NCBI RefSeq assembly: GCF_003171515.1
Contig: NC_089394.1
Location: 124,001 to 188,000 of the forward strand
Length of the DNA: 64,000 nt
Direction of reading: 5' to 3'
Origin: Pyrenophora tritici-repentis
Lineage: Eukaryota; Ascomycota; Dothideomycetes; Pleosporales; Pleosporaceae
Shown here: piece by piece, positions 1 through 64,000 of the stretch
Layout: every line of letters begins with the position of its first letter
Position numbering within the stretch: position 1 is the stretch's first letter
Made by a program: the position numbers and the translations under genes
The notes under the pieces: model-generated
The model's input: only the letters and a program-made list of their open reading frames with translations
What the model was told of the DNA's origin: nothing
The model's database searches: none

Positions 1-1296
1 GACACCATCGACTTTCAACAGTATCTCTAGCTCATCGATGGCATCTGCATCTCCCGATAAGGTTACCGACAATGGCGAGTTATGGCACCCAACCACGGCT
101 TTACCAGAAGTAACTTTGGAAAGGTATCGCTCAGCATCTTCCAAGCTGAGACCTGCAGCCATCATGCTTCCTTTGGTCGACCGAGTACCCGCCAGTCTTC
201 CGGTGAGCAAGCCACGATAGTATTGCACGGCGATGGCCGATCGCATGTCTAGGGCACCAGCAGCAAATGCAGCAGCACTTTCGCCACTGGAATGGCCGAC
301 TACTGCAGTAGGATGAACGTTCCAAGAGCGCAAGAGACAGACGAGTGCAATCTGCAGAGCGCAGCAAAGCGGCATGCTTATCTCAGCCTTGTCTACCTGA
401 GAGTTAAGGTCGTCTTTCAAGAGCTTATCTTCACTTCAAGTTAGCCTAACATCGAACGCCAATAGAAGGTTACTTGCCGATAATTGACCAGTCTGAACCT
501 AGGCTAGAGATGCAGTTGTCAGCCTTCTCAAGCGCTTTCCTGAATACTGCATATCTTTCAATGAGCTCCCTGCCCATTGCATACCACTGCGCGCCTTGTC
601 CAGTAAATACAAACCCAATATTTATGGGCGACGACGCCGCCCTAGTTGGTTCGCTTTTAACGGCCTCTAGTTTCGCAACTAGCTGGTCGAGATTGTCTGC
701 GCGGAGCGCTAAACGACACGGCAGTTTACTTCGTCGGCTGGCTAGCGTGTAAGCTAGATCCCCTGCTCTGAAGCAATGCATCATAATATCATGACTTAGT
801 TGTTTCGTGATAGCCTTGCAGGTCTTCGAGTCATGGCCGCTGACGACAAATACTCGGCTCGCTGCTGGCCCATTTACTAGACTCCGCAACAATCAATTCA
901 ATCCGGTCACTCTCCTAGACCCACTTACCTATCTAGGTAGGGCTTAAACTCCTATAGGTAACTACTAGGCTTAAAGCGGTAATCAATCAATCCAATCTGA
1001 ACCTTCTAGGACCCACTTAATTGATTGTTGCGGACTGTGCCATTTACTGATTCAGTTTGGTTAACAGACGTATAGCGGGGTGCCTCAATAATTGCATGGC
1101 CATTGGATCCACCTAGTAACTTTGTCAACAGACATGTTTTATTGGCATCTCACATCAGATACGCACCATAACCGAAGCTGTTGATGGATGCTCGTCTCAG
1201 TTCTCGAGGCCAATCTCGACTTTCACGCAGTACCTTTACACCGGTATTAGCATTCTCACTCTGTTAAAATAATGAGGTGTGAGATACCGTTAAGCA
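1..1296 (-). pseudogene. Polyketide synthase remnant (end of KS, KS-AT linker, AT domain)
   Basis: On the minus strand, about 1260 to 1048 encodes the end of a ketosynthase (RRASINSFGYGGSNGHAII), reading through a 54-nt intron (1113-1166, GTGCGT...CTAG). Below 878 the acyltransferase begins (FVFTGQGAQWYAMGREL). After a probable intron near 433-472 it reaches the AT nucleophile motif GHSSGE at about 285 and runs open to the window edge. This order is typical of highly reducing fungal iterative PKSs. The part seen has no RIP stops, but the gene is broken twice. A 162-bp MITE sits in the KS-AT linker and, with its 8-bp duplication, shifts the frame. Near 1297 the KS is cut off by a decayed hAT element, and no KS sequence resumes beyond it. 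The product cannot be told from this fragment. Downstream domains, if any, lie outside the window. Confidence 0.88.
878..1039. mobile_element. hAT-type MITE inserted in the PKS
   Basis: This 162-bp element has terminal inverted repeats of the form CAGACTCCGCAACAATCAAT (left copy begins TAGACTCCGC; right end is slightly mutated, GCGGACTGTG). It is flanked by a perfect 8-bp duplication, CCATTTAC, at 870-877 and 1040-1047. Removing the element plus one duplication rejoins the PKS frame exactly (TESVN then GPAAS). Related ends occur at 58432-58559 and 62682. An 8-bp duplication and CAG-type ends point to hAT mobilisation. It has no coding capacity. Confidence 0.9.
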
Positions 1297-4200
1297 CAGA
1301 TGTCAATGAGCAAGCTGAGCGAGCTCAGCCAATTGGCTTGCTCAGCCAATTGAGCGGAGGCCAGCAGCTCGCTCGGCTCGCTCGGATTGGCTGAAACAGG
1401 GCTGTCAGCTCGCTCGGCTTGATGGGCTCAGTCCCGATTAGGAAAGTTATATAGAAACCTTAGTGTTGAGTTTCTCAGCTAATATCCCACTTATGTACAC
1501 CGTATTTCGCGTCCATCTCCTCATCGCTGATAGCCTCCTTTACAGGCACCTCACCACTGCCAAATCTAGCTCTTATCCATCGTCGATCGCACTGTATTGC
1601 TGCTAGAAGTTGCGGAGAAATGCTGCGCCGACGGGGCTCGAGGAGGTCACCCAGCTCGCTGAATAAGCGCTCACACTCACAGCTTGAGCCTGGGATTGAT
1701 AGCATGTCGATAGCAAATTTGCTAAGGCTGGGGTAGCGATCGCGGAGTCCTACCCAGTATTTTATAGGGTCGACGCCCTCGCTAGCGATCGGTTCGCTGC
1801 GTTTCTAAGCCTCATATTCATCCTCCTCGTTCTCCGTAAGCCCTGCCGGCTTAATAAAGCTGTTAATAGCGTCTTCTATATCATTGTGCCTAACTTTAGA
1901 GCGTAAGCGCGGCTTCGGTAAGCTTTTGTACTCCGCCCACAAATGTTGAAACTTGCGGTTGCTGCTCTCTAGCCAATCAGGCTTATCCGCCCACGCTGCG
2001 TCAAGGTAGCTTTTGTAGCGAGGATGAAGGATTATAGCAGCATAGTAAGCTGGCGAGAGGTCGAGCTTGTTGTAGTACTCGCGGGCTTTAACTAGGGCAG
2101 CGCGGAGGTTGATAGCAAGGTGGTCTTCGGGTGACTCTGTATGCTCATCATAAATGACGTCTTCATAGCTTTGCAAGCGGTCCTCATAGACTCCAAGTAA
2201 GTATTCAAATACTAGAATAACCTCAGCGATTGCTCCAAAAGCACCGCTTTTGCCGCGGCCTTCAAGCCGTTTTGTAGCTTGTTTTAGTGGCCTAAGCACA
2301 TCAATATACTCAGCAATCACCTGCCAGTCATGGGCATTGATCCCATCAGACCTCATCCAATCCGGCGCTGCAGGCAGCTTGTTGTTACGACTTCGGGCGT
2401 ACGCGTCTTCAGTTTCAATCTTCTAAATATGGTAGTTGGCGTACCTATTAACCGCTAATTACAACTCAACAGCGCGCTTAAAACACGAAACGTAAGAGTT
2501 ATAGCGAGTAACAACTAGCTTAACGGGCTCCTTGATTTTGTGCTGTTCTGTTGGCGCGTTGACAGGCTGGTCCCTAATAGCGAGCTTCTGATACTTCTCA
2601 AAAAGAGCGTACTGTTGTGGTGTTTTGATGTAGTTAATAACCGCGACAAGCACTCCTAATGGTCCATCGCCTCGCCAAGTAGCCATATTCTCAGCTTCGT
2701 TCACGCGCTCAGTCTCCTCGTTGTCGTAGGACTCTTTCTCCTCACCCCAGAGTAGCATCTGGCCAATGAGATTAAGCGTATAAGGACCGCAGCGAAGGCG
2801 ACGCTCAGTAGCGCTAAAGCCTATCTGCAAGGCGAGAGTGTTAATCGTGGTGTTGTTGTTATGTGCGTTGTCGAGGACGAAGTAACCGAGCTTGCCCACA
2901 GTGATTTCGAACTGCTTGAATATTGCCATCACGACCTCAGCCATAGCCTCGCCGGTGTAGGCACCTGTCAGTTGTGGGAGCGCAATAGGCAAGTCCCTGA
3001 GCTCGCCAGAGCTATCAACGTAGTGGGCGACGATACCTAAGTAACCGCGCTTGCCACCTTTTGTCGTCCATCCGTCAAAGCTTACATAGACTTTGCTCAT
3101 TGATTCTGAAAGGCTTGCGATAACCTTTAGTAACAGGTAGTTGTACAGGCGTATAACGTATCGTGAGACGCTGTTATAAGATGCCCACAAGGCTCGTTCT
3201 GCCTCTACGCTAGCTAATTATATCATATTGCGAAAAGACGATGATTCGAATTGTGAGAGTGGGAGGTTGTTTTCGACGAGCTAGGTAACGGCCGCAAGCC
3301 TAAACTCTTGTATATTGAAGTTGGTAAGCTCGTTGGCAACAGCCTAAGAGCAGCCCTTCTGAAGGGCGCGTTCGAGGAGAGTTTCTTTCCGAGGAGCGAC
3401 GGTAGTGCGCTTACTTGGAGGCTTCAAGCCATGAACTTTCTTGTCTTCTCCGAGATGACGTGCTGGCGCTGATGGAGACTGCGAGACGTTATGTATGCCA
3501 CGGCCAACAGTAGTGAACTTGTGCTTATAGCAATAGTGGCAGATCCACGTAACTTTTGCGACGTTGCTGCGCAAGGCGATGCGATAGCCATGGCTGTATA
3601 CCCAGCTTGCTCGGTTCGAAAGTGATGTGGGCGGCTTGCAGTGCTTTGGGTAGCGACTCTAATTAAAGCCGTCGTATTTGTCCTCTACCTATACGAAACC
3701 CTTGTCGACAGCCTCGCTAGCTGCTCCTGAAGCTGCAACAGTGGCATGCTCGCTGCCCTTAGGTGGTGGGATGATCGTCTCTTCGGCGCGCGACTCTCGG
3801 AGGGTCGCTTCAAAATTTGGTGCTTGTGGCGCGGCAACGAGAGCTTGACGCGGCGACAGCGGTGGAGGAGGTGGAGATGGTGAGAATGGCTGAGTATCGA
3901 CTAGCACAGGTTGGCTGGCAGTCCCGCGATGACGCGCTGCGACTCTAGGGCGCTTCGAAGTTGTCGCGATTTCTAGAGCATTAACGCATGTTCTTTTTGC
4001 TGGCATTATAGCAACGGCGAGGTAGATAATAGCTGCAAATAGAGACGCGTTGATGGAGTATAGGTGAGTGTGGTGGGTGATAAGTAGTAAGTGAAGTGTC
4101 GCAGAAGGAGAATATTGTTGCCAGGCCGTTAGCCGGAAATTTAGTAGCTTATTTGCTAGAAATATAGCAAAAAAGAGTGTATTTTAGGTTATAACTAGGT

Positions 4201-4433
4201 TTCGAACTTACGCACTACACCTAAAAATCATCGTGAGATTGCCCCTCCACCAAGTCCTTCAGCCCCAAGTTTCCAACCGCCCCATCCAACCAAGCTAAGC
4301 AAGCTGACTGAGCGAGCGCCTATCCCTAAGCTCGCTCGGCTTGCAAGCGCGCACTGCGCGCTCAGCTCATTCGGCTTGGTCAAAACGTCCAAGCCGAGCG
4401 AGCTGAGCGAGCCGGCTCGCTCGTTGACAAGTA
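1297..4433 (-). mobile_element. Decayed hAT element (hAT-1)
   Basis: The boundaries are inferred from related ends: GATGTCAATGAGCAAGC just inside 1297 and the inverted CTCGTTGACAAGTA ending near 4433. Both sides also carry GC-rich runs of GAGC/GCTCG repeats (1310-1420 and 4290-4430). No matching 8-bp duplication was found, so one side may be truncated. It contains a degraded minus-strand transposase. It removed the 5' part of the PKS to its left. Confidence 0.7.
1475..4006 (-). pseudogene. hAT transposase, degraded
   Basis: Open segments lie in transposase order on the minus strand. The Pro-rich N-terminus is at 3689-4006 (MPAKRTCVNALEIATTSKRP). A Cys/His segment is at 3344-3574 (CHYCYKHKFTT). 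The catalytic-region signature SFDGWTTKGGKRGYLGIVAH and the LDNAHNN motif are at 2459-3190. An alpha-helical region follows at 1805-2356. The C-terminal dimerisation segment is at 1475-1705 (SIPGSSCECERLFSELGDLL). Stops and frame changes separate the blocks, so no full protein can be made. The closest relative in the window is the intact 892-aa copy at 55450-58128. Confidence 0.85.
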
Positions 4434-5264
4434 TGGTGTCGGGACTAGCGACTCAATTACTATCAGCCGATCCGCTCAACCAACACCCACACCGACCAGC
4501 GCCTTCGTGGTTCCCACCCCCAATCAACCGAACAATGTCGTAAGCAATTGTAACAAGGTTGCACAAGCTTTGTAAGGGGACTACTGTTATGTGAGCTAAT
4601 CCCCAAACATCTTCAAAGTTACCCACTAACGAGTTATGACAGTTGTTTGCAGAACGCAACAAGATTACTATAACGCAGCTATACGCATGGAACCGATTAC
4701 TCGAAAATGGTGATGCATGCGGGAGCTCATTCTGGAAGGATTATTGGTATTGTGTCGGCGTTAAAGCTTAGAGTATTGGGAACTCAATCACCATATTTTG
4801 ATAGTAAACATGAGTGTGCAAGAGTCTAGCGCCACAGTGATGGGTAAATAGCTCGTTTGCACCTCGGACATGAGTCGTCGATGCGCTCCTTTGACATGAT
4901 CATAGAGGGTATCACGTCGCAGTAAGTTCGAATGCCTTGTCGCATGAATAAAGACCACACATATCTTTTAGGCATGGATATGTTGCAAGAGTGGCGAGTA
5001 GTTGTGGCATGCAATGAACCGCTGGATGACGAATATATTCGAGGAGGCATTCTAAAAAGGTACGCCATGAATAGTAATGTGGCAAACCCTTCCTTATTCT
5101 CCGCGCTTCGGAGCAAGCTCAAAAGCCCGCGATGCTTATCTCGTATTTCTCCAGACTAGTTAGTGAGTTTTACAAACTTAGCGAATGTCGAGTGATTTTT
5201 CTCGTGGATCTGCTTCTTGGCTGCTTCCGGCGCTTGCCTTTGCTATTGCGAATATTCCAGTCAG
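4434..5264. other. No supported gene
   Basis: Between the hAT-1 end and a MITE. The short ORFs on both strands (for example minus 4826-5122, with one CPRC pair near its end) show no recognisable domain or splice structure. I see no structure here that I can name. Confidence 0.5.
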
Positions 5265-5422
5265 CAGAGATGTCAACAAGCAAGTCAAGCTGGCTTGATT
5301 CTTATCGATTGCAGATCACAGACAATATAGAGGCTCGTGCACAGTGGCACGTCCCAGAGAATGGTCTGTGATCTGCAATCGATAAGAATCAAGCCAGCTT
5401 GACTTGCTTGTTGACATCTCTG
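5265..5422. mobile_element. 158-bp palindromic hAT MITE, copy A
   Basis: Ends are CAGAGATGTCAACAAGCAAG and its inverse. The terminal ~60 bp on each side are inverted repeats of each other, around a short unique centre. It is identical over all 158 bp to copies at 21944-22101 and (opposite orientation) 61015-61172. The flanks (CCAGTCAG on the left, CAAAATGA on the right) do not form a target duplication. The right flank is a pogo-like transposase tail. Confidence 0.85.
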
Positions 5423-5949
5423 CAAAATGAGCTCCTGAACCACGAAAATCAAGGCTTACGCACCGCCCTTACTACTAAAAAGAAGCATATGAGGCACGAC
5501 AGAACACCACATCTTTAATAGCGCAAAGAGTTTCATAGTCGCGCTGTTTTCTGGAGTCTAACGAAGGTGCGCGAAGCTTAGGCGCGATAGAGGCTTTAGG
5601 AACGCTAGAAGGAGGTGGAAAAACTATAAAAGTCTCGGGCTAAGGAACCTAAAGAGGCTGCTTTAATATGTAAAGAAATACAGCAGGAGGAGGCAAAGGT
5701 GGAGAGGCAAAGGGTGCGCGAGGTGAAAAAAACAGAGCGCGATACGTGAACTGCGGCAGCTGCTGCAACCAGGGCACGAATACAAGAGGAAAAACAAGAC
5801 ACAGACGCTGCAAAGACTCTGAAATTATCCCAAATGGGTAAGAGGCCAGCTTCATTACCAAAAATCCCCCCCAAAAAAAGCTAAGAAGCGTGTTGTGGAC
5901 GTGCATAGTGGCGGTGCGGGTGCATCGCCAACACCAGCTGCACCCGCTA
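5423..5949 (+). pseudogene. Pogo-like (DDE_1) transposase C-terminal tail, RIP-degraded
   Basis: Reading the plus strand from the MITE edge gives LQNELLNHENQGLRTAL and then a long charged, coiled-coil-like tail (KEIQQEEAKVERQRVREVKK), ending in KGKR/KRPAS-like sequence. This is the usual C-terminus of fungal Fot/pogo transposases. There are many in-frame TAG, TAA and TGA codons, mostly at Gln, Trp or Arg positions. The tail is split by the Tc1-like element at 5950. A Lys/Arg/Ser-rich end with a stop at about 9340-9399 probably continues it. Confidence 0.7.
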
Positions 5950-5960
5950 TGGGTGTTTCT

Positions 5961-6038
5961 CGAAATACCTTGAGCCACCTGGATCTGGTTGGCTTGGTGG
6001 CCAAGAACATCAACTCCTATAGTAATTTGTTAGTAAAT
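5961..6038 (+). repeat. Left terminal inverted repeat of the Tc1-like element
   Basis: Starts CGAAATACCTTGAGCC and ends TTTGTTAGTAAAT. It matches the reverse complement of 9251-9328 with five substitutions over 78 bp. Weaker similarity extends a further ~12 bp outwards to the TA. Confidence 0.9.
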
Positions 6039-6154
6039 CGATGCAGCCACGCTTTCTAATACCCACAACGTATTTGAAGTTCATTGTTTGCTGCGATCGC
6101 CTCTACTGACTCGCGTTTTTGGTGTTGCAATTTTCTCGAGCCCATCTCATCGCG

Positions 6155-7129
6155 ATGCCAGGCACCGGCCACCGCTTGCAGCCCGCTGTTCTCCAGGCTA
6201 TCCTCGACCGAATTGCTGCCTGCGAAAGTGATCGAGCCATCTCTAGAGCTACAGGTGCGAGCCGTAACACAGTAGCAAAGCTGAGGTTGAGCTTAGAGTT
6301 TTGGGGCGTGCCTTATCCGCCGCGCTGCGTTCGACTTGGGCGGCCATCTATACTCCGGCAAGCTCAGCGCGAAGGCCTTCAGGCATACCTCAATGGCTCA
6401 CCGGGCGCATACATGGATGAGATGAGGGACTTCTTGTACGACGAGTACGACGTTAGGATAAGCCTTGCGAGCGTTTACCGAGAGCTAGAGAAGATGAGAT
6501 GGTCTCGCAAGCTTGCAACAAAGCGGGCAAAGGAGCAGAGTGAGCCACTCCGCCGCCTCTATCTTGCCAGGATGGCGCAACACTATAAGGCGGAGCAGAT
6601 CGTTGCGTTGGACGAGAGCGCCTGCAATGAGCGTACGGGCGACCGCAAGTATGGCTGGTCTCCAATCGGGGAGCCGGTGGAGCTATCACACAGCTTCAGG
6701 CGATCAGAACGGTGGTCGCTGCTGCCAGCCATGACGATAGATGGCTACATAAGCTATAAGATCTTTCAAGGCGCGATTACATCTGAGATCCTAGAAGACT
6801 TCTTAGAGTTTCAAGTGCTGCCGTTCTGCAATCCTCACCCAGGGCCAGCCTCAGTAATCGTGCTTGATAACGCCTCCATCCATCGATCAGAGCGTGTACG
6901 GGTGCTTTGCCAAAGTGCTGGAGTACTCCTTGAGTATCTGCCGCCATACTCACCAGATTTCAACCCCATCGAGAAGAGCTTTAAGCAGCTCAAGGGGTGG
7001 ATGAAAAGGAATTCAGCGCAAGCGGAGAACTTCATTGACTTTGGGGTCTTTCTTGAGTATGCAGCGCAGCTGGTGTGCTGTAATATTAACTGCAGAAGCT
7101 GGTTCCATAGGTGTGGCTATCCCTATTAA
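6155..7129 (+). CDS. Tc1/mariner-family transposase (DDE_3)
   Basis: A 324-aa DDE transposase. The N-terminus is a helix-turn-helix region (residues ~5-60: LQPAVLQAILDRIAACESDR, then RATGASRNTVAKL). The catalytic domain follows: first Asp in VALDESACNERTG, second Asp in VIVLDNASIHRS, and Glu in PPYSPDFNPIEKSF, with 34 residues between the last two. That spacing matches Tc1-type enzymes. I chose the ATG at 6155; the open frame extends further up only through non-ATG codons. It cuts and pastes the element by binding the terminal repeats. The frame is intact and the catalytic triad is complete, so it may be active. Confidence 0.92.
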   Translation: MPGTGHRLQPAVLQAILDRIAACESDRAISRATGASRNTVAKLRLSLEFWGVPYPPRCVRLGRPSILRQAQREGLQAYLNGSPGAYMDEMRDFLYDEYDVRISLASVYRELEKMRWSRKLATKRAKEQSEPLRRLYLARMAQHYKAEQIVALDESACNERTGDRKYGWSPIGEPVELSHSFRRSERWSLLPAMTIDGYISYKIFQGAITSEILEDFLEFQVLPFCNPHPGPASVIVLDNASIHRSERVRVLCQSAGVLLEYLPPYSPDFNPIEKSFKQLKGWMKRNSAQAENFIDFGVFLEYAAQLVCCNINCRSWFHRCGYPY

Positions 7130-7433
7130 TTGTGCTTTTAAATGGATGCCACAGTACGTTTCTATAGGTAGATGATACCATACAAATGCGAACGATTACA
7201 CCTTAATGCGCAACCCACAAAAGCGATTTAATAATTCTAAAAAAATAAGAGCTATTTCTATACATATAGAACTATCTTAGGAAGTTAACCTGTTATAATC
7301 GCATAACGTTGTAGTGTTGTACATAGGGCTATCCAAATAGACTATTGTTGCAGCGCATTTGAAACGCCTGAAAAACCTCAACACTATAGCGGGCACGGGC
7401 CGCTGTCACCAAAAACGCTCAGGCCACTAAGCT

Positions 7434-9128
7434 TCAAGCATTCTCGCCATCATCCTCCACAACACTGCTAGACGGTTCAACCACCAATTTCTTGCGCGCA
7501 ATCTCTTCTCTTTTCTTACAACGTTCGACTCGTCTCCAGTTACGATCTGTGAGACCCTGGTACCCAGCTTGCCATTCTTTTGCAGTGTTTTGTAGCGTGA
7601 AAAACCAGCCAGGAGGCTGCTTGAAATGCTGCGTCCACAACTTCAAGATATCACCAGATGGCTGCATCAAGAGGTTGATATCCATAGCTCCGTCAATAAC
7701 AAGAGTCTTATAAAGCTCGTTAATGTCCTCTCCAACTGTAGGAAATTTTAACTTAAGGTAGTTAAAGAAATTACTAGTATGCTCGTTAATCTCCTGCTCA
7801 TGATCATATCGGATAGGCGCCCACTGAGATGCACTAGATACCTCAGCTCTTGTTATCGTTGGTGCAGCTGCCTGCAAGTTAGACTCCTGTTGAGGTTGCC
7901 TGTTCATCCGCTCAAGCTGTCCAACGATGAGCAGTTTTGTTAAGCTTTTGATATCATCGTCGCCATCTCCAGCCGCCCGCAACTTGCGCGTTTTCTCATG
8001 CACCCGCAGGTCCTTTGCTCTCAAAATTGCAAGCCGTACATCATCAGATGGCTCATCGTACGTTGCCCTTCTCGCTGTAATTGCTCTTGCCCACATGGAG
8101 ATAATGTTGCCGTTGACAAAGAGGTGATCTTCGAAGCGCGCTGGCTGCCTCGCTGTTGGCGCCATCCAGCAGCAATAAGGATAGTTCTCGCAATGGGTAT
8201 CTGTACAGCGCCATCTATCCCGGATAGCAATAGCATGCCCGCTACCTGCTTGTTCAGCTGCTATTACACCAGCAAGCCCCTCCTCTTGAATCACCGTTGC
8301 GGTGCGTCGACGAGGACCGTCGACAACCGTTGGCAACGGCTGCTGCTCCCCTGGAATTTCAGCCAAGATGAGCTCGAAATCGACGTTTACTGGCTCGCTG
8401 ACATAGTTATCAACCTCTACAACAAGGCGCTGAAAGCTATTCCACGTTGCATCAACACCTCGCCGCAATCGCTTTATCGCGCGCTCGCGTTTGGCCTGCT
8501 TAGCTGGGTAAACAACAGTGCAAACAGATGAGATCTTCGCTCTTTTTGGCCGTAATTCTGCAACAACGTCATCTACCCACTGCCATAGGTCGTCGAAATG
8601 CAGCGAGTACAGCCGTACGCCGTGCTCGCTATCGGCAGCTTCAGGAATAAAGTGTTTCTCCATATCACCACCAAGGCAAGCCCTCCACCTAACGCGCAGT
8701 ACAGGATTAACCTCATCCTCTAGCGCTTGCGATGAGCGAGGCAGCCATGGAGTGCCTTCTTGACGTCGGTACGCTGGCTCTCCCTCATCCTCAACACTAC
8801 CGGCAGCGCCCTTAGCAGCGATCTCATCCTCATCCTCAGGCAGCGGATCGCCATCTCCATCCTCGAAAGTATCCTCATCCTCGCCAACGATATCTTCAGC
8901 TTGCGCGGAGGCAGCTGTTTGGGTGGCTTGCAGCTCAGGCTCGGACAACGGGCTTTGACGGCGCGGCGGGGCAGTCGCTGGAGGCGACGGCAGCGCCTCA
9001 CGGCGGACACGTTTAGGCGTTAAATGGGTAGGATTTTGTCTAGTTGCTGGCGCTCTACGCTTCTGGGAGGACGGGTTAACGCCTTGATCGAATGGCTGCT
9101 TCGGCTTACGCTGGCGCTTGGGCGGCAT
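7434..9128 (-). CDS. Accessory ORF of the Tc1-like element, function unknown
   Basis: A 564-aa intact frame, convergent with the transposase and inside the same inverted repeats. The start at 9128 (MPPKRQRKPKQP) is preferred over an in-frame ATG 14 codons upstream because it opens a basic, nuclear-localisation-like segment. Next come a Pro/Ser-rich stretch, a strongly acidic run (EDEDTFEDGDGDPLPEDEDE), and a central region with a Cys cluster, C-x4-C-x5-C-C (WRCTDTHCENYPYCCW), that could bind zinc. The C-terminal ~120 residues are predicted helical (HTSNFFNYLKLKFPTVGED). I do not recognise a family. An accessory DNA- or chromatin-binding factor for transposition is one guess; captured host sequence is another. 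Confidence 0.75.
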   Translation of the reverse strand: MPPKRQRKPKQPFDQGVNPSSQKRRAPATRQNPTHLTPKRVRREALPSPPATAPPRRQSPLSEPELQATQTAASAQAEDIVGEDEDTFEDGDGDPLPEDEDEIAAKGAAGSVEDEGEPAYRRQEGTPWLPRSSQALEDEVNPVLRVRWRACLGGDMEKHFIPEAADSEHGVRLYSLHFDDLWQWVDDVVAELRPKRAKISSVCTVVYPAKQAKRERAIKRLRRGVDATWNSFQRLVVEVDNYVSEPVNVDFELILAEIPGEQQPLPTVVDGPRRRTATVIQEEGLAGVIAAEQAGSGHAIAIRDRWRCTDTHCENYPYCCWMAPTARQPARFEDHLFVNGNIISMWARAITARRATYDEPSDDVRLAILRAKDLRVHEKTRKLRAAGDGDDDIKSLTKLLIVGQLERMNRQPQQESNLQAAAPTITRAEVSSASQWAPIRYDHEQEINEHTSNFFNYLKLKFPTVGEDINELYKTLVIDGAMDINLLMQPSGDILKLWTQHFKQPPGWFFTLQNTAKEWQAGYQGLTDRNWRRVERCKKREEIARKKLVVEPSSSVVEDDGENA

Positions 9129-9250
9129 CCCAACAGCAGCTAGATTGAGCTCGCAACAAGCTCCACACAAACAAAACGCTATACACGAACGATTTAGAGT
9201 ACAGGACTAGCTTCATGGGCTTCTGGAGGTGGGAAACGGCTGCTGCATTA

Positions 9251-9328
9251 ATTTACTAACAAATTACTATGGGAGTTGATGTTCTTGGGCACCAAGCTAA
9301 CCAGATCTAGGCGGCTCAAGGTATTTCG
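9251..9328 (-). repeat. Right terminal inverted repeat of the Tc1-like element
   Basis: Reverse complement of 5961-6038 with five substitutions. A TA follows at 9339-9340. The sequence after it (KSRRAAAQSPSQQ then a stop) looks like the resumed pogo-transposase C-terminus. Confidence 0.9.
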
Positions 9329-9679
9329 AAAACCACAATAAAATCACGACGCGCTGCCGCACAATCACCGTCCCAGCAAAATTCAGATAGTAAAAATTAA
9401 TCGCATGATATTGTTCACTGTCACTCTGCAATATCTCAATCTCGTGATAATAGCCATTATAGGTGGGTGCGCAGCCTCATGTTGGTGGAGGCTGCGATAG
9501 TGATGGGGTGCGCATTACGCGGTCGTGGTACCGGTACTAGCCTCTTGGCATTGTTTCAGATATACCCGCAACGGCAGGTACACAGACTTTATCTTTCCTA
9601 CTTCTCAAATCCGCGTCCGCAACTATCAGTTTTCACACAGTCACGGTCGAATGTTTTCTTTGCGACATTGAACGGCGTC

Positions 9680-11104
9680 ATGGATACATTACCACAGGAG
9701 CTCATCAACAAAATCGTCTTGTATCTAGAGCGCTATCCTGGTCAGGAACAGGCCCCGATACTTGAACAGTGCGGACACCATTCTAAGCTCCCACAGTATG
9801 CGACTATTTCTAGCCATTGGAAAGAGGCTGTGGAATTCGTCACATTTCATCGTTTGCACATCAAGAGTCATGAGCTGAGTCAGCTCGAGGCCATGGTGAC
9901 CGGCAATCGTATCAAATACCTAACGAGACTTTCCTTCGAGATTATACTCGCAGAGTACTCAGAAGAAAGCTGCGGACGTGTTGAGTCAACAGAAGAACAA
10001 CAATGCAATGATGAAGCCTTCACCCAAGCTATCGCAGACTTGTTCTCTCTAGTGAGAAAGTGGGAAGATGCAGGCCTAGTACATGGTTTGCGACTACAAC
10101 TAAGGGATGTGTGTTCCCCGACCGACTGTCGCGACCGCAACCAAATCGACCTTGAAATGTCACAGCGCAAGCGTGGGATAGACATTTTCGAAAAGCGATG
10201 GGTGAACTCCTATATCCATCTCTCCAGACCGGAAATGATACCCACGCTCTCGAGCATCGTACATTTCCACCTTCAAGGCCACGTTTCGCGGAAGGTGGCC
10301 CTTGTAGTCGGACCTGGTCTAGCTGCAGTTCTACCCAACCTACAGAGTTTCTACTGGGAATTCGGAGAGGTAGATGACAAGTCCATCAACGTGGAAAGCA
10401 GGGCCTCCTTCGCGAGGGTGCTCGAGCAGACTAAGCTCGACAAATGCTCTGCGGCTGAAATCACCTTCCATCAAGACCCTGTAGAGGACCATCGCGTGGC
10501 TGAACCTTCGCGTATACCAATAGGCGCACTCTACGATCCGTTCAGCGCATCTCTGCGTATCTTTTCGCAGAACCTGACTTCCCTTATTCTGGACGGCTTT
10601 GTTGACTCGACTCTGTTCTGGCCTTCAAGCCATGAGATAAGCTCCATACCCAGCTGGCCAAACCTCAGGAAGCTGATAGTCTTATTCAACATGGCCGCCC
10701 CGTCTAGCGAGTGGTACTTTGACGGAACACCAGGCGAGATCGTGGAACAATTTCGCGACCATGAAGATGCAAAGATATTAGATCCGCTCGTCACGGCTTT
10801 CGCAAAGGCGGTCCAAAAGATGCCGCTCCTCGAACAGTTCCTGCTCGAAACGGAGCTTGGCCACGATATAGGCTACTGGGATATATCGTACCATGCGCCT
10901 GGAATCAAAGCGGACTGGGACGAAAACGAAGATGATGCTAAGGTGCGACGGGTCTACTATTCCGTCGGGGAAGTATGGAGCCCAGATGACTTCATCGCAG
11001 AAGCTTTTCGACGCATCGGACGGGATAGTCATGGGCCGGAGCTGATTGAAAGGTTTCACGAGCTCAGGACTTGGCCGCTTGAGTCTCCTTGGAGCTGGTT
11101 TTGA
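9680..11104 (+). CDS. F-box-like protein (fungal DUF6546-type)
   Basis: A 474-aa protein starting at the ATG opening MDTLPQELINKIVLYLERY, which is an F-box-like helix pair. The frame runs open upstream, but that part has no domain and reads through transposon-flank sequence. The rest resembles the large fungal family of F-box-like proteins of unknown target: LPQYATISSHWKEAVEFVTF, a shallow alternation of helices and strands, and an acidic C-terminus ending ELRTWPLESPWSWF. Family members are thought to recruit substrates to SCF ubiquitin ligases; the target is not predictable. It is a single exon without RIP stops. It sits directly beside transposons, and such families vary greatly in copy number. 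Confidence 0.75.
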   Translation: MDTLPQELINKIVLYLERYPGQEQAPILEQCGHHSKLPQYATISSHWKEAVEFVTFHRLHIKSHELSQLEAMVTGNRIKYLTRLSFEIILAEYSEESCGRVESTEEQQCNDEAFTQAIADLFSLVRKWEDAGLVHGLRLQLRDVCSPTDCRDRNQIDLEMSQRKRGIDIFEKRWVNSYIHLSRPEMIPTLSSIVHFHLQGHVSRKVALVVGPGLAAVLPNLQSFYWEFGEVDDKSINVESRASFARVLEQTKLDKCSAAEITFHQDPVEDHRVAEPSRIPIGALYDPFSASLRIFSQNLTSLILDGFVDSTLFWPSSHEISSIPSWPNLRKLIVLFNMAAPSSEWYFDGTPGEIVEQFRDHEDAKILDPLVTAFAKAVQKMPLLEQFLLETELGHDIGYWDISYHAPGIKADWDENEDDAKVRRVYYSVGEVWSPDDFIAEAFRRIGRDSHGPELIERFHELRTWPLESPWSWF

Positions 11105-11452
11105 CCTATGTAATGAACCTATCTGCGCTTTTACAAATGACTATGCAGTCTTGATACCTCTTGCCGAACCATTGACCGCCACAACGACCCTGTGTGTGTC
11201 GCTGCTGTAACGGGCTGAGCCCTAGGTCACATGACTAGGCCGCTGGCCTAGTCGCTTCCTTCCTTCTATCACTCCTTCCCCCAGCAGCCCGTGCACCAAC
11301 CCAAACAAAGCGGGATGGCCGCCCACTTTCCTCTTCTTCTCTTCATCTCGACTGTAAATAGCATCTGGATTAGGTAGCTGGAATACAGTGCCTACAGACC
11401 GTTCACACTCTATAGCACGTTTAAGTGTTTCTCGTTGCCCTCTACGCCGAAA
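11105..11452. other. 5' region of a degenerate hAT copy; no gene
   Basis: About 350 bp between the F-box-like gene and the first codon of the hAT-2 transposase remnant. It contains a short GGCTGAGCCCTAGG / CCGCTGGCCTAG-type palindromic stretch at 11210-11255 that could be near the transposon end. No exact terminus was found. Confidence 0.4.
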
Positions 11453-12870
11453 ATGCCGCTTCGTAACCTAAAACGCGTCGCCGAGGGCACTCGCGGCCCC
11501 CGCGGCCCCTATAAGCGCGTCAAAACAGCTAAAGGCAGTGCCTCGCTGCCTATCCGCACCTCGCCACGTAAAGCCCTAGTTGCTGCAGCAAGCTAGGCTA
11601 CTGAAGACGCGCCGTTCGAGTCGCAGTTGCGCGACGCCATACCAGAAGCTACTATACAACCGCTGGCCGAGGGTAGTAGGGCTGCTACGGAGGCTACAAG
11701 TGAGGCTATTAAAAGCGGGGATAATAGTGGCTTTAATGATGAGTTCACGGACAACTTTAACGGCATTAATTAGAAGCGTTTACCGCGTTTTACGAAGCTG
11801 CTGCGTACGTTAAAGCGCAACAAAAGCTAGGTATATTAGTACGGTTACCGCGTTACCTCTCTCCGTGAGCCTTATCGTACGTTCTTTGTTTGCAAATACT
11901 GCTATAATCGTAAGATCTTTTGCACCTATCTAGAGGTTACAAAGTTAACTAGTAACGCCATTAATTACCTCGCGCAGAAGCTACTTAACTACGGCTACGA
12001 TCGCAAAGGTAAACTAGATTCGATTACACTACTACGAGGCTAAACGACGCTTAAGATGATGACTAAGGGCAGTGTTAATATACCTTAAGGTATTACTAAC
12101 GAGCTCAGCAACTTCGACGTACAGCGCTTTCGATACGCCGCTGTTACGTAGCTTGTCGACAATAACCACCCGCTCCGCGAGTTCAAAACGCCTGCTTTTA
12201 AGTAGATAATAGAGTTTGCTAACCTAGAGGCTGCTAACGCGCTGTGGGTAAGTCACAACAGTGTAGCTAGCTTCGTGATGAGGCTGTATCGCTATATAGA
12301 ACCGCAGGTTGTTTAGATGCTCTCGTCGGCTATTAGTAAGATCTATGTAAGCTTCGACGGCTAGACAACAAAAGGCGGCAAGCGCGGCTTCTTTGGAGTT
12401 GTTGCTCATTTTGCTGACGCCGACGGCACTATCAGGGACCTGCCTATCGCGCTGCCTCAGCTTACGGGCGCCCACACGGGCGAGAGGATAGCTAAAGTTG
12501 TTAGCAATATAATCGATGTCTTTAGTATAACACGTAGCCAGCTTAGGTACTTTGTGCTCAACAACGCGTACGCTAACGACACTGCCGTCACTAAACTCGC
12601 CTAGCGCTTTAAATTCACAGCAAGCTATCACCGCCTCCGCTGTAGCCCTCACACACTTAACTTAGTAGGGCAGATGATTATCTTCGGCTTTAATAAGGAC
12701 GCGAACGACAATGATCAGGACGAGCACAAAACAGAGGCAGCCTACCTACAAGAATGGCGGCAGCAAGGTCCGCTTAGTGTACTAATCGATATTATCAACT
12801 ACATCCAAACCCCGCAATAACACGATCTGTTTGCTAATTGCTAGCGCTGTGTTAACGCTAAGTGTCACGG
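11453..12870 (+). pseudogene. hAT transposase, RIP-mutated (hAT-2)
   Basis: Translating from the ATG at 11453 (MPLRNLKRVAEGTRGPRGPY) gives a colinear hAT transposase: a Cys-pair segment (FFVCKYCYNRKIF), then SFDG-stop-TTKGGKRGFFGVV (stop at 12362-12364), DLPIALPQLTGAHTGE and NYIQTPQ. The stops fall where relatives have Trp or Gln, nearly all TAG, which is the pattern left by C-to-T or G-to-A change. The hATC C-terminus is missing. The copy ends at 12872, where an LTR-like repeat begins. Relatives are at 1475-4006, 55450-58128 and 61173-62170. Confidence 0.85.
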
Positions 12871-12872
12871 TT

Positions 12873-13022
12873 TGGGGTCTCTCCTGCTCTGCTCCTGTAG
12901 TCGCAACTTACCTTTGTAATGGACCGATGCCTATCTGGGACTAGCGCTGTTGATGGTCACCCACCTACATATACAGTTTGTAGACTTAGACAATACAACC
13001 TTAGTTCAATCCTTCAATTCTT
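12873..13022 (+). repeat. LTR-like repeat, copy 1
   Basis: Begins TGTCACGGTTTGG. It shares GATGCCTATCTG, GACTAGCGCTGTT, GGTCACCCACCTACAT and AACCTTAGTTCAATCC with the reverse complement of 59240-59354. A TGTCACGG start is typical of fungal Gypsy LTRs. The 3' end is not fixed. It abuts the truncated hAT-2. Confidence 0.55.
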
Positions 13023-14637
13023 CCAGCACCCACAATCCCCCACACCTTCAACAACTGTACCTTTGAGGGCTAGACTATAACAGTTATCTCTTCTCTAGTC
13101 TACTTGCGGATTAGATAATTGCGATATTATTCCTCCGCCTATAAACCCTTTAGCATATAGAGGACAACTATCAACGTGGTTTATAATCAAGTGGCTTATC
13201 TAACTAAGTGGCTTAACCCTAGCTAAGGCGACTACGTCAACACTATTACACACCATAATAACTCAAACTTGACACAGAGCAGCTTGGATCCCGGGAATCA
13301 CGGATAGACGTCTTCTGGATAAGGCCCAGCCATTGGCAGTAGGATGCAGGTGCTGACATAGACTTTCTATGGCACTAATGAAATCTATTCTTGCTATGTG
13401 ATGGCCTTTTTTTGAATGCAAACCCTGGACAGCACCATATCACCCAATGATCAAAACATGGTCCTCTCTGGCTTGCCGCCATACACAGTGCATTAATATG
13501 ATATGCTATTCTTGACTATGTAGAGTTACAGTGCTACTTTCTTCATCTGTCTATGCAGGACGTAGCATACTTGATGCTTAGCTTTTGGCGCTGATTGTGG
13601 AACTATCCAAACAGTGTTGACTAGCAATAGGGCATGCTTCGACATAGTTCACCCCAATCAAAGGTATCGCTTATTACTACCGTGATTTAGCGCTTTATGG
13701 TGGATCGGAAAGTCGTTTCTTCTCTCTGCTCGCTTGTGGGCAGCCTGGCTAACATTGTCCTGTTGCCAAAGATCTGCACAATCCTCTGGTTGATGATAAC
13801 AAAGCCAGCACGGTTAAGATTTGCTGCTAGAGCAACGTAGCCAACAGAAGCTTCTACCAGTGGTAAGAAGCGCATCACATTATAGACTGCTTGAATAGTT
13901 GACAGGGACGAGCAGAATTCGAAAGGGGGAAAAGCAAGAGAGCTGAAGAAAGCAGCGAGGGCATTGGTGTGAAGGAGTATAACGCATGTCAGCACATTAA
14001 TAGGACCACGCTGGTTGTCGATGGGCGACAAAGATTGACAATTCGGGCAGGTCCAGCCATGTCTGCGCCGACTATTATGGGTAATATACCAGTAGCTGCA
14101 GGTGGAGTTCAGGTACGACTATACAACGATGGCTATAGAAGGGAGGACTAAGGCGTTGTGTAGTGAAGGCATCCTGGTCCCCAAAAGACAAGCTCCGAAG
14201 GGTTAAAACTAGCGATCTATAAATAGCGATGGAGGAATAGCGGACGGATTCTTCTACGTGCGTTGAGTCTCTGTTCCGTGTATCTCCAAACCTTCTATTC
14301 TATTCAAGCCAATAGTGCAAGCATAGTGACAGTACTTAAGATCTTTGGCGGGCTCTGGATAGGCTCCAGTAGTTCTGTGGAGCGACCCCGGTCGTGTTCC
14401 GGAGTGACTTCGGTGGTTTATTCGGAGCGACTCCGGGTAGTCATCTAAGTATATAGAGCAACTCTACGGAGGAGAACAAAAAGAGGGTGTGTGCCGCGAT
14501 GAGATTGATATATAAAGAGAGAAAATTGTCCTCAAGTTGAATAGACACAGTTCACAACTCCAACTGTTTACAACACTCTTTCCACCATAATCAACTACAC
14601 CTATTCACGTTCCTCAACAAACATCTTTAATACAAAC
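13023..14637. other. No supported gene; AT-rich degenerate sequence
   Basis: No recognisable coding region. The best open frame (minus, 13687-14031, 114 aa) is hydrophobic in part but has no domain I know. The last ~150 bp hold a TATATAAAG box near 14508 and a C/A-rich leader, which fit the promoter of the secreted-protein gene at 14638. Confidence 0.4.
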
Positions 14638-15072
14638 ATGTTCGCCCTCAACGTCCTCGTCGGCCTTCTCGCCGCCGCCACCGTCTCCTCCTCGCCTATT
14701 GCCGAGGACACTGCCCTCGCAGCCCGCCAGACCACCTGGACATGCCCTGACATCGGCAAAAGCACTTGGGGCGGCGCACCGTTGATCACCGCACCTGACG
14801 CCAAGAACAGCCGCTGCTGCGTAACGGGATGGTCCTATGTGTGGGGCGAGGGGCGCGAGATCTGCTGCCGCAACGACCCGGCCCTGCTCGAGGATCCGAC
14901 TTACAAGTACGCGCTGCCCTGCACCAGCGAGTTTTGGACTTCGGGAGGCCCTAAGATTGCCCTGCTGCGGAGTTGCAACATCGAGGACCCCAAGAACTTC
15001 CGCTGCAGCGCCGAATGTGACGGCGTCCCCTGGTTGTACCCTACCCCCAAGCCCTGCCCGGCCAAGAACTAA
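14638..15072 (+). CDS. Small secreted cysteine-rich protein
   Basis: A 144-aa protein with a clear secretion signal (residues 1-19, hydrophobic core LVGLLAAATVSS). A short pro-segment ends LAARQ, a possible Kex2-like or dibasic-type cut. The mature part has 10 cysteines, including two CC pairs (SRCCVTG and EICCRND) and a C-x3-C near the end. Ten cysteines allow five disulfides. A TATA box lies about 130 bp upstream. There is no transmembrane segment and no enzyme motif. Size, cysteine content and position in a transposon-rich region fit an apoplastic effector-like or antimicrobial protein. That role is inference, and no specific family was recognised. Confidence 0.8.
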   Translation: MFALNVLVGLLAAATVSSSPIAEDTALAARQTTWTCPDIGKSTWGGAPLITAPDAKNSRCCVTGWSYVWGEGREICCRNDPALLEDPTYKYALPCTSEFWTSGGPKIALLRSCNIEDPKNFRCSAECDGVPWLYPTPKPCPAKN

Positions 15073-17083
15073 GGGATTCCGCCTGCCGACGACCGCCATC
15101 CTCGGCTGTACCGCGATGCTAGGACTTTTCTGGTTAAGAAATAGGGTGCTATGGTAGCTTTCGAAGTGTTGTTGTGTTGGCTTCTTTGTTTAATCTTGGA
15201 TTTGTACATACAGCTTGTCAGGAGGGGTCGAATAGTTTAAGGAGAAAATACATCTGTTGCGGTGCGAATTTACTGGTCCCTTCTCGACGTATACTGTGCA
15301 AACCTGCGTTTTTTGTTGATTTGAGAAATACTCCTAATTCGGCAAACTAGCAACCATCATATTAGCCAACAAAAACAACCCCTGTCCGTGACTCTTGGTC
15401 GGAACTTGGCACAAAGCTCGGCTGAGCGGCGCGTCCCGGCACAGAAACTGATAGCCCGAGTCTGGAAGAAATGGAATGTACAACTCAATGTCGCGATCAC
15501 TAGCTTCATAATTAGCTTGATTGCAACGAAAGACAATTCCAAAAACAGAAGAAACGAAAGAGGATCGTCGCTCAAACCCCGTGGGGATTCTATCCACCCG
15601 GTTGACTCGTATTTCGCTTAGGACGACTGATCCCCCGCAAACCGCGGCCCGTGAACTCGTGTGCGCAGCGCCTGATAAGATAAATGCATGTAATATGAGT
15701 CCACCCCTCCCCACTTATCACGTCTCCAGCCGGCCCAGTCCTGAAAAACACCACCCCGATTAATGAAGATAGGCGCCGAAACTGGTACACAGCCCCGAAA
15801 GAGCCTCTAGGCCAAGAAGGATGAACAGCCAACGAAAATGTTGCGGAATAAAGCGACGAAGCAGCGGGAGTAGAAGGCGCGTTCTCAAGCCTGCGCCCCC
15901 TTTTAAGTAGGGCCGGGTGCGGCGTGGCAAAGGCGAGGCTGAAAGCCTAGCCGAAGCTCTAAGTACTTACAGACTTAGAAGTCCCCCGGCCGAGGTCGCA
16001 ACACGAGCCTTCTTAAGTAATATAACCGGCAGAGGAAGCATAGCTACGCCTCCTTCAAGAGTACAGCACCGACAAGATCTAGGCTAGCTACGCCCTTAAT
16101 GAATAGTTCCGAATTCACATCTCCTTCTTAACCGGGCCTGACTCTACTTATAATCTTTTCCACGGAAATATATCGCTTGATCCACTCCTATATGTCCGAC
16201 TAGCTGATGTGGCTCTACAGATTGATTTTTGTTGAGCACAGAAAGAGATCGCAGACACCATGAGATCGTCCCTTCTTGGTTGTCATGACCAGAAACAAAA
16301 CGCATTAAGTACGGGGCCAGTTGCAATCATGATGCGACAACGTCAACAGAAGCTTTCGTTTTCCTTAAAGTCGTCAATCAAGGTACAACATAAGCCTTCC
16401 ACCGATTTGGTATTAAACTTAGTAGGAATAGCTGCTGCACATTGCATGTACAATATGATCTTTATGACGTACGCTACGGCATAATGCGCGATGCGGTGTA
16501 ATGCGTAGTTCGGCGCAATGCGTGGAAGCATTATTCAGCCCTGTATAGGATTAAGTTGGAACCTTGTTTATTTGAAGGCTTAAGGGTTTTGAAACATGTG
16601 TTTCGCGCATAAAGGCACGTGACGCTAGACACAGTGGAATTCTGTTGTTGTTCCCCGCCAAGCACTAGCCAAGGCCGAGTTAGCGCACGTCACCTGTGAA
16701 CGCCTGACATGCCGTTTCAACTTGTGTAGCGCCTCATGCTGTTCTAGTATTCTCTCCGCAAAACACACTCCACGATGTTGGCGTACAATGCGGACTTGGC
16801 ACGCATGTTCTGGGCACTATCGTTCTCTCTGCGATGCACACATGTTTTGATGCGCAATAGCAACTACACAAGAGCGACTCAATGTATAAAGACGAACCCT
16901 AATGCCGTGGTTAGAACAGCATCAAAGCATCACATCTTCTCTTCACACCACCTCTTCTTCACTTCTTATCTGTTGATCCAGATACCATTTTTTCCATCGG
17001 ATACTTGACGTGTCCACTTTAGAACCCCTTTCAAACCAACTCTTCCATCGACTCTTCCAACATCTCTTCCACCGACAACTAAC
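15073..17083. other. No supported gene
   Basis: Overlapping short ORFs on both strands around 15334-15832 and 16144-16530 show no domain, no secretion signal and no convincing intron. The final ~160 bp (16920-17083) are C/T-rich with many CTTC/CACC runs, as in fungal promoters and leaders, directly before the ATG of the Kex2-repeat precursor. Confidence 0.4.
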
Positions 17084-19391
17084 ATGCGCTACACTACCGC
17101 TACCGCTTTCGCCGCCATGATGGGCATGTCTGCCCTTCATGCTGCACCTGTTGGTCCCAACCACCCGTCTGGTGCGGATCATCTCGGCATGCCTATGGTT
17201 TATGACGACAGCATATTCCAAGAGAAGACGGTCTCTCGGCTTCACTCACGCACACCCGATCATTTCAAAACCAACGATTACAGGCTCGGATCTGCGGCGA
17301 GCGAGGAGGCAAGGCGTCGTTTCCCCAATCTTCCTACGGTGAATGGCAAACGCGAGACAGGTGGCCGCCGCATTGGTAAAGCCCCTGAGCCTGTCGCTTG
17401 TAAGAACTGTTGGCATGATGGGACATTCACTACCTACTACACCAAGAAGCGCGAGGCAAGCCCTCAACGTGGTCGCGGAGCCGTAAATGCCGTCAAGGGC
17501 ATTGGTGGTGCCCTTGGTTTTCTCAGTGATGGACTCACAATCCACAATGCTGTTACCCAGAAGCGCGAGGCAAGCCCCCAGCGTGGCCGCGGTGCCGTGA
17601 ATGCTATCAAGGGCATTGGTGGTGCCCTTGGTTTTCTCAGTGATGGACTCACAATCCACAATGCTGTTACCCAGAAGCGCGAGGCAAGCCCCCAGCGTGG
17701 CCGCGGTGCCGTGAATGCTATCAAGGGCATTGGTGGTGCCCTTGGTTTTCTCAGTGATGGACTCACAATCCACAATGCTGTTACCCAGAAGCGCGAGGCA
17801 AGCCCCAGCGTGGCCGCGGTGCCGTGAATGCTATCAAGGGCATTGGTGGTGCCCTTGGTTTTCTCAGTGATGGACTCACAATCCACAATGCTGTTACCCA
17901 GAAGCGCGAGGCAAGCCCCAGCGTGGCCGCGGTGCCGTGAATGCTATCAAGGGCATTGGTGGTGCCCTTGGTTTTCTCAGTGATGGACTCACAATCCACA
18001 ATGCTGTTACCCAGAAGCGCGAAGCAAGCTTCCAGCGTACCCACCCCGGCAACACTTACGAAAACATGCCTGGCCTTGACACGGTCGAACCCAACGCCAT
18101 TCAGCAGAAGCGCGAGAACCTACAAAATGTTGCCACAATCGATCCTAACGCCATCGCTTCCCTGCACAATAACGGCATTCCCCAGAAGCGTGAGGCTAGC
18201 CCTTCCCGTATCCCCATTGGCGACCATACACCTGGATATACGATCAACTTCCCTGACGCGGGTAAGGATTACAGCATAGGAAAGCGTGAGGCTAGCCCTA
18301 ACCGTGGTGACGATAACCCTATATCCGGACATCTGGCTACCGACCCCAGCTACCTAAAGAAAGAGAACACCAAATCTATCCACGAGACGCGCGACGCAAG
18401 CCGTTTCTATGGCGAGCAAATAGGCGGAACTGCCGAAACTGATCTCGCTAAGGTCTATCAGATGCTCCGAGAAGACCGCTCAAGACACGAATCTATCCAC
18501 CAGACGCGCGACGCCAGCCCTCAAGGTTATGCCGAAACTGCCGCTGATCAGACCCTGCGCCAGCTTGGGTTCGAGAAAGTGCACAGCAAATCTACCCACG
18601 AGACGCGCGACGCCAGCCGCGACGGCGGCCATTTCTCTAACAAGCCTTTGGGCGGAATTCCCGAAACTGATTGGGATAAGGTCAACGAGATGCGCCAAGC
18701 CAGCCGCCCAAGAGACAAATCTATCCACCAGACGCGCGAGGCTGCCCTTGACACTACCCTGGAGACTGATCAGCTCGTCCATCCTGGCTGGATCGACCAC
18801 AAGCCCGTATCTTCACTTCTCCAGACACGCGAGGCTGCCCATGACAGTGATAAGATTGTGGTTGTTCATCCCGATATCTTCGCCTCGCCTCTGCCCCAGG
18901 CTACCCCCAGCTTTCCTTTTCCCGGAGATAATACCGGAACCTTCCGTGGCCTGAAGCGCGAGGCTGAAGCTCAGCGTAGCCAGCTAAAGGGCCAGCCCAA
19001 GCTGCCCGAGGCTATCGGCGCCGGTATGCCCACAGATGGCACCGCCCCCGTTAATCTCCTAAAGCGCGAGGCTGAAGCTCAGCGCAACAACGGTGGCATG
19101 CCTTACACAAACCTCGGCGGAGAGTTGGGCATAAACGACAGATTCGGTCGCAATACCCTTAACGAGCGCGAGGCTGAGCCTAAGAACAAGCTAACGGCGC
19201 CTTCCATGACTACCGACGCCGAGGTAGATCCCTTGATCATCGGATACCAGAAGCGCGAGGCTGAAGCTCAGCGCAACAGCAGGATCATTGGGAACACGCC
19301 GACTTCAAAGTGCCCTGGTTACACTTGCGCTTATGGCCCCCCCGCGGTGGATGAGATGGGGGTTCAAATGAAGTACCACCAGTGCTGTTGA
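17084..19391 (+). CDS. Kex2-processed repeat precursor (KEP-type), two 1-nt frameshifts
   Basis: A secretory precursor. The signal peptide is MRYTTATAFAAMMGMSALHA; about 14-18 peptide modules follow, each bounded by KR or TR and an EA/DA-type spacer (KREAS, KREAEAQR, TRDAS, TREAA). Kex2 would cut after the basic pair, and a Ste13-like dipeptidase would trim the EA spacers, releasing many peptides in the secretory pathway. The N-terminal modules are five tandem 114/113-bp units (17447-18014). Two units have four C instead of five (17803-17806 and 17916-17919), so the frame breaks at 17827 and reopens in the frame read from 17937. Allowing for both losses the gene is exactly 770 codons. The last module is Cys-rich (CPGYTC...HQCC). 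No UstYa/DUF3328 gene lies nearby, so a cyclised RiPP is unproven. Confidence 0.85.
17447..18014 (+). repeat. Five tandem 114-bp units inside the Kex2-repeat gene
   Basis: Units start at 17447, 17561, 17675, 17789 and 17902; lengths are 114, 114, 114, 113 and 113. Unit 1 is diverged at synonymous sites, while units 2-5 are nearly identical, which indicates recent amplification or homogenisation. Each encodes one KR-bounded peptide with a basic N-terminus (SPQRGRG) and a Gly-rich hydrophobic helix-like body (IKGIGGALGFLSDGL). Confidence 0.95.
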
Positions 19392-19914
19392 CTTTCCCTT
19401 TCCATCTGAGCAATTAGCTTGGGGGTGTGAGAGGAGCTGGATTAAGAGGCTGATGGGGGACGATCGGTTTGATGGCGGTATAGAAACGACATGATGTTTA
19501 TGAACTATAGATAGATGCATTTTAGACGGGGTTTTAGGTATTTTATGATTGTTAATTTTAAGCAGTTTTCTTCTATACTGTTGAGAATATCTGGGTTCAG
19601 TCCAGGTAGAAGGTGCTTGGGGATCACATGATGTGCTGGTGTGGCAGGCACTGCCCGGTGGGCAATAGCACCCACCACAATAGAGTGAGACCTTGACACA
19701 TGACACGATAGTCAATACAATACGTTGTAGCCACCCCGCCTTGTCCCTCCTCCCACTCGGTTATCCATAGTAGTCATACTACTAGAGGGACCTTGTTCCA
19801 ATATATACTCTTATTCTTTTGTTATATGCAGCAGCGTGAAGATATCAATCTCGCAACCACAACTACTATACCATTACACTCCAAGCCCCACTTTCATTGC
19901 TACTGCATCAACAC
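19392..19914. other. Intergenic, no gene seen
   Basis: This is the 3' region of the Kex2-repeat gene followed by sequence rich in C/A runs next to the decayed PrpD 3' end. No coding structure was found. Confidence 0.5.
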
Positions 19915-21288
19915 TTAATACATCCTCCTCACCCTCCCCACATCCTCTATACCCACCACGCCAGCAAAAGCCCTTAACGCATCCCTTGCTCTATCCCACC
20001 CAATCGCCATACCAACCTGTCACATAAACTTCCCCTCTAACTCCTCTTCCGTAAGCGGATTCTTAATACTACCTTTCGCATGCTCTATATGTCTTTCCAG
20101 CACAGCTCTATTATCAAATGTAAGTCTTACATACGCCTCTGCTCTCGACATAGCATCATCAACTACTACATTAACTTTCTTGCGCAGACGAACAACAGTC
20201 TCGTTGCTAATAACGTTATTAGTGAACTAAGCGGGCGTTGCTTAACCGTAGAGTAACGCCACAGCAGCGGCGTAGTAGATGCTAAATTTCGCCTGTGAAC
20301 TATCCTGCGGCTCCGTCTTCCCCGTTAGGACGAGGACCTCGGGGTTCCCACGCGCGTCCACGGTTTTAATATCGTGAACAAAACAGCCACCGCTGTCTTG
20401 CATCTCGCTGCTAAGCTAGATGCAAGCATCGATAGTAGGATGCATAACGATGCCACACGGATACAGTTTCCATGTATTCTTCTCAACCTCCTATACCGTA
20501 CCTAATTGGTCGAAATACGCGGCTGCGTTTTCCCGTGTGTTGACGACGTGCAGCCAGCCGTACTCTGCCTCGAGTGCTTGAAGAGAAGACGTATACCCGT
20601 TCTTTGCGAGTAAGGCTGCTAGCATACCTGTTTGCGCGGCGCGGCCAATATGCAGGGCTTTTGTGTCTGAGCCGAAGAATGCCTGCATGCCGATGACGTG
20701 CGTGGACGCGATGCCGATGGCGTGTTGGATCTGTGGTGTGGAGAGGTTGAATAACTTGGCTACGGAGATGGCGGCGCCGATGAAACCGGTGGTGGAGGTG
20801 GTGTGCCAGCCGGTGTTGTAGTGTTCCGGGGAGACGGAGAGGCCGAGTTTGCATTCTGCTTCTATGCCGGCGATGAATGCGGTGATGAATGCGGTGATGA
20901 ATTCGTGGCCGGTTATAGGGCCGTGTGCTTCGGCGATGGCGAGGAGGGCACTGGCGATGGGGCCGGCGGGGTGGATGATGGTTTCCAGGTGGGTGTCGTC
21001 GTAGTCGTCGACGTGGCTGGCGATGCCGTTGATGAGGGCCGCGGTTTGGGCGTCGGCGTAACGGAGGGAAATGAAGGAGTTTGAGCTTAGGACGCATGAT
21101 GTTGGGGGTCCGGAGAATTGGGTTAGGGTCGTATTTAGGGCTATTTGTGGTGCGGGCTGTGAAGTAAAACCTCCAATGGCACATCCAGCCCAGTTATAGA
21201 ATGATTTGTTAGCGGCTGCAAGAACACTGGGTGTAAGACTGGCGTATGTTAGGTTGGTAGCCCAAGTTGCGAGTTGTAGTGTAGCCAT
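19915..21288 (-). pseudogene. MmgE/PrpD-family protein, 3' part decayed
   Basis: The frame from the ATG at 21288 (MATLQLATWATNLTYASL) to a TAA at 19915 is 458 codons, a normal length for MmgE/PrpD proteins (2-methylcitrate dehydratase / cis-aconitate decarboxylase-like). The first ~265 residues are intact and contain the conserved GIASHVDDYDDTHLETIIHP, HEFITAFI and FGSDTKALHIGRAAQTG segments. The 3' 40% still aligns with the family (WKLYPCGIVMHPTIDACI, VRLTFDNRAV, LTEEELEGKF) but has five in-frame stops: TAG, TAG, TAA, TAG and TGA. Each is one C-to-T change from Gln, or from Arg for TGA (the second could also be Trp). A shortened product of 265 aa is possible but would lack the lid domain. 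Confidence 0.85.
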
Positions 21289-21673
21289 GGTGAACAGTTA
21301 CTATCACTGCATTGAAAACATGATGAAAGGGTTGGAGAATGCATCATATATAAAGCTTATCTGAAGATGTAAACATTGCCACTGCGGAGTATAGAATTCG
21401 GATAAAGAAGAAGATTTCACCAACTAAAGCTTGACAGGACGCCTCCACGTTCTGAGGTTGGACAAGGGATCATCTCACTAGCTAGACCACACATGAAGCT
21501 CGGAAAACAAGATCGGACAAGACGTTAGCGCGGTGATCTGCATTGGAGGTTGGGGAAATGGCGGTGTTAGTATTGTCCGGCGACAGAGTTGGCGCCGGCT
21601 CGCCTTATTATTAAAATGCAAAAGCCCCTTGAGCGTTCGTGGAGTATAATCGTGATTTGGATAACTTGATAAC
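21289..21673. other. Promoter side of the PrpD pseudogene; no gene
   Basis: Contains TATATAAAG on the plus strand near 21346, which reads as a TATATA box for the minus-strand PrpD gene. Nothing else is recognised before the LTR element. Confidence 0.45.
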
Positions 21674-21810
21674 TGTTGAGAAAGAATGACTCTCTCAGTC
21701 ATGGCATGTAAGTGTGTCAATTGCTAACTATACAAAGCTCGGCTAATATAGAGCGGTGTGGGTCATGTGACTTAGCGTCCTCGTGACAGGTGACCGGAAT
21801 ATTCTCAACA
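21674..21810 (+). repeat. Left LTR (137 bp)
   Basis: Identical over 137 bp to 23280-23416. It carries the TG...CA ends with the 9-bp terminal inverted pattern TGTTGAGAA / TTCTCAACA. Confidence 0.92.
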
Positions 21811-21943
21811 CTCCCCCATAAGCCGATCAGCTGTACCCACTACTTTGTATAGGTCTTGCAGTCGAAGCTTCTTCTCCCTTTATATGCTTCCACTGAACGC
21901 CTTGTATGCACTTTCCAACACTCCCCCAGAAGTGCCTTGTCAA

Positions 21944-22101
21944 CAGAGATGTCAACAAGCAAGTCAAGCTGGCTTGATTCTTATCGATTGCAGATCACAG
22001 ACAATATAGAGGCTCGTGCACAGTGGCACGTCCCAGAGAATGGTCTGTGATCTGCAATCGATAAGAATCAAGCCAGCTTGACTTGCTTGTTGACATCTCT
22101 G
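21944..22101. mobile_element. 158-bp palindromic hAT MITE, copy B, with TSD
   Basis: Identical to copy A (5265-5422). A perfect 8-bp duplication, CTTGTCAA, flanks it at 21936-21943 and 22102-22109, which fixes the ends and the hAT assignment. It is nested inside the LTR element, so it jumped after, or together with, that young element. Confidence 0.95.
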
Positions 22102-22199
22102 CTTGTCAACAAGAATGAAACCTCCCTGTCACCCTATAGTGGCCGTTACGTTGCGAGTCCCTCAAGTAAAGTGAGGTATCGGCCGAGTGAAGAGTTGAG

Positions 22200-22297
22200 G
22201 AAAGAAGGTCGAGAAAGAAGGTCGAGAGAGAAGGTCGAGAAAGAAGGTCGAGAAAGAAGGTCGAGAAAGAAGGTCGAGAAAGAAGGTCGAGAGAATT
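22200..22297 (+). repeat. 13-bp tandem repeat
   Basis: Seven units of GGTCGAGAAAGAA start every 13 bp from 22207 to 22285, one with a G for A change. Purine-rich on the plus strand. Located inside the LTR element. Confidence 0.9.
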
Positions 22298-22370
22298 TTC
22301 GCGTTTGAAAATCAAGGTAGAATCGATATCACCAACATACCGACTCTCCCTCGACTCCTACGTGAGAGTC

Positions 22371-22544
22371 AGCGCTCCCTCAGCTTGGTACTCCCAGTAC
22401 TCTAGCTGTGTACGCTCTCCTCTGTCCCAGCGCTCCCCCAGCTTGGTACTCCCAGTACTCTAGCTGTGTACGCTCTCCTCTATCCTAGCGCTCCCCTAGC
22501 TTAGTACTCCCAGTACTCTAGCTATGTACGCTCTCCTCTCTTGT
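22371..22544 (+). repeat. 58-bp tandem repeat, three units
   Basis: Units start at 22371, 22429 and 22487 (AGCGCTCCC...GTACGCTCTCCTCT), with a few transitions between them. Located inside the LTR element. Confidence 0.9.
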
Positions 22545-23051
22545 TGTCCCCGCTCCGTTCCTCCGCTCCTGCCTCCTTGTCTGTGTCCTATTCAGGGCTC
22601 CAGACCCTAACACCCTTATTCTCCCCATCGTTATATAAGCCTTTGCTTCTTTGCGTTTATTTAACGAAATCCTTTGGAAAGAAGATAAAAATCGATCGAG
22701 AAATCGGGTGGGGTAGGTGGGTAGCGTTCGAGAGAGTAAAAAAACTTCGAGCACCGTCAAACGGTAGGTTTTCGAGTTTAAGGAATTGAAAGTAGCTGTC
22801 GAACTGTAGCTACTAGTTTAAAAAGAAGGTCTCGAAAGGTTACTATCGATAGGCAGGCAATTCGAGTTGTTTTCGGAAGAATCGATGGTTACCGTCGGTA
22901 GGTAGGTATTCGAATCGTTGTCAAAAGGTTGGTTGAAAAGGGATAGAGCAACCATTGCTCTCTTCGACTCGCGCGTCGGAATTGGGTATAACTCGCCCAA
23001 GGTATCTTCGAGACGCTCCCAGCTTCTCCGGACGATAGTCCATTTTTCTTC

Positions 23052-23147
23052 GGACTTAATACCCTTCGCGGTAGCCAGGGCGACGGCCCAGTGTCTTCAG
23101 GACTTAATACCCTTCGCGGCAGCCAGGGCGACGACCCAGTGTCTTAG
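23052..23147 (+). repeat. 48-bp direct duplication
   Basis: GGACTTAATACCCTTCGCGG followed by AGCCAGGGCGACG and CCCAGTGTCTT occurs at 23052 and again at 23100. Located inside the LTR element. Confidence 0.85.
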
Positions 23148-23279
23148 AATATAGAAGGCGACGACCTCCTGGGTTGTTCTGGCGTAGACACGCATATACC
23201 AGCTTGCTGCCCATATCGAAGAAACGACACTCCGGACACTCACAATGCACACGCAAGCGCGTAAGCCGGGCTCATAACC

Positions 23280-23416
23280 TGTTGAGAAAGAATGACTCTC
23301 TCAGTCATGGCATGTAAGTGTGTCAATTGCTAACTATACAAAGCTCGGCTAATATAGAGCGGTGTGGGTCATGTGACTTAGCGTCCTCGTGACAGGTGAC
23401 CGGAATATTCTCAACA
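23280..23416 (+). repeat. Right LTR (137 bp)
   Basis: Identical to 21674-21810. The target duplication ATAAC follows. Confidence 0.92.
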
Positions 23417-23560
23417 ATAACCCAGTTAAGTACATGGCTATATCAGGATAACAACCATGTGGCAAGAACAACATAACGAAGGCATGAGCTCACAAAAGCA
23501 CGAGACGCAATAGCACCAACAAATAGGGTAATATCACTACAACAGACCTGAATATCCACC

Positions 23561-24811
23561 CTAAATAACGTTCGCATGCTGCTCAAACGCCTCAGTCTCG
23601 GGGTGCGCTGGTATTTTCCAACCCGACAAGCGCGACAGCGGATCCAGCCCAAGCTCTGCGCTTTTGAACCGTTGCGAAAGATCTGGGAGAGGCACACTAC
23701 TTGTGCGTATACCCAGTGAAGACCGTGGTCGCTGAGGAACCTCGTCATGCTCGTATATGCTGTAAAGGTTGCGAGTGGACTTTGCGCGTTCGACGATTGG
23801 GCTATTACGACGCGGGAGTTCAGAGTCTGGTGGCGCGATCATACGCTGTGTTCTTTCTCTGATAATCCTGTTCTTCTTTCGGTAGGAGGCTTCCCAGGAG
23901 TTGAGCTCGTGGACCAGCGCTGTGGGGACAGAGTCGGCGTAGACTTCTCGCTTGACGTTGCCCATTCCAAACTTGCAATGTTTCTCGCTGAAGTCCTTGA
24001 TAGCTTGGCCGAGGACTAGACGAAGCCTTTCGCATATTCGTTCTCCGAGTTGTGTGACCGCTATGTCATCTGATACCAGTCGACAGGCAAGCAACCTCTG
24101 GCTCTTTCCAAGTGTCCATTTGCTGTGTAGTAGGATAAGCCCGCGCGTCCAGAGAGAAGTGCTCTTGGCATGTAGCAATGTCTTCTTCCGATTCTCCACC
24201 CGACACATGTGTATTCGGAAGGCGAGCAGCTGTTCGAGGAGGTATGCCGGATCAATTCCGAGTTGCCGTGCCGGTTGCATGACGAAGCTGACGATGAAGG
24301 CGCGGTCATAGTCACTTAGCAGGCTTTGGCAATTCCTTGCGACGTTTTCGCAGACGTTGTTGACAGCCTCAGAGTACTTGTGTACAATGTGCAACTCGCG
24401 CGTAGAGAGGAGACTTGCGCGTTCAGCATGGATGCCTTTGATGAGTAAGGGAGGCCTGCATTCTTGTAGTCCTTGCTGTAGGTTATAGTCTTCGATATGG
24501 TAGCTGAATATGAGTATGTCGAGAAGCATGCGAGTGATAAGATCGCTGCACGTGGGCAGATCGGGAGGGAGTTGGTAGTCATGACCCCGAGTCACAAACT
24601 CCCTTGGACCCAGTGGCCATGATTCTTGAGCGATATCCGGTTCACAATCGACCGGTGATGCTGGGTTGAGAGAGTCTATTCGTTCACAAGGCTGTTGTAG
24701 ACTCGCTATATGATTGTGTAGGAAAGAGGTGGGTTCTGCAGGCTCTGCAAGTGGCTCATCCGTAGTGTCTCTCGATGACGGCCGGTTTGATGGTTTTGGA
24801 CGGCTCTCCAT
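23561..24811 (-). CDS. Uncharacterised protein, mostly helical
   Basis: A 416-aa single open frame on the minus strand, the first gene of the gene-dense core. I do not recognise a family. The N-terminal ~80 residues are polar, Pro/Ser-rich and probably disordered. Residues ~80-300 are helical with a regular hydrophobic pattern (LITRMLLDILIFSYHIEDYN, YLLEQLLAFRIHMCRV, ERICERLRLVLGQAIKDFSE). The C-terminal ~100 are again polar with Arg/Ser. There is no signal peptide and no transmembrane span. An upstream exon is possible but none is obvious. Coding bias (few stops in frame, mixed GC) and length argue that it is real. The 3' end lies only ~145 bp from the LTR element. Confidence 0.65.
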   Translation of the reverse strand: MESRPKPSNRPSSRDTTDEPLAEPAEPTSFLHNHIASLQQPCERIDSLNPASPVDCEPDIAQESWPLGPREFVTRGHDYQLPPDLPTCSDLITRMLLDILIFSYHIEDYNLQQGLQECRPPLLIKGIHAERASLLSTRELHIVHKYSEAVNNVCENVARNCQSLLSDYDRAFIVSFVMQPARQLGIDPAYLLEQLLAFRIHMCRVENRKKTLLHAKSTSLWTRGLILLHSKWTLGKSQRLLACRLVSDDIAVTQLGERICERLRLVLGQAIKDFSEKHCKFGMGNVKREVYADSVPTALVHELNSWEASYRKKNRIIRERTQRMIAPPDSELPRRNSPIVERAKSTRNLYSIYEHDEVPQRPRSSLGIRTSSVPLPDLSQRFKSAELGLDPLSRLSGWKIPAHPETEAFEQHANVI

Positions 24812-25605
24812 CGGGGCATGGATATCGAATTGCTGTTGTAACTGCGACCAAGGAAATTGGGGAATCCACCAGACGCCGGGCTGCGCTCACCAATGTGTGA
24901 TGTAAATGGGAAGAGAGCGAGGAACGAGAGAAACACGCCTACCTGTATGCATGTGGGCCCAAGCTGAATGCCGTGGTCTAACTTACCACAACACTCGAAA
25001 GTCTGGTTGAGGACATGCTCGTTGAAGGTCCGAAGTGGAGCCGTTGGTAGCGTTGCATCGTTGGTCTAGTATGTGAAGTTACTATGTTGTGCTGATGCTT
25101 GATACTGTTTACCTCTCATTATTGGTAATTGAAGCCGTTTTGGGTCTTTCTGTGTGCATATTGACAAGAGCGCAGTATGAATGATGTTATGGAGTTTGTC
25201 GCGATTCGATGTAATCTTGGAAATGAGCATGCAGCTGCATGTACTGCATGTAGTGTGACGACGACAAAATTTCGCAAAATCTGCATCAAAGTGCCTGTGG
25301 CTTGAGCATTCAGATGAGAAGTAATGCGATGGAAAGAAAGGAAGTTGCCAAACGCGTTACTATAGCCTCTGTAGACGAATATGATTGCGACACAAGATAG
25401 AGTCGTGGTAGTTTCAAGTTGGCGTGCCCGCTAGCGCGCCAAGATTTCGAGGCGGTCAGTGATGGCAGAAATAATTCTAGGACTGCACGCGAACGGAGAT
25501 TCTGCGTGCAGTAATGCAACCATACCAAGACAATTCGGAGTCGCAATATCAGATCGCAATAATTACAAGACTCCATTTTGTAGTTTCACAGTATCTCCCT
25601 CAAAC
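24812..25605. promoter_or_regulatory. Divergent intergenic region upstream of UTP7 and the uncharacterised gene
   Basis: Nearly 800 bp between two divergent starts. The frame of UTP7 is open for 49 codons upstream of its ATG but lacks conservation features. No clear TATA box. GCATGCAGCTGCATG-type palindromes occur near 25226. Confidence 0.4.
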
Positions 25606-27270
25606 ATGGCGACTGAACGCGGGGAAAAGCCCAGCACCGCAGTCCGGCGCAAGTCGCAAAACAGCGCACCAGTCCAAGACGAAGATGCCCGCGCAATCGC
25701 AGAGTTTACCGAAAAGGCCACACAACAATACGGTCGCGGCGAGCGGATACGGCCTAAATCAGTAAAGGACAAGAAGCTCCGGTCGAATATCAAAGCGCTC
25801 GAAGCGAAGAACAAGCAGGCGGCGATAGAGGCAAAGAATGTCGAGGTCCTCCTTGAGCACAATGCGGGCTTGTTGGAACCAGAAACTGAGCTGGAAAGAA
25901 CATACAGGGTACGGCAAGATGAGATCAAACGCGAGGTCAGCATCGAGACGGCAAAGAAGAGCTTTGAGCTGCGGTTAGACGGTCTAGGACCGTACGATGT
26001 ATGCGAGTACAGTCGGAATGGGCGTGATCTTCTGATCGCGGGCAGAAAAGGGCACGTCGCCACGTTTGACTGGAGAGATGGGAAACTGGGCTGTGAACTC
26101 CAACTCAACGAGACAGTGCGAGATGCGCGGTGGTTACACACCAGCAACCAGAAGAACTTTGCCGTGGCGCAGAAGAAGTGCGTCTACATCTACTCGGGCG
26201 ACGGTGTGGAGATGCACCAGCTCAAGAACCACGCCGAAGCCACACACCTCGAATACCTGCCTTACCACTTCCTCCTCGCCTCGGTGTCAACGGCCGGCAT
26301 AATACGATACACCGACGTCTCGACCGGTCAGTCGCTGCCACAACTATACACCAAACTCGGTCCTTCTACAGCTTTTGCGCAAAATCCTCACAATGCCATC
26401 CTTCACGTTGGTCACCAAAAGGGTCTCGTCACATTATGGTCACCCAACAGCGCTACACCACTCGTAAAGCTCCTCCCACACCGCGGCCCCGTACGTAGTA
26501 TCGCAATCGACCGATCAGGCACCTACATGGTCAGCACATCGCAAGACCGACGCATGTCCGTCTGGGACATAAGGATGTTCAAAGAGCTACACTCGCACCA
26601 TCTGCGCGTGCCAGGAACCACACTCTCAATCTCAGACCGCAACCTCACAGCCGTGGGATACGGCACCCAAGCTGCCATCTACAAAGACGACCTATTCCGC
26701 CTACACGCAGACTCGCAACCCCCCCCAACAATGCCGTACATGGCCTGGGGCGGTGCCGGCCAAAACATCTCCCGCGTCCGCTTCTGCCCCTTCGAAGACA
26801 TCCTCGGCCTCTCTCACGACGCAGGCTTCTCCTCCATCATCGTCCCCGGCGCCGGCGAACCAAACCCCGACACCCTCGAGCCCGGCACAAACCCCTACGA
26901 AACCTCCAAGCAACGCCGCGAAACAGAAGTCCACGCCCTGCTCGAGAAGATTCAACCCGAGATGATTGCTCTCGACCCCAATTTCATCGGTAACCTCGAC
27001 CTCGCGTCGCACGAGGAGCGGCAGAAGGAGTATAAAGCCCGCAGGGGCGAGCGGGAACCCGACAAGGTTGATTTACTGAAGAAGAGGGGGAAGGGGAGGA
27101 ATAGTGCGTTGAGGAGGTATTTGAGGAAGAGTGGGAGTCGCAATGTTATTGATGAGGAGAAGGAGCGGGCGAGGGAGGCGATGCGCAGTTTGCAGAAGAG
27201 GCAAGTAGAGAAGAGGGAGAGGTTGAAGAAGGAGTATGGACCGGCGTTGGAGAGGTTTGCGCGGAAGTGA
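25606..27270 (+). CDS. UTP7: U3 snoRNP protein Utp7 (BING4 family WD40)
   Basis: A 554-aa WD40 protein of the small-subunit processome, acting in nucleolar 18S pre-rRNA processing. The start is the ATG at 25606 (MATERGEKPS); the open frame upstream is not family-like. The N-terminal ~130 residues are basic and charged. A beta-propeller follows with recognisable blades (NGRDLLIAGRKGHVATFDWR, DRSGTYMVSTSQDRRMSVWD). The C-terminal BING4CT region contains RVRFCPFEDILGLSHDAGFS and SIIVPGAGEPNPD, then a Lys/Arg-rich tail (RYLRKSGSRNVIDEEKERAR). Length matches yeast Utp7. It is a single exon, convergent with TSR1, another small-subunit biogenesis factor. Confidence 0.95.
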   Translation: MATERGEKPSTAVRRKSQNSAPVQDEDARAIAEFTEKATQQYGRGERIRPKSVKDKKLRSNIKALEAKNKQAAIEAKNVEVLLEHNAGLLEPETELERTYRVRQDEIKREVSIETAKKSFELRLDGLGPYDVCEYSRNGRDLLIAGRKGHVATFDWRDGKLGCELQLNETVRDARWLHTSNQKNFAVAQKKCVYIYSGDGVEMHQLKNHAEATHLEYLPYHFLLASVSTAGIIRYTDVSTGQSLPQLYTKLGPSTAFAQNPHNAILHVGHQKGLVTLWSPNSATPLVKLLPHRGPVRSIAIDRSGTYMVSTSQDRRMSVWDIRMFKELHSHHLRVPGTTLSISDRNLTAVGYGTQAAIYKDDLFRLHADSQPPPTMPYMAWGGAGQNISRVRFCPFEDILGLSHDAGFSSIIVPGAGEPNPDTLEPGTNPYETSKQRRETEVHALLEKIQPEMIALDPNFIGNLDLASHEERQKEYKARRGEREPDKVDLLKKRGKGRNSALRRYLRKSGSRNVIDEEKERAREAMRSLQKRQVEKRERLKKEYGPALERFARK

Positions 27271-27476
27271 TGGGGGTAAGCGAAGGCAAGGCGAGGGGAA
27301 AAGTAGGAGCATTTTCATGGTGTTTTTGGAATGTAGTCTGATACCTACAATAACCCATCATGAACGGTTCTGCACTAGGAATTATACAAACTAAGAAAAG
27401 TAAACGCCATACGATTTTCCTATCTAAGAAACCCTATCATGATATCATAACTTCCCCCCACTACCAGTGAACCCAT

Positions 27477-29998
27477 CTACGCCTCCTCCCCCTCCCCCTT
27501 CCAAGCCCTCGCCCCCCTCGGCCAAACCCTCTTATAAAGACTCACAGCCACCGAATCCATCGGACTAATCTTAGCATCAAACATGGCCTTGTAGTACCCA
27601 TGCGTACCGAGACTCTCCTTGATGAACCCACTCCTCCCACGCTTCGTCCACAGCGGCAGACCCTTGAACCACTTGACGTCGGCGTCGTTGAAGAACATGT
27701 AGCGGACGGTGACGACGCGTTTGTTGATTTTGAAGGGGTGGCCGGTGAGGATGATGCGCTTGGCTATGATGCGGTTGCGGGAGGGGGGCAGGGAAGTTCC
27801 TGTTGCGACTAGGCGGAGGGAAGACGGGGAAGATGGGGTGCGGGTGAAGTAGAGGAGGGGCACGTTGCCCCATGTTAGGGGGCCGATGAAGGAGGCGATT
27901 GCAGACTGGCCTGGGTGGAGGAAGCGGGCGAATTTGTGGACGTTGTTTGGAGTGTTTCCGGCGTTTGAGAAGAGCTTGTGATGGGTTCGTTAGTTTTGAT
28001 ACATAGGTGGAGGAGAGATGTTATGACTTACAGGGTTGATGACCATTCGCCTTGGGCCACATTGCACGATCAGCTCCGTCTTTGACTTGATTGGTGATTC
28101 GTGCTCGGAGCTTAGCAGGATGCTGTAGTTGCAGGCTGCGCGTTTGTGCTCGTGGCGGAGGAGCGAGAACATGGCAATTGGTCGCGACTGGCTCTCTTGG
28201 AATTGTAGTGGGACACCGCGAATGTGTACGCTGACCCGGGTTCCTGGCTTGACACCACCAGCCCATGCTTCGCGCATGAACTTTGTAGCTGTACGTTTGT
28301 AGTCGGCAATCTCAAGTAACCGTTGCCACTCTTCTGGCTCATATGGTCGATCCTCCTCCGTCTCCCATTTGCTCATCTTCAGACTCTTCAGCCCTCGGTA
28401 ACGAAGGAGACGCTCTCGCGCATTGACATTTGGGGGCAGTTCGATCTCATCGGGGAACTCCAGATCATCAGCCTCTTCTGTTTTCCTCGACTTTCGGTAT
28501 GCCTCAATCTGTTCGGCCTCATCTTCTGGGGAAGGATCAAGGAACATTTCTGATTGTGGGTATTCTGAAGGTGCACCCTCTGTTATCGCCCTGCCATCAA
28601 CGTCCATGCCCTCCTCACCATCGGCAGGATGCGCAGGTTGGCTCTGGCCATCTTCTTGGTCCTCCATGTCGTCAAAGTCTTCAAAGTCTGATCCAGAATC
28701 TGACATGCCGTCTAGGTACCATGCAGCTTGGTAGTCACTAGTACCCTTGGGCAATCGTCTCCGCTTCGTAGGAGCAACTTCTTCTTCCTCGTCTGAGAAG
28801 TAGTGGTGGTCATCAATTAAGACACCCTTGCGTTCAGATGGTGCAACAGATGTGGCATAGTTGGTCACGTCGTCCATGAGCGTCTCCTCTGGCGCCAGCT
28901 CAGCGAGATCATCTTGGTCCTCGGTGGGGCGTTCCAGAGTGTCGTCAACTTCCGAGTCAACGGCCATCTCATCTTCCCTCTTCTTCCTCGTCTCAAGAGG
29001 GGCAGCTACAATCTTGTCGACTTGGAAGTCACCCCAATCTCCAACCTGCACCAGCCTGTCGGCCTTGAGTCCCAGGCCTCGAACAACTCCAGTGATGACG
29101 ACTTCACCAGTGCCGTCCTCATTGACGGCGGACTTTCCACCAGGCCACGCAATATCTTCAATAAACATGTAACTCCTCTGGTCTCTCCATCGAACGCCCT
29201 TGGTGGTGGTTGTGCATAGCGATCGAACGAGATTTGCGGCTTCTTGGCGGTTGTCGAGCGAGTAGACGCGCTCAGTGGATGGCAACCAGTGGGTGATGTA
29301 GGATTTGAGAGATGAAACGACCGAAGGCCTTTGCTTGGCGGGTTCGACCTTGTCTAGTCCCTGGCAAACTGTAAAGGTGTTGGAGATGCCCTGGCTCTCC
29401 ACTGATTTGAGTATCAACTCGCCCTCAGCATCCACCTCTTCATTTGCGGATAGTACAAAGACTACAAAATCGGCGACACGGCAAGCATCCAGAGCGGCTA
29501 GCAAGTCTCTCTTGACTGTCAGGTATTGCACCTTTTGCTTGAAGCGGTCGACGGTTGTGCGTGTCCAGCCCGCCTCGGGAACCTCGTCCTCAACGTCGAC
29601 ACTCGCATTCAAAGCGCGTGCAGCATCTGCTGTGGAAACATCGGCACATAGTGGAATAATAGCAGCGATTCTTGGGGCTCCATCCTTGCCGGCGAAAACG
29701 TTGGTCGACTTTGCGTGTTCGTGGTCCTTGTTGAGGCGCATTTGCTTCGCGCGGTTGCGGCGGTCGAATTTAGACATGACTTGCTGGTGAGGCGTCTTGC
29801 GACTGCCAAACTCGAACGAGAGAGAATTCACCTTGCCTATGCGATACAGTCAGAACAAACATCTCATGCGACGGCGCACAACTGACCCTTGCTCTGCTCC
29901 TTGAGCGCACCCTTGGTGGCATGGCGAGACTTGAAGCCTTTCTTGTCTTTTTTGGTCGTACTGCGATGGTGATGCGACGGTGCAGCCATGGGAGCCAT
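27477..29998 (-). CDS. TSR1: Ribosome biogenesis protein Tsr1
   Basis: Three exons on the minus strand: 29887-29998, 28032-29836 and 27477-27974. The introns are 50 nt (GTCAGT...CATAG) and 57 nt (GTAAGT...ACAAG, branch CTAAC). The spliced frame is 805 codons, 804 aa, close to yeast Tsr1 (788). The N-terminus is basic (KKDKKGFKSRHATKGALKEQ). An AARP2CN-type region includes RSYMFIEDIAWPGG. A long acidic middle follows (DEEEEVAPTKRRR, DFEDFDDMEDQEDGQ). The C-terminal RIBIOP-type domain is split by intron 2 (RRMVINP, then LFSNAGNTPNNVHKF). Tsr1 is a GTPase-like factor without a working nucleotide site that checks late cytoplasmic 40S maturation. Confidence 0.95.
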
Positions 29999-30923
29999 AC
30001 TGGCGCTTCCGCCTGTTTTGAATCGAAAGGGAATAGACGCCACTGTGCCGGTCGAGTGCCAGAGACGTTGGGTGGAATTTGGTGGAGTCGAGTGCGGGAC
30101 GCAACAATTTTGTTATCGCAATCGATTAGCGATAGCAATTTTGGCTCCTCGGCTGTGGCGTCATGCAGCATATTGGCACCCTTGCACCGCCACCGGATGG
30201 ACATGCAACACCAAGAAAGTACCGACAGTAATTCATTTTCATTCATGTCGTCTATGCCATCACCTCGGCTTCTTGGCTCCTTTCTCGCATTTGAACCGCG
30301 AATGTCCATGTCCATCTCTTCTTTTTGCAATTCATGCATGCCACCCATTCATCTTCTAGCAGATACGCTCATCATGTTGACTGTTCTGCGCGGCGACATG
30401 CAAACAAGGAAGACAATGTCAGATTGCCATGCCTCACCGGTTGCATCTAGATCGCATCCAAGAATCACGTCAAAAACAGCCAGTGGGCCTTCTCTCACCT
30501 CCGAATGGTGCATTCTAATATCGTGCCGTTTGCTTCGTAGCATCCCGCGCATCTATCATAGTCGTCTGCTTCAACATCTTACCTTCCAATGACGATAGTA
30601 CCCTGAACCAATCAATTGCCTTTCCCTTGGGTGCTGATGCTGTTATCTCCTCCGAAATCGCAGCTCGTCTCTGTCTATTACCTTCTTGTGTTGTTTGAAG
30701 CAGCTGCATCGGTGTGCGGTCGCGCCTGCCTTTACCCTGACTTCGCCCAAGCAAACGTCCTCCTCAGCCAGTACCTTGCAGCCTTCACCTACATAAACCT
30801 CTCCACTGCCAGTTCGCAACATTGATATAAAGCGCGCAACATCCATTTCTTCCCTTCTCCACAACACTCTTTCAAATCAAATATCAACAGCCACTCTTGA
30901 CTCAGCCTCCACCATCCATCACC
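29999..30923. promoter_or_regulatory. Divergent intergenic region, TSR1 / Stc1-like gene
   Basis: About 925 bp between two divergent starts. Overlapping ORFs on both strands have no domains. The last 100 bp before 30924 are C/A- and CT-rich, as is common in fungal leaders, and the start context is CACCATG. No other structure recognised. Confidence 0.5.
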
Positions 30924-31931
30924 ATGCCCAGTCGCAAACAAGCTCACGTCTATAACCAGGACGACATTGATAGGTATGTACACTCAACTGACAAGCGCTC
31001 TTTCTATGACAAGAGCACAGCTAACATGATCAGACTCAAGGGCATCGCACTTCCACCAAGGCTCAAATGCGGTCTCTGCCACAAGAATGTGCCCCTAATC
31101 AGGTTCTCCACCAAACAACAAACCGATGCCCGCTCGCAAATTCGGAGTTTTGGTAAGATACTGAAGCACATCAACTGCCAGGACTGCGTGGGGAGGCAGA
31201 CAGTCGAGCTCGAATGCAGCATGTGCGGAAAGACAAAGGGTATCGACTCCTTTGCTAGGACGCAACGCCGAAAGACTGATACTGCCAAATGCTTTGTGTG
31301 CATCGAGAGGCAGCTTGCCGACAACGCATATGAAGAGGGCAAGTACGAAGATCTTAGCAACGCTTTCACTCCGGATCACTCCAATGGCCATGCTCCCGAG
31401 TACTTTTCCTCGGCTCTGAGCAGTACTGCTTCCAACGTAAGTGTCGCATTGTCACTAAACACGAACATTTACTGGATACGTTTGCTGACACCGATAGGTT
31501 GACGATGGATGGAAATCTGTCAACGATGGCAGCCGTCGTCGCCAAGAACTAGAAGCCAATGGCGCCCGTCGCAAAGGACTTGTAGATGGAGGCATCGCCT
31601 TGTCGACCGACTTCCAGAGGGCATTGTCCATGTCGGGCTCCGCAAGTGACAGCTTGATCGATACCGAGTACGCCTTCCCTGCCGGCCGCAACGGCGATGG
31701 TGACTCTAGCGAACCACGCACCAAATCATGGCACACAAAGTCCATTGAAGTCTTGAGTGCAAGCTCTGGCTTTGATCCGAACGCATACGGCCGTCGGACC
31801 ACGCCTTCCGTTTCTGGCTCTTCCCGATCATTCGCCTCCAGCGTGGCTGAGCGATCCGATACCACGGAGATTCGTCCCAACGGCTGGGCCAAGATTAGGG
31901 CTGCTCCTCGCGCTTCTATCGTTGATGCGTG

Positions 31932-31988
<57 letters not shown>

Positions 31989-32052
31989 GGATGAGGACAG
32001 AGAAGATGATAGCGATGAGAGCAGCGATGATGATGACGATACGGTAATCTAG
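30924..32052 (+). CDS. Stc1-domain zinc-binding protein with poly-Asp tail
   Basis: Two exons, 30924-31436 and 31498-32052 (61-nt intron, GTAAGT...GATAG), giving 355 aa. Residues ~45-135 carry four Cys pairs: LKCGLCHKN, INCQDCVGR, LECSMCGKT and AKCFVCIER. This pattern and its spacing match the Stc1 domain. In fission yeast Stc1, a LIM-like module, links the RNAi machinery to the CLRC H3K9 methyltransferase. Whether this protein does the same here is inference, because the domain occurs in many fungal proteins of unknown role. The middle is Ser-rich and disordered. The C-terminus has 18 consecutive Asp from (GAT)18 at 31933-31986, then mixed Asp/Glu/Ser. Confidence 0.8.
31933..31986 (+). repeat. 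(GAT)18 coding microsatellite
   Basis: Eighteen uninterrupted GAT triplets, encoding Asp, in the Stc1-domain gene. Likely variable in length between isolates. Confidence 0.95.
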
Positions 32053-32630
32053 AAGTGGTTTTTGGCTCTGGAGTAAATGCGGACACTCTCAACCTCTCAA
32101 CGGAACTGTGTGATTCTGGGTAAGGTCAGGATCGTGGCTGTGGCTCAATCTGATGATGGTTCATCTTTGGCAGACCTATAGGGTTTCTTTCGTGCTTTGG
32201 AGTTGGTATGCTCATTAGGGACGTGCAGCCTCAAAAGTGATTTATCATTTTAGGAGTTATTGGTAGCAAATCAATCGAGGTGATATACATGAGCCTTTCC
32301 AATCCATATAGTGACGGGAAAGATTGTTTCAAGACATCAGTGAGCCAGGTATGCAGCTGTACTAGCGAAATATTGATCTGACTATGGTCAAGGTATAGTA
32401 TGAAGAGACGTGAAAAGCAACTGTCAGGGGTAGACTAAACCTGATCAAGGGACAAATTGCCACCACGTGATTGCGCGCTCATCACGTGACCCGGAGACGC
32501 GCCTCCCTCGCTCGCATGTCGCACCCCGCTCACCAACCCCAACACACGTTACCAACACAACTTCTATCGTTTGTGTCAATCACGTATAAAGCATTCTGCA
32601 ATTTGAACACGAATTAGACTATTCGACATC
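32053..32630. promoter_or_regulatory. Intergenic, upstream of RAD7
   Basis: 3' region of the Stc1-type gene and promoter of RAD7. Repeated CACGTGA / ATCACGTGA motifs at 32464-32488 are E-box-like palindromes. No coding structure. Confidence 0.5.
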
Positions 32631-34750
32631 ATGTAGGTCACAAACCTTACTTTGAATGCGCGATACTGACGAGTGGCGACAGGAGCGGGCGACGAGCTAG
32701 AGGCGCTGGCAGAGGTGCTGGCATTCGTGGTCCACACTCCGCACTGACGGACTTTCTGGCGGTAAGTCAAAGATACGATTTTACCATGATATGAACTCTC
32801 GGGAACAGATGCCTGCATTCTTTCAAAGTGAAAGATCAAGAGGCGGCTTCATGAAAGAGAATCGCCGCGTGTCAAACCACGTACTAACATCAATGATAGG
32901 CAAATAACATTTCCGCGCAGGAAATTCGCGATTCCTACGCGAACCGACTCAGGGAAGCCGAGCAAGCTGCACAGTCGGAAGACAATGGCGAAGGACCGTC
33001 AAATGCTGGTGGAGATGAGGAAGAGGAAGAAGACTTGCAGGCAGAGTCGTCCGCCATGGCCGCCGAGCGGGTTCGCAAGCGCAAGCGTAACCAGGAAGAT
33101 GCTATAGCAAAGATCAAGAAGGGCAAGGCTGCGAAGAAGGTGCCAAAGAAGAAAAAGAAGGACTCAGATGACGACTCTGACTTTGAGGGTGTCATGGACA
33201 TGTACAAAAAGGCCAAGCCTCTGCCCGGTCAACTGGAGAACTGCGAAATCTGTAACAAACGTTTCACAGTTACTCCATACAGCAAGGCTGGTCCAGATGG
33301 AGGTCTGCTCTGTACCCCGTGTGGCAAGGAGATGGCCAAGGACGCAAAAGCAGAGAAGAAGGCGAGTAAGCCAGTGGTACGCAAGGGACGCAGAAAGATT
33401 GAGAGCAACCGTCTCGACGGCATGACTGTATGCGGACCCAAGTCTCTGCAACAGCTCTGCATCGAGAAGCTAGCCCAACATTCTGAAGACATTGACGAAC
33501 TCGGCGAGATGCCAGAAGCAATCATGAACCGCATCAGCGAGATATTCTCCAAGAAACGCCACATGAACTCTACAACCATGAAGCTCTTCCTCCAACCCGA
33601 CATGGAACGCGTCGCCATCCACGAAGCCGCCTACCTCGAAACCGAAGATTACGACCAGATCTTCGCCGTTTGTCCATACGTCAAGAGTCTCTCCCTCCGC
33701 AACTGTTGCCAGTTCAAAGACAGCAACATCGACTACATGAACTCGCAAGCAAAAGCCCTCCAGCACATCCAACTCCTTGGCGCTAACCTCGTCACAAACG
33801 ACAAATGGGCCGAACTCTTCATCGCGCGGGGATCCGATTTGAAAACTTTGAAAGTAGAATGGCTCGACGCGGCCTTTGACGACGAAGCCGTAGAAGCCCT
33901 CACAACGTTCTGTCCGAACCTTGAACGCCTGAAAATTGAGCGTTGTAAGAAAATCGGTGCTGACAGTATTGATGCGATCGCGAGGTTGGAACATTTGCAA
34001 CACCTCACTCTTCGCTTCTACGACCCGATTACGCATACGAAATTGATCCACCTCATCACGTCTGTGGGGCATAACCTGCAAACCCTCTGTCTCGAGCACT
34101 TCCTCGACGCCACCTCCGAGGCTACCGATGACGTCCTATCCGCTATCCACAGCACATGCAACAAGCTACGTAAATTCCGCTTTACAGAAAACAGCGAGTG
34201 CAGCGATGCGGGTTATGTGGCGTTATTCACGGACTGGGCGAACCCGCCGTTGAGATACGTAGATTTGAATTCTACCCGGGATCTCGACAACACCAACCCC
34301 GACGGTCCCCTCGACGACCCCATCGGTCTCGCAGACGCTGGGTTCAAAGCACTAATATCGCACTCTGGTTCCAAAATCGAATATCTGGATATCTCATCTT
34401 GCCGGCACATCTCCCACGAAACTTTTATCCACATCTTCAATGCGAAAACACGGTATCCGCATCTCCGGGAAATCAACCTCAGCTTCTGTCCTGTCGTGGA
34501 TGAGGAAGTTGTCGCCGGTGTGTTTGTCTCGTGTCCGGAGTTGAGGAAAGTGGTTACGTTTGGGTGTTTTGGCGTGGGCGAGGTGAGGGTGCCGGAGGGG
34601 GTGGTGTTAATTGGGGCGCCGAGGGCGAGGGAGAGGGTGGAGCAGTTTGGAGGGGTGGGGTGGGAGGTGGAGATGGGGGGTGGTGGGGGAGGGTTGTGCC
34701 TGTTGTGGGATGAGTGTGAGAGAAGGATTTTTACGGCGAAAAAAGTATAG
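32631..34750 (+). CDS. RAD7: DNA repair protein Rad7 (LRR, GG-NER)
   Basis: Three exons: 32631-32632 (only A and T of the start codon), 32683-32761 and 32900-34750. The introns are 50 nt (GTAGGT...CGACAG, branch CTGAC) and 138 nt (GTAAGT...GATAG, branch CTAAC). The product is 643 aa. The N-terminus has the Rad7 signature GPHSALTDFLAANNIS, then a Lys-rich region (KKVPKKKKKDSDDDSDFEG), then a four-Cys zinc-like element (CEICNKRF...LLCTPCGKE) and about 12 leucine-rich repeats (CPNLERLKIERCKKIGADS, KIEYLDISSCRHISHETF). In yeast Rad7 pairs with Rad16 and Elongin C for global-genome nucleotide-excision repair. The extreme C-terminus is Gly-rich (EMGGGGGGLCLLWDECERR). Confidence 0.93.
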
Positions 34751-35129
34751 GGTTAGGGGGTAATCTTTCTTTCTTTCTTTCCGATGAATGATGTACTACG
34801 GGAACGATACCATGAGAGGAATAAAAGCTTTATAGAATATGCTTCTTGATTTTTTCAAAAAAGGCGGTTATATCTAAGGCGGTCTTGTTTGCTCTTCTAC
34901 GTTATCATCTTGTTTTCTGAGAGCAAATGTCGCGAATGCTGGACGCTGGTAGGTACACAGGCGATACTCTCACGCCTTATCCTCGTGTGCACTTAATCGA
35001 CAATATTGAACCCACCATCCAGGTTCCTCAGCACCCTGATTCGCACACAGGTCTACCTGACAGACCATACGCAGTCTTTCCCCTCCCCCACGAAAAAAAA
35101 AATCCATCCATGTACGTACACCCACCCCC
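34751..35129. other. Convergent intergenic region, RAD7 / YIF1
   Basis: Holds the 3' ends of two convergent genes. A TTTCTTTCTTTC run lies just after RAD7. No gene. Confidence 0.6.
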
Positions 35130-36250
35130 TCAGACCTTACTCAACCAAACCATAAACCCAAACTGCACCACATAACTATACACGAACAAAAACTGCGTCC
35201 TCCGATTCTTCTGGCTCTTCCCACCATAACCCGGAGCGACATTGCCGCCAATATTGCCCTGCCCACTCTGATCAGGCAGCAGCACATAGCGCAGACTCCT
35301 CAACAAGAAAAACGCATTCGCGCCGAAACAATAGAGGAAAATCACCCAGCTAACCCACGCGCTGCCGAAGCCAATCCACGTAGCCAGGTGTGAGAGGAGG
35401 AGCGAGACAATCACGTGGACGAACTTGTACCCGCTGTACGCGACTAGGTCGAGGAGTTGCGAGGATGAGGAAATAGCGAGCAGGAAGGTTCCAGTGCGGA
35501 TGATGAGGATTTCGAGGAGGGTGACGGATATCGCGACCGTCGCTGTGTAGCCTAGGAGTTCGGGGTGGAAGGCGCCGCGTAGACCGGCCAGCAGCGTGGA
35601 GAGCAGGATGTACGTTACCAGCGCCATGGTGGGGATGTACATGTCGGGGCTGTTCACGTCTTCGCGCGGGGGTTGGTATAGTAGCGCGGAGGAGGGAATG
35701 GTTGGGTCGGGTGTGTGGCGGTGTTGGCGGGACCAGGGGCGGTGCCACCATGGGATGAGGATGATTCGCAGCTTGGTTAGGACGTACGAGTTTGTGACGT
35801 TGAAGTAGTGTTTTAGAGCGGATACGGAGACGAGGCGTCCGAGCTGGGAGGGTGTTAGTTGTTGCCGAATGGGGGGTATGTGTAGATGAAGGACATACGT
35901 TTTGTTCTACGTATTGCTGACCCGCGTCTACGGCGCTCTTGCCCATTTGGAAACCGAGTTGCGCTGTGGGGTCGTTTATGAAGCCACCGAAGGAGGGGTG
36001 CATGTTGTAGCCACCGCCTTGCTGAGGCATGCCGCCGCCTTGCTGGCCGTAGCCATATCCGCTTTGGGGTTGCGACGGGGGTTGTGGGGGGAGGTGGTGA
36101 GCGTAATTGAGGGACCGTGGAGACGTGTTGGGGAACTGGGTGATGTACTGGAGCGTGTTAGCTCATGGTGTTCTATTCCGAGGCGCGGTATGGCTACGTA
36201 CGCGGTGGTGAATGCGCCGGCGGCGGGTTAGTATAGTTGGGGCGCTGCAT
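35130..36250 (-). CDS. YIF1: Yif1-family ER-Golgi membrane protein, one extra C in exon 2
   Basis: Exons on the minus strand: 36202-36250 (MQRPNYTNPPPAHSPP), 35899-36147 and 35130-35843. The introns are 54 nt (GTACGT...CTCCAG, branch CTAAC) and 55 nt (GTATGT...TCCCAG, branch CTAAC). The protein has a Pro/Gln/Gly-rich cytosolic N-terminus, the family segment GGFINDPTAQLGFQMGKSAV, then about five membrane spans (MALVTYILLSTLLAGL, VAISVTLLEILIIRTGTFLL, SWVIFLYCFGANAFFLLRSL, FVYSYVVQFGFMVWL). Yif1 binds Yip1 and Rab GTPases in COPII vesicle transport. Exons 1 and 2 total 298 nt, one too many. Reading the run of six C (36086-36091, G on the plus strand) as five restores a continuous frame, so this is either a sequence error or a real lesion. 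Confidence 0.88.
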
Positions 36251-36491
36251 GTTTGCGCGAGTAGACGATGGATGTGATACCAGGGAAGACTGACAGGTCG
36301 GTAACCTGGTGGTGCAGAGCAATTGGATGCGTTGTGGTGTTGTTGTCGATGTTGAATTTCAGCCTGGTAGTCTCCAATTCCAACCATCTGGCAAGACGGC
36401 GCACGGCCTTCGTCATCCGGCCATCTGCCCACATGCGCCCGCACCACCACGCCTCTTCCCGTCCACACTTCCCCCATTGCTACCCTTCGCC
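36251..36491. promoter_or_regulatory. Divergent promoter of YIF1 and SRP101
   Basis: About 240 bp separate the starts of two divergently transcribed ER-pathway genes (ER-Golgi membrane protein and SRP receptor). A shared short promoter suggests coordinated expression. No TATA box is evident. Confidence 0.6.
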
Positions 36492-38543
36492 ATGCTCGAC
36501 ACTTTCGAGGTCTTGACTACCTCGGGCGTCGTCCTCTGGTCGCGCACATATGTGCCCGTCGGCGCAAATGTTATTAATAGCTTAATTCGCGACGTCTTCA
36601 TCGAGGAGCGCATACAACCGCAGGCTGAAGATGCCGGTTCCAAGCCGACGTACAAAAAGGAGGGTTACACGCTGAAGTGGACGGCCGCAAAGGATCTGGG
36701 CCTCATCTTTGTAGTATGTCTTATAACCATGTTGCGTCTCGGAACATGGCGCATGGCGGCCTAGTGGCACAGGCACAGTGGCTAACTTGTACAGGCAGTA
36801 TATCAGAGTCTAGTCCACCTCACATGGATAGACAAACTCCTCGACAATGTGCGCGCACTATTTGTTGGTCTCTACGGCGAGCAGCTCAAAACACAAAACA
36901 GCAGCGTGGTCAAATGCGACAAGTTCGGTTCATACTTTGACCGGCAGATGCAAGAGTTGGAAGGCGCAAGCGACTCTGGTACTCCAAGCATCAAGCTCAT
37001 TACACCGGAATCCAGTACGGACAATGATAGTGCCGACGAAACTGCTCTGAAGCCACCCGGACTACAAAAGCCTCAGCCATCTTTGTACGATACGAGTGCC
37101 GACTCGACACCCGTGCCCACACCCGACACTTCACGACCAACTACCCCCGCACAGAGCCAGCTCTTGACCGGCAAGGCGAGGCCTCTTGGAGGAAAGATAT
37201 CGAGGAGGGACAAGAAGAAGGCGTCTGCCTTTAGTTCGGCGCCCGTGTCGTCGGGCGATGAAGCGTCAGCCAAGAAAAAGGGCAAAGGCTCAAAGAAGGG
37301 GAGGGTGTGGGGAGAATTCGGTGCTGATGAGGAGGATGACTCGGTGCTAGACTACTCCCGATCAGACATCCAGGGTGACGTCTCCGGAAACGAAGCGTTG
37401 GAAGAGATCAAGCAGGAGACGTGGGGCCGCAAGACAAACAAGGGTGAGTTTGTCTTGAGGGATCTTGATGATGAGATGGATGCCATAATTGCCGAGCAGA
37501 ACGCAAAGAAGGACAAGGACACTCCGGCCGCTGCTAGTGGCCTTGTCGGATCCAGCCTAGGTGCTATCGGAGGACTCTTCAGGAACGTGGTGGGTGGAAA
37601 GACGCTCACAAAGGAAGACTTGGCCAAGCCACTCAAGGGCATGGAAGAGCACCTGTTGCGCAAGAACGTAGCACGCGAAGCTGCAGTCCGGTTATGCGAA
37701 AGCGTAGAGCGCGATCTTGTAGGCATCAAGACACCCAGTTTTACCAGTCAGTGCCCCTATCCCATCTCCCAACCCCAGTACTAACACCATCCAGCCATCG
37801 AGAAGACCCTCAAGACATCCATGGAGAAGGCCCTAACCAAGATTCTCACCCCAACCTCCTCCCTCGACCTCCTCCGCGAAATTCAACACACAAACTCGAC
37901 AACAACCCGCCCCTACGTCCTCTCCATCGTCGGCGTCAACGGCGTAGGAAAATCCACAAACCTCTCCAAAATCGCCTTCTTCCTCCTCCAAAACCACCAC
38001 CGCGTTCTCATCGCCGCAGCAGACACATTCCGCTCCGGCGCCGTCGAGCAACTCCGCGTGCACGTCGACCGCCTCAAAGAACTCTCCCAGCGCGAAGGCG
38101 GCCACGTCGACCTCTTCGAAAAAGGCTACGGCAAAGACGCGGCAAACATCGCCGCAGATGCCGTGACGTTTGCGGCGAAAAACAACTTCAACATCGTCCT
38201 CATCGACACGGCGGGCCGCCGCCACAACGACCAGCGTCTCATGTCGTCGCTGGAGAAATTCGGTAAACTAGCGAATCCGGATAAAATTCTCATGGTAGGG
38301 GAGGCGCTCGTGGGTACGGACTCCGTGGCCCAGGCTCGCAACTTTGATGCGTCGTTTGGCGTGGGGAGACGGCTGGATGGGTTTATTATTTCCAAATGCG
38401 ATACCGTGGGGGATATGGTGGGCACGCTTGTGTCGATGGTTCATGCGACGGGTATTCCGGTTGTTTTTTTGGGGACCGGGCAGCATTATAGTGATTTGAG
38501 GACGTTGAATGTGGGGGCTGTTACGAGGCTGCTTATGAGTTAG
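36492..38543 (+). CDS. SRP101: Signal recognition particle receptor alpha subunit
   Basis: Three exons, 36492-36713, 36795-37746 and 37795-38543. The introns are 81 nt (GTATGT...TACAG, branch CTAAC) and 48 nt (GTCAGT...TCCAG, branch CTAAC). The product is 640 aa, the normal size (yeast 621, human 638). The N-terminal SRX/longin domain (MLDTFEVLTTSGVVLWSRTY) binds the beta subunit. A Lys-rich linker follows (KISRRDKKKASAFSS). The C-terminal NG GTPase has G1 GVNGVGKSTNLSKI, the insertion-box region AADTFRSGAVEQLR, G3 DTAGRRHND, G4 SKCD and a final GTGQHYSDL. It docks ribosome-SRP complexes at the ER membrane. All motifs are intact. Confidence 0.97.
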
Positions 38544-39183
38544 GGGGTGGGTATGGTTTATGATGGGGGGTTTTAGGGAAGAGGGGGGGCACTGTTGTAT
38601 TGTATTATGATATCATATTAACACAGGCTTTACCTGCCATACAAAACGATTGGAATTTGCCGCCATGTTATTTTGCTACCTTTATGGAGAATTGATGGTG
38701 GAAATGGGTTGACATGTGGCAGTCACGTAGTTAGGAAGGGTGGGGTCGATGGATCTCGACCTCACTTTCCAGCCAGAACCAAGCTCACCGTAACTACTTG
38801 GTCACACGGAACCGACGCTGTTTAGTTTTTCTGGTTGTCAAATCTGAGTCGGACTGCTTAGGATGCCGCGTCCGTCTTCTCCTACGTGCTGTTCGTTCTG
38901 GTTTCTCGATTTGCTCTTGATGGCATGACAACTACCACGGGAAGGTTTGAGGGAGACAAGATGTGGGTGGATGTTTTTTAGAAGGGACGACATGATACAA
39001 GCAAGGTAAGCGAGGTAAGAATCGTTGTGTTGACAAAATGAGGGTAGTGGTAGTTGCGATGGGAGGCGCATACTGCTACATCGAAAGAGCCCTGAAGGAT
39101 TTTGTTGGGTGCCGCGAACTTCACCAATTCACACAATTCACACCTGTTTGTTTTCCGGTTTACATCTTACGCCTCACGCCGCC
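38544..39183. promoter_or_regulatory. Intergenic, upstream of the DUF221 channel gene
   Basis: G-rich 3' end of SRP101, then about 600 bp without coding structure leading to the ATG at 39184. Nothing else recognised. Confidence 0.5.
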
Positions 39184-41901
39184 ATGCAATGCCCTTCCTG
39201 GCTAGACAAGTGGCTACACAAGTGGTTTGTCGCGGGACAGGGGTCGTCTTTCACCACACCGTCTCTGCCCAGTCGGTTTGGTAACCTCCCTCAGTCGGTT
39301 TCTGCTCTCCTGTCAACGCTGGTCTTTAGTGCGGTCTATGCGGTAATTGTCGTGGGGTTGTTTCTTCTGCTCAGGACGAGACAGAAACGGCTGTATGCTC
39401 CAAGGACATACCACGAGGCCATTGAGGAAAGGTATGTTGGCTTGTCGTCTGTTGAGTAATGATGGCTGCTAACGGGTACGTTTAGATGGAAGACGCCGTC
39501 GCCTAGTAGCTCTTGTCTGGGTTGGATCAAGACGTTTATTAACACGAGTGATGAGTTTGTGCTCAATCATCATTCCCTGGATGCGTACTTGTATATCCGG
39601 TTTCTCAAGGTGCTTACGATCATGGCAACGGTTGGCGCAGTTATCACGTGGCCGATACTCTTACCTGTTAACGCTATATATGGCGGCGGTCAGGATGGGC
39701 TGAACATGCTCAGTTTCTCGAATGTTGTGAGTCCGTCGCGACGGTTTGCTCATGCAATCATGGCCTGGGTCTTCTTCGGCTGGGTCATGTATGTCATCGG
39801 TCACGAGATGATGTTCCTGGCGGAGCTGCGGAAAGCATACCTCCTGTCGATGTGGAACTCGAGTTGTATCACGCAACGGACAGTGCTCTTTACCGGCATA
39901 CCCGCGGAAGATCTCTCGTTGGAGAAGTTACAGGGCAAGTTCCAGAACGCGGTGCAGATTACGCTGGTGCCGGATATGGGCGACGTTGAGTATGATATCA
40001 AGAAGCTTGAAAAGGCGAACGCGAACCTTGAGATCAGCGAGATCAAGCACTTGAAGGTTTTAAACAAGCGCCAGAGGAACAACCAATCGATGGAAGACAA
40101 GGCGTTGCGAACGACACATCGATTGAAGCCTCTCATCGGACAAAAGGTCGACTCTCGTCGATACTATGGCGGCCAGATCAAAGAACTGCTGCCCAAGATT
40201 GACGCAGCACAGCTTTCGCATCTTGCTGGTAAAGAGAAGCTTATGAATGCTGTCTTTGTCGCATTCGACACTATGTCTGCCGCTGAGACCGCCTTTAACG
40301 AGAACCTTGATCGGAGACTAGCCAAGTTTGAGTCGAGACAAATGGGTGTATTGCGCGAAGAAGTCATCTGGAAGAATCTCGGAATAAGCTCAAAGAATAG
40401 ACACAAGCGACGTATTCTTGCAAACCTTTTCATCACGGCACTAATCATACTCTGGACGATCCCCGTCGCAAGTATCGGCAGCATTAGCAGTCTCATCTAC
40501 CTTCAGCCCAGGCACCAGGCGGAGATGTTCGGCATAAGTAATCCTATCGCTCGTGCTATTTTAACAGGACTTTTACCCGCTATTCTCCTTGCTATGCTTA
40601 TGGGATTGGTACCTGTCATCTGCCGCTGTAAGTCCTACTCATACAACACTGAATCCTGGCTAATCAAGACAGTCGTTGCAAAACTCTCCGGTGCAGCCAC
40701 TCTCTCCGAAGTCGAACAACAGACCCAAGCATGGTGCTTTGCATTCCAGGTAGTCCAAGTCTTCCTTGTTATGACTTTTATCCCCAGTATCGAATCGATA
40801 GTCATCCAATCCTGCAATGCCCTCAAAGACGTCTCGACGCTCCTCATCCAGCATCCGGCCAAGTCTTCCAATTTCTACATGTCCTATTTCATTCTCTATG
40901 GCTTGGTAAATGCATCCCGGTATCTAATCAATACACCGGGCCTGCTAAACGGAATCCTTCTCAGCAAGTTTGACAAGACGCCAAGGCAGATGTACATGCG
41001 CTACATGTCCTTCAGCGAACCACCGTGGGCCTCTGGGTACTCCAAATGGGCCACTTTGGGTGTCATCGCCTTGTCTCACGCCGTGATTGCGCCGCTTATT
41101 CTGGGCTTTGCCGCCATCGGTCTGGGTCTTGTTTACCTGGTATACAAATACAACATGCTATACGTATACGATGCACGCATCGACTCCAAAGGCGGCTTTT
41201 ACGCCCGCGCCCTTGAAGAGCTAATGGTTGGTGTATACCTCGGCGAGCTATGTCTCCTCTGTCTCTTTGCGCTCGGCCCGAGAGTTGGGTTTGTCTACCA
41301 TGGACTTGTATTTCTTCAAGCAGGTCTCATTGCTTTGACGATCATCTTTCATATGTTCTTGGGGAGAGAGCTTAAGAAAATGAGCCTTTTCAGCTACAAA
41401 CAGCCCAACAGCGACAACACGGAAGCGTCAAGCCAGGAGAAAGACCTCACGGGCTACCCCGACGGTGGTATCACCGCTGCAAACACTAGTGATACCCAAA
41501 TCTCTAAGCGTCGCTCATCTCGCCCCGATACTGCCCTTATATGGACCTTGAATCAACCAACCATCCACAACCCTGCAGCAATCCGTCTTTCTCCAGCCAA
41601 TCGCTCCCTCCACAAAAAAATCCTTCCCAGACACACGCCCACCGCCGACTTCCCCGTCCCGGAGTGCACCGAGCAAGACGTAACAGAAGCATCCCTACAT
41701 CCTGCGTCGGCACAGAGGGAAGTCGTTGTATGGTTAGCGAGAAACAAGGCAAGATCTAGTGAGGCGCAGGTTAAGAAGTCTTGGGAGGAGCTTGAGGAAT
41801 CAGGGCTCAAGGTTACAGATTGCGGGTTTGAGTTGAATGAGAAGGGAAGGGTGGCTTGGGAGGAGGGAGGCGTACGGACAGCACCGTTCCTATCCTCGTA
41901 A
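39184..41901 (+). CDS. DUF221 / CSC1-OSCA-type membrane channel (RSN1-like)
   Basis: Two exons, 39184-39431 and 39486-41901, with a 54-nt intron (GTATGT...TTTAG, branch CTAAC); 887 aa. The layout is that of CSC1/OSCA/TMEM63-type channels. An N-terminal membrane span (LVFSAVYAVIVVGLFLLL) precedes a short segment (RTRQKRLYAPRTYHEAIEER). Two spans follow, then a large cytosolic loop with RNA-binding-fold-like elements (TVLFTGIPAEDLSLEKLQGK, VFVAFDTMSAAETAF). About seven further spans make the DUF221 pore (ANLFITALIILWTIPVASIG, WATLGVIALSHAVIAPLILG). The hydrophilic C-terminus has an extra fungal domain (DFPVPECTEQDVTEASLHP). Family members are mechanically or osmotically gated cation channels; RSN1 in yeast affects sodium-pump trafficking. 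Which paralogue this is cannot be settled here. Confidence 0.9.
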
Positions 41902-42856
41902 CAAGCGTGGTGGGTATGTATTCTTATGAGATTGTTTAGTTTTATTGTATCCTATTAGCTTGCTGTGCAGTCGGGTGATGTGGAATACTGCAGATGCTAG
42001 TGTGTAGAGGTTACTGCGCGCGCTAGACATGTCTATTAGGTGATTATCCACATTTTCAAGTATACCATGTCACCCAGCATGCTACATGTCATGTCATGCG
42101 GTTACAGCCTACATCCTAGCCAACCACCAAGTTTACCACCTACATCCCAGCAACCTCCCACTTTCATCGCCCCCACCCCTGCTACCCCATCCAAGAAATT
42201 ACATCACTCCCGTCTCCCACAGCCCGCCTACACATCCGCCACACCACACCACACCGCACCGCACTCTTCTCGCCCACCGCGCTTCGCAAATATACAGGTA
42301 TTTCGCAGTGTCATTCTGCGCATGACCACGTTGACGCGTTCGACGCTACGTAGCGCCCGTCGGACGCTATCCGTCGCGCTCTACTGGTTCGGGGCGGCTT
42401 TTAGTGGGTGGACTAGAGAAACTTGGTACCTACTCTGGCGGCAACTTGACTGCGCACGCGGGGGAGATTTGGTGCGGTGGTGTGGGTGGTGACGTAGGGA
42501 TTTGGGTTTGGTAGCTTGGATTTGGGGGGTTGGTGACCTGTTTGGGGGTGTGGGAAGGGCGCGTGGGAGGGGGGGATGATGTAGGCGGGATGAGACGGGA
42601 GGCGCGAGTGAGGGGTGGGTGTATAAAGGGTGGTGAAAGGACGGGGTTTGGATGTATACTTGAGTGGTTTGAACTTGAAATTGAATTACTTGAATACTTT
42701 GAACGACTTGGAAAACTCACGATAACGAGTACCATTATACGAACACATCAGCATTACTGTAGCGTACTTGGCCATATCACATTATACCAACCTTTTCTTT
42801 GACTTTCTTTTTGGCAGACTTTGTATACATATAAGATAGACGTATAGAGTGACAGG
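41902..42856. other. No supported gene
   Basis: A Pro/Ser-rich plus-strand frame (42040-42492) and its shadows are driven by C-rich composition and show no domain. The last 100 bp contain TATACATATAAGATAGACG, a probable TATA region of the next gene. Confidence 0.45.
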
Positions 42857-45800
42857 ATGGCAGGCGCAGAGCAAGAGATGAAGGTACAGGAGGAGGTACA
42901 ACAGACACAGCAGGAGACGCAAGAGGTGAAGAAAGTGGAGCATGAGATATTGCATGGGACGGAGGTTGGTAGTGATGTATGTTCTTTCCCTCTCCTTCCT
43001 CTTCCTCTTCCCCTCTTCCCCTCTTCCTTGCTCAATCTATCGGCGATGAGAGATGTCAGACTGACAAAACCCCAGGTCCCCCAGCACACTAAAAATGTAG
43101 CTCCTCTCCCTGCTGCCGAACAAGGCGACTCACTACCCGGTATGTCAGGTGGTGGCGTTGTAGCGGTTATATTGGCGGGACCACCAGTCGTCTCCTCTTC
43201 TAGCGAAAAAGAGGAGAAGGAAGAAACCTCAACCAGCAACATCAGCATAGACAACGAAAAGATTGGAGATATCAGCGAAGACATCAGCGCCAGCGACACC
43301 AATAAACAACCCTCCACTACCGCCGCGGCCATCAGCACAGAGAAGGAAGAGACTAGCAACTCCAACTCGACCAACGACAAAACCGAAGAAACCACAAAAG
43401 ACTCCACCATCACAACCAAACACGAGACTCTAAACTCCGATGAGATCACCCTCTCCACAGCATCTACCAGTGCAGACACGCAAGAAGCAAGAGTCCAACG
43501 ACGCGCTGATGCGTTGGAGGAGAACACAAGCGAGGGAAAAGATGAGGTGGAGAAGGAGAGTGGACACGCTGATGTTGAGGACTTACATGGTGCCGTTGAC
43601 AAATCCGTCGCCGAAGTTGAGGGTGGGGAGCAGGACGGTGGAAAGGAAGAGAAAAAGGATGGAACAAGACAGGAGGATCAAGACAAAGGAAGTCTGGTCG
43701 ACCAGGTGCAAGAGAAGGTGGATCAGGCTTTTGGTGCCGATCTAGGCGAGAAGAATGAGGGCAAGACTGAGGATGGTGCTGCTGTCAAGGATGAGAGTGA
43801 GACGAAACAAGAGGAGGCTCAGAGTCAAGGTGCCGTTGATGAATCAGTCGCCGAAAATGCTGAGACTGAGGGAGAGAAAGAAAAAGAAGCTCAAGATAAG
43901 GTTGGCTTGGTCGACATCATTCGAAAGAAGGTGGCGGGTACGTTTGGTTTTGATCTGGGTGGGGGTACTGTGAGTAAGGCTGAGGATGGGGCTGGTGTTG
44001 AGGGTAAGAGTGAGCCAAAACAAGAAGACCAAGACAACAGAAACTTGAGAGAGGAGGTCCAAAAAAAGGCGGAGGAGACTCTCGGGGTGGATTCAGACGA
44101 GAAGAGTGCGAAGTCTGAGCAGCAAGAGGATAGTACGAGCACGGACTTCGGAGAGAAGGTTAAAGAGAAAGCGGAGGGGACTTTGGGTGTTAGCTTAGAC
44201 AAGGAGGATGTGAAAGAGGTTGTTGTCGGTGAGCAAAATGAAGAGAAGGACGATGCTAAGAGCAAGAATATGGGTGAGAAGCTCCAGGAGAAGGCGGAAG
44301 AAACTTTGGGACTCAGCGTAGACAAGGAGGAGGCTAGTAAGAGCGAGGGAGCAACTCGTTTTGAGGACAAGGATGAAGCAAAGAGCACAGACTTGGGAGA
44401 CAAAATTCAAGAGAAGGTGGAGGGGTCATCTGATGCCGATCTAGACGAGAAGAACGCCAGCGCTGCCAATGACGGGGAGAAGGAAGATGCGAAAAGCATG
44501 GACTTGGGAGAAAAGATCCAAAAGAAGACAGAGGAGACGTTTGGTGTTGATCTAGAGAGGAGTGTCAGTGCTGCTAGCGATGGGGCTACTATTGGGGGTA
44601 TGGCAGGTTCAGCGGTTGGTGCAGTTGCTGGTATCCCGGGTGGACCGGTAGGTGCAGCCGTCGGCGCAGCTATTGGAGGCACCTCTGGTGTGGTTGTTGG
44701 GGCAGTCACTGGGGTCGTTTCTGATAAAGATCAGAATGTTGGTGAGAGGGAGAAGGAGGTAAGAGATTGTGAGAAGAGCCACGACGACGCAAATGGCGCA
44801 GATGAGGAGAGTCCAGATGGTACTGCTGCAAAGGAGCAACAGGTCCCGGATGTCTCTGGTGCAACAAGCCAGATTGACACGGATGTCGCAACTGAGCAAG
44901 AAACAGAGAAGAGTCAGGAAGCCGCTGTTGGCGAGAGCCAATATTGCACGGATGATACGTATGTTCTAGCTGCAAAGGAAGAGCTTGGAAATGGGAGTAA
45001 GAAGATTAACGATGACGTCGTTGGAAAGGAGGAAGAAGGTGCGATCGATTCTCACGGAAAGAGTCAAGATGACGTCGTTGCTTCCGAGGATAAGAGCGCG
45101 GATGTCGGAACCAAGGAGATTCAGGACGACGTTGTTGAGAAGAGCCAGGATACTACAAATGGTGCCGGTGCAGAGAAAGAGCAGCGCACGAGCGATCTAG
45201 AGACGACAAGTCACAATGGTACGGGTGAACAAGGTCAAGAAATTGCCAGTGGAGAAATCCAAGAGGCTGCAAGTGGAAAGACTCACGATGATGCCGACGC
45301 CCAGAACCAGAACGACACAAACGACGCCGATGCAAAGGCAGAGCACAACAAAGGAACCGACCCAGTATCGACAAACCACGGAAACCTCGGCGATGAGATT
45401 CAGAGAGAAAATGCTCAGAGATTCGGCGTCAATCTGGATAACGACAAAGCCGCTACTGATGGGTCTGATGCAAAGGCCCATGGCAAGAGCGGTGCAAGAG
45501 GAAAGACTCACGAGCGTTTCGATAGTGTAACCTCCCCCGACATGGATTTCAGCCCCAAAGCTGGAAATTTCGAAGGTAGCAAGGAAGAAGATGGAAAAGC
45601 CAGTGAAGAAGAGACATCTGCAACCACGGAGATTGGCGGCAAGACCGATGAAGCGCAGACATCTGCAATCACGGAGATTGGCGGTAAGACCGATGGAGAT
45701 CAGACGAATGCTGGCGAGGAGGTTGAGGTCAAGACCGAAGAAGACCAGACAGATGCTAGCAGAGAAGAGGAGGCCAAGACCGACGGAGAGCAGATGTCTC

Positions 45801-46375
45801 TCACCAAGATGATGGAGGCAAAGCTCAAGGCAGAAGATACGTTCGCTAACTCGGAGACTAATGCTGGCAAAGAAGAAGAGAGCAAGGCGACCGAAGATCA
45901 AATGGGTGCTACCAAAGAGATGGAGACAGAGGCGAAGGGAGAGCAGAAAGAGGCTACCGAAGAATTTGAAGGCAAGGCCAATGGAGAACAAGCGGATGCA
46001 ATCAAGGAGATGGACGCCAAAAATAACGGAGAGCAGGCGGATGCTACCGAGGATGTAGAGATCCATTTCAATGTGGAGCAGACACATTCTACAAAGGAGA
46101 TGGATATCAAGACCCACGAAGACCATGCGGATACAACCAAGTACATTGACGTACAGCAAATATCTGCTACCACAGTGATAAACACTAAAGCCACGAGCGT
46201 GGATGCAACAGACGCCTACGCGAAGGACCACATGCACAACGAAGAAGAGACACAAGGTGCTGAGGATTCAAGCAAAGGAACAGATCCTGTGACAAACAAC
46301 CATGGAAACTTGGGCGATATGGTTCAGAGACAGAACGCGGAGAAATTCGGGGTCAATCTTGCGGAAGACGTGTAG
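42857..46375 (+). CDS. Long acidic repeat protein with a Gly-zipper segment, LEA-like
   Basis: Probably two exons, 42857-42976 and 43076-46375. The 99-nt intron (GTATGT...CCCCAG, branch CTGAC) is a multiple of three, so the unspliced frame also stays open. The spliced product is 1,139 aa, very rich in Glu, Lys, Asp, Ala and Thr and likely disordered or helical in water. Residues ~220-580 carry degenerate repeats of the form EKIQEKVEETLGVDLDEK. A Gly-zipper run (GGMAGSAVGAVAGIPGGPVG) could insert into membranes. Later come TEIGGKTDEAQTSA-type repeats. The motif NHGNLGD...N(A)xxFGVNL occurs twice, near 45370 and at the very C-terminus. This resembles LEA or seed-maturation-like stress proteins, but I recognise no named family. 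Confidence 0.72.
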   Translation: MAGAEQEMKVQEEVQQTQQETQEVKKVEHEILHGTEVGSDVCSFPLLPLPLPLFPSSLLNLSAMRDVRLTKPQVPQHTKNVAPLPAAEQGDSLPGMSGGGVVAVILAGPPVVSSSSEKEEKEETSTSNISIDNEKIGDISEDISASDTNKQPSTTAAAISTEKEETSNSNSTNDKTEETTKDSTITTKHETLNSDEITLSTASTSADTQEARVQRRADALEENTSEGKDEVEKESGHADVEDLHGAVDKSVAEVEGGEQDGGKEEKKDGTRQEDQDKGSLVDQVQEKVDQAFGADLGEKNEGKTEDGAAVKDESETKQEEAQSQGAVDESVAENAETEGEKEKEAQDKVGLVDIIRKKVAGTFGFDLGGGTVSKAEDGAGVEGKSEPKQEDQDNRNLREEVQKKAEETLGVDSDEKSAKSEQQEDSTSTDFGEKVKEKAEGTLGVSLDKEDVKEVVVGEQNEEKDDAKSKNMGEKLQEKAEETLGLSVDKEEASKSEGATRFEDKDEAKSTDLGDKIQEKVEGSSDADLDEKNASAANDGEKEDAKSMDLGEKIQKKTEETFGVDLERSVSAASDGATIGGMAGSAVGAVAGIPGGPVGAAVGAAIGGTSGVVVGAVTGVVSDKDQNVGEREKEVRDCEKSHDDANGADEESPDGTAAKEQQVPDVSGATSQIDTDVATEQETEKSQEAAVGESQYCTDDTYVLAAKEELGNGSKKINDDVVGKEEEGAIDSHGKSQDDVVASEDKSADVGTKEIQDDVVEKSQDTTNGAGAEKEQRTSDLETTSHNGTGEQGQEIASGEIQEAASGKTHDDADAQNQNDTNDADAKAEHNKGTDPVSTNHGNLGDEIQRENAQRFGVNLDNDKAATDGSDAKAHGKSGARGKTHERFDSVTSPDMDFSPKAGNFEGSKEEDGKASEEETSATTEIGGKTDEAQTSAITEIGGKTDGDQTNAGEEVEVKTEEDQTDASREEEAKTDGEQMSLTKMMEAKLKAEDTFANSETNAGKEEESKATEDQMGATKEMETEAKGEQKEATEEFEGKANGEQADAIKEMDAKNNGEQADATEDVEIHFNVEQTHSTKEMDIKTHEDHADTTKYIDVQQISATTVINTKATSVDATDAYAKDHMHNEEETQGAEDSSKGTDPVTNNHGNLGDMVQRQNAEKFGVNLAEDV

Positions 46376-49097
46376 TCGATCCCCATCCAAGTCTGTAGCA
46401 AATAGAATAAACCATGGTGTTATCATCCTCATCTCTCATCTCCCATTTCCATTATCCTTGTGCACTTTTCACATACCTAGGTATCTCGTCAAAGCCAAGG
46501 CCTACATCAACCACGTGATCTTTCATCAAACCACAACACTCCTTACACCACCCCCCTTCCATTCCTTCCATTGCCTTTCCACATCCCCAACCCCCTCCAT
46601 TCCGCCTAAGTCTCCCAGCCCGCCCATCACTCAACATCAAAACTCCAAGCCCAGCCCCCAAGAAAAAGCAACCACCCCATCCACGCGTCCACGTGGCGTT
46701 TTTTCTTCTTCCTACGCCACTGTATGCAGAAAAACGATGAAATGGGCGCAAAAGCCACAAATTACCAGTTCACCGATCGTGCTAAAAAGACGCTGCGCTA
46801 GACGAGACCCTGCACCTCCCTGCTTTTTATTGCGTGCGTGCGTGCGTGCGTGCGTCGGCCGAGGTAGGTGGCCGGATTACGTACACAGGCGGATTACTGA
46901 ACCTTAGCCTTGCTGCAGAGAGGCAATGGTGATTTTGTTTTAGTTGCTTTCTTCAAACAACTGAGTGGATTGTGGCGGATGAGGTGGTGAGGCCCTTTGC
47001 TTAGGTGTGCGCATGTGTGTGAATTATTTTGAGGATCCCGAGCCGCTCTTGCAGCGGCATCTCCACGATCCGGGAATAGGGAGGGACGGGGCGGACGGGT
47101 GCTGGGGGAGGGGTGGGTCTGCAGGTACGGGTTGTCATGCTGCGGTATCGGACTCTTTGCCTCTTTTCTGATTGTAGCAATACATTCAACCTCCAACTGG
47201 CGGAATGTGTTAATGTCCGGTCGCCCCTGGGTGTCATAGAATACTTGACAGTGTGGGTATGGGCCTAATGTTCGTGTCTGACAACTATAGTGACCTTTTT
47301 ACACTAGTATGTCAACTATTTCATGACACCCGGGTGCTCTTCCCGAGATTTCTCGCCTGTTGTTCATTTCAGTGGATTCATACGGAACAGTCGAAGTCAA
47401 ATGGCGCATGCGAGAGTATTCGGAGCATTCTTTCGGACTGGTAGGTGGAGATCAAGCGATCCGTACGGTAGGTATGTACGTCGCCATGTTGAGTGATGGA
47501 GTAGCCTACGGAGTCCCGTCCGGGGTATCGCATTTGCTACGGGGTCGCCGGACAACTACTGGGTGCGTTACGTATCAGCTATGTGCGTGCAAGGGTACGA
47601 ATGTAGGTGCAGAGGTGTCCTTTGGTTGTCATGGTAGCTGCAGAGTAACGTATGCTTGACCAGGTCCAAGTCTTTGGTGCTTTAGAGTTCTGTTGAACTG
47701 TCTGATTTGCTTGTGTGGAAGGTGTGTCATGGGCGAGTCCACGCTTCTACATAGTGATAGGGTAGTCGCGACTGCCGTGATATGACTGAGCTCTACGCCA
47801 GAGTGGCTTCATTACCGTGATCGTTGTTGGTAGAGTGTGTCGTGTTAGTTTTTGTCGTTGTATCAAACACCAAATGCCGCTACCAGGTGGTAGCTTTGGG
47901 TGCCTCATCCTTGATGATTTTGACGGCGCGTTGAAGTAGACTCGATGAGCCATGAGGTATCGGCTGGAGCTCAGAGGCCGACGGTTCATGTTTGCTTGAA
48001 GTCCAAATCTGTGCTGTGCAAGCGGAGACTGAATACCTTGCGATTGGGACGTTGGTGCATGTGCGCCTTGTTTCAGAAAGCTAGGCGGCTTGGATGTAGG
48101 TTGACCTGGACGAGCTGTGCTGTTGTGAGCGCGCAAGCTGTGAAGCTTATAGTCGCAACATTGAGTTGTAAATTGATTGATAAGAATGACCCTAGAGGAA
48201 GTTTGGTGACGCTGAATTGCTGATGACTTGCTGAATATCTGATTATGGGATGGCTCTGGGGGTCTTATTGTAATGTATTGCAGTGAATACAATAAATTAA
48301 AGTGTAACCGCGCGAGGCAGTAACCAGAGTATATTGTGTGTGTTCTCTGTTGTTGTGCTCACATGTTTCGAAGGCAGCAGCAGGATCTATTTACATCACG
48401 TATCACCATCACGTGGCACACGTGATCCGCTTCTCCTCATAACCGCCACATAATGCGATGACTCTAATTGCGACGACTCTGGAGGCCCTTCTGTAATGCG
48501 ATGAATCTGGTTGCTGTGCGCCTTCGCAGATGTCTTCAACTCCAGAATGACGACGTCGTACAATTACGATTTCTTGGCCTGAACGAGCGTCGTCCAACTC
48601 TTAGCCTGGCCGGAGGTGCGCTGCAGCCTCTTTGCGGTTGTAGTAGCAGCGTTATCCGCGTGTTGATAGTGGATGTCGAGAGGAATACCATGTAAGTAAG
48701 CATGGTGTGGAGCTCCTCGTGATGGACGATGTGTAGCCTTGTTGGACGAGCGAAGATGCGGACGACATATTCTCACATGGAGTTGAATTGTACCATCAGA
48801 CACAAGCCAACAGCAATGCAAAGTCATCAAAGACCCTCGTGTCAATCAGATTTATCTATATCGTGGCCTCCAGCTGATGCGCGGACGACACGTTGGCTTC
48901 TCCAACCTCCTCGCGCTCCATGGACCTTTCTTTCCTCGCTTCCCTCCCGTTCTCACACTTGTCACTCTGCGATGTAGAAATCCTTCACCCTCCCTATTTC
49001 CTCAATCCATCAAATTTATGGACCCCCCAATTCACTTTCTTGAGGCTACTGCATCCTACTCCATCCACTTCTCATGCCATGCATCTCCCATGCGTAT
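46376..49097. other. Long stretch without a recognised gene
   Basis: Several short ORFs on both strands (for example minus 47747-48292) lack domains, signal peptides or convincing introns. A (TGCG)n run lies at 46833-46856, and CACGTG palindromes near 48412-48424. The region marks the switch from the gene-dense core to the transposon-rich flank and may hold degraded repeats I cannot name. Confidence 0.4.
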
Positions 49098-49257
49098 GGA
49101 GACGCCGGAGCATGCGGATTGGGCTTGTACGGGGATGGCTGGGACCTGCGGGTTGAACTTGTAGTGGCACCGGAACCTGCTGGGTTGGACTTGTATGGAG
49201 GCGCCGGAGCATGCGGGTTGGACTTGTACGGAGGTGGCTGGAGCCTACGTGTTGGGA
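49098..49257 (+). repeat. 33-bp minisatellite (about 4.8 units)
   Basis: Units start at 49098, 49131, 49164, 49197 and 49230; the shared core is GGAGCATGCGGGTTGGACTT. As a frame it would encode 11-residue units such as YGGAGACGLDL, open from 49074 to 49310, but no start context or splice structure supports a gene. Confidence 0.8.
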
Positions 49258-49975
49258 ATCGTAGCGGACTTGCCTGGGATGACAGGAGTGAAAATTTCTA
49301 CATTTTTTAGTACAACTATGAAGCGCATCAATAGTTAGAACTCACTCAGACTGTTCAAAAAAAGCAAAAAGCGAAAACATACAACAGCGGGGATTCGCTA
49401 GTGGTCACCCACCTAACTACTAATCCGCCGGTACACCGTTTGAGTACCGCTGAGCGAACGGGAAGCGCTATTATCTCCCTCGCGACTGGCACAAAAACCC
49501 TTAATTTTCCTGTAAACGGTAATCTTAACGGCACCGTCCACTGTAAAGTGGTCCTGAATCCGGTATATTAACTCCTGTTTGCGTAGGGCTGTAAAGTAAG
49601 CGCTAATCTAAACGGGATAAGAGAATTATGCGCGAGGGAGAAAAAGTAAGCGCTAATGTAAAGGCAGCGATGCGGGCGCGAGTAGGACTCTTTAAGTAGT
49701 TGAACTATTATTGGTAAGTGCCTAATAATTAAGCTTTAGTAAGCTCGGAAAACCTTTAGGATACCGAGGTGCGACTAAGTTTATGACTTATTAGTCGCGT
49801 CGCTGTTACCCTTAACCGGCGCACTACACGATAAGCTTCTAATTCTACAACAACGCTAGACACGCGTCGCGTCGTTGTCTACAATCTAACACTTGCGCTA
49901 AGTCACGCTACACACGCATCGCGTCTCTTCCCTATCTAATACCCGCGCTACACCACGAGATTCCTAGGAGGTACG
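49258..49975. other. Degenerate sequence upstream of the interrupted gene
   Basis: From about 49396 the sequence (TGGTCACCCACCTAACTAC) may be the edge of a larger repeat. Weak inverse similarity occurs near 53215 (GGGAGGGTGGCCA). No intact coding region; stops are frequent. Confidence 0.35.
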
Positions 49976-50650
49976 ATGGGTCCACATATATTCTATCGAG
50001 TCGAAGACGAACATTCTTGCGCCCGCTACATCGATAGACAGGGTATAATTGCAGAGTACAGAGATACCTTGGTTAATTTTAGAAAGAAGGGAGCTGCTTT
50101 GCTAGACTAGATTGCGCAACATCTCGATTAGAGCAATAGATATCCTACGCTATTCATTTCAACGTATTGTGACAAGGAGGTAGCGTAGGGAGAAGTAGAA
50201 CGGCGAGTGACTGCAGGAAAGAGGGACGTGAAGATCTACAAGATTAATATAGATGCTAGAAACGAGCGCACAGAGTATCGTAACATCCGACTTCTTGCTA
50301 AGAACCTAGGCTATTATATTCCCTTCGATGTATGGAACTACGCTGGCAAATGGGTCGGGGTGTGGTTGGGGTTGGGTTAGAAATTTTGCGACCCCAACCC
50401 AACCCCAACCCATTTGTCAGCGCCAAGCTTAGGGTTGGGTTGGGGTTGGGTTGGGGTCGCACGGACCATGGGTTAGGGTTGGGTTATAGTAAAAAAATTG
50501 CAAGATGTATAATATAGATTTCAATAAAAGAAAAGTTTATATAGTATCACAGTAGATTAACACAGTGTAGCATTAACTAGTTTCATTTATAATATACAGA
50601 GGCTTCGCCAGCTAGCATTTAAGCACGTGTATCTAGATATATCTTATAAT

Positions 50651-51223
50651 CTAGAGAAAAGCTAGTAACTCGCGCGCAAAGTAGCGCCTAGCCAATTGAG
50701 AATCCTTCTCTTGAATAGTAACCCTCTTTGCGTGAATAGCATTGATGTTGCAGTCTATAAAAGTTATTAAATGAAAAATAGTATAGGGTAGATAGACTAT
50801 ACCCTCAAAATAACCAACTAAGAAAGCTTCTGTAGCTTCCTGAAGAGCTTCGATTGCAGATCGTTGAAAGCGGATATCGGCCTTGTGCACCTGTGCAAAT
50901 TCGCGCACTACGCGGGAAAAGGGGAGTTTTCGCAAGAGTAGTTCAAAACCTCTCTGGTATCTCTTGATTTCCCGTAATGCGACAGCTAAGCTAAATTAGA
51001 AAATAGCTGTGATAAACGACTGTGATAACCTACTGCCGGCCTTAAACTTGCGCTTCTTCTTAACAGCTACAGGTGCCTTTCGCGTAGACTTTCCTGCTAC
51101 TTGACGTCTAGCCTTACTAGCAAGGGCCTTCTGAGCCGGCTTGCCGCCAGTAACTGTCTTGCCATCAGGACCACCCCGGCCGGCTTTACCGGTGACCTTA
51201 GGCCGTGGTTTTGTCCTTGCCAT
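50651..51223 (-). CDS. Histone H3 variant with extended N-tail, transposon-borne
   Basis: Three exons on the minus strand: 51034-51223, 50803-50985 and 50651-50754. The introns are 48 nt each (GTAGGT...GCTTAG and GTATAG...TTATAG). The spliced frame is exactly 159 codons, 158 aa. Both junctions rebuild H3 consensus: [14 protein letters not shown] and [15 protein letters not shown]. The tail starts MARTK, keeps GGK and LASKAR-like pieces, and is ~18 residues longer than canonical H3. The histone fold is complete ([52 protein letters not shown]), with 4 extra C-terminal residues. Loop 1 has canonical length. The residue aligned to Lys56 is Arg (R75). It probably forms nucleosomes with H4; a role in transposon chromatin is inference. 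Confidence 0.93.
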
Positions 51224-51733
51224 TGCGTAGTAGAGTAGATGATGAACGTAGGCGACGTATGTGATTAATTACTGTGATAAATGTGGTCGACAATTAAGAA
51301 AGTAGTAGGCTGAAAGAGTTAGGTAGCTGGAAAGTTTGGGCGACGGCAATTTCCCGATTTCCGCACTAGTAAAGGCAGCAGCGCACGGACTGCATGACGT
51401 AATTTGCTGTTTCACGATCGCATACAACCATTTCTGTTGCAAAATCAGTAGCGAGCATATCATACAAACGTGTTAAACTGCTGTGATAAACGCCGAGCTC
51501 GCGCATGCGTACAGCCCAAAAATGAAGGAATCATCGATGTGTTGATCATTTTGGGTAATTTCCGCGTTTTCGCGCTAGCGCAGGCAGCAGCGCACGGACC
51601 ATTTCTAGGTGAGCATAATGCTGTCTACCCATTTCTCCAGCCCCTGACGCCCAGTAACTCCCAACACCTAATAACTCTCTTTACTACATTGAAAACACCC
51701 CATTTACAACAGCGCATTATCACAGTCCCCGCC
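51224..51733. promoter_or_regulatory. Shared divergent promoter of the H3 variant and hATC genes
   Basis: 510 bp between two divergent starts. A ~45-bp direct repeat ending GGCAGCAGCGCACGGAC occurs at about 51349-51392 and 51556-51601. TATCACAG motifs lie at 51272-51279 and 51481-51488 (minus) and 51718-51725 (plus). The layout suggests common regulation or transposase binding. Confidence 0.6.
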
Positions 51734-52655
51734 ATGCCTGTCGCGAAAGAGCAAGTCGGCGACGTACCTGAAGGCCTAGTTCCAGCCATCAAACTTGAAC
51801 CTCCGCCTGGGTTCGAACAAGATGAGTGGGAGCAGCTTACCGATGTAATAATCACAGCCATTTATCACAGCTTATGCTAATATAAGCAGGGATTTGCGTG
51901 TGAAGCTGACGAGATTGACGGTATCTTAGATCAAAGAGGTAGTGGGGGTTCACGAAAAGGCCGACCTATCAATTTGAGCGTCCCCTATACTGGCTCTCTG
52001 AGTGGTAGCGCCCGTGCTATTGCTCAACGTGAACGCAAAGCTCTTTTCGATAAAGAGGAGAAGGTACTTGAAAGCGTTAGAACAGCCGACCGCTCCGCGA
52101 AGTACCAACTGAAGAAATCGCTTTTGCAACAGCCTAAGTATAAATTAGCAAATAGTGCTAGACAGGCTAAGCTGCTAGAGAAAGAGTGGGATATACTTTC
52201 AGAGAAGCGGTTTACCCAGAAAAAGTCTGGTAAGTTATCACAGCTGTTTATCATAGACATCTGCTAATAGACTATCCCAAGTGGCGAAGGATATACTAGC
52301 AATACCAATTGCTCAGGTTGGGGTTGAAAGAGTTTTCAATGTTGCTAAGGATGTTATTGGTAGTCGGAGGCACCGACTATCTGCCCGGACAATACAGCAG
52401 ATAATGGTTCTTAAGGATACAATATCTCAAGAGGAAGAACAGGGTCTAGACTACCTAGTTGCTCAATTAGGGGAGGATGGAGAGCCAATTGACGAGGTTA
52501 ATGATCTTTTTGAGCTTCCAGCCTCGTTAGAGCATACCTTCGATATAGATGAGGAGAACCAGACTACAGAAGAAGAGTCGGAGGAAGAGGTCCAGGAGGA
52601 GCGTCAATTGCCACCTCGAAAGCGCCAGCGTCCTCAGCGCTACCGTGATAATTAG
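51734..52655 (+). CDS. Reduced hAT protein with dimerisation domain only
   Basis: Three exons: 51734-51844, 51890-52229 and 52282-52655. The introns are 45 nt (GTAATA...AAGCAG) and 52 nt (GTAAGT...CCCAAG); the last acceptor was chosen because it alone keeps frame. The product is 274 aa. Residues 1-37 are acidic with Pro (PEGLVPAIKLEPPPGF). The middle is a charged helix-rich block (ARAIAQRERKALFDKEEKVL). Residues ~155-200 are a hATC dimerisation segment (DILAIPIAQVGVERVFNVAK, then SRRHRLSARTIQQIMVLKD). The tail is acidic and ends in basic PPRKRQRPQRYRDN. The catalytic core and BED finger of a hAT transposase are absent. It could dimerise with a full transposase, as helper or inhibitor (inference). 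Confidence 0.8.
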
Positions 52656-52802
52656 CTGTGTTAATATATCTCGTTTTATGTATCTAATATATCATCAACG
52701 TGTACACATTATCTTAATTAAGTGTTGTTCCGTTAAAGTACCCAAAAAATATAACCCAACCCCAACCCAACCCAACCCAACCCAAGCCCAACCCTACCAC
52801 TT

Positions 52803-52901
52803 GGTCTGTGCGACCCCAGCCCAGCCCTAACCCATGGTCTGTGCGACCCCAACCCAACCCTAACCCATGGTCTGTGCGACCCCAACCCAACCCCAACCCA
52901 A
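52803..52901 (+). repeat. Subterminal 33-bp repeats of the hAT-H3 element
   Basis: Three units starting at 52803, 52836 and 52869: GGTCTGTGCGACCCCA followed by ACCCAACCCTAACCCAT. One inverse copy lies near the left end (50425-50480), and an internal inverted copy of the terminal GCTGGCAAATGGG-like end is at 50386-50425. The G-rich strand could form quadruplexes. Confidence 0.85.
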
Positions 52902-53001
52902 GACTGGGTATACCCAACCCATTTGCCAGCGTATATGGAACAACTCGAAGCACGAATACGTCTTCCTCTATCGCATTCTAGACAGCGTAGTTGTAGGATA
53001 G

Positions 53002-53514
53002 GAAGACCTATAAATGTTTATAACATCGTGAACAAGAGAGCTATAAAGTGTAGATTATAGTGCAGATTGTAGTTAGAAGTGTATTAACTGTGTTCGTTAG
53101 TTTTACGAATAAGAAGATTGCTGTTTCGTCTTCTATGAATTTGCTATAATAATAACAAATGTTCTAGATAACAGCAAGATAAGGTTAGCTATTTAACTAT
53201 TAGGTAACAGGGAGGGTGGCCAACGCGCCCCCGTAGCGTAGGAGGCGATGTTATGTAAATATAGCTGAAGAGGAGAATGCTGTCTCTAGATAAGGTAGCT
53301 TCTTGCTATGCATCGCCACTGCCCGACTAATGCTCGCCAGAAAACGCACCTGCGCGGCCGTCCGTGCTCTGACACCTGACGCACCCGGACATTCTTGTAA
53401 GACAGGACCCACCGCGTGAGAACTCTAGTACAGCGACCCATCTGCGTGTACGTCCGCGTACGGCTCACAGCCTTGCGCAAGAGCTCGTCGCAAAGGCGTC
53501 TCAGCTTGTGTACA
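53002..53514. other. Degenerate sequence, no gene
   Basis: Probable continuation and 3' side of the interrupted gene with many stops, then a GC-richer stretch up to the solo LTR. Nothing recognised. Confidence 0.4.
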
Positions 53515-53735
53515 GTTGTCAGATAATAGCACTGTTGAAGATGAGAGCGTACAGACGCCGGGTCTGACTAGTGCGACCCGGCATCTGTAAGAGCCAATCA
53601 GAACACAGGAAGGCTTGGCACCCCCTAGGTGTGCCCACAACCGTAGACAGAACCACAACACAATAAATCATCAATATCATCACCATCATTACCTATTTCA
53701 TCAGTATTCCAGATGAGAGTGAATATCTGACAACA
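53515..53735 (+). repeat. Solo LTR
   Basis: 221 bp with ends GTTGTCAGATA and TATCTGACAACA in inverse relation, flanked by a 5-bp duplication GTACA (53510-53514 and 53736-53740). The first base of the expected TGTTG start seems lost. It has CAATAAATC near its 3' half. No internal retrotransposon region follows, so it is a solo LTR left by recombination. Confidence 0.65.
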
Positions 53736-53822
53736 GTACACGCGGCGCTTAAGAGATGCTTGCTCGGATTTTGTTGTGCAATGTGGGTCTAGAAGTTACA
53801 ATACTATACAGTAATTACTGTT

Positions 53823-54106
53823 GAGACGCGGTGAGAGCCTTCACTAGTATTCACGGTGAATCAGGCTTCCCGTGCTCTGATTGGCCAGGCACTGATTAGT
53901 CAGCTGCTCCGTGCGCGCACCATAGATATTCTCCCTTCTCCCGTAGCTCCAATACAACAAGTTCACGCACGTTTCTCCACCTTCATCAACAACAACAGAA
54001 CACAATATACTCTGATGACTGCCTCGCGCGGTTACACTTTAATTGACTGCATTGTACTGCAACAGATAACAATCAAGCCGGCTTGAACTGATTGTTGACA
54101 TCTCTG
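53823..54106 (+). repeat. Truncated pogo-like 5' end fused to a MITE end
   Basis: 53823-53985 matches 59653-59817 almost perfectly (GACGCGGTGAGAGCCTTCAC ... GTTCACGCACGTTT), the leader of the pogo-like element. The coding part is missing. After ~80 bp the sequence ends ACTGATTGTTGACATCTCTG at 54106, which is the terminal sequence of the 158-bp MITE family. It is a deletion derivative. Confidence 0.75.
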
Positions 54107-55278
54107 CGGCCTAGAGGTCAGACTAATTATAACGCAGTAAATGCGGGATATTGCTAGAGAGGCCAAGAGCTCTTTGAGTACGCAATAAATGAGGAAGCTG
54201 GTTCAACCTGTTAGGATGTATCCACTGGAGTGTCTCTCGTGAAAGCTGAGTTTCGACATAACAATCTTTGCTTCAGCACAGTAGGTAATGTTGGTAGGCC
54301 TTGTACGATCGTACGGGTGAATAACAACAACGAGGTTCTTCTAGTAACTAGTATTGGTATTCTTATTCTCCCTCGCTACGTGGGGATGCTACAGAGGTAT
54401 ATCTAATCTGAGACGAGTAGAGCCAAAGTAGGATCGAGTCGGCTGTTAGGCAGCGCCGCAGCGGTGAGCAGCCGACTTACCGACCGATACTCACGATCCG
54501 ACAGGTAATGCTATAAGCTAAACACCCCCTCCCTGTAGCCCTAGTTCCCGCGGTCTCACCGCTTGACAGCGCTCGAGAGCATGTTATGAAGATCTATCCC
54601 AACCAACAACAATCCTAGGGATGACGTGAGATAAGCTGCTTGGCAACCCCGCTCGCCACAACGTTGGAGAAAAAGCAATCCTGAGCCCAGTTCTTCATCT
54701 CGAAGCCGAGGAGCTTAGTGCAATGAGCAGCAGCTGGCTGTCTATGTATGCAAAGCAGGCTTACGTGCCTTGGCTAGGGTCTCTTTGTGTGGGACAATAC
54801 TCTGCTGCTCTTTTTAGTGTTTCAAGCCACGTGTGTAACCTCGGAATGTCGATCTGCTCATCCTAGTTAGCGGCATCGTTTTTAATATTATGCCGGTCGC
54901 TAGGACAACGTGTTCCTTCAAGCCCTGTAAGACATGATCTTCTCGCATTAATTACCATTTTTTCTCAAAGTATATATAGATTTGGAATATCATTACCCTG
55001 TGGACTGCTTTTAGTCGCTCCACCTACTGGTGTAAGTTAGCTGCTTAGTCATGCTAAGAATAGGAATAATCGTGTCTAACCCCAACCTTACCCTATTGCA
55101 GAGGGTATTTCAGCCGAAACATCCGCCTTTATCCGGATTACTTGATCTACCCGTTTGCTAATCTAAGTAATACATAATAATTATGCCGGGTCCTTAGGTA
55201 TAAATATGAGCAGGACAACCCTTTGCAATATCAAGGACCGCAACAGCAGTTACCCTACCACATCAATTATATACTACA
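54107..55278. other. Degenerate repeats, no intact gene
   Basis: Stops are dense in all frames. A minus-strand stretch around 54215-54345 reads VVIHPYDRTRPTNITYCAEA for a while, but no family is recognised. CAGAGAAGTCAACAAACAAA at 55279 resembles the MITE terminus and may be the left end of the hAT-3 element that follows. Confidence 0.4.
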
Positions 55279-55449
55279 CCCAGAGAAGTCAACAAACAAA
55301 ACAACCAACATTTGAGGCGTAGATGTTGATTGACTGGCTCATTTCTTAGGGCTACAGTTTGTTTGTTTGAGTTGATGAGACTGAAGAGCCAATTTTTGGT
55401 TGGTTGATTGATTGAATATTGATAGACTTAAGGTTCTGAAGGGACGTTT

Positions 55450-58128
55450 CTATGACAATTCTGCAGGCGGCTCTTCCCACGTTCCTATCGCAAACTCTTC
55501 CGTGAGCTCCTCATCAGTATGCTTTGCTGCTGTTGTCGTGCTTGGTGTTGTAAAACCTGCACGAGTCCACCGTTGCAAGCACACCAAAGCAGCCAGTAAC
55601 TGCGCGCCAATTTTCCGCCTTTGTGGCTCAATTATATCGCCAGTTCCCGCAAAAACGCGCTCACAATCAGAGCTGGAGGCGGGTATAGTCAACACGTCGA
55701 TCGCCAATCGTGAAAGATGTGGATACTTCGGCTTCAACGATAACCAGTACTGTACAGCTGTTGGACCCTCCTTGTGTTGATCAGACGTCCACATAGGCTC
55801 TTTTAACCAGCTATCGTACTCATCCTCCACCTCCAATGTATGCTCGCCGTCCTCATCTAGTATAGCGTCGATAGCGTCGTCAAAGCTGCTCATGGTAGGT
55901 TTTGGCGCAGGGGTTGGTGTTGTGGCAGCAGCGGCAGGCTTGTAGGCAGCCCAAACCCGCAGAAACTTCGCGTGCGCGGTGCTCAATTGTGTAGGTTTGT
56001 CGCGCCAGAAGGGCTTAGAGTATGTTTTATATCGTGGATGTAGTGCCGTAGCTGCGTAGTAAATGGGACTTTGGAGGATCTTAGTAAAGTAATTGCTCGC
56101 TTTTCGCCTCGCGGCTCGCAGGTTGATCGGGATGTGATCTTCGGGCGCCTCAGATGGCTCGTGGTTGACCGATTCGTATGGCCGAAGGCGTGCATCCAGC
56201 TCAGTTATCACACTCTCAAATACTGGGATGACCTCGTAGAGTGCGCCAAAACGGCCACACTTGCCGCGGCCTTGGAGGCGATCTGTAGCAAACTTGAGCG
56301 GCTGCAGTATCGCCATGTACTCAGTAATCACCGCCCAGTCAGCCGCCGTAAGGCCGTCTGACCTCATCCACCGCGGCACATCAGGCAGCTTGTTTCCTCT
56401 AATAGCTGCCTGTTCGTCAGCCTGTTCAGTCTCGCGAATGTGGTACGTGGCGTATGCGTTGATAGCTTGTTGGAGCTGAACTCCGCGCTTAAAGCAGTCG
56501 TAATAGCTGTTCCAACGTGTAACACACGGCTTAATTGGCTCGCGAGTGCCGCCGCTGGCGCCTGTGGGCATGCTGTTAACTGCCTCGCGTTGGCAATCTT
56601 CAAAAATACTCCACTGCTTCGGCGTGTTGATGTAGTTGATAATATCAAGATACACGCCAAGCGGTCCTTCTTTCCGCCACTCCTTCATGTAAAAATCCTC
56701 CATCTTTGTGTTCTCCAGGGCGTTGTTATACGCGTCAGCATCCCTCCCGAACATAATCGTTTGGCCAACAAGGTTAAGTATGTGGCAAGCGCAGCGGAGG
56801 CGGCGATCGGAGGCAGAAAAGTGGTACATCGAGGCGAGTTTGTTAACAGCGGTGTCGTTATTGTAAGCGTTATCGAGCACAAAGTAGCCGAGTTTGCTGC
56901 GATTAATGCTGAAGGATTGCAGGATTTTGGTTACAGCGTCAGCTATCGCCTCACCAGTGTGGGCACCCACCAGCTGCGGCAGCGCGATGGGTAGGTCAAC
57001 TATCGCGCCCTTACTGTTGGCGTAGTGAGCAACTACAGAAAAGAAGCCACGTTTGCCGCCTTTTGTCGTCCACCCATCGAAGCTTATATGTACCTTGCTC
57101 TCGGCTTCAGCCAACGCGCGCACCACCTGAGGCCGTAGCCAACTGTACAACCTCATCACGAACGCTGACACGCTGTTATGAGACCTCCATAACGCCGCCT
57201 CTGCCTCAGGATTAGCAAGCCTGATCATCTTGCGAAAAGCCGGCGTCTCAAACTCGCGGAGTGGTCTGTTGTTGTCGACCAGCCAGAGCGCAGCTGCCTG
57301 CCGAAATTCTTGTACGTCGAAGTTTCCTATAGTCTTGTACGCCTCTAGACTAAATTTGACACCGCTTAGAGCTGCCTGACGAAGTGATTGTTGTCCATGT
57401 TTGCGGAGAGGTTTGCTTAGGATTGGACCATCTTTGCTGAGCCGATGACCAGGTTTATCAAGCTGGAGGTGCCCGTTGGCGGCAGTGGTTGACTTCGTTA
57501 CTCGGTGTACACCATTAGGTAGCTTATGAATATGACAGTACTTGCACACAAAGTACAACTCATCTGGGTGGTGAGTACCCTCCTTCCAGACACGCCAGCC
57601 GTGTTGAAAAATCCAGCTTGCCTTGCCTCGTGGAGTGCTCAGCGGCGCGACAAACCCCTTTAATCGCGACCAATCGACGCCCTCAAAGTCGCGAAAATCG
57701 ACGCTCACAGCGCTATCCTCCTCCACCGAAGCCTCAGTGGCAGCGCTAGAGAAAGCTAAAGGCTGTACAATAGAGTCCTCTGGCTTATCAAACATTAACT
57801 GCGACTCCCAGGCTGGCTCATCAGTGAGCCGAGAGGCTTGTGAGGCAGCCAAAATAGGCAGTGGTGATGCCCGCCGAGGGCGCTCCTCGGGTTGTTGTAC
57901 AGGCTTACATGGCGGTTCAATAGCCCGTGTGGGCGGCTCGATAACTTGTGTAGGCGGCTCTGTAGGCGGATCCGGCGTACTTTCTGGCAGCTCTATCGGC
58001 TGGGTTGGCTGGCTGCCGTCACCCAACAGCGCTTTGAGCGTAGGTTTGCGCGTACGTTGTGCTCGCTTGAAGGGAGTATCAGCTTCTTCGGCAGCCTCGG
58101 GCTTGCGTTTTGCTGGTATAGAGGGCAT
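55450..58128 (-). CDS. Intact hAT transposase (hAT-3)
   Basis: An uninterrupted 892-aa frame. The N-terminus is basic with Pro/Glu-rich repeats (ELPESTPDPPTEPPTQVIEP). A BED-like zinc segment follows (WIFQHGWRVWKEGTHH, FVCKYCHIHKLPNGVHRV). The RNase-H-like catalytic region shows HISFDGWTTKGGKRGFFSVV, FVLDNAYNNDTAVNKLA and CACHILNLVGQTI. The hATC dimerisation domain is near the C-terminus (DVLTIPASSSDCERVFAGTG). All regions needed for cut-and-paste activity are present, with no RIP stops, in contrast to hAT-1 and hAT-2. The probable left end at 55279 resembles the 158-bp MITE ends, so this copy or its kin could be the source of MITE mobilisation. A right end was not identified. Confidence 0.92.
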   Translation of the reverse strand: MPSIPAKRKPEAAEEADTPFKRAQRTRKPTLKALLGDGSQPTQPIELPESTPDPPTEPPTQVIEPPTRAIEPPCKPVQQPEERPRRASPLPILAASQASRLTDEPAWESQLMFDKPEDSIVQPLAFSSAATEASVEEDSAVSVDFRDFEGVDWSRLKGFVAPLSTPRGKASWIFQHGWRVWKEGTHHPDELYFVCKYCHIHKLPNGVHRVTKSTTAANGHLQLDKPGHRLSKDGPILSKPLRKHGQQSLRQAALSGVKFSLEAYKTIGNFDVQEFRQAAALWLVDNNRPLREFETPAFRKMIRLANPEAEAALWRSHNSVSAFVMRLYSWLRPQVVRALAEAESKVHISFDGWTTKGGKRGFFSVVAHYANSKGAIVDLPIALPQLVGAHTGEAIADAVTKILQSFSINRSKLGYFVLDNAYNNDTAVNKLASMYHFSASDRRLRCACHILNLVGQTIMFGRDADAYNNALENTKMEDFYMKEWRKEGPLGVYLDIINYINTPKQWSIFEDCQREAVNSMPTGASGGTREPIKPCVTRWNSYYDCFKRGVQLQQAINAYATYHIRETEQADEQAAIRGNKLPDVPRWMRSDGLTAADWAVITEYMAILQPLKFATDRLQGRGKCGRFGALYEVIPVFESVITELDARLRPYESVNHEPSEAPEDHIPINLRAARRKASNYFTKILQSPIYYAATALHPRYKTYSKPFWRDKPTQLSTAHAKFLRVWAAYKPAAAATTPTPAPKPTMSSFDDAIDAILDEDGEHTLEVEDEYDSWLKEPMWTSDQHKEGPTAVQYWLSLKPKYPHLSRLAIDVLTIPASSSDCERVFAGTGDIIEPQRRKIGAQLLAALVCLQRWTRAGFTTPSTTTAAKHTDEELTEEFAIGTWEEPPAELS

Positions 58129-58431
58129 GGATAAGGCTAAAAGTAAGCCGGAGCCGCGAGAAAGTAAGGTGTTGTTAAATGTTATAAGCCTGATGTCAGT
58201 AGCACTAGGAATAGAACATGTGTGAATCGTGTTGTGTATTGTGCTACAGGAATTGAGATCTATGTCTCTGCCAGCTAGCGTTGTGGGCGCTAAGCCTCGT
58301 ACGTACTAGCCTGGAGTGAGTGAGAGATGGGATGGAACCTAGGTCATATAACTTACACGCGAGTAGGCTTAGTAAGCAAGATCCAACACTAAGAATTCGT
58401 CGTTGAGCAGCTATCCCAGAGGCCTCACCTA
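58129..58431. other. 5' flank of hAT-3, no gene
   Basis: About 300 bp between the hAT-3 start codon and the MITE. No inverted terminus was recognised. Confidence 0.4.
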
Positions 58432-58559
58432 CAGACTCCGCAACAATCAATCGATTGACATGATTGATTCCTATATAGGTTAAAGAATTACTTCATTAGG
58501 CAGCCTTTAACCTAGATAGGAATCAATCATGCCGATCCGATTGATTGTTGCGGAGTCTG
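58432..58559. mobile_element. 128-bp hAT MITE with TSD
   Basis: Ends are CAGACTCCGCAACAATCAAT and its inverse, with a near-palindromic body (ATGATTGATTCCTATATAGG and inverse). The perfect 8-bp duplication CTCACCTA lies at 58424-58431 and 58560-58567. It is the same family as the MITE in the PKS at 878-1039. Confidence 0.95.
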
Positions 58560-58766
58560 CTCACCTAGGTATCCCCCTCCCTCGCTTACTATCAAACAAC
58601 ACCAATCCTATCAACATTTTGTTCTCAAGATTGGTTGATTGATTGACAGAAATACAGTGGCTAACTGTTGGTTAGTTGGTTGGCTCCGAATCAAACAAAT
58701 CAAACAACAATATTGATGAGATATTGATTACTGACAACCTTGACTACACCGTACTTCGTTCAGACA

Positions 58767-59235
58767 ATGAGGAATTATCTCCCCTTAGCTTTTATCCTGC
58801 TTGCTCCTGCAGTTTCCGCCGTAAGTGTTATAAATAACGCCCTTAGGCCGATACTATAAAGCACAATCACAACACTAACACATAACGTATAGTGGAATGC
58901 TTGCCACTGCGCAGGAGAAGAATCAATTAGACATGATCAAACTGCAGGATGTTGCGAACGTAATGGAGGAGTCACTTTCCCAAAGACCCCCCGTGAAGAC
59001 ACTCTGGCAAGGTGGGATGGTATTGGGAAACAATGCCTCTATAGTGGCCCTGTGGTCACTCAAAATACGGTATGTTGCCTGTCTCTCAATAAAAAAACTT
59101 AACCTTGGCAAGGCTAACCTAATTCAGGAACTTGAGGCTCAATTAGCCTTCTCTGCTTGCTGCAGGTCATCCGGAAATAGAAGACTCTGGGGAGCTTTGT
59201 GTTTCTCTGCTGACGTGGGTATACCGGGCAAATAG
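58767..59235 (+). CDS. Small secreted 8-cysteine protein, three exons
   Basis: Exons are 58767-58820, 58893-59069 and 59128-59235. The introns are 72 nt (GTAAGT...CGTATAG, branch CTAAC) and 58 nt (GTATGT...ATTCAG, branch CTAAC). The spliced frame is 113 codons, 112 aa. Exon 1 encodes exactly the signal peptide (MRNYLPLAFILLAPAVSA). The mature 94 residues have 8 Cys (WNACHC, GCC, KQC, SACC, ALC), enough for four disulfides, and no membrane span. The three exons, good splice signals and signal peptide in phase make chance unlikely. It lies between a MITE and an LTR fragment whose edge touches the stop codon. It is an effector-like candidate by size and context; no family was recognised and no activity is claimed. 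Confidence 0.78.
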
Positions 59236-59239
59236 GAAA

Positions 59240-59354
59240 GAAGTTGAGGATTGACTGAGGTTCTATTGTAGAAGCTATGGAAAGTTTATGTAGGTGAGTG
59301 ACCATAAACAGCGCTAGTCTCAGATAGGCATCGTCCCATCACCAAACCGTGACA
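59240..59354 (-). repeat. LTR-like repeat, copy 2 (inverted)
   Basis: The reverse complement begins TGTCACGGTTTGG at 59354 and shares the blocks listed for 12873-13022. It begins within a few bases of the stop codon of the secreted-protein gene. Confidence 0.55.
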
Positions 59355-59652
59355 CAATGCAACGCAGTCCTCCTCTCCTCACCCCGTTACATTAAAGAAG
59401 GCGTATAGTTGCTAAGCCAAGAATCTAATGCGTAACTATGTAAGGGGCTACGCTCAGGGAGCAATCGCACAGGTATACTGGAGTTGTATTCGATGGAGAA
59501 GAGAACTATAAGCTATCTCGTGCTGAAGGTTATTCGGAGAGCGGCTCGGAATAACCTTCTGCCTATGAACTGTGCGGATGGTCTAAGCGTCGTTCGGACC
59601 GAGATATCATCGAGGATTCACCAACTGGGCTCTAGCCCATCACACAATCTGT
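59355..59652. other. No gene seen
   Basis: About 300 bp between the LTR fragment and the pogo-like element. Short frames only. Confidence 0.4.
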
Positions 59653-61014
59653 CGAGACGCGGTGAGAGCCTTCACTAGTATTCACGGTGAATCAGGCTTC
59701 CCGTGCTCTGATTGGCCAGGCACTGATTAGTCAGCTGCTCCGTGCGTGCACCATAGATATTCTCCCTTCTCCCGTAGCTCCAATACAACAAGTTCACGCA
59801 CGTTTTTCTCCACCTTCATCACAATCACCGAACAGAATGCATTCCTAGTTACGTTATTTCCTTTCAGCACTAGTGCTATAGACCTACCAACAATAGGTAT
59901 ATAAAAAGGAAGACTACTACTAGCTAACATGTTTTATAAGCGAGCCGCCAGTACAAGCGAGCCGCCACCTAACCAACTTTCTACACCTCTCCTATCTTAA
60001 CATACAATGGCTCTACGCAGCGCGCCTCAATTAGCTTCAAATGAAGCAGATATACAGCTTGCTATCTCTTCTATTAATGCGCATCAAATTAATAGTGCTT
60101 CTATTGCTGCAGCTATAACGTGTCCGTGCACCTCATGCCCGGATTCATCTCATGCCCCGCCGAACACCGACGCGTGTCTCAATACTACAACTTTGACGCG
60201 CAATAACTCCACAACTATGGCTCCGATTGATGAAGCGATTGCAGATTTAGAATCGCGCGATCCAGGAGAGAAATTCACATTAAAAGAAGTTGCTGAAAAA
60301 TGGGGGGTTAACCGCTCAACGCTAGGGCGAAGATGGAGGCGCGTGACAGGGCCTAGGAGCGATGGATACGCTCAGCAGCAAGCTATCGGCCCACAACAAG
60401 AGTTAGAGCTTGTACGATATATCACTAAGCTCACTAAGCAAGGCCTACCTCCTACAAGAGAGATGATCAGGAATTTCTCATCAGAAGTAGCCCATCAGCA
60501 GCTCAGCGAGAGCTGGGTTACTCGCTTCATTAACCGACACGAGATCTATCTTATCTCAAAGTGGACCACCGCCATGGATCGTACGCGCCACCTGGCTGAT
60601 TCTGAGTCAAAGTATAGACTCTACTTCGAGCTGCTGCACCAGAAGATCACCGAATACCACCTAGAGGCTCGAGATATATACAATATGGATGAAAAGGGCT
60701 TCCTTATTGGTATGATAGGCAGGAGTAAGAGGATATTTAGCAGGCGTCAATGGGATAAGAAAGAGGTTCGAGCATCTCTCCAGGATGGATCACGCGAGTT
60801 TCTGACACTCCTGGCCTGCTGCTGCGCCGATGGGAGCTCGCTGCCTCCAGCCCTTATCTACGCAGCTAAAAATGGAGCCATACGATCGAGTTGGGTGGAG
60901 GATATTAAGGCAGGAGAACATGAGGTCTTTGTCTCATCATCTCTAACAGGCTGGTCAAACAATGACGTAGGCCTAGCTTGGCTAGAGCAGGTGTTTGATC
61001 GCTATACAAAGCAG
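59653..61014 (+). mobile_element. Pogo-like transposon, 5' part
   Basis: The leader 59653-59817 is repeated at 53823-53985, which locates the element's 5' end near GACGCGGTGAGAGCC. The element is cut by a MITE at 61015; its 3' half is not present next to it. Confidence 0.75.
60007..61014 (+). pseudogene. Pogo/Fot-like transposase, truncated
   Basis: 336 residues of open frame before the MITE. The psq-type helix-turn-helix reads EKFTLKEVAEKWGVNRSTLG. The CENP-B-like second DNA-binding part reads ELVRYITKLTKQGLPPTREM and SESWVTRFINRHEIYLISKW. The start of the DDE_1 domain has its first catalytic Asp in DIYNMDEKGFLIG. The frame stops being transposase after GWSNNDVGLAWLEQVFDRYT. The second Asp and third acidic residue are missing. 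No RIP stops occur in this part, so truncation is more recent than the decay of the related tail at 5423-5949. Confidence 0.88.
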
Positions 61015-61172
61015 CAGAGATGTCAACAAGCAAGTCAAGCTGGCTTGATTCTTATCGATTGCAGATCACAGACCATTCTCTGGGACGTGCCACTGTGCAC
61101 GAGCCTCTATATTGTCTGTGATCTGCAATCGATAAGAATCAAGCCAGCTTGACTTGCTTGTTGACATCTCTG
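61015..61172. mobile_element. 158-bp palindromic hAT MITE, copy C
   Basis: Identical to copies A and B but with its unique centre inverted. The flanks (CAAAGCAG on the left, CCAGTATG on the right) do not match. On the left a pogo transposase is cut, on the right a hAT transposase is cut, so the MITE sits exactly at a chimeric junction. Confidence 0.9.
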
Positions 61173-62170
61173 CCAGTATGAGAGCCTGCGAGATGTGGGA
61201 GGGCGATGGGGAGATCTTGTATCACTCCAGAGGCGTTAGCAAAGTGTGCAACGACTCCAAAGAATCCACGCTTGCCACCCTTTGTCGTCCAACCATCAAA
61301 GCTTATGTGGATCTTGCTTGCAGCTTCTGACAGAGCGCAGACAATCTGTGGCTGCATATATTGGAAGAGGCGCATTGCGTAGGTAGCTACACTGCGAGGA
61401 CTTACCCACAAAGCTGCCTCTGCCTCTGGGTTTGCAAGGCTAATCATCTCGCGAAAGGACGGCCTTGCAAGTAGCTCCATTGGCAAGTTGTTATCAAGAA
61501 GGCAGAACACTGCAACTTCACGAAACTGCTGGATGTTGAAGTTGCCCATCGCGTTGGCAGCCTCTTGAGAGACTGCAACACCAGTCTCCAGCGTCTGTCG
61601 TAGAGAGAGTTGCTGCCCTGTTCTTCGAGGCTTCAGGCCGTCTTTTGTAAAGCCATGGCCTCGTTTCTGAAGGCCAAGATGAGCTGCAGCTGAGGAGGTG
61701 GCCTTTGATACGTCAAAAACTCCACTGCCGCCAGTGTCAATGACCTTGTGGATGTGGCAGTATTTGCATACAAACCACACTCGATTCTGATCGTAGAGCT
61801 CAACAACGCGATATCCATGTTGAAAGATCCAACTCTTGACGCGCCGCCCAGTTGTAAGAGGCTTCATGAACCGAGGGAGGCGATCCCAGTTAATGCCGTC
61901 AAAGTTATCGCCATTATCAGGCTCTGTATCAACACTAGCCTCTGTTGTTGCTGCTGTACCAGCCTGGCTGCCCTCAGCCGCACCCTCCTCCTCTGTTTGC
62001 GACTCGAAAAATTGCGACTCAAACGTTGTGGCCTGGCTTACGGCGGCGCCAAGGGTTTCCTGAGGCGACAGCGATCGCTGAGATAGGACAGAGGGCCTTG
62101 ATAGGCGCGCCCGTTTGGCGGCGGCGGCGGCGGCAGCAGTATTGGTGGGAACTCGAGAGCGTTTGGCCAT
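61173..62170 (-). pseudogene. hAT transposase N-terminal half (hAT-4)
   Basis: Open frame from the ATG at 62170 (MAKRSRVPTNTAAAAAAAKR) for about 333 residues. The zinc-type segment reads WIFQHGYRVVELYDQNRVWF and CKYCHIHKVIDT. The catalytic-region start reads HISFDGWTTKGGKRGFFGVV, followed by LPIALPHLAGSHTG at the MITE boundary. The catalytic remainder and hATC are absent. The sequence is clean of RIP stops. It is a relative of, but clearly different from, hAT-3. Confidence 0.88.
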
Positions 62171-62523
62171 CGTGGGCGATACTAAACACTAAAGAAAAAT
62201 GTCTGTATAGGTAGCTAGGCAACTAGTGTTGTGTGTAAGGGATTATTAGGGAACTGAGTGAGCGAAATCGTTGTTGTATTAAGAACAGCGAAGGACTAGC
62301 TATATAGGTGCGGGGTGAAGCCTAGAAGAGGCTAGCCCCTAAGCAGAAGGAGCTAGTCCTATAAGAGGAGAGCTAGCTGGTGAGAAGTGAATGCATAGAG
62401 ACTGGCTTGCCCGGCCGACAGGGATCACAAGCTAAGCGAGATAGGGGTCCAAGATAACTATCTTCAACACCAAAAACCTTCTCTTAATACGACACTACTC
62501 GCCTTACAACTCGTTAATAATAA
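62171..62523. other. 5' flank of hAT-4, no gene
   Basis: A/G-rich with repeated AGAGCTAGC/GGAGCTAG-like words (62330-62370). No terminus or gene recognised. Confidence 0.35.
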
Positions 62524-62682
62524 ATCAATCTAACTAATCAAATCAATCAATCTGACCTTCGCAAGTTGATTTGATTAGCTATTTTGAAAAGCTTAGATTG
62601 AGTTGATTGAGTTGGTAAAAACTCCAAATGACCAATCAAATCAATCAATCTGACCAATCTGGATTGATTGTTGCGGAGTCTG
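62524..62682. mobile_element. Partial MITE of the CAGACTCCGC family
   Basis: The right end, ATTGATTGTTGCGGAGTCTG, is complete at 62682. The left terminus is missing. Inside, AATCAAATCAATCAATCTGACC occurs twice (about 62536 and 62635). It abuts the LINE remnant directly. Confidence 0.65.
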
Positions 62683-63313
62683 GCGGAACCGCCCCTACCT
62701 CCTCCCAATGGGCGTTCCTCCAAATCCATAGAGCTATGGAGGCCTACAACGTGAAAACGCGGTGGGCGCCAGGACACATGAAGATTGTTGGAAACGAACT
62801 CGCCGACCAGCTGGCTGACAACGAGGCCAAAGACCCGCACCAGCCATACGGCATGGCCGCCTCCCCCACAAGATCTGGTATACGAACAGTAGGCCGCCGC
62901 CTCCTCGAACATACAAGGGACACTTGGTGGAAGGATAAGAGTAGTAGGCTATCAGCATAGTACACGCAATGGCAGCTGCTATACGATACTAGGCGCACGC
63001 CCGCAGCGCTATGGCTACCCTAAAGGATACTCGCGAAAGTCCTTATGATACGCTCAACGCATGGCGACTTTGAATGGTACCACCGAAAATTCAACCACGA
63101 GGATACCTCGAAATGCCTATGCGGCAGGCCCAAGACGCCAGAACACCTAGTGTTCTGCAAGAGAGCCACAACACACTTCAAGAAGTGGCCTCTACGCCCC
63201 ATCGTGCCCCCTCGCACAAGACAGGAAGGCCTAGCGTACCTCGCGCAATTAATAGACCAGCCACAAGAGTTCGAGACCTTCGTGAAGGTAACGAACTCCT
63301 TCTATAACGAGTG
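62683..63313 (+). pseudogene. LINE (non-LTR retrotransposon) RNase H / C-terminal remnant
   Basis: Plus-strand translation gives an RNase H C-terminus (VKTRWAPGHMKIVGNELADQ), then after stop codons at 62957-63030 a further conserved block (HGDFEWYHRKFNHEDTSKCL, CGRPKTPEHLVFCKR) containing the C-x-C...H...C zinc-like element of Tad1/I-type LINE ORF2 proteins. The frame ends at a TGA at 63314. The reverse transcriptase and endonuclease parts are absent. This fits a 5'-truncated LINE into which a MITE also inserted. Confidence 0.75.
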
Positions 63314-64000
63314 ATTTCTATTTTTGAATTTCACAAAGACCCGCTGAATTCCTTGGCATTATTCAGTGTAGGATTCGCGGCAAAACGCCGCATAGATGCC
63401 ACAACCCACACGCTCTCTTTTAAAACTTTCATTGTATCTTAAATTGCCTCTTGTTACTTTTTCGTTTCTCTCTCTAAAAAGCAGTTATTGTACTGCATCG
63501 ATCAAAGGCGCAAGCCACGAAATACTAGAATATTGTAGGAAAACGGCTTCAAATGGCGGGAGTCCTTTTCACGAATATGTATATAGGCAGGACATCATTC
63601 CCCTTAGATACAAAACACCTAGGAATAGGTTCCACGAGGCAAGTGCGACAGCACTATAAGACCACGGCGGGACCCGCCCAAATACCCTATGGGAGGTTAC
63701 AGATAGGGCGTTAAACCACAATCAACATCAACATCAACAACCAAAGCTCACATCACGTGGCCGCAACGTCAACCTCCTATTAAAATATAGATAGTACAAG
63801 TTGATCGCAAGCATCTAATTACTCCCCCTCTATAAATTCTTATAATAACAGCTTATATACGTGGCTTAATAGCTTCATTTTTGAAGTAGTGGATATGGTG
63901 TTCCCCACGCATCACGCGAATCCGCGCATCACGCGCACGGACACGTTAACCGTCATGTTATGCGCAGTCATTTTGCCGCATAGCAACGCTCACGTCAGCG
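63314..64000. other. No gene recognised to the window end
   Basis: Short frames only. It may include the LINE 3' untranslated region. The last ~100 bp contain CGCATCACGCG-like words. Nothing further can be supported. Confidence 0.35.

Follow-up and report, generated by a model that had tools for sequence, protein, structure and literature searches.

The window analyzed here is a stretch of 64,000 nucleotides of Pyrenophora tritici-repentis, a fungus of wheat leaves (assembly GCF_003171515.1, contig NC_089394.1, positions 124,001 to 188,000 of the forward strand), and positions below count from its first letter. It holds a short hAT element that carries a histone H3-like gene, H3L, on the minus strand and a chimeric gene on the plus strand. 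The features are as follows; all paired motifs come from a motif scan.

50331..50338, no strand: left target site duplication TATGGAAC, 8 bp (from the sequence and an empty paralogous site)
50339..52933, plus strand: short non-autonomous H3L-hAT element, 2595 bp, with 17-bp terminal inverted repeats (TIRs) at both ends, then GGGTTGGGG-type subterminal repeats
50544..50565, plus strand: paired motif GTATCACAG-N4-TTAACACAG, left subterminal
50651..50754, minus strand: H3L exon 3, Asp106 to the derived C-terminus and stop
50755..50802, minus strand: H3L intron 2, 48 nt, GT-AG, the sole element intron where the paired motif was not found
50803..50985, minus strand: H3L exon 2, H3 core from Thr45 to the codon of Asp106
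50986..51033, minus strand: H3L intron 1, 48 nt, GT-AG, with TTATCACAG-N4-TTATCACAG at 51007-51028
51034..51223, minus strand: H3L exon 1, N-tail up to the codon of H3 Thr45
51259..51280, minus strand: paired motif upstream of H3L
51468..51489, minus strand: paired motif in the divergent intergenic region
51704..51725, plus strand: paired motif closely upstream of the ATG of the chimeric gene
51734..52655, plus strand: chimeric gene, 274 aa, exons 51734-51844, 51890-52229 and 52282-52655 (our splicing)
51849..51870, plus strand: paired motif in intron 1 of the chimeric gene
52235..52256, plus strand: paired motif in intron 2 of the chimeric gene
52270..52275, plus strand: 'gactat' junction of the internal deletion that leads from the long to the short form (from the sequence; named in PMC3538342)
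52643..52664, minus strand: paired motif over the transposase stop, right subterminal
52934..52941, no strand: right target site duplication TATGGAAC (from the sequence)

Results

Splicing of the three H3L exons gave an H3-like protein of 158 aa, and both junctions restored the H3 consensus, including AGTVALREI, just as the preliminary description had read the gene. The product matches the Pfam family Histone (E 9.4e-32), its closest solved structure in the PDB is a histone H3 (E 2e-40), and across residues 44-130 it is identical to the host H3 at 62 of 87 positions. Two database gene models of P. tritici-repentis (P0001 and P0002) likewise have 158 aa and are 99% identical to H3L; proteins 99-100% identical to H3L and to the central protein of the element are present in the database for this species. 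That the gene lies wholly between hAT ends with a perfect 8-bp duplication also proved correct. The TIRs are exact over 17 bp (TACGCTGGCAAATGGGT), TATGGAAC stands on both sides, and the joined flanks find an empty target, a 100% match at G000:C6:160333-160584 (query 1-252) that lacks the element and spans the flank junction after query base 159. A further uninterrupted target copy, 94% identical, lies at C1:6841389-6841603. Short TIRs and an exact 8-bp duplication are what is expected of a hAT element. Another hAT transposase ORF (892 aa, Dimer_Tnp_hAT, E 3.5e-17) is found at 55450-58128 of the window on the minus strand, about 2.5 kb from the H3L element.

The preliminary description knew of no hAT with a histone cargo. 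This was mistaken, and we dropped the idea of a wholly new element, because an H3L element of P. tritici-repentis has been in print since 2013 (Manning et al., G3, PMC3538342), with both size classes and with H3L ESTs. The window element is the short form of this published element, down to the 'gactat' junction. Both accounts have two forms, the set of H3L, central ORF and hAT transposase in the long form, the 'gactat' deletion in the short one, an in-frame chimera and near-identical copies. They differ in copy number, with 22 short and 11 long copies here versus 16 and 10 in the reference of PMC3538342, and in size, which is given there as 2.3 and ~5.6 kb and is here ~2.6 and 5.87 kb from TIR to TIR. 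What we add to this known element is detail.

In the short form, the N-terminus of the central protein (first two exons) is fused in frame to the hAT dimerization region (52282-52655); length and junction of the 274-aa product agree with the database model P0129 and with Manning et al. (PMC3538342). The long form additionally encodes an 848-aa hAT transposase (Dimer_Tnp_hAT, E 2.4e-20), of which the window copy retains the dimerization region, and a 354-aa central protein. For an RNase-H-like core, a region absent from the short form, the transposase gave a sub-threshold signal only (PF14372, E 0.041, under the Pfam cut-off). An internal deletion joined the central gene to the transposase C-terminus to give the short form. 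Since the transposase region is missing there and the ends are common to both forms, the short form is presumably moved by transposase from intact long copies. The central protein gave no Pfam family above the cut-off, and its structural model (mean pLDDT 74.5) resembled none of the PDB folds at E<=0.001, so that we dropped the idea of a known chaperone, which these searches did not support. It ends in a long acidic stretch.

The 40.9-Mb assembly contains 33 copies of the element. A Pfam histone scan of the genome returned 41 matches, 33 of them H3L, all of which sit in the element, and the exact left end of the element also occurs 33 times by row count. That a hAT has captured a histone and carries it is therefore borne out. 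Thirty of the 33 copies encode the complete H3L of 158 aa, a count that we rechecked without a fixed alignment length. The three broken genes are those of L030 (frameshift, and no exon 3 in the fetched stretch), L031 (frameshift by a one-base deletion) and L041 (start codon lost, stops present). Among the 11 long copies, five have an intact 848-aa transposase and eight a central protein of 354 aa. Perfect 8-bp duplications flank eight of the 11 long copies and 15 of the 19 short copies that have both ends in the fetched stretch; in the short copies L028-L030 the second end is some kilobases distant. Apart from the divergent L041, copies differ by a handful of bases. Across 29 H3L coding sequences (L041, L028, L029 and L030 left out) we counted three segregating sites, of which one is silent and two alter an amino acid; with so little variation we abandoned a test of selection on copies within the genome.

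Two arrangements of copies are recorded here in their own right. The flanks of L021 and L024, the two elements on the 35-kb contig C18, match exactly those of the L017 and L025 pair on C7. This reflects a recent duplication or a redundant contig, and the count of 33 may include one stretch twice. L019 (G000:C4:2928590-2931384) and L023 (2934126-2936921) form an inverted pair with mismatched duplications, the halves of which are mutually reverse-complementary, the outcome to be expected from an inversion of the intervening DNA by recombination of one copy with the other.

The sole divergent long copy, L041 (G000:C1:7525049-7531791), carries RIP-like mutations. Of the 284 positions that set it apart from the reference long copy, 231 are C:G-to-T:A as seen from the reference, 183 of these at CpA/TpG. 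RIP or a similar process has hit the H3L family at least once. The window copy is indeed free of RIP stops, as had been noted; given the RIP-like changes and the broken H3L of L041, this reflects youth and not shielding. The idea that H3L protects its element from RIP is accordingly unsupported, L041 having been mutated despite its cargo. Literature on RIP activity in the genus conflicts: Manning et al. consider RIP inefficient if present (PMC3538342), no recent RIP is reported for P. teres repeats (PMC12543289), and Pyrenophora is named among the genera with the most active RIP (PMC12730594).

We then looked beyond this genome with a search of the 158-aa product and a phylogeny with host H3 and CenH3, both of which the preliminary description had proposed. 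The search found H3-like relatives in Pleosporales and metagenomes. Among the 120 protein matches listed, the derived end EDCN.NAIHA.RVTI..KDS.LA..YY, or one near to it, occurs in P. teres (P0054, P0094), Paraphoma (P0058), Alternaria alternata (P0065, with 16 member sequences on 9 contigs), Massariosphaeria (P0066) and metagenomes (P0067, P0069). In a tree of 20 hand-chosen proteins, H3L and six of these (P0094 was left out as the second P. teres copy) form one group with support 97/93, found in 98% of 200 bootstrap trees; the tree is unrooted, has several long branches and leaves 12 of its 17 inner branches open. In this tree the group lies apart from host H3, and the single CenH3 row (host) falls outside it too, though on a long branch. 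Membership rests on the common ending together with the tree. A profile search with the H3L alignment brought no new member among its best 120 matches, which were filled by large and canonical H3 proteins.

It had further been proposed to look for hAT ends around every match. In this genome all 33 H3L copies lie in the element; elsewhere the support is one of gene neighbors in P. teres. There, the locus tags of H3L (P0094, CFE70_001393) and of a homologue of the central protein (P0124, CFE70_001394) follow directly on one another, and the longest contig recorded for each is of equal length, so that the H3L-central gene pair is very probably present in P. teres too. Carriage by a hAT is shown for this genome and supported by these neighbors in P. 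teres. Core identity of H3L between the two species is 79%, tail identity 57%. As a member of an H3-like lineage in Pleosporales, the histone was probably not captured recently; its relatives in other fungi hint at a cargo of greater age and better preservation than had been assumed.

A comparison of the seven members with host H3 (a reference exact but for one typed end residue) showed 40 of the 87 core positions unchanged in all seven. Counted by cells, 28% of the core and 45% of the tail are changed; for tail lysines the figure is 14 of 62 cells. K14, K18 and K42 never change, K4, K23, K27 and K37 change once each, and K9 and K36 are replaced in five of seven members each, a pattern drawn from lineages that are not independent of one another. 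K36 being replaced as often as K9, the latter is not singled out. H3L of P. tritici-repentis keeps K4, K14 and K36, has V for K9, in an alignment that is loose there owing to a tail insertion, and has Q for K27, which is missing in this species alone; with K9 and K27 replaced and the insertion present, its tail is not that of a canonical H3. Two metagenome members (P0067 and P0069) retain K9, which weakens loss of K9 as a universal mark of the group. Among positions that we take to be nucleosome contacts, R49, R53, K64, R69, R72, R83, R116, T118, D123 and L126 are invariant across the seven members. Three members have another residue at R63, a DNA-contact position, and two have K at R52; H113, K115 and R129 each differ in a single member.

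Intron 1 of H3L holds the 9-mer pair TTATCACAG-N4-TTATCACAG, with its repeats 13 bp apart. A scan of the long element L033 (G000:C3:1038317-1044598), with at most four mismatches in all, found 12 sites for this pair, compared with a mean of 0.07 and a maximum of 1 in 30 dinucleotide shuffles. Six of the seven element introns hold it, each time sense to the gene, so that the motif of H3L intron 1 is common to five introns of the other two genes. The remaining six pairs are found outside coding sequence (five) or overlapping the transposase stop (one). Eight of the 12 sites are kept in the window copy (50544, 51007, 51259, 51468, 51704, 51849, 52235, 52643). Genome-wide, 256 matches with at most two mismatches were obtained versus 2 in the control; among about the first 100 listed, four are outside H3L copies (G000:C2:4952392, C8:2032541, C2:256540, C5:3250115) and are perhaps remnants or relatives of the element.

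Introner-like elements of fungi are short introns alike in sequence, with near-identical copies scattered over many host genes. The H3L motif appears to differ from them in that its sharing is, among the matches listed, almost confined to one transposon family, in that it is a pair, and in that it occurs outside introns too. Distant homologues of the central protein offer a further view: P0141 and P0142 (48% and 41% identical over 55% and 63% of the query) run, as database proteins, through intron 2, where GKLSQLFIT and GKLSHYIIT are, at the protein level, what the paired motif would encode. At intron 1 a second central protein, P0131, gives a good fit to the first half of the pair only. A genome scan for relatives of P0131 revealed no second family, the places listed being all in H3L copies except one short match on C7. 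We regard the paired motif as a candidate binding site for proteins of the element or a candidate splicing signal.

Host H3 has one intron, at codon 19, which is missing from H3L; H3L for its part is interrupted in the T45 and D106 codons, where host H3 has no intron. On intron positions, the gene fits capture of an intronless H3 copy followed by intron gain, and H3L would then probably have been acquired without host introns and later have received one of the type found in the element. Alternatively, the captured gene could have been another H3.

A separate capture of H3 by hAT elements is reported for Pseudocercospora, Cercospora and Sphaerulina (Dhillon et al. 2019, PMC6710886). As here, the elements of Pseudocercospora fijiensis and five relatives are hATs with 8-bp duplications and many copies of H3-like sequence. 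Unlike the two-intron, mostly full-length H3L, the P. fijiensis H3 copies are intronless and RIP-inactivated, and they sit in elements of 9.5-9.9 kb. These authors inferred capture of an intronless H3 copy in P. fijiensis and describe their hAT consensus sequences as without similarity to the P. tritici-repentis element.

Discussion

The observations fit together in a reading that we hold to be rather probable: the window contains one copy, in the short form, of the published H3L-hAT, and its H3L belongs to a Pleosporales lineage that probably was acquired without host introns, later gained an element-type intron and kept a working core. Anatomy, copy number, grouping, residue pattern and motif are observed, and the H3L ESTs come from the literature (PMC3538342). 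H3L is most likely expressed, pairs with H4 and enters nucleosomes. We did not find the H3L grouping, the K9/K36 pattern or the paired motif in the open-licence literature of PubMed Central, and count all three as additions. The parts of PMC3538342 that we examined contain neither the wider group nor the K9/K36 pattern nor the intron motif; in its main text the whole words 'lysine', 'H3K9' and 'intron' do not occur.

What the histone does for its carrier is where the explanations part. Lacking K9, and in P. tritici-repentis also K27, H3L would make chromatin that is hard to mark by H3K9 or H3K27 methylation. It is possible, and this is the function that we favor, if only tentatively, that H3L is a retained cargo histone with an anti-silencing effect, perhaps resisting H3K9 methylation. 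The K9/K36 pattern makes this proposal more specific, and is a pattern, not a proof. Silencing counter-measures as cargo of fungal transposons have already been proposed: fungal DNA transposons, hATs included, carry a TET/JBP dioxygenase gene thought to counter silencing (Kojima 2025, PMC12730594). That cargo is an enzyme acting on 5-methylcytosine, whereas the cargo of H3L elements is a histone. We place on the same level the view that H3L was captured by chance, drifts, is intact since the copies are young, and is of no use to the element. The near-identity of the copies is as this view would have it, as are the diverged tail with its insertion and a loss of K9 that could be drift where 45% of tail cells have changed; drift is considered possible by Manning et al. 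(PMC3538342), and the transposed copies of P. fijiensis are all reported inactivated (PMC6710886). Such a passenger would not readily have kept an open frame and unchanged histone-contact positions across a group in which the central proteins of P. tritici-repentis and P. teres are only 65% identical, nor does it account for a core that changes less than the tail and lysines that change less than other tail residues.

Two further explanations give H3L another task. As a factor in transposition, H3L and the acidic-ended central protein would together form a module that acts on chromatin, makes target or donor sites accessible and is recruited by the paired motifs. The two genes are divergent neighbors here and have consecutive tags in P. 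teres, the acidic C-terminus can be recognized by eye in those homologues long enough to include it, and the motif is found around all three genes of the element. Acidic tails are common in nuclear proteins, the central protein matches neither a Pfam family nor a PDB fold at the cut-offs used, and the short form is the more numerous one though it has lost the acidic tail; we consider this explanation improbable. Least credible to us is that the extra copies serve the fungus (e.g., by dosage or altered expression) with the transposon as a vehicle. Effects on expression and genome function were raised by Manning et al. (PMC3538342), and an expanded histone family is reported in all isolates compared (PMC5913888), but a normal H3 gene and one like CenH3 are already present in the host, and in this genome every H3L copy lies within the element.

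The farthest-reaching form of the anti-silencing proposal is that a hAT lineage of Pleosporales has long carried its own H3, in which the core and the acetylatable lysines were kept and K9 and K36 were shed in most members, resisting silencing marks, and that the element spread its family-specific paired motif through introns and regulatory regions. We offer it as speculation and would be inclined to bet against it. If it were true, a transposon that opposes silencing with its own histone would be a new kind of counter-defense, parallel to the proposed role of TET/JBP. The anti-silencing proposal is directly testable, as one can derive from the tail substitutions the marks that the elements should lack. 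Together with the wider group, the neighboring pair in P. teres turns an oddity of one species into a comparative case.
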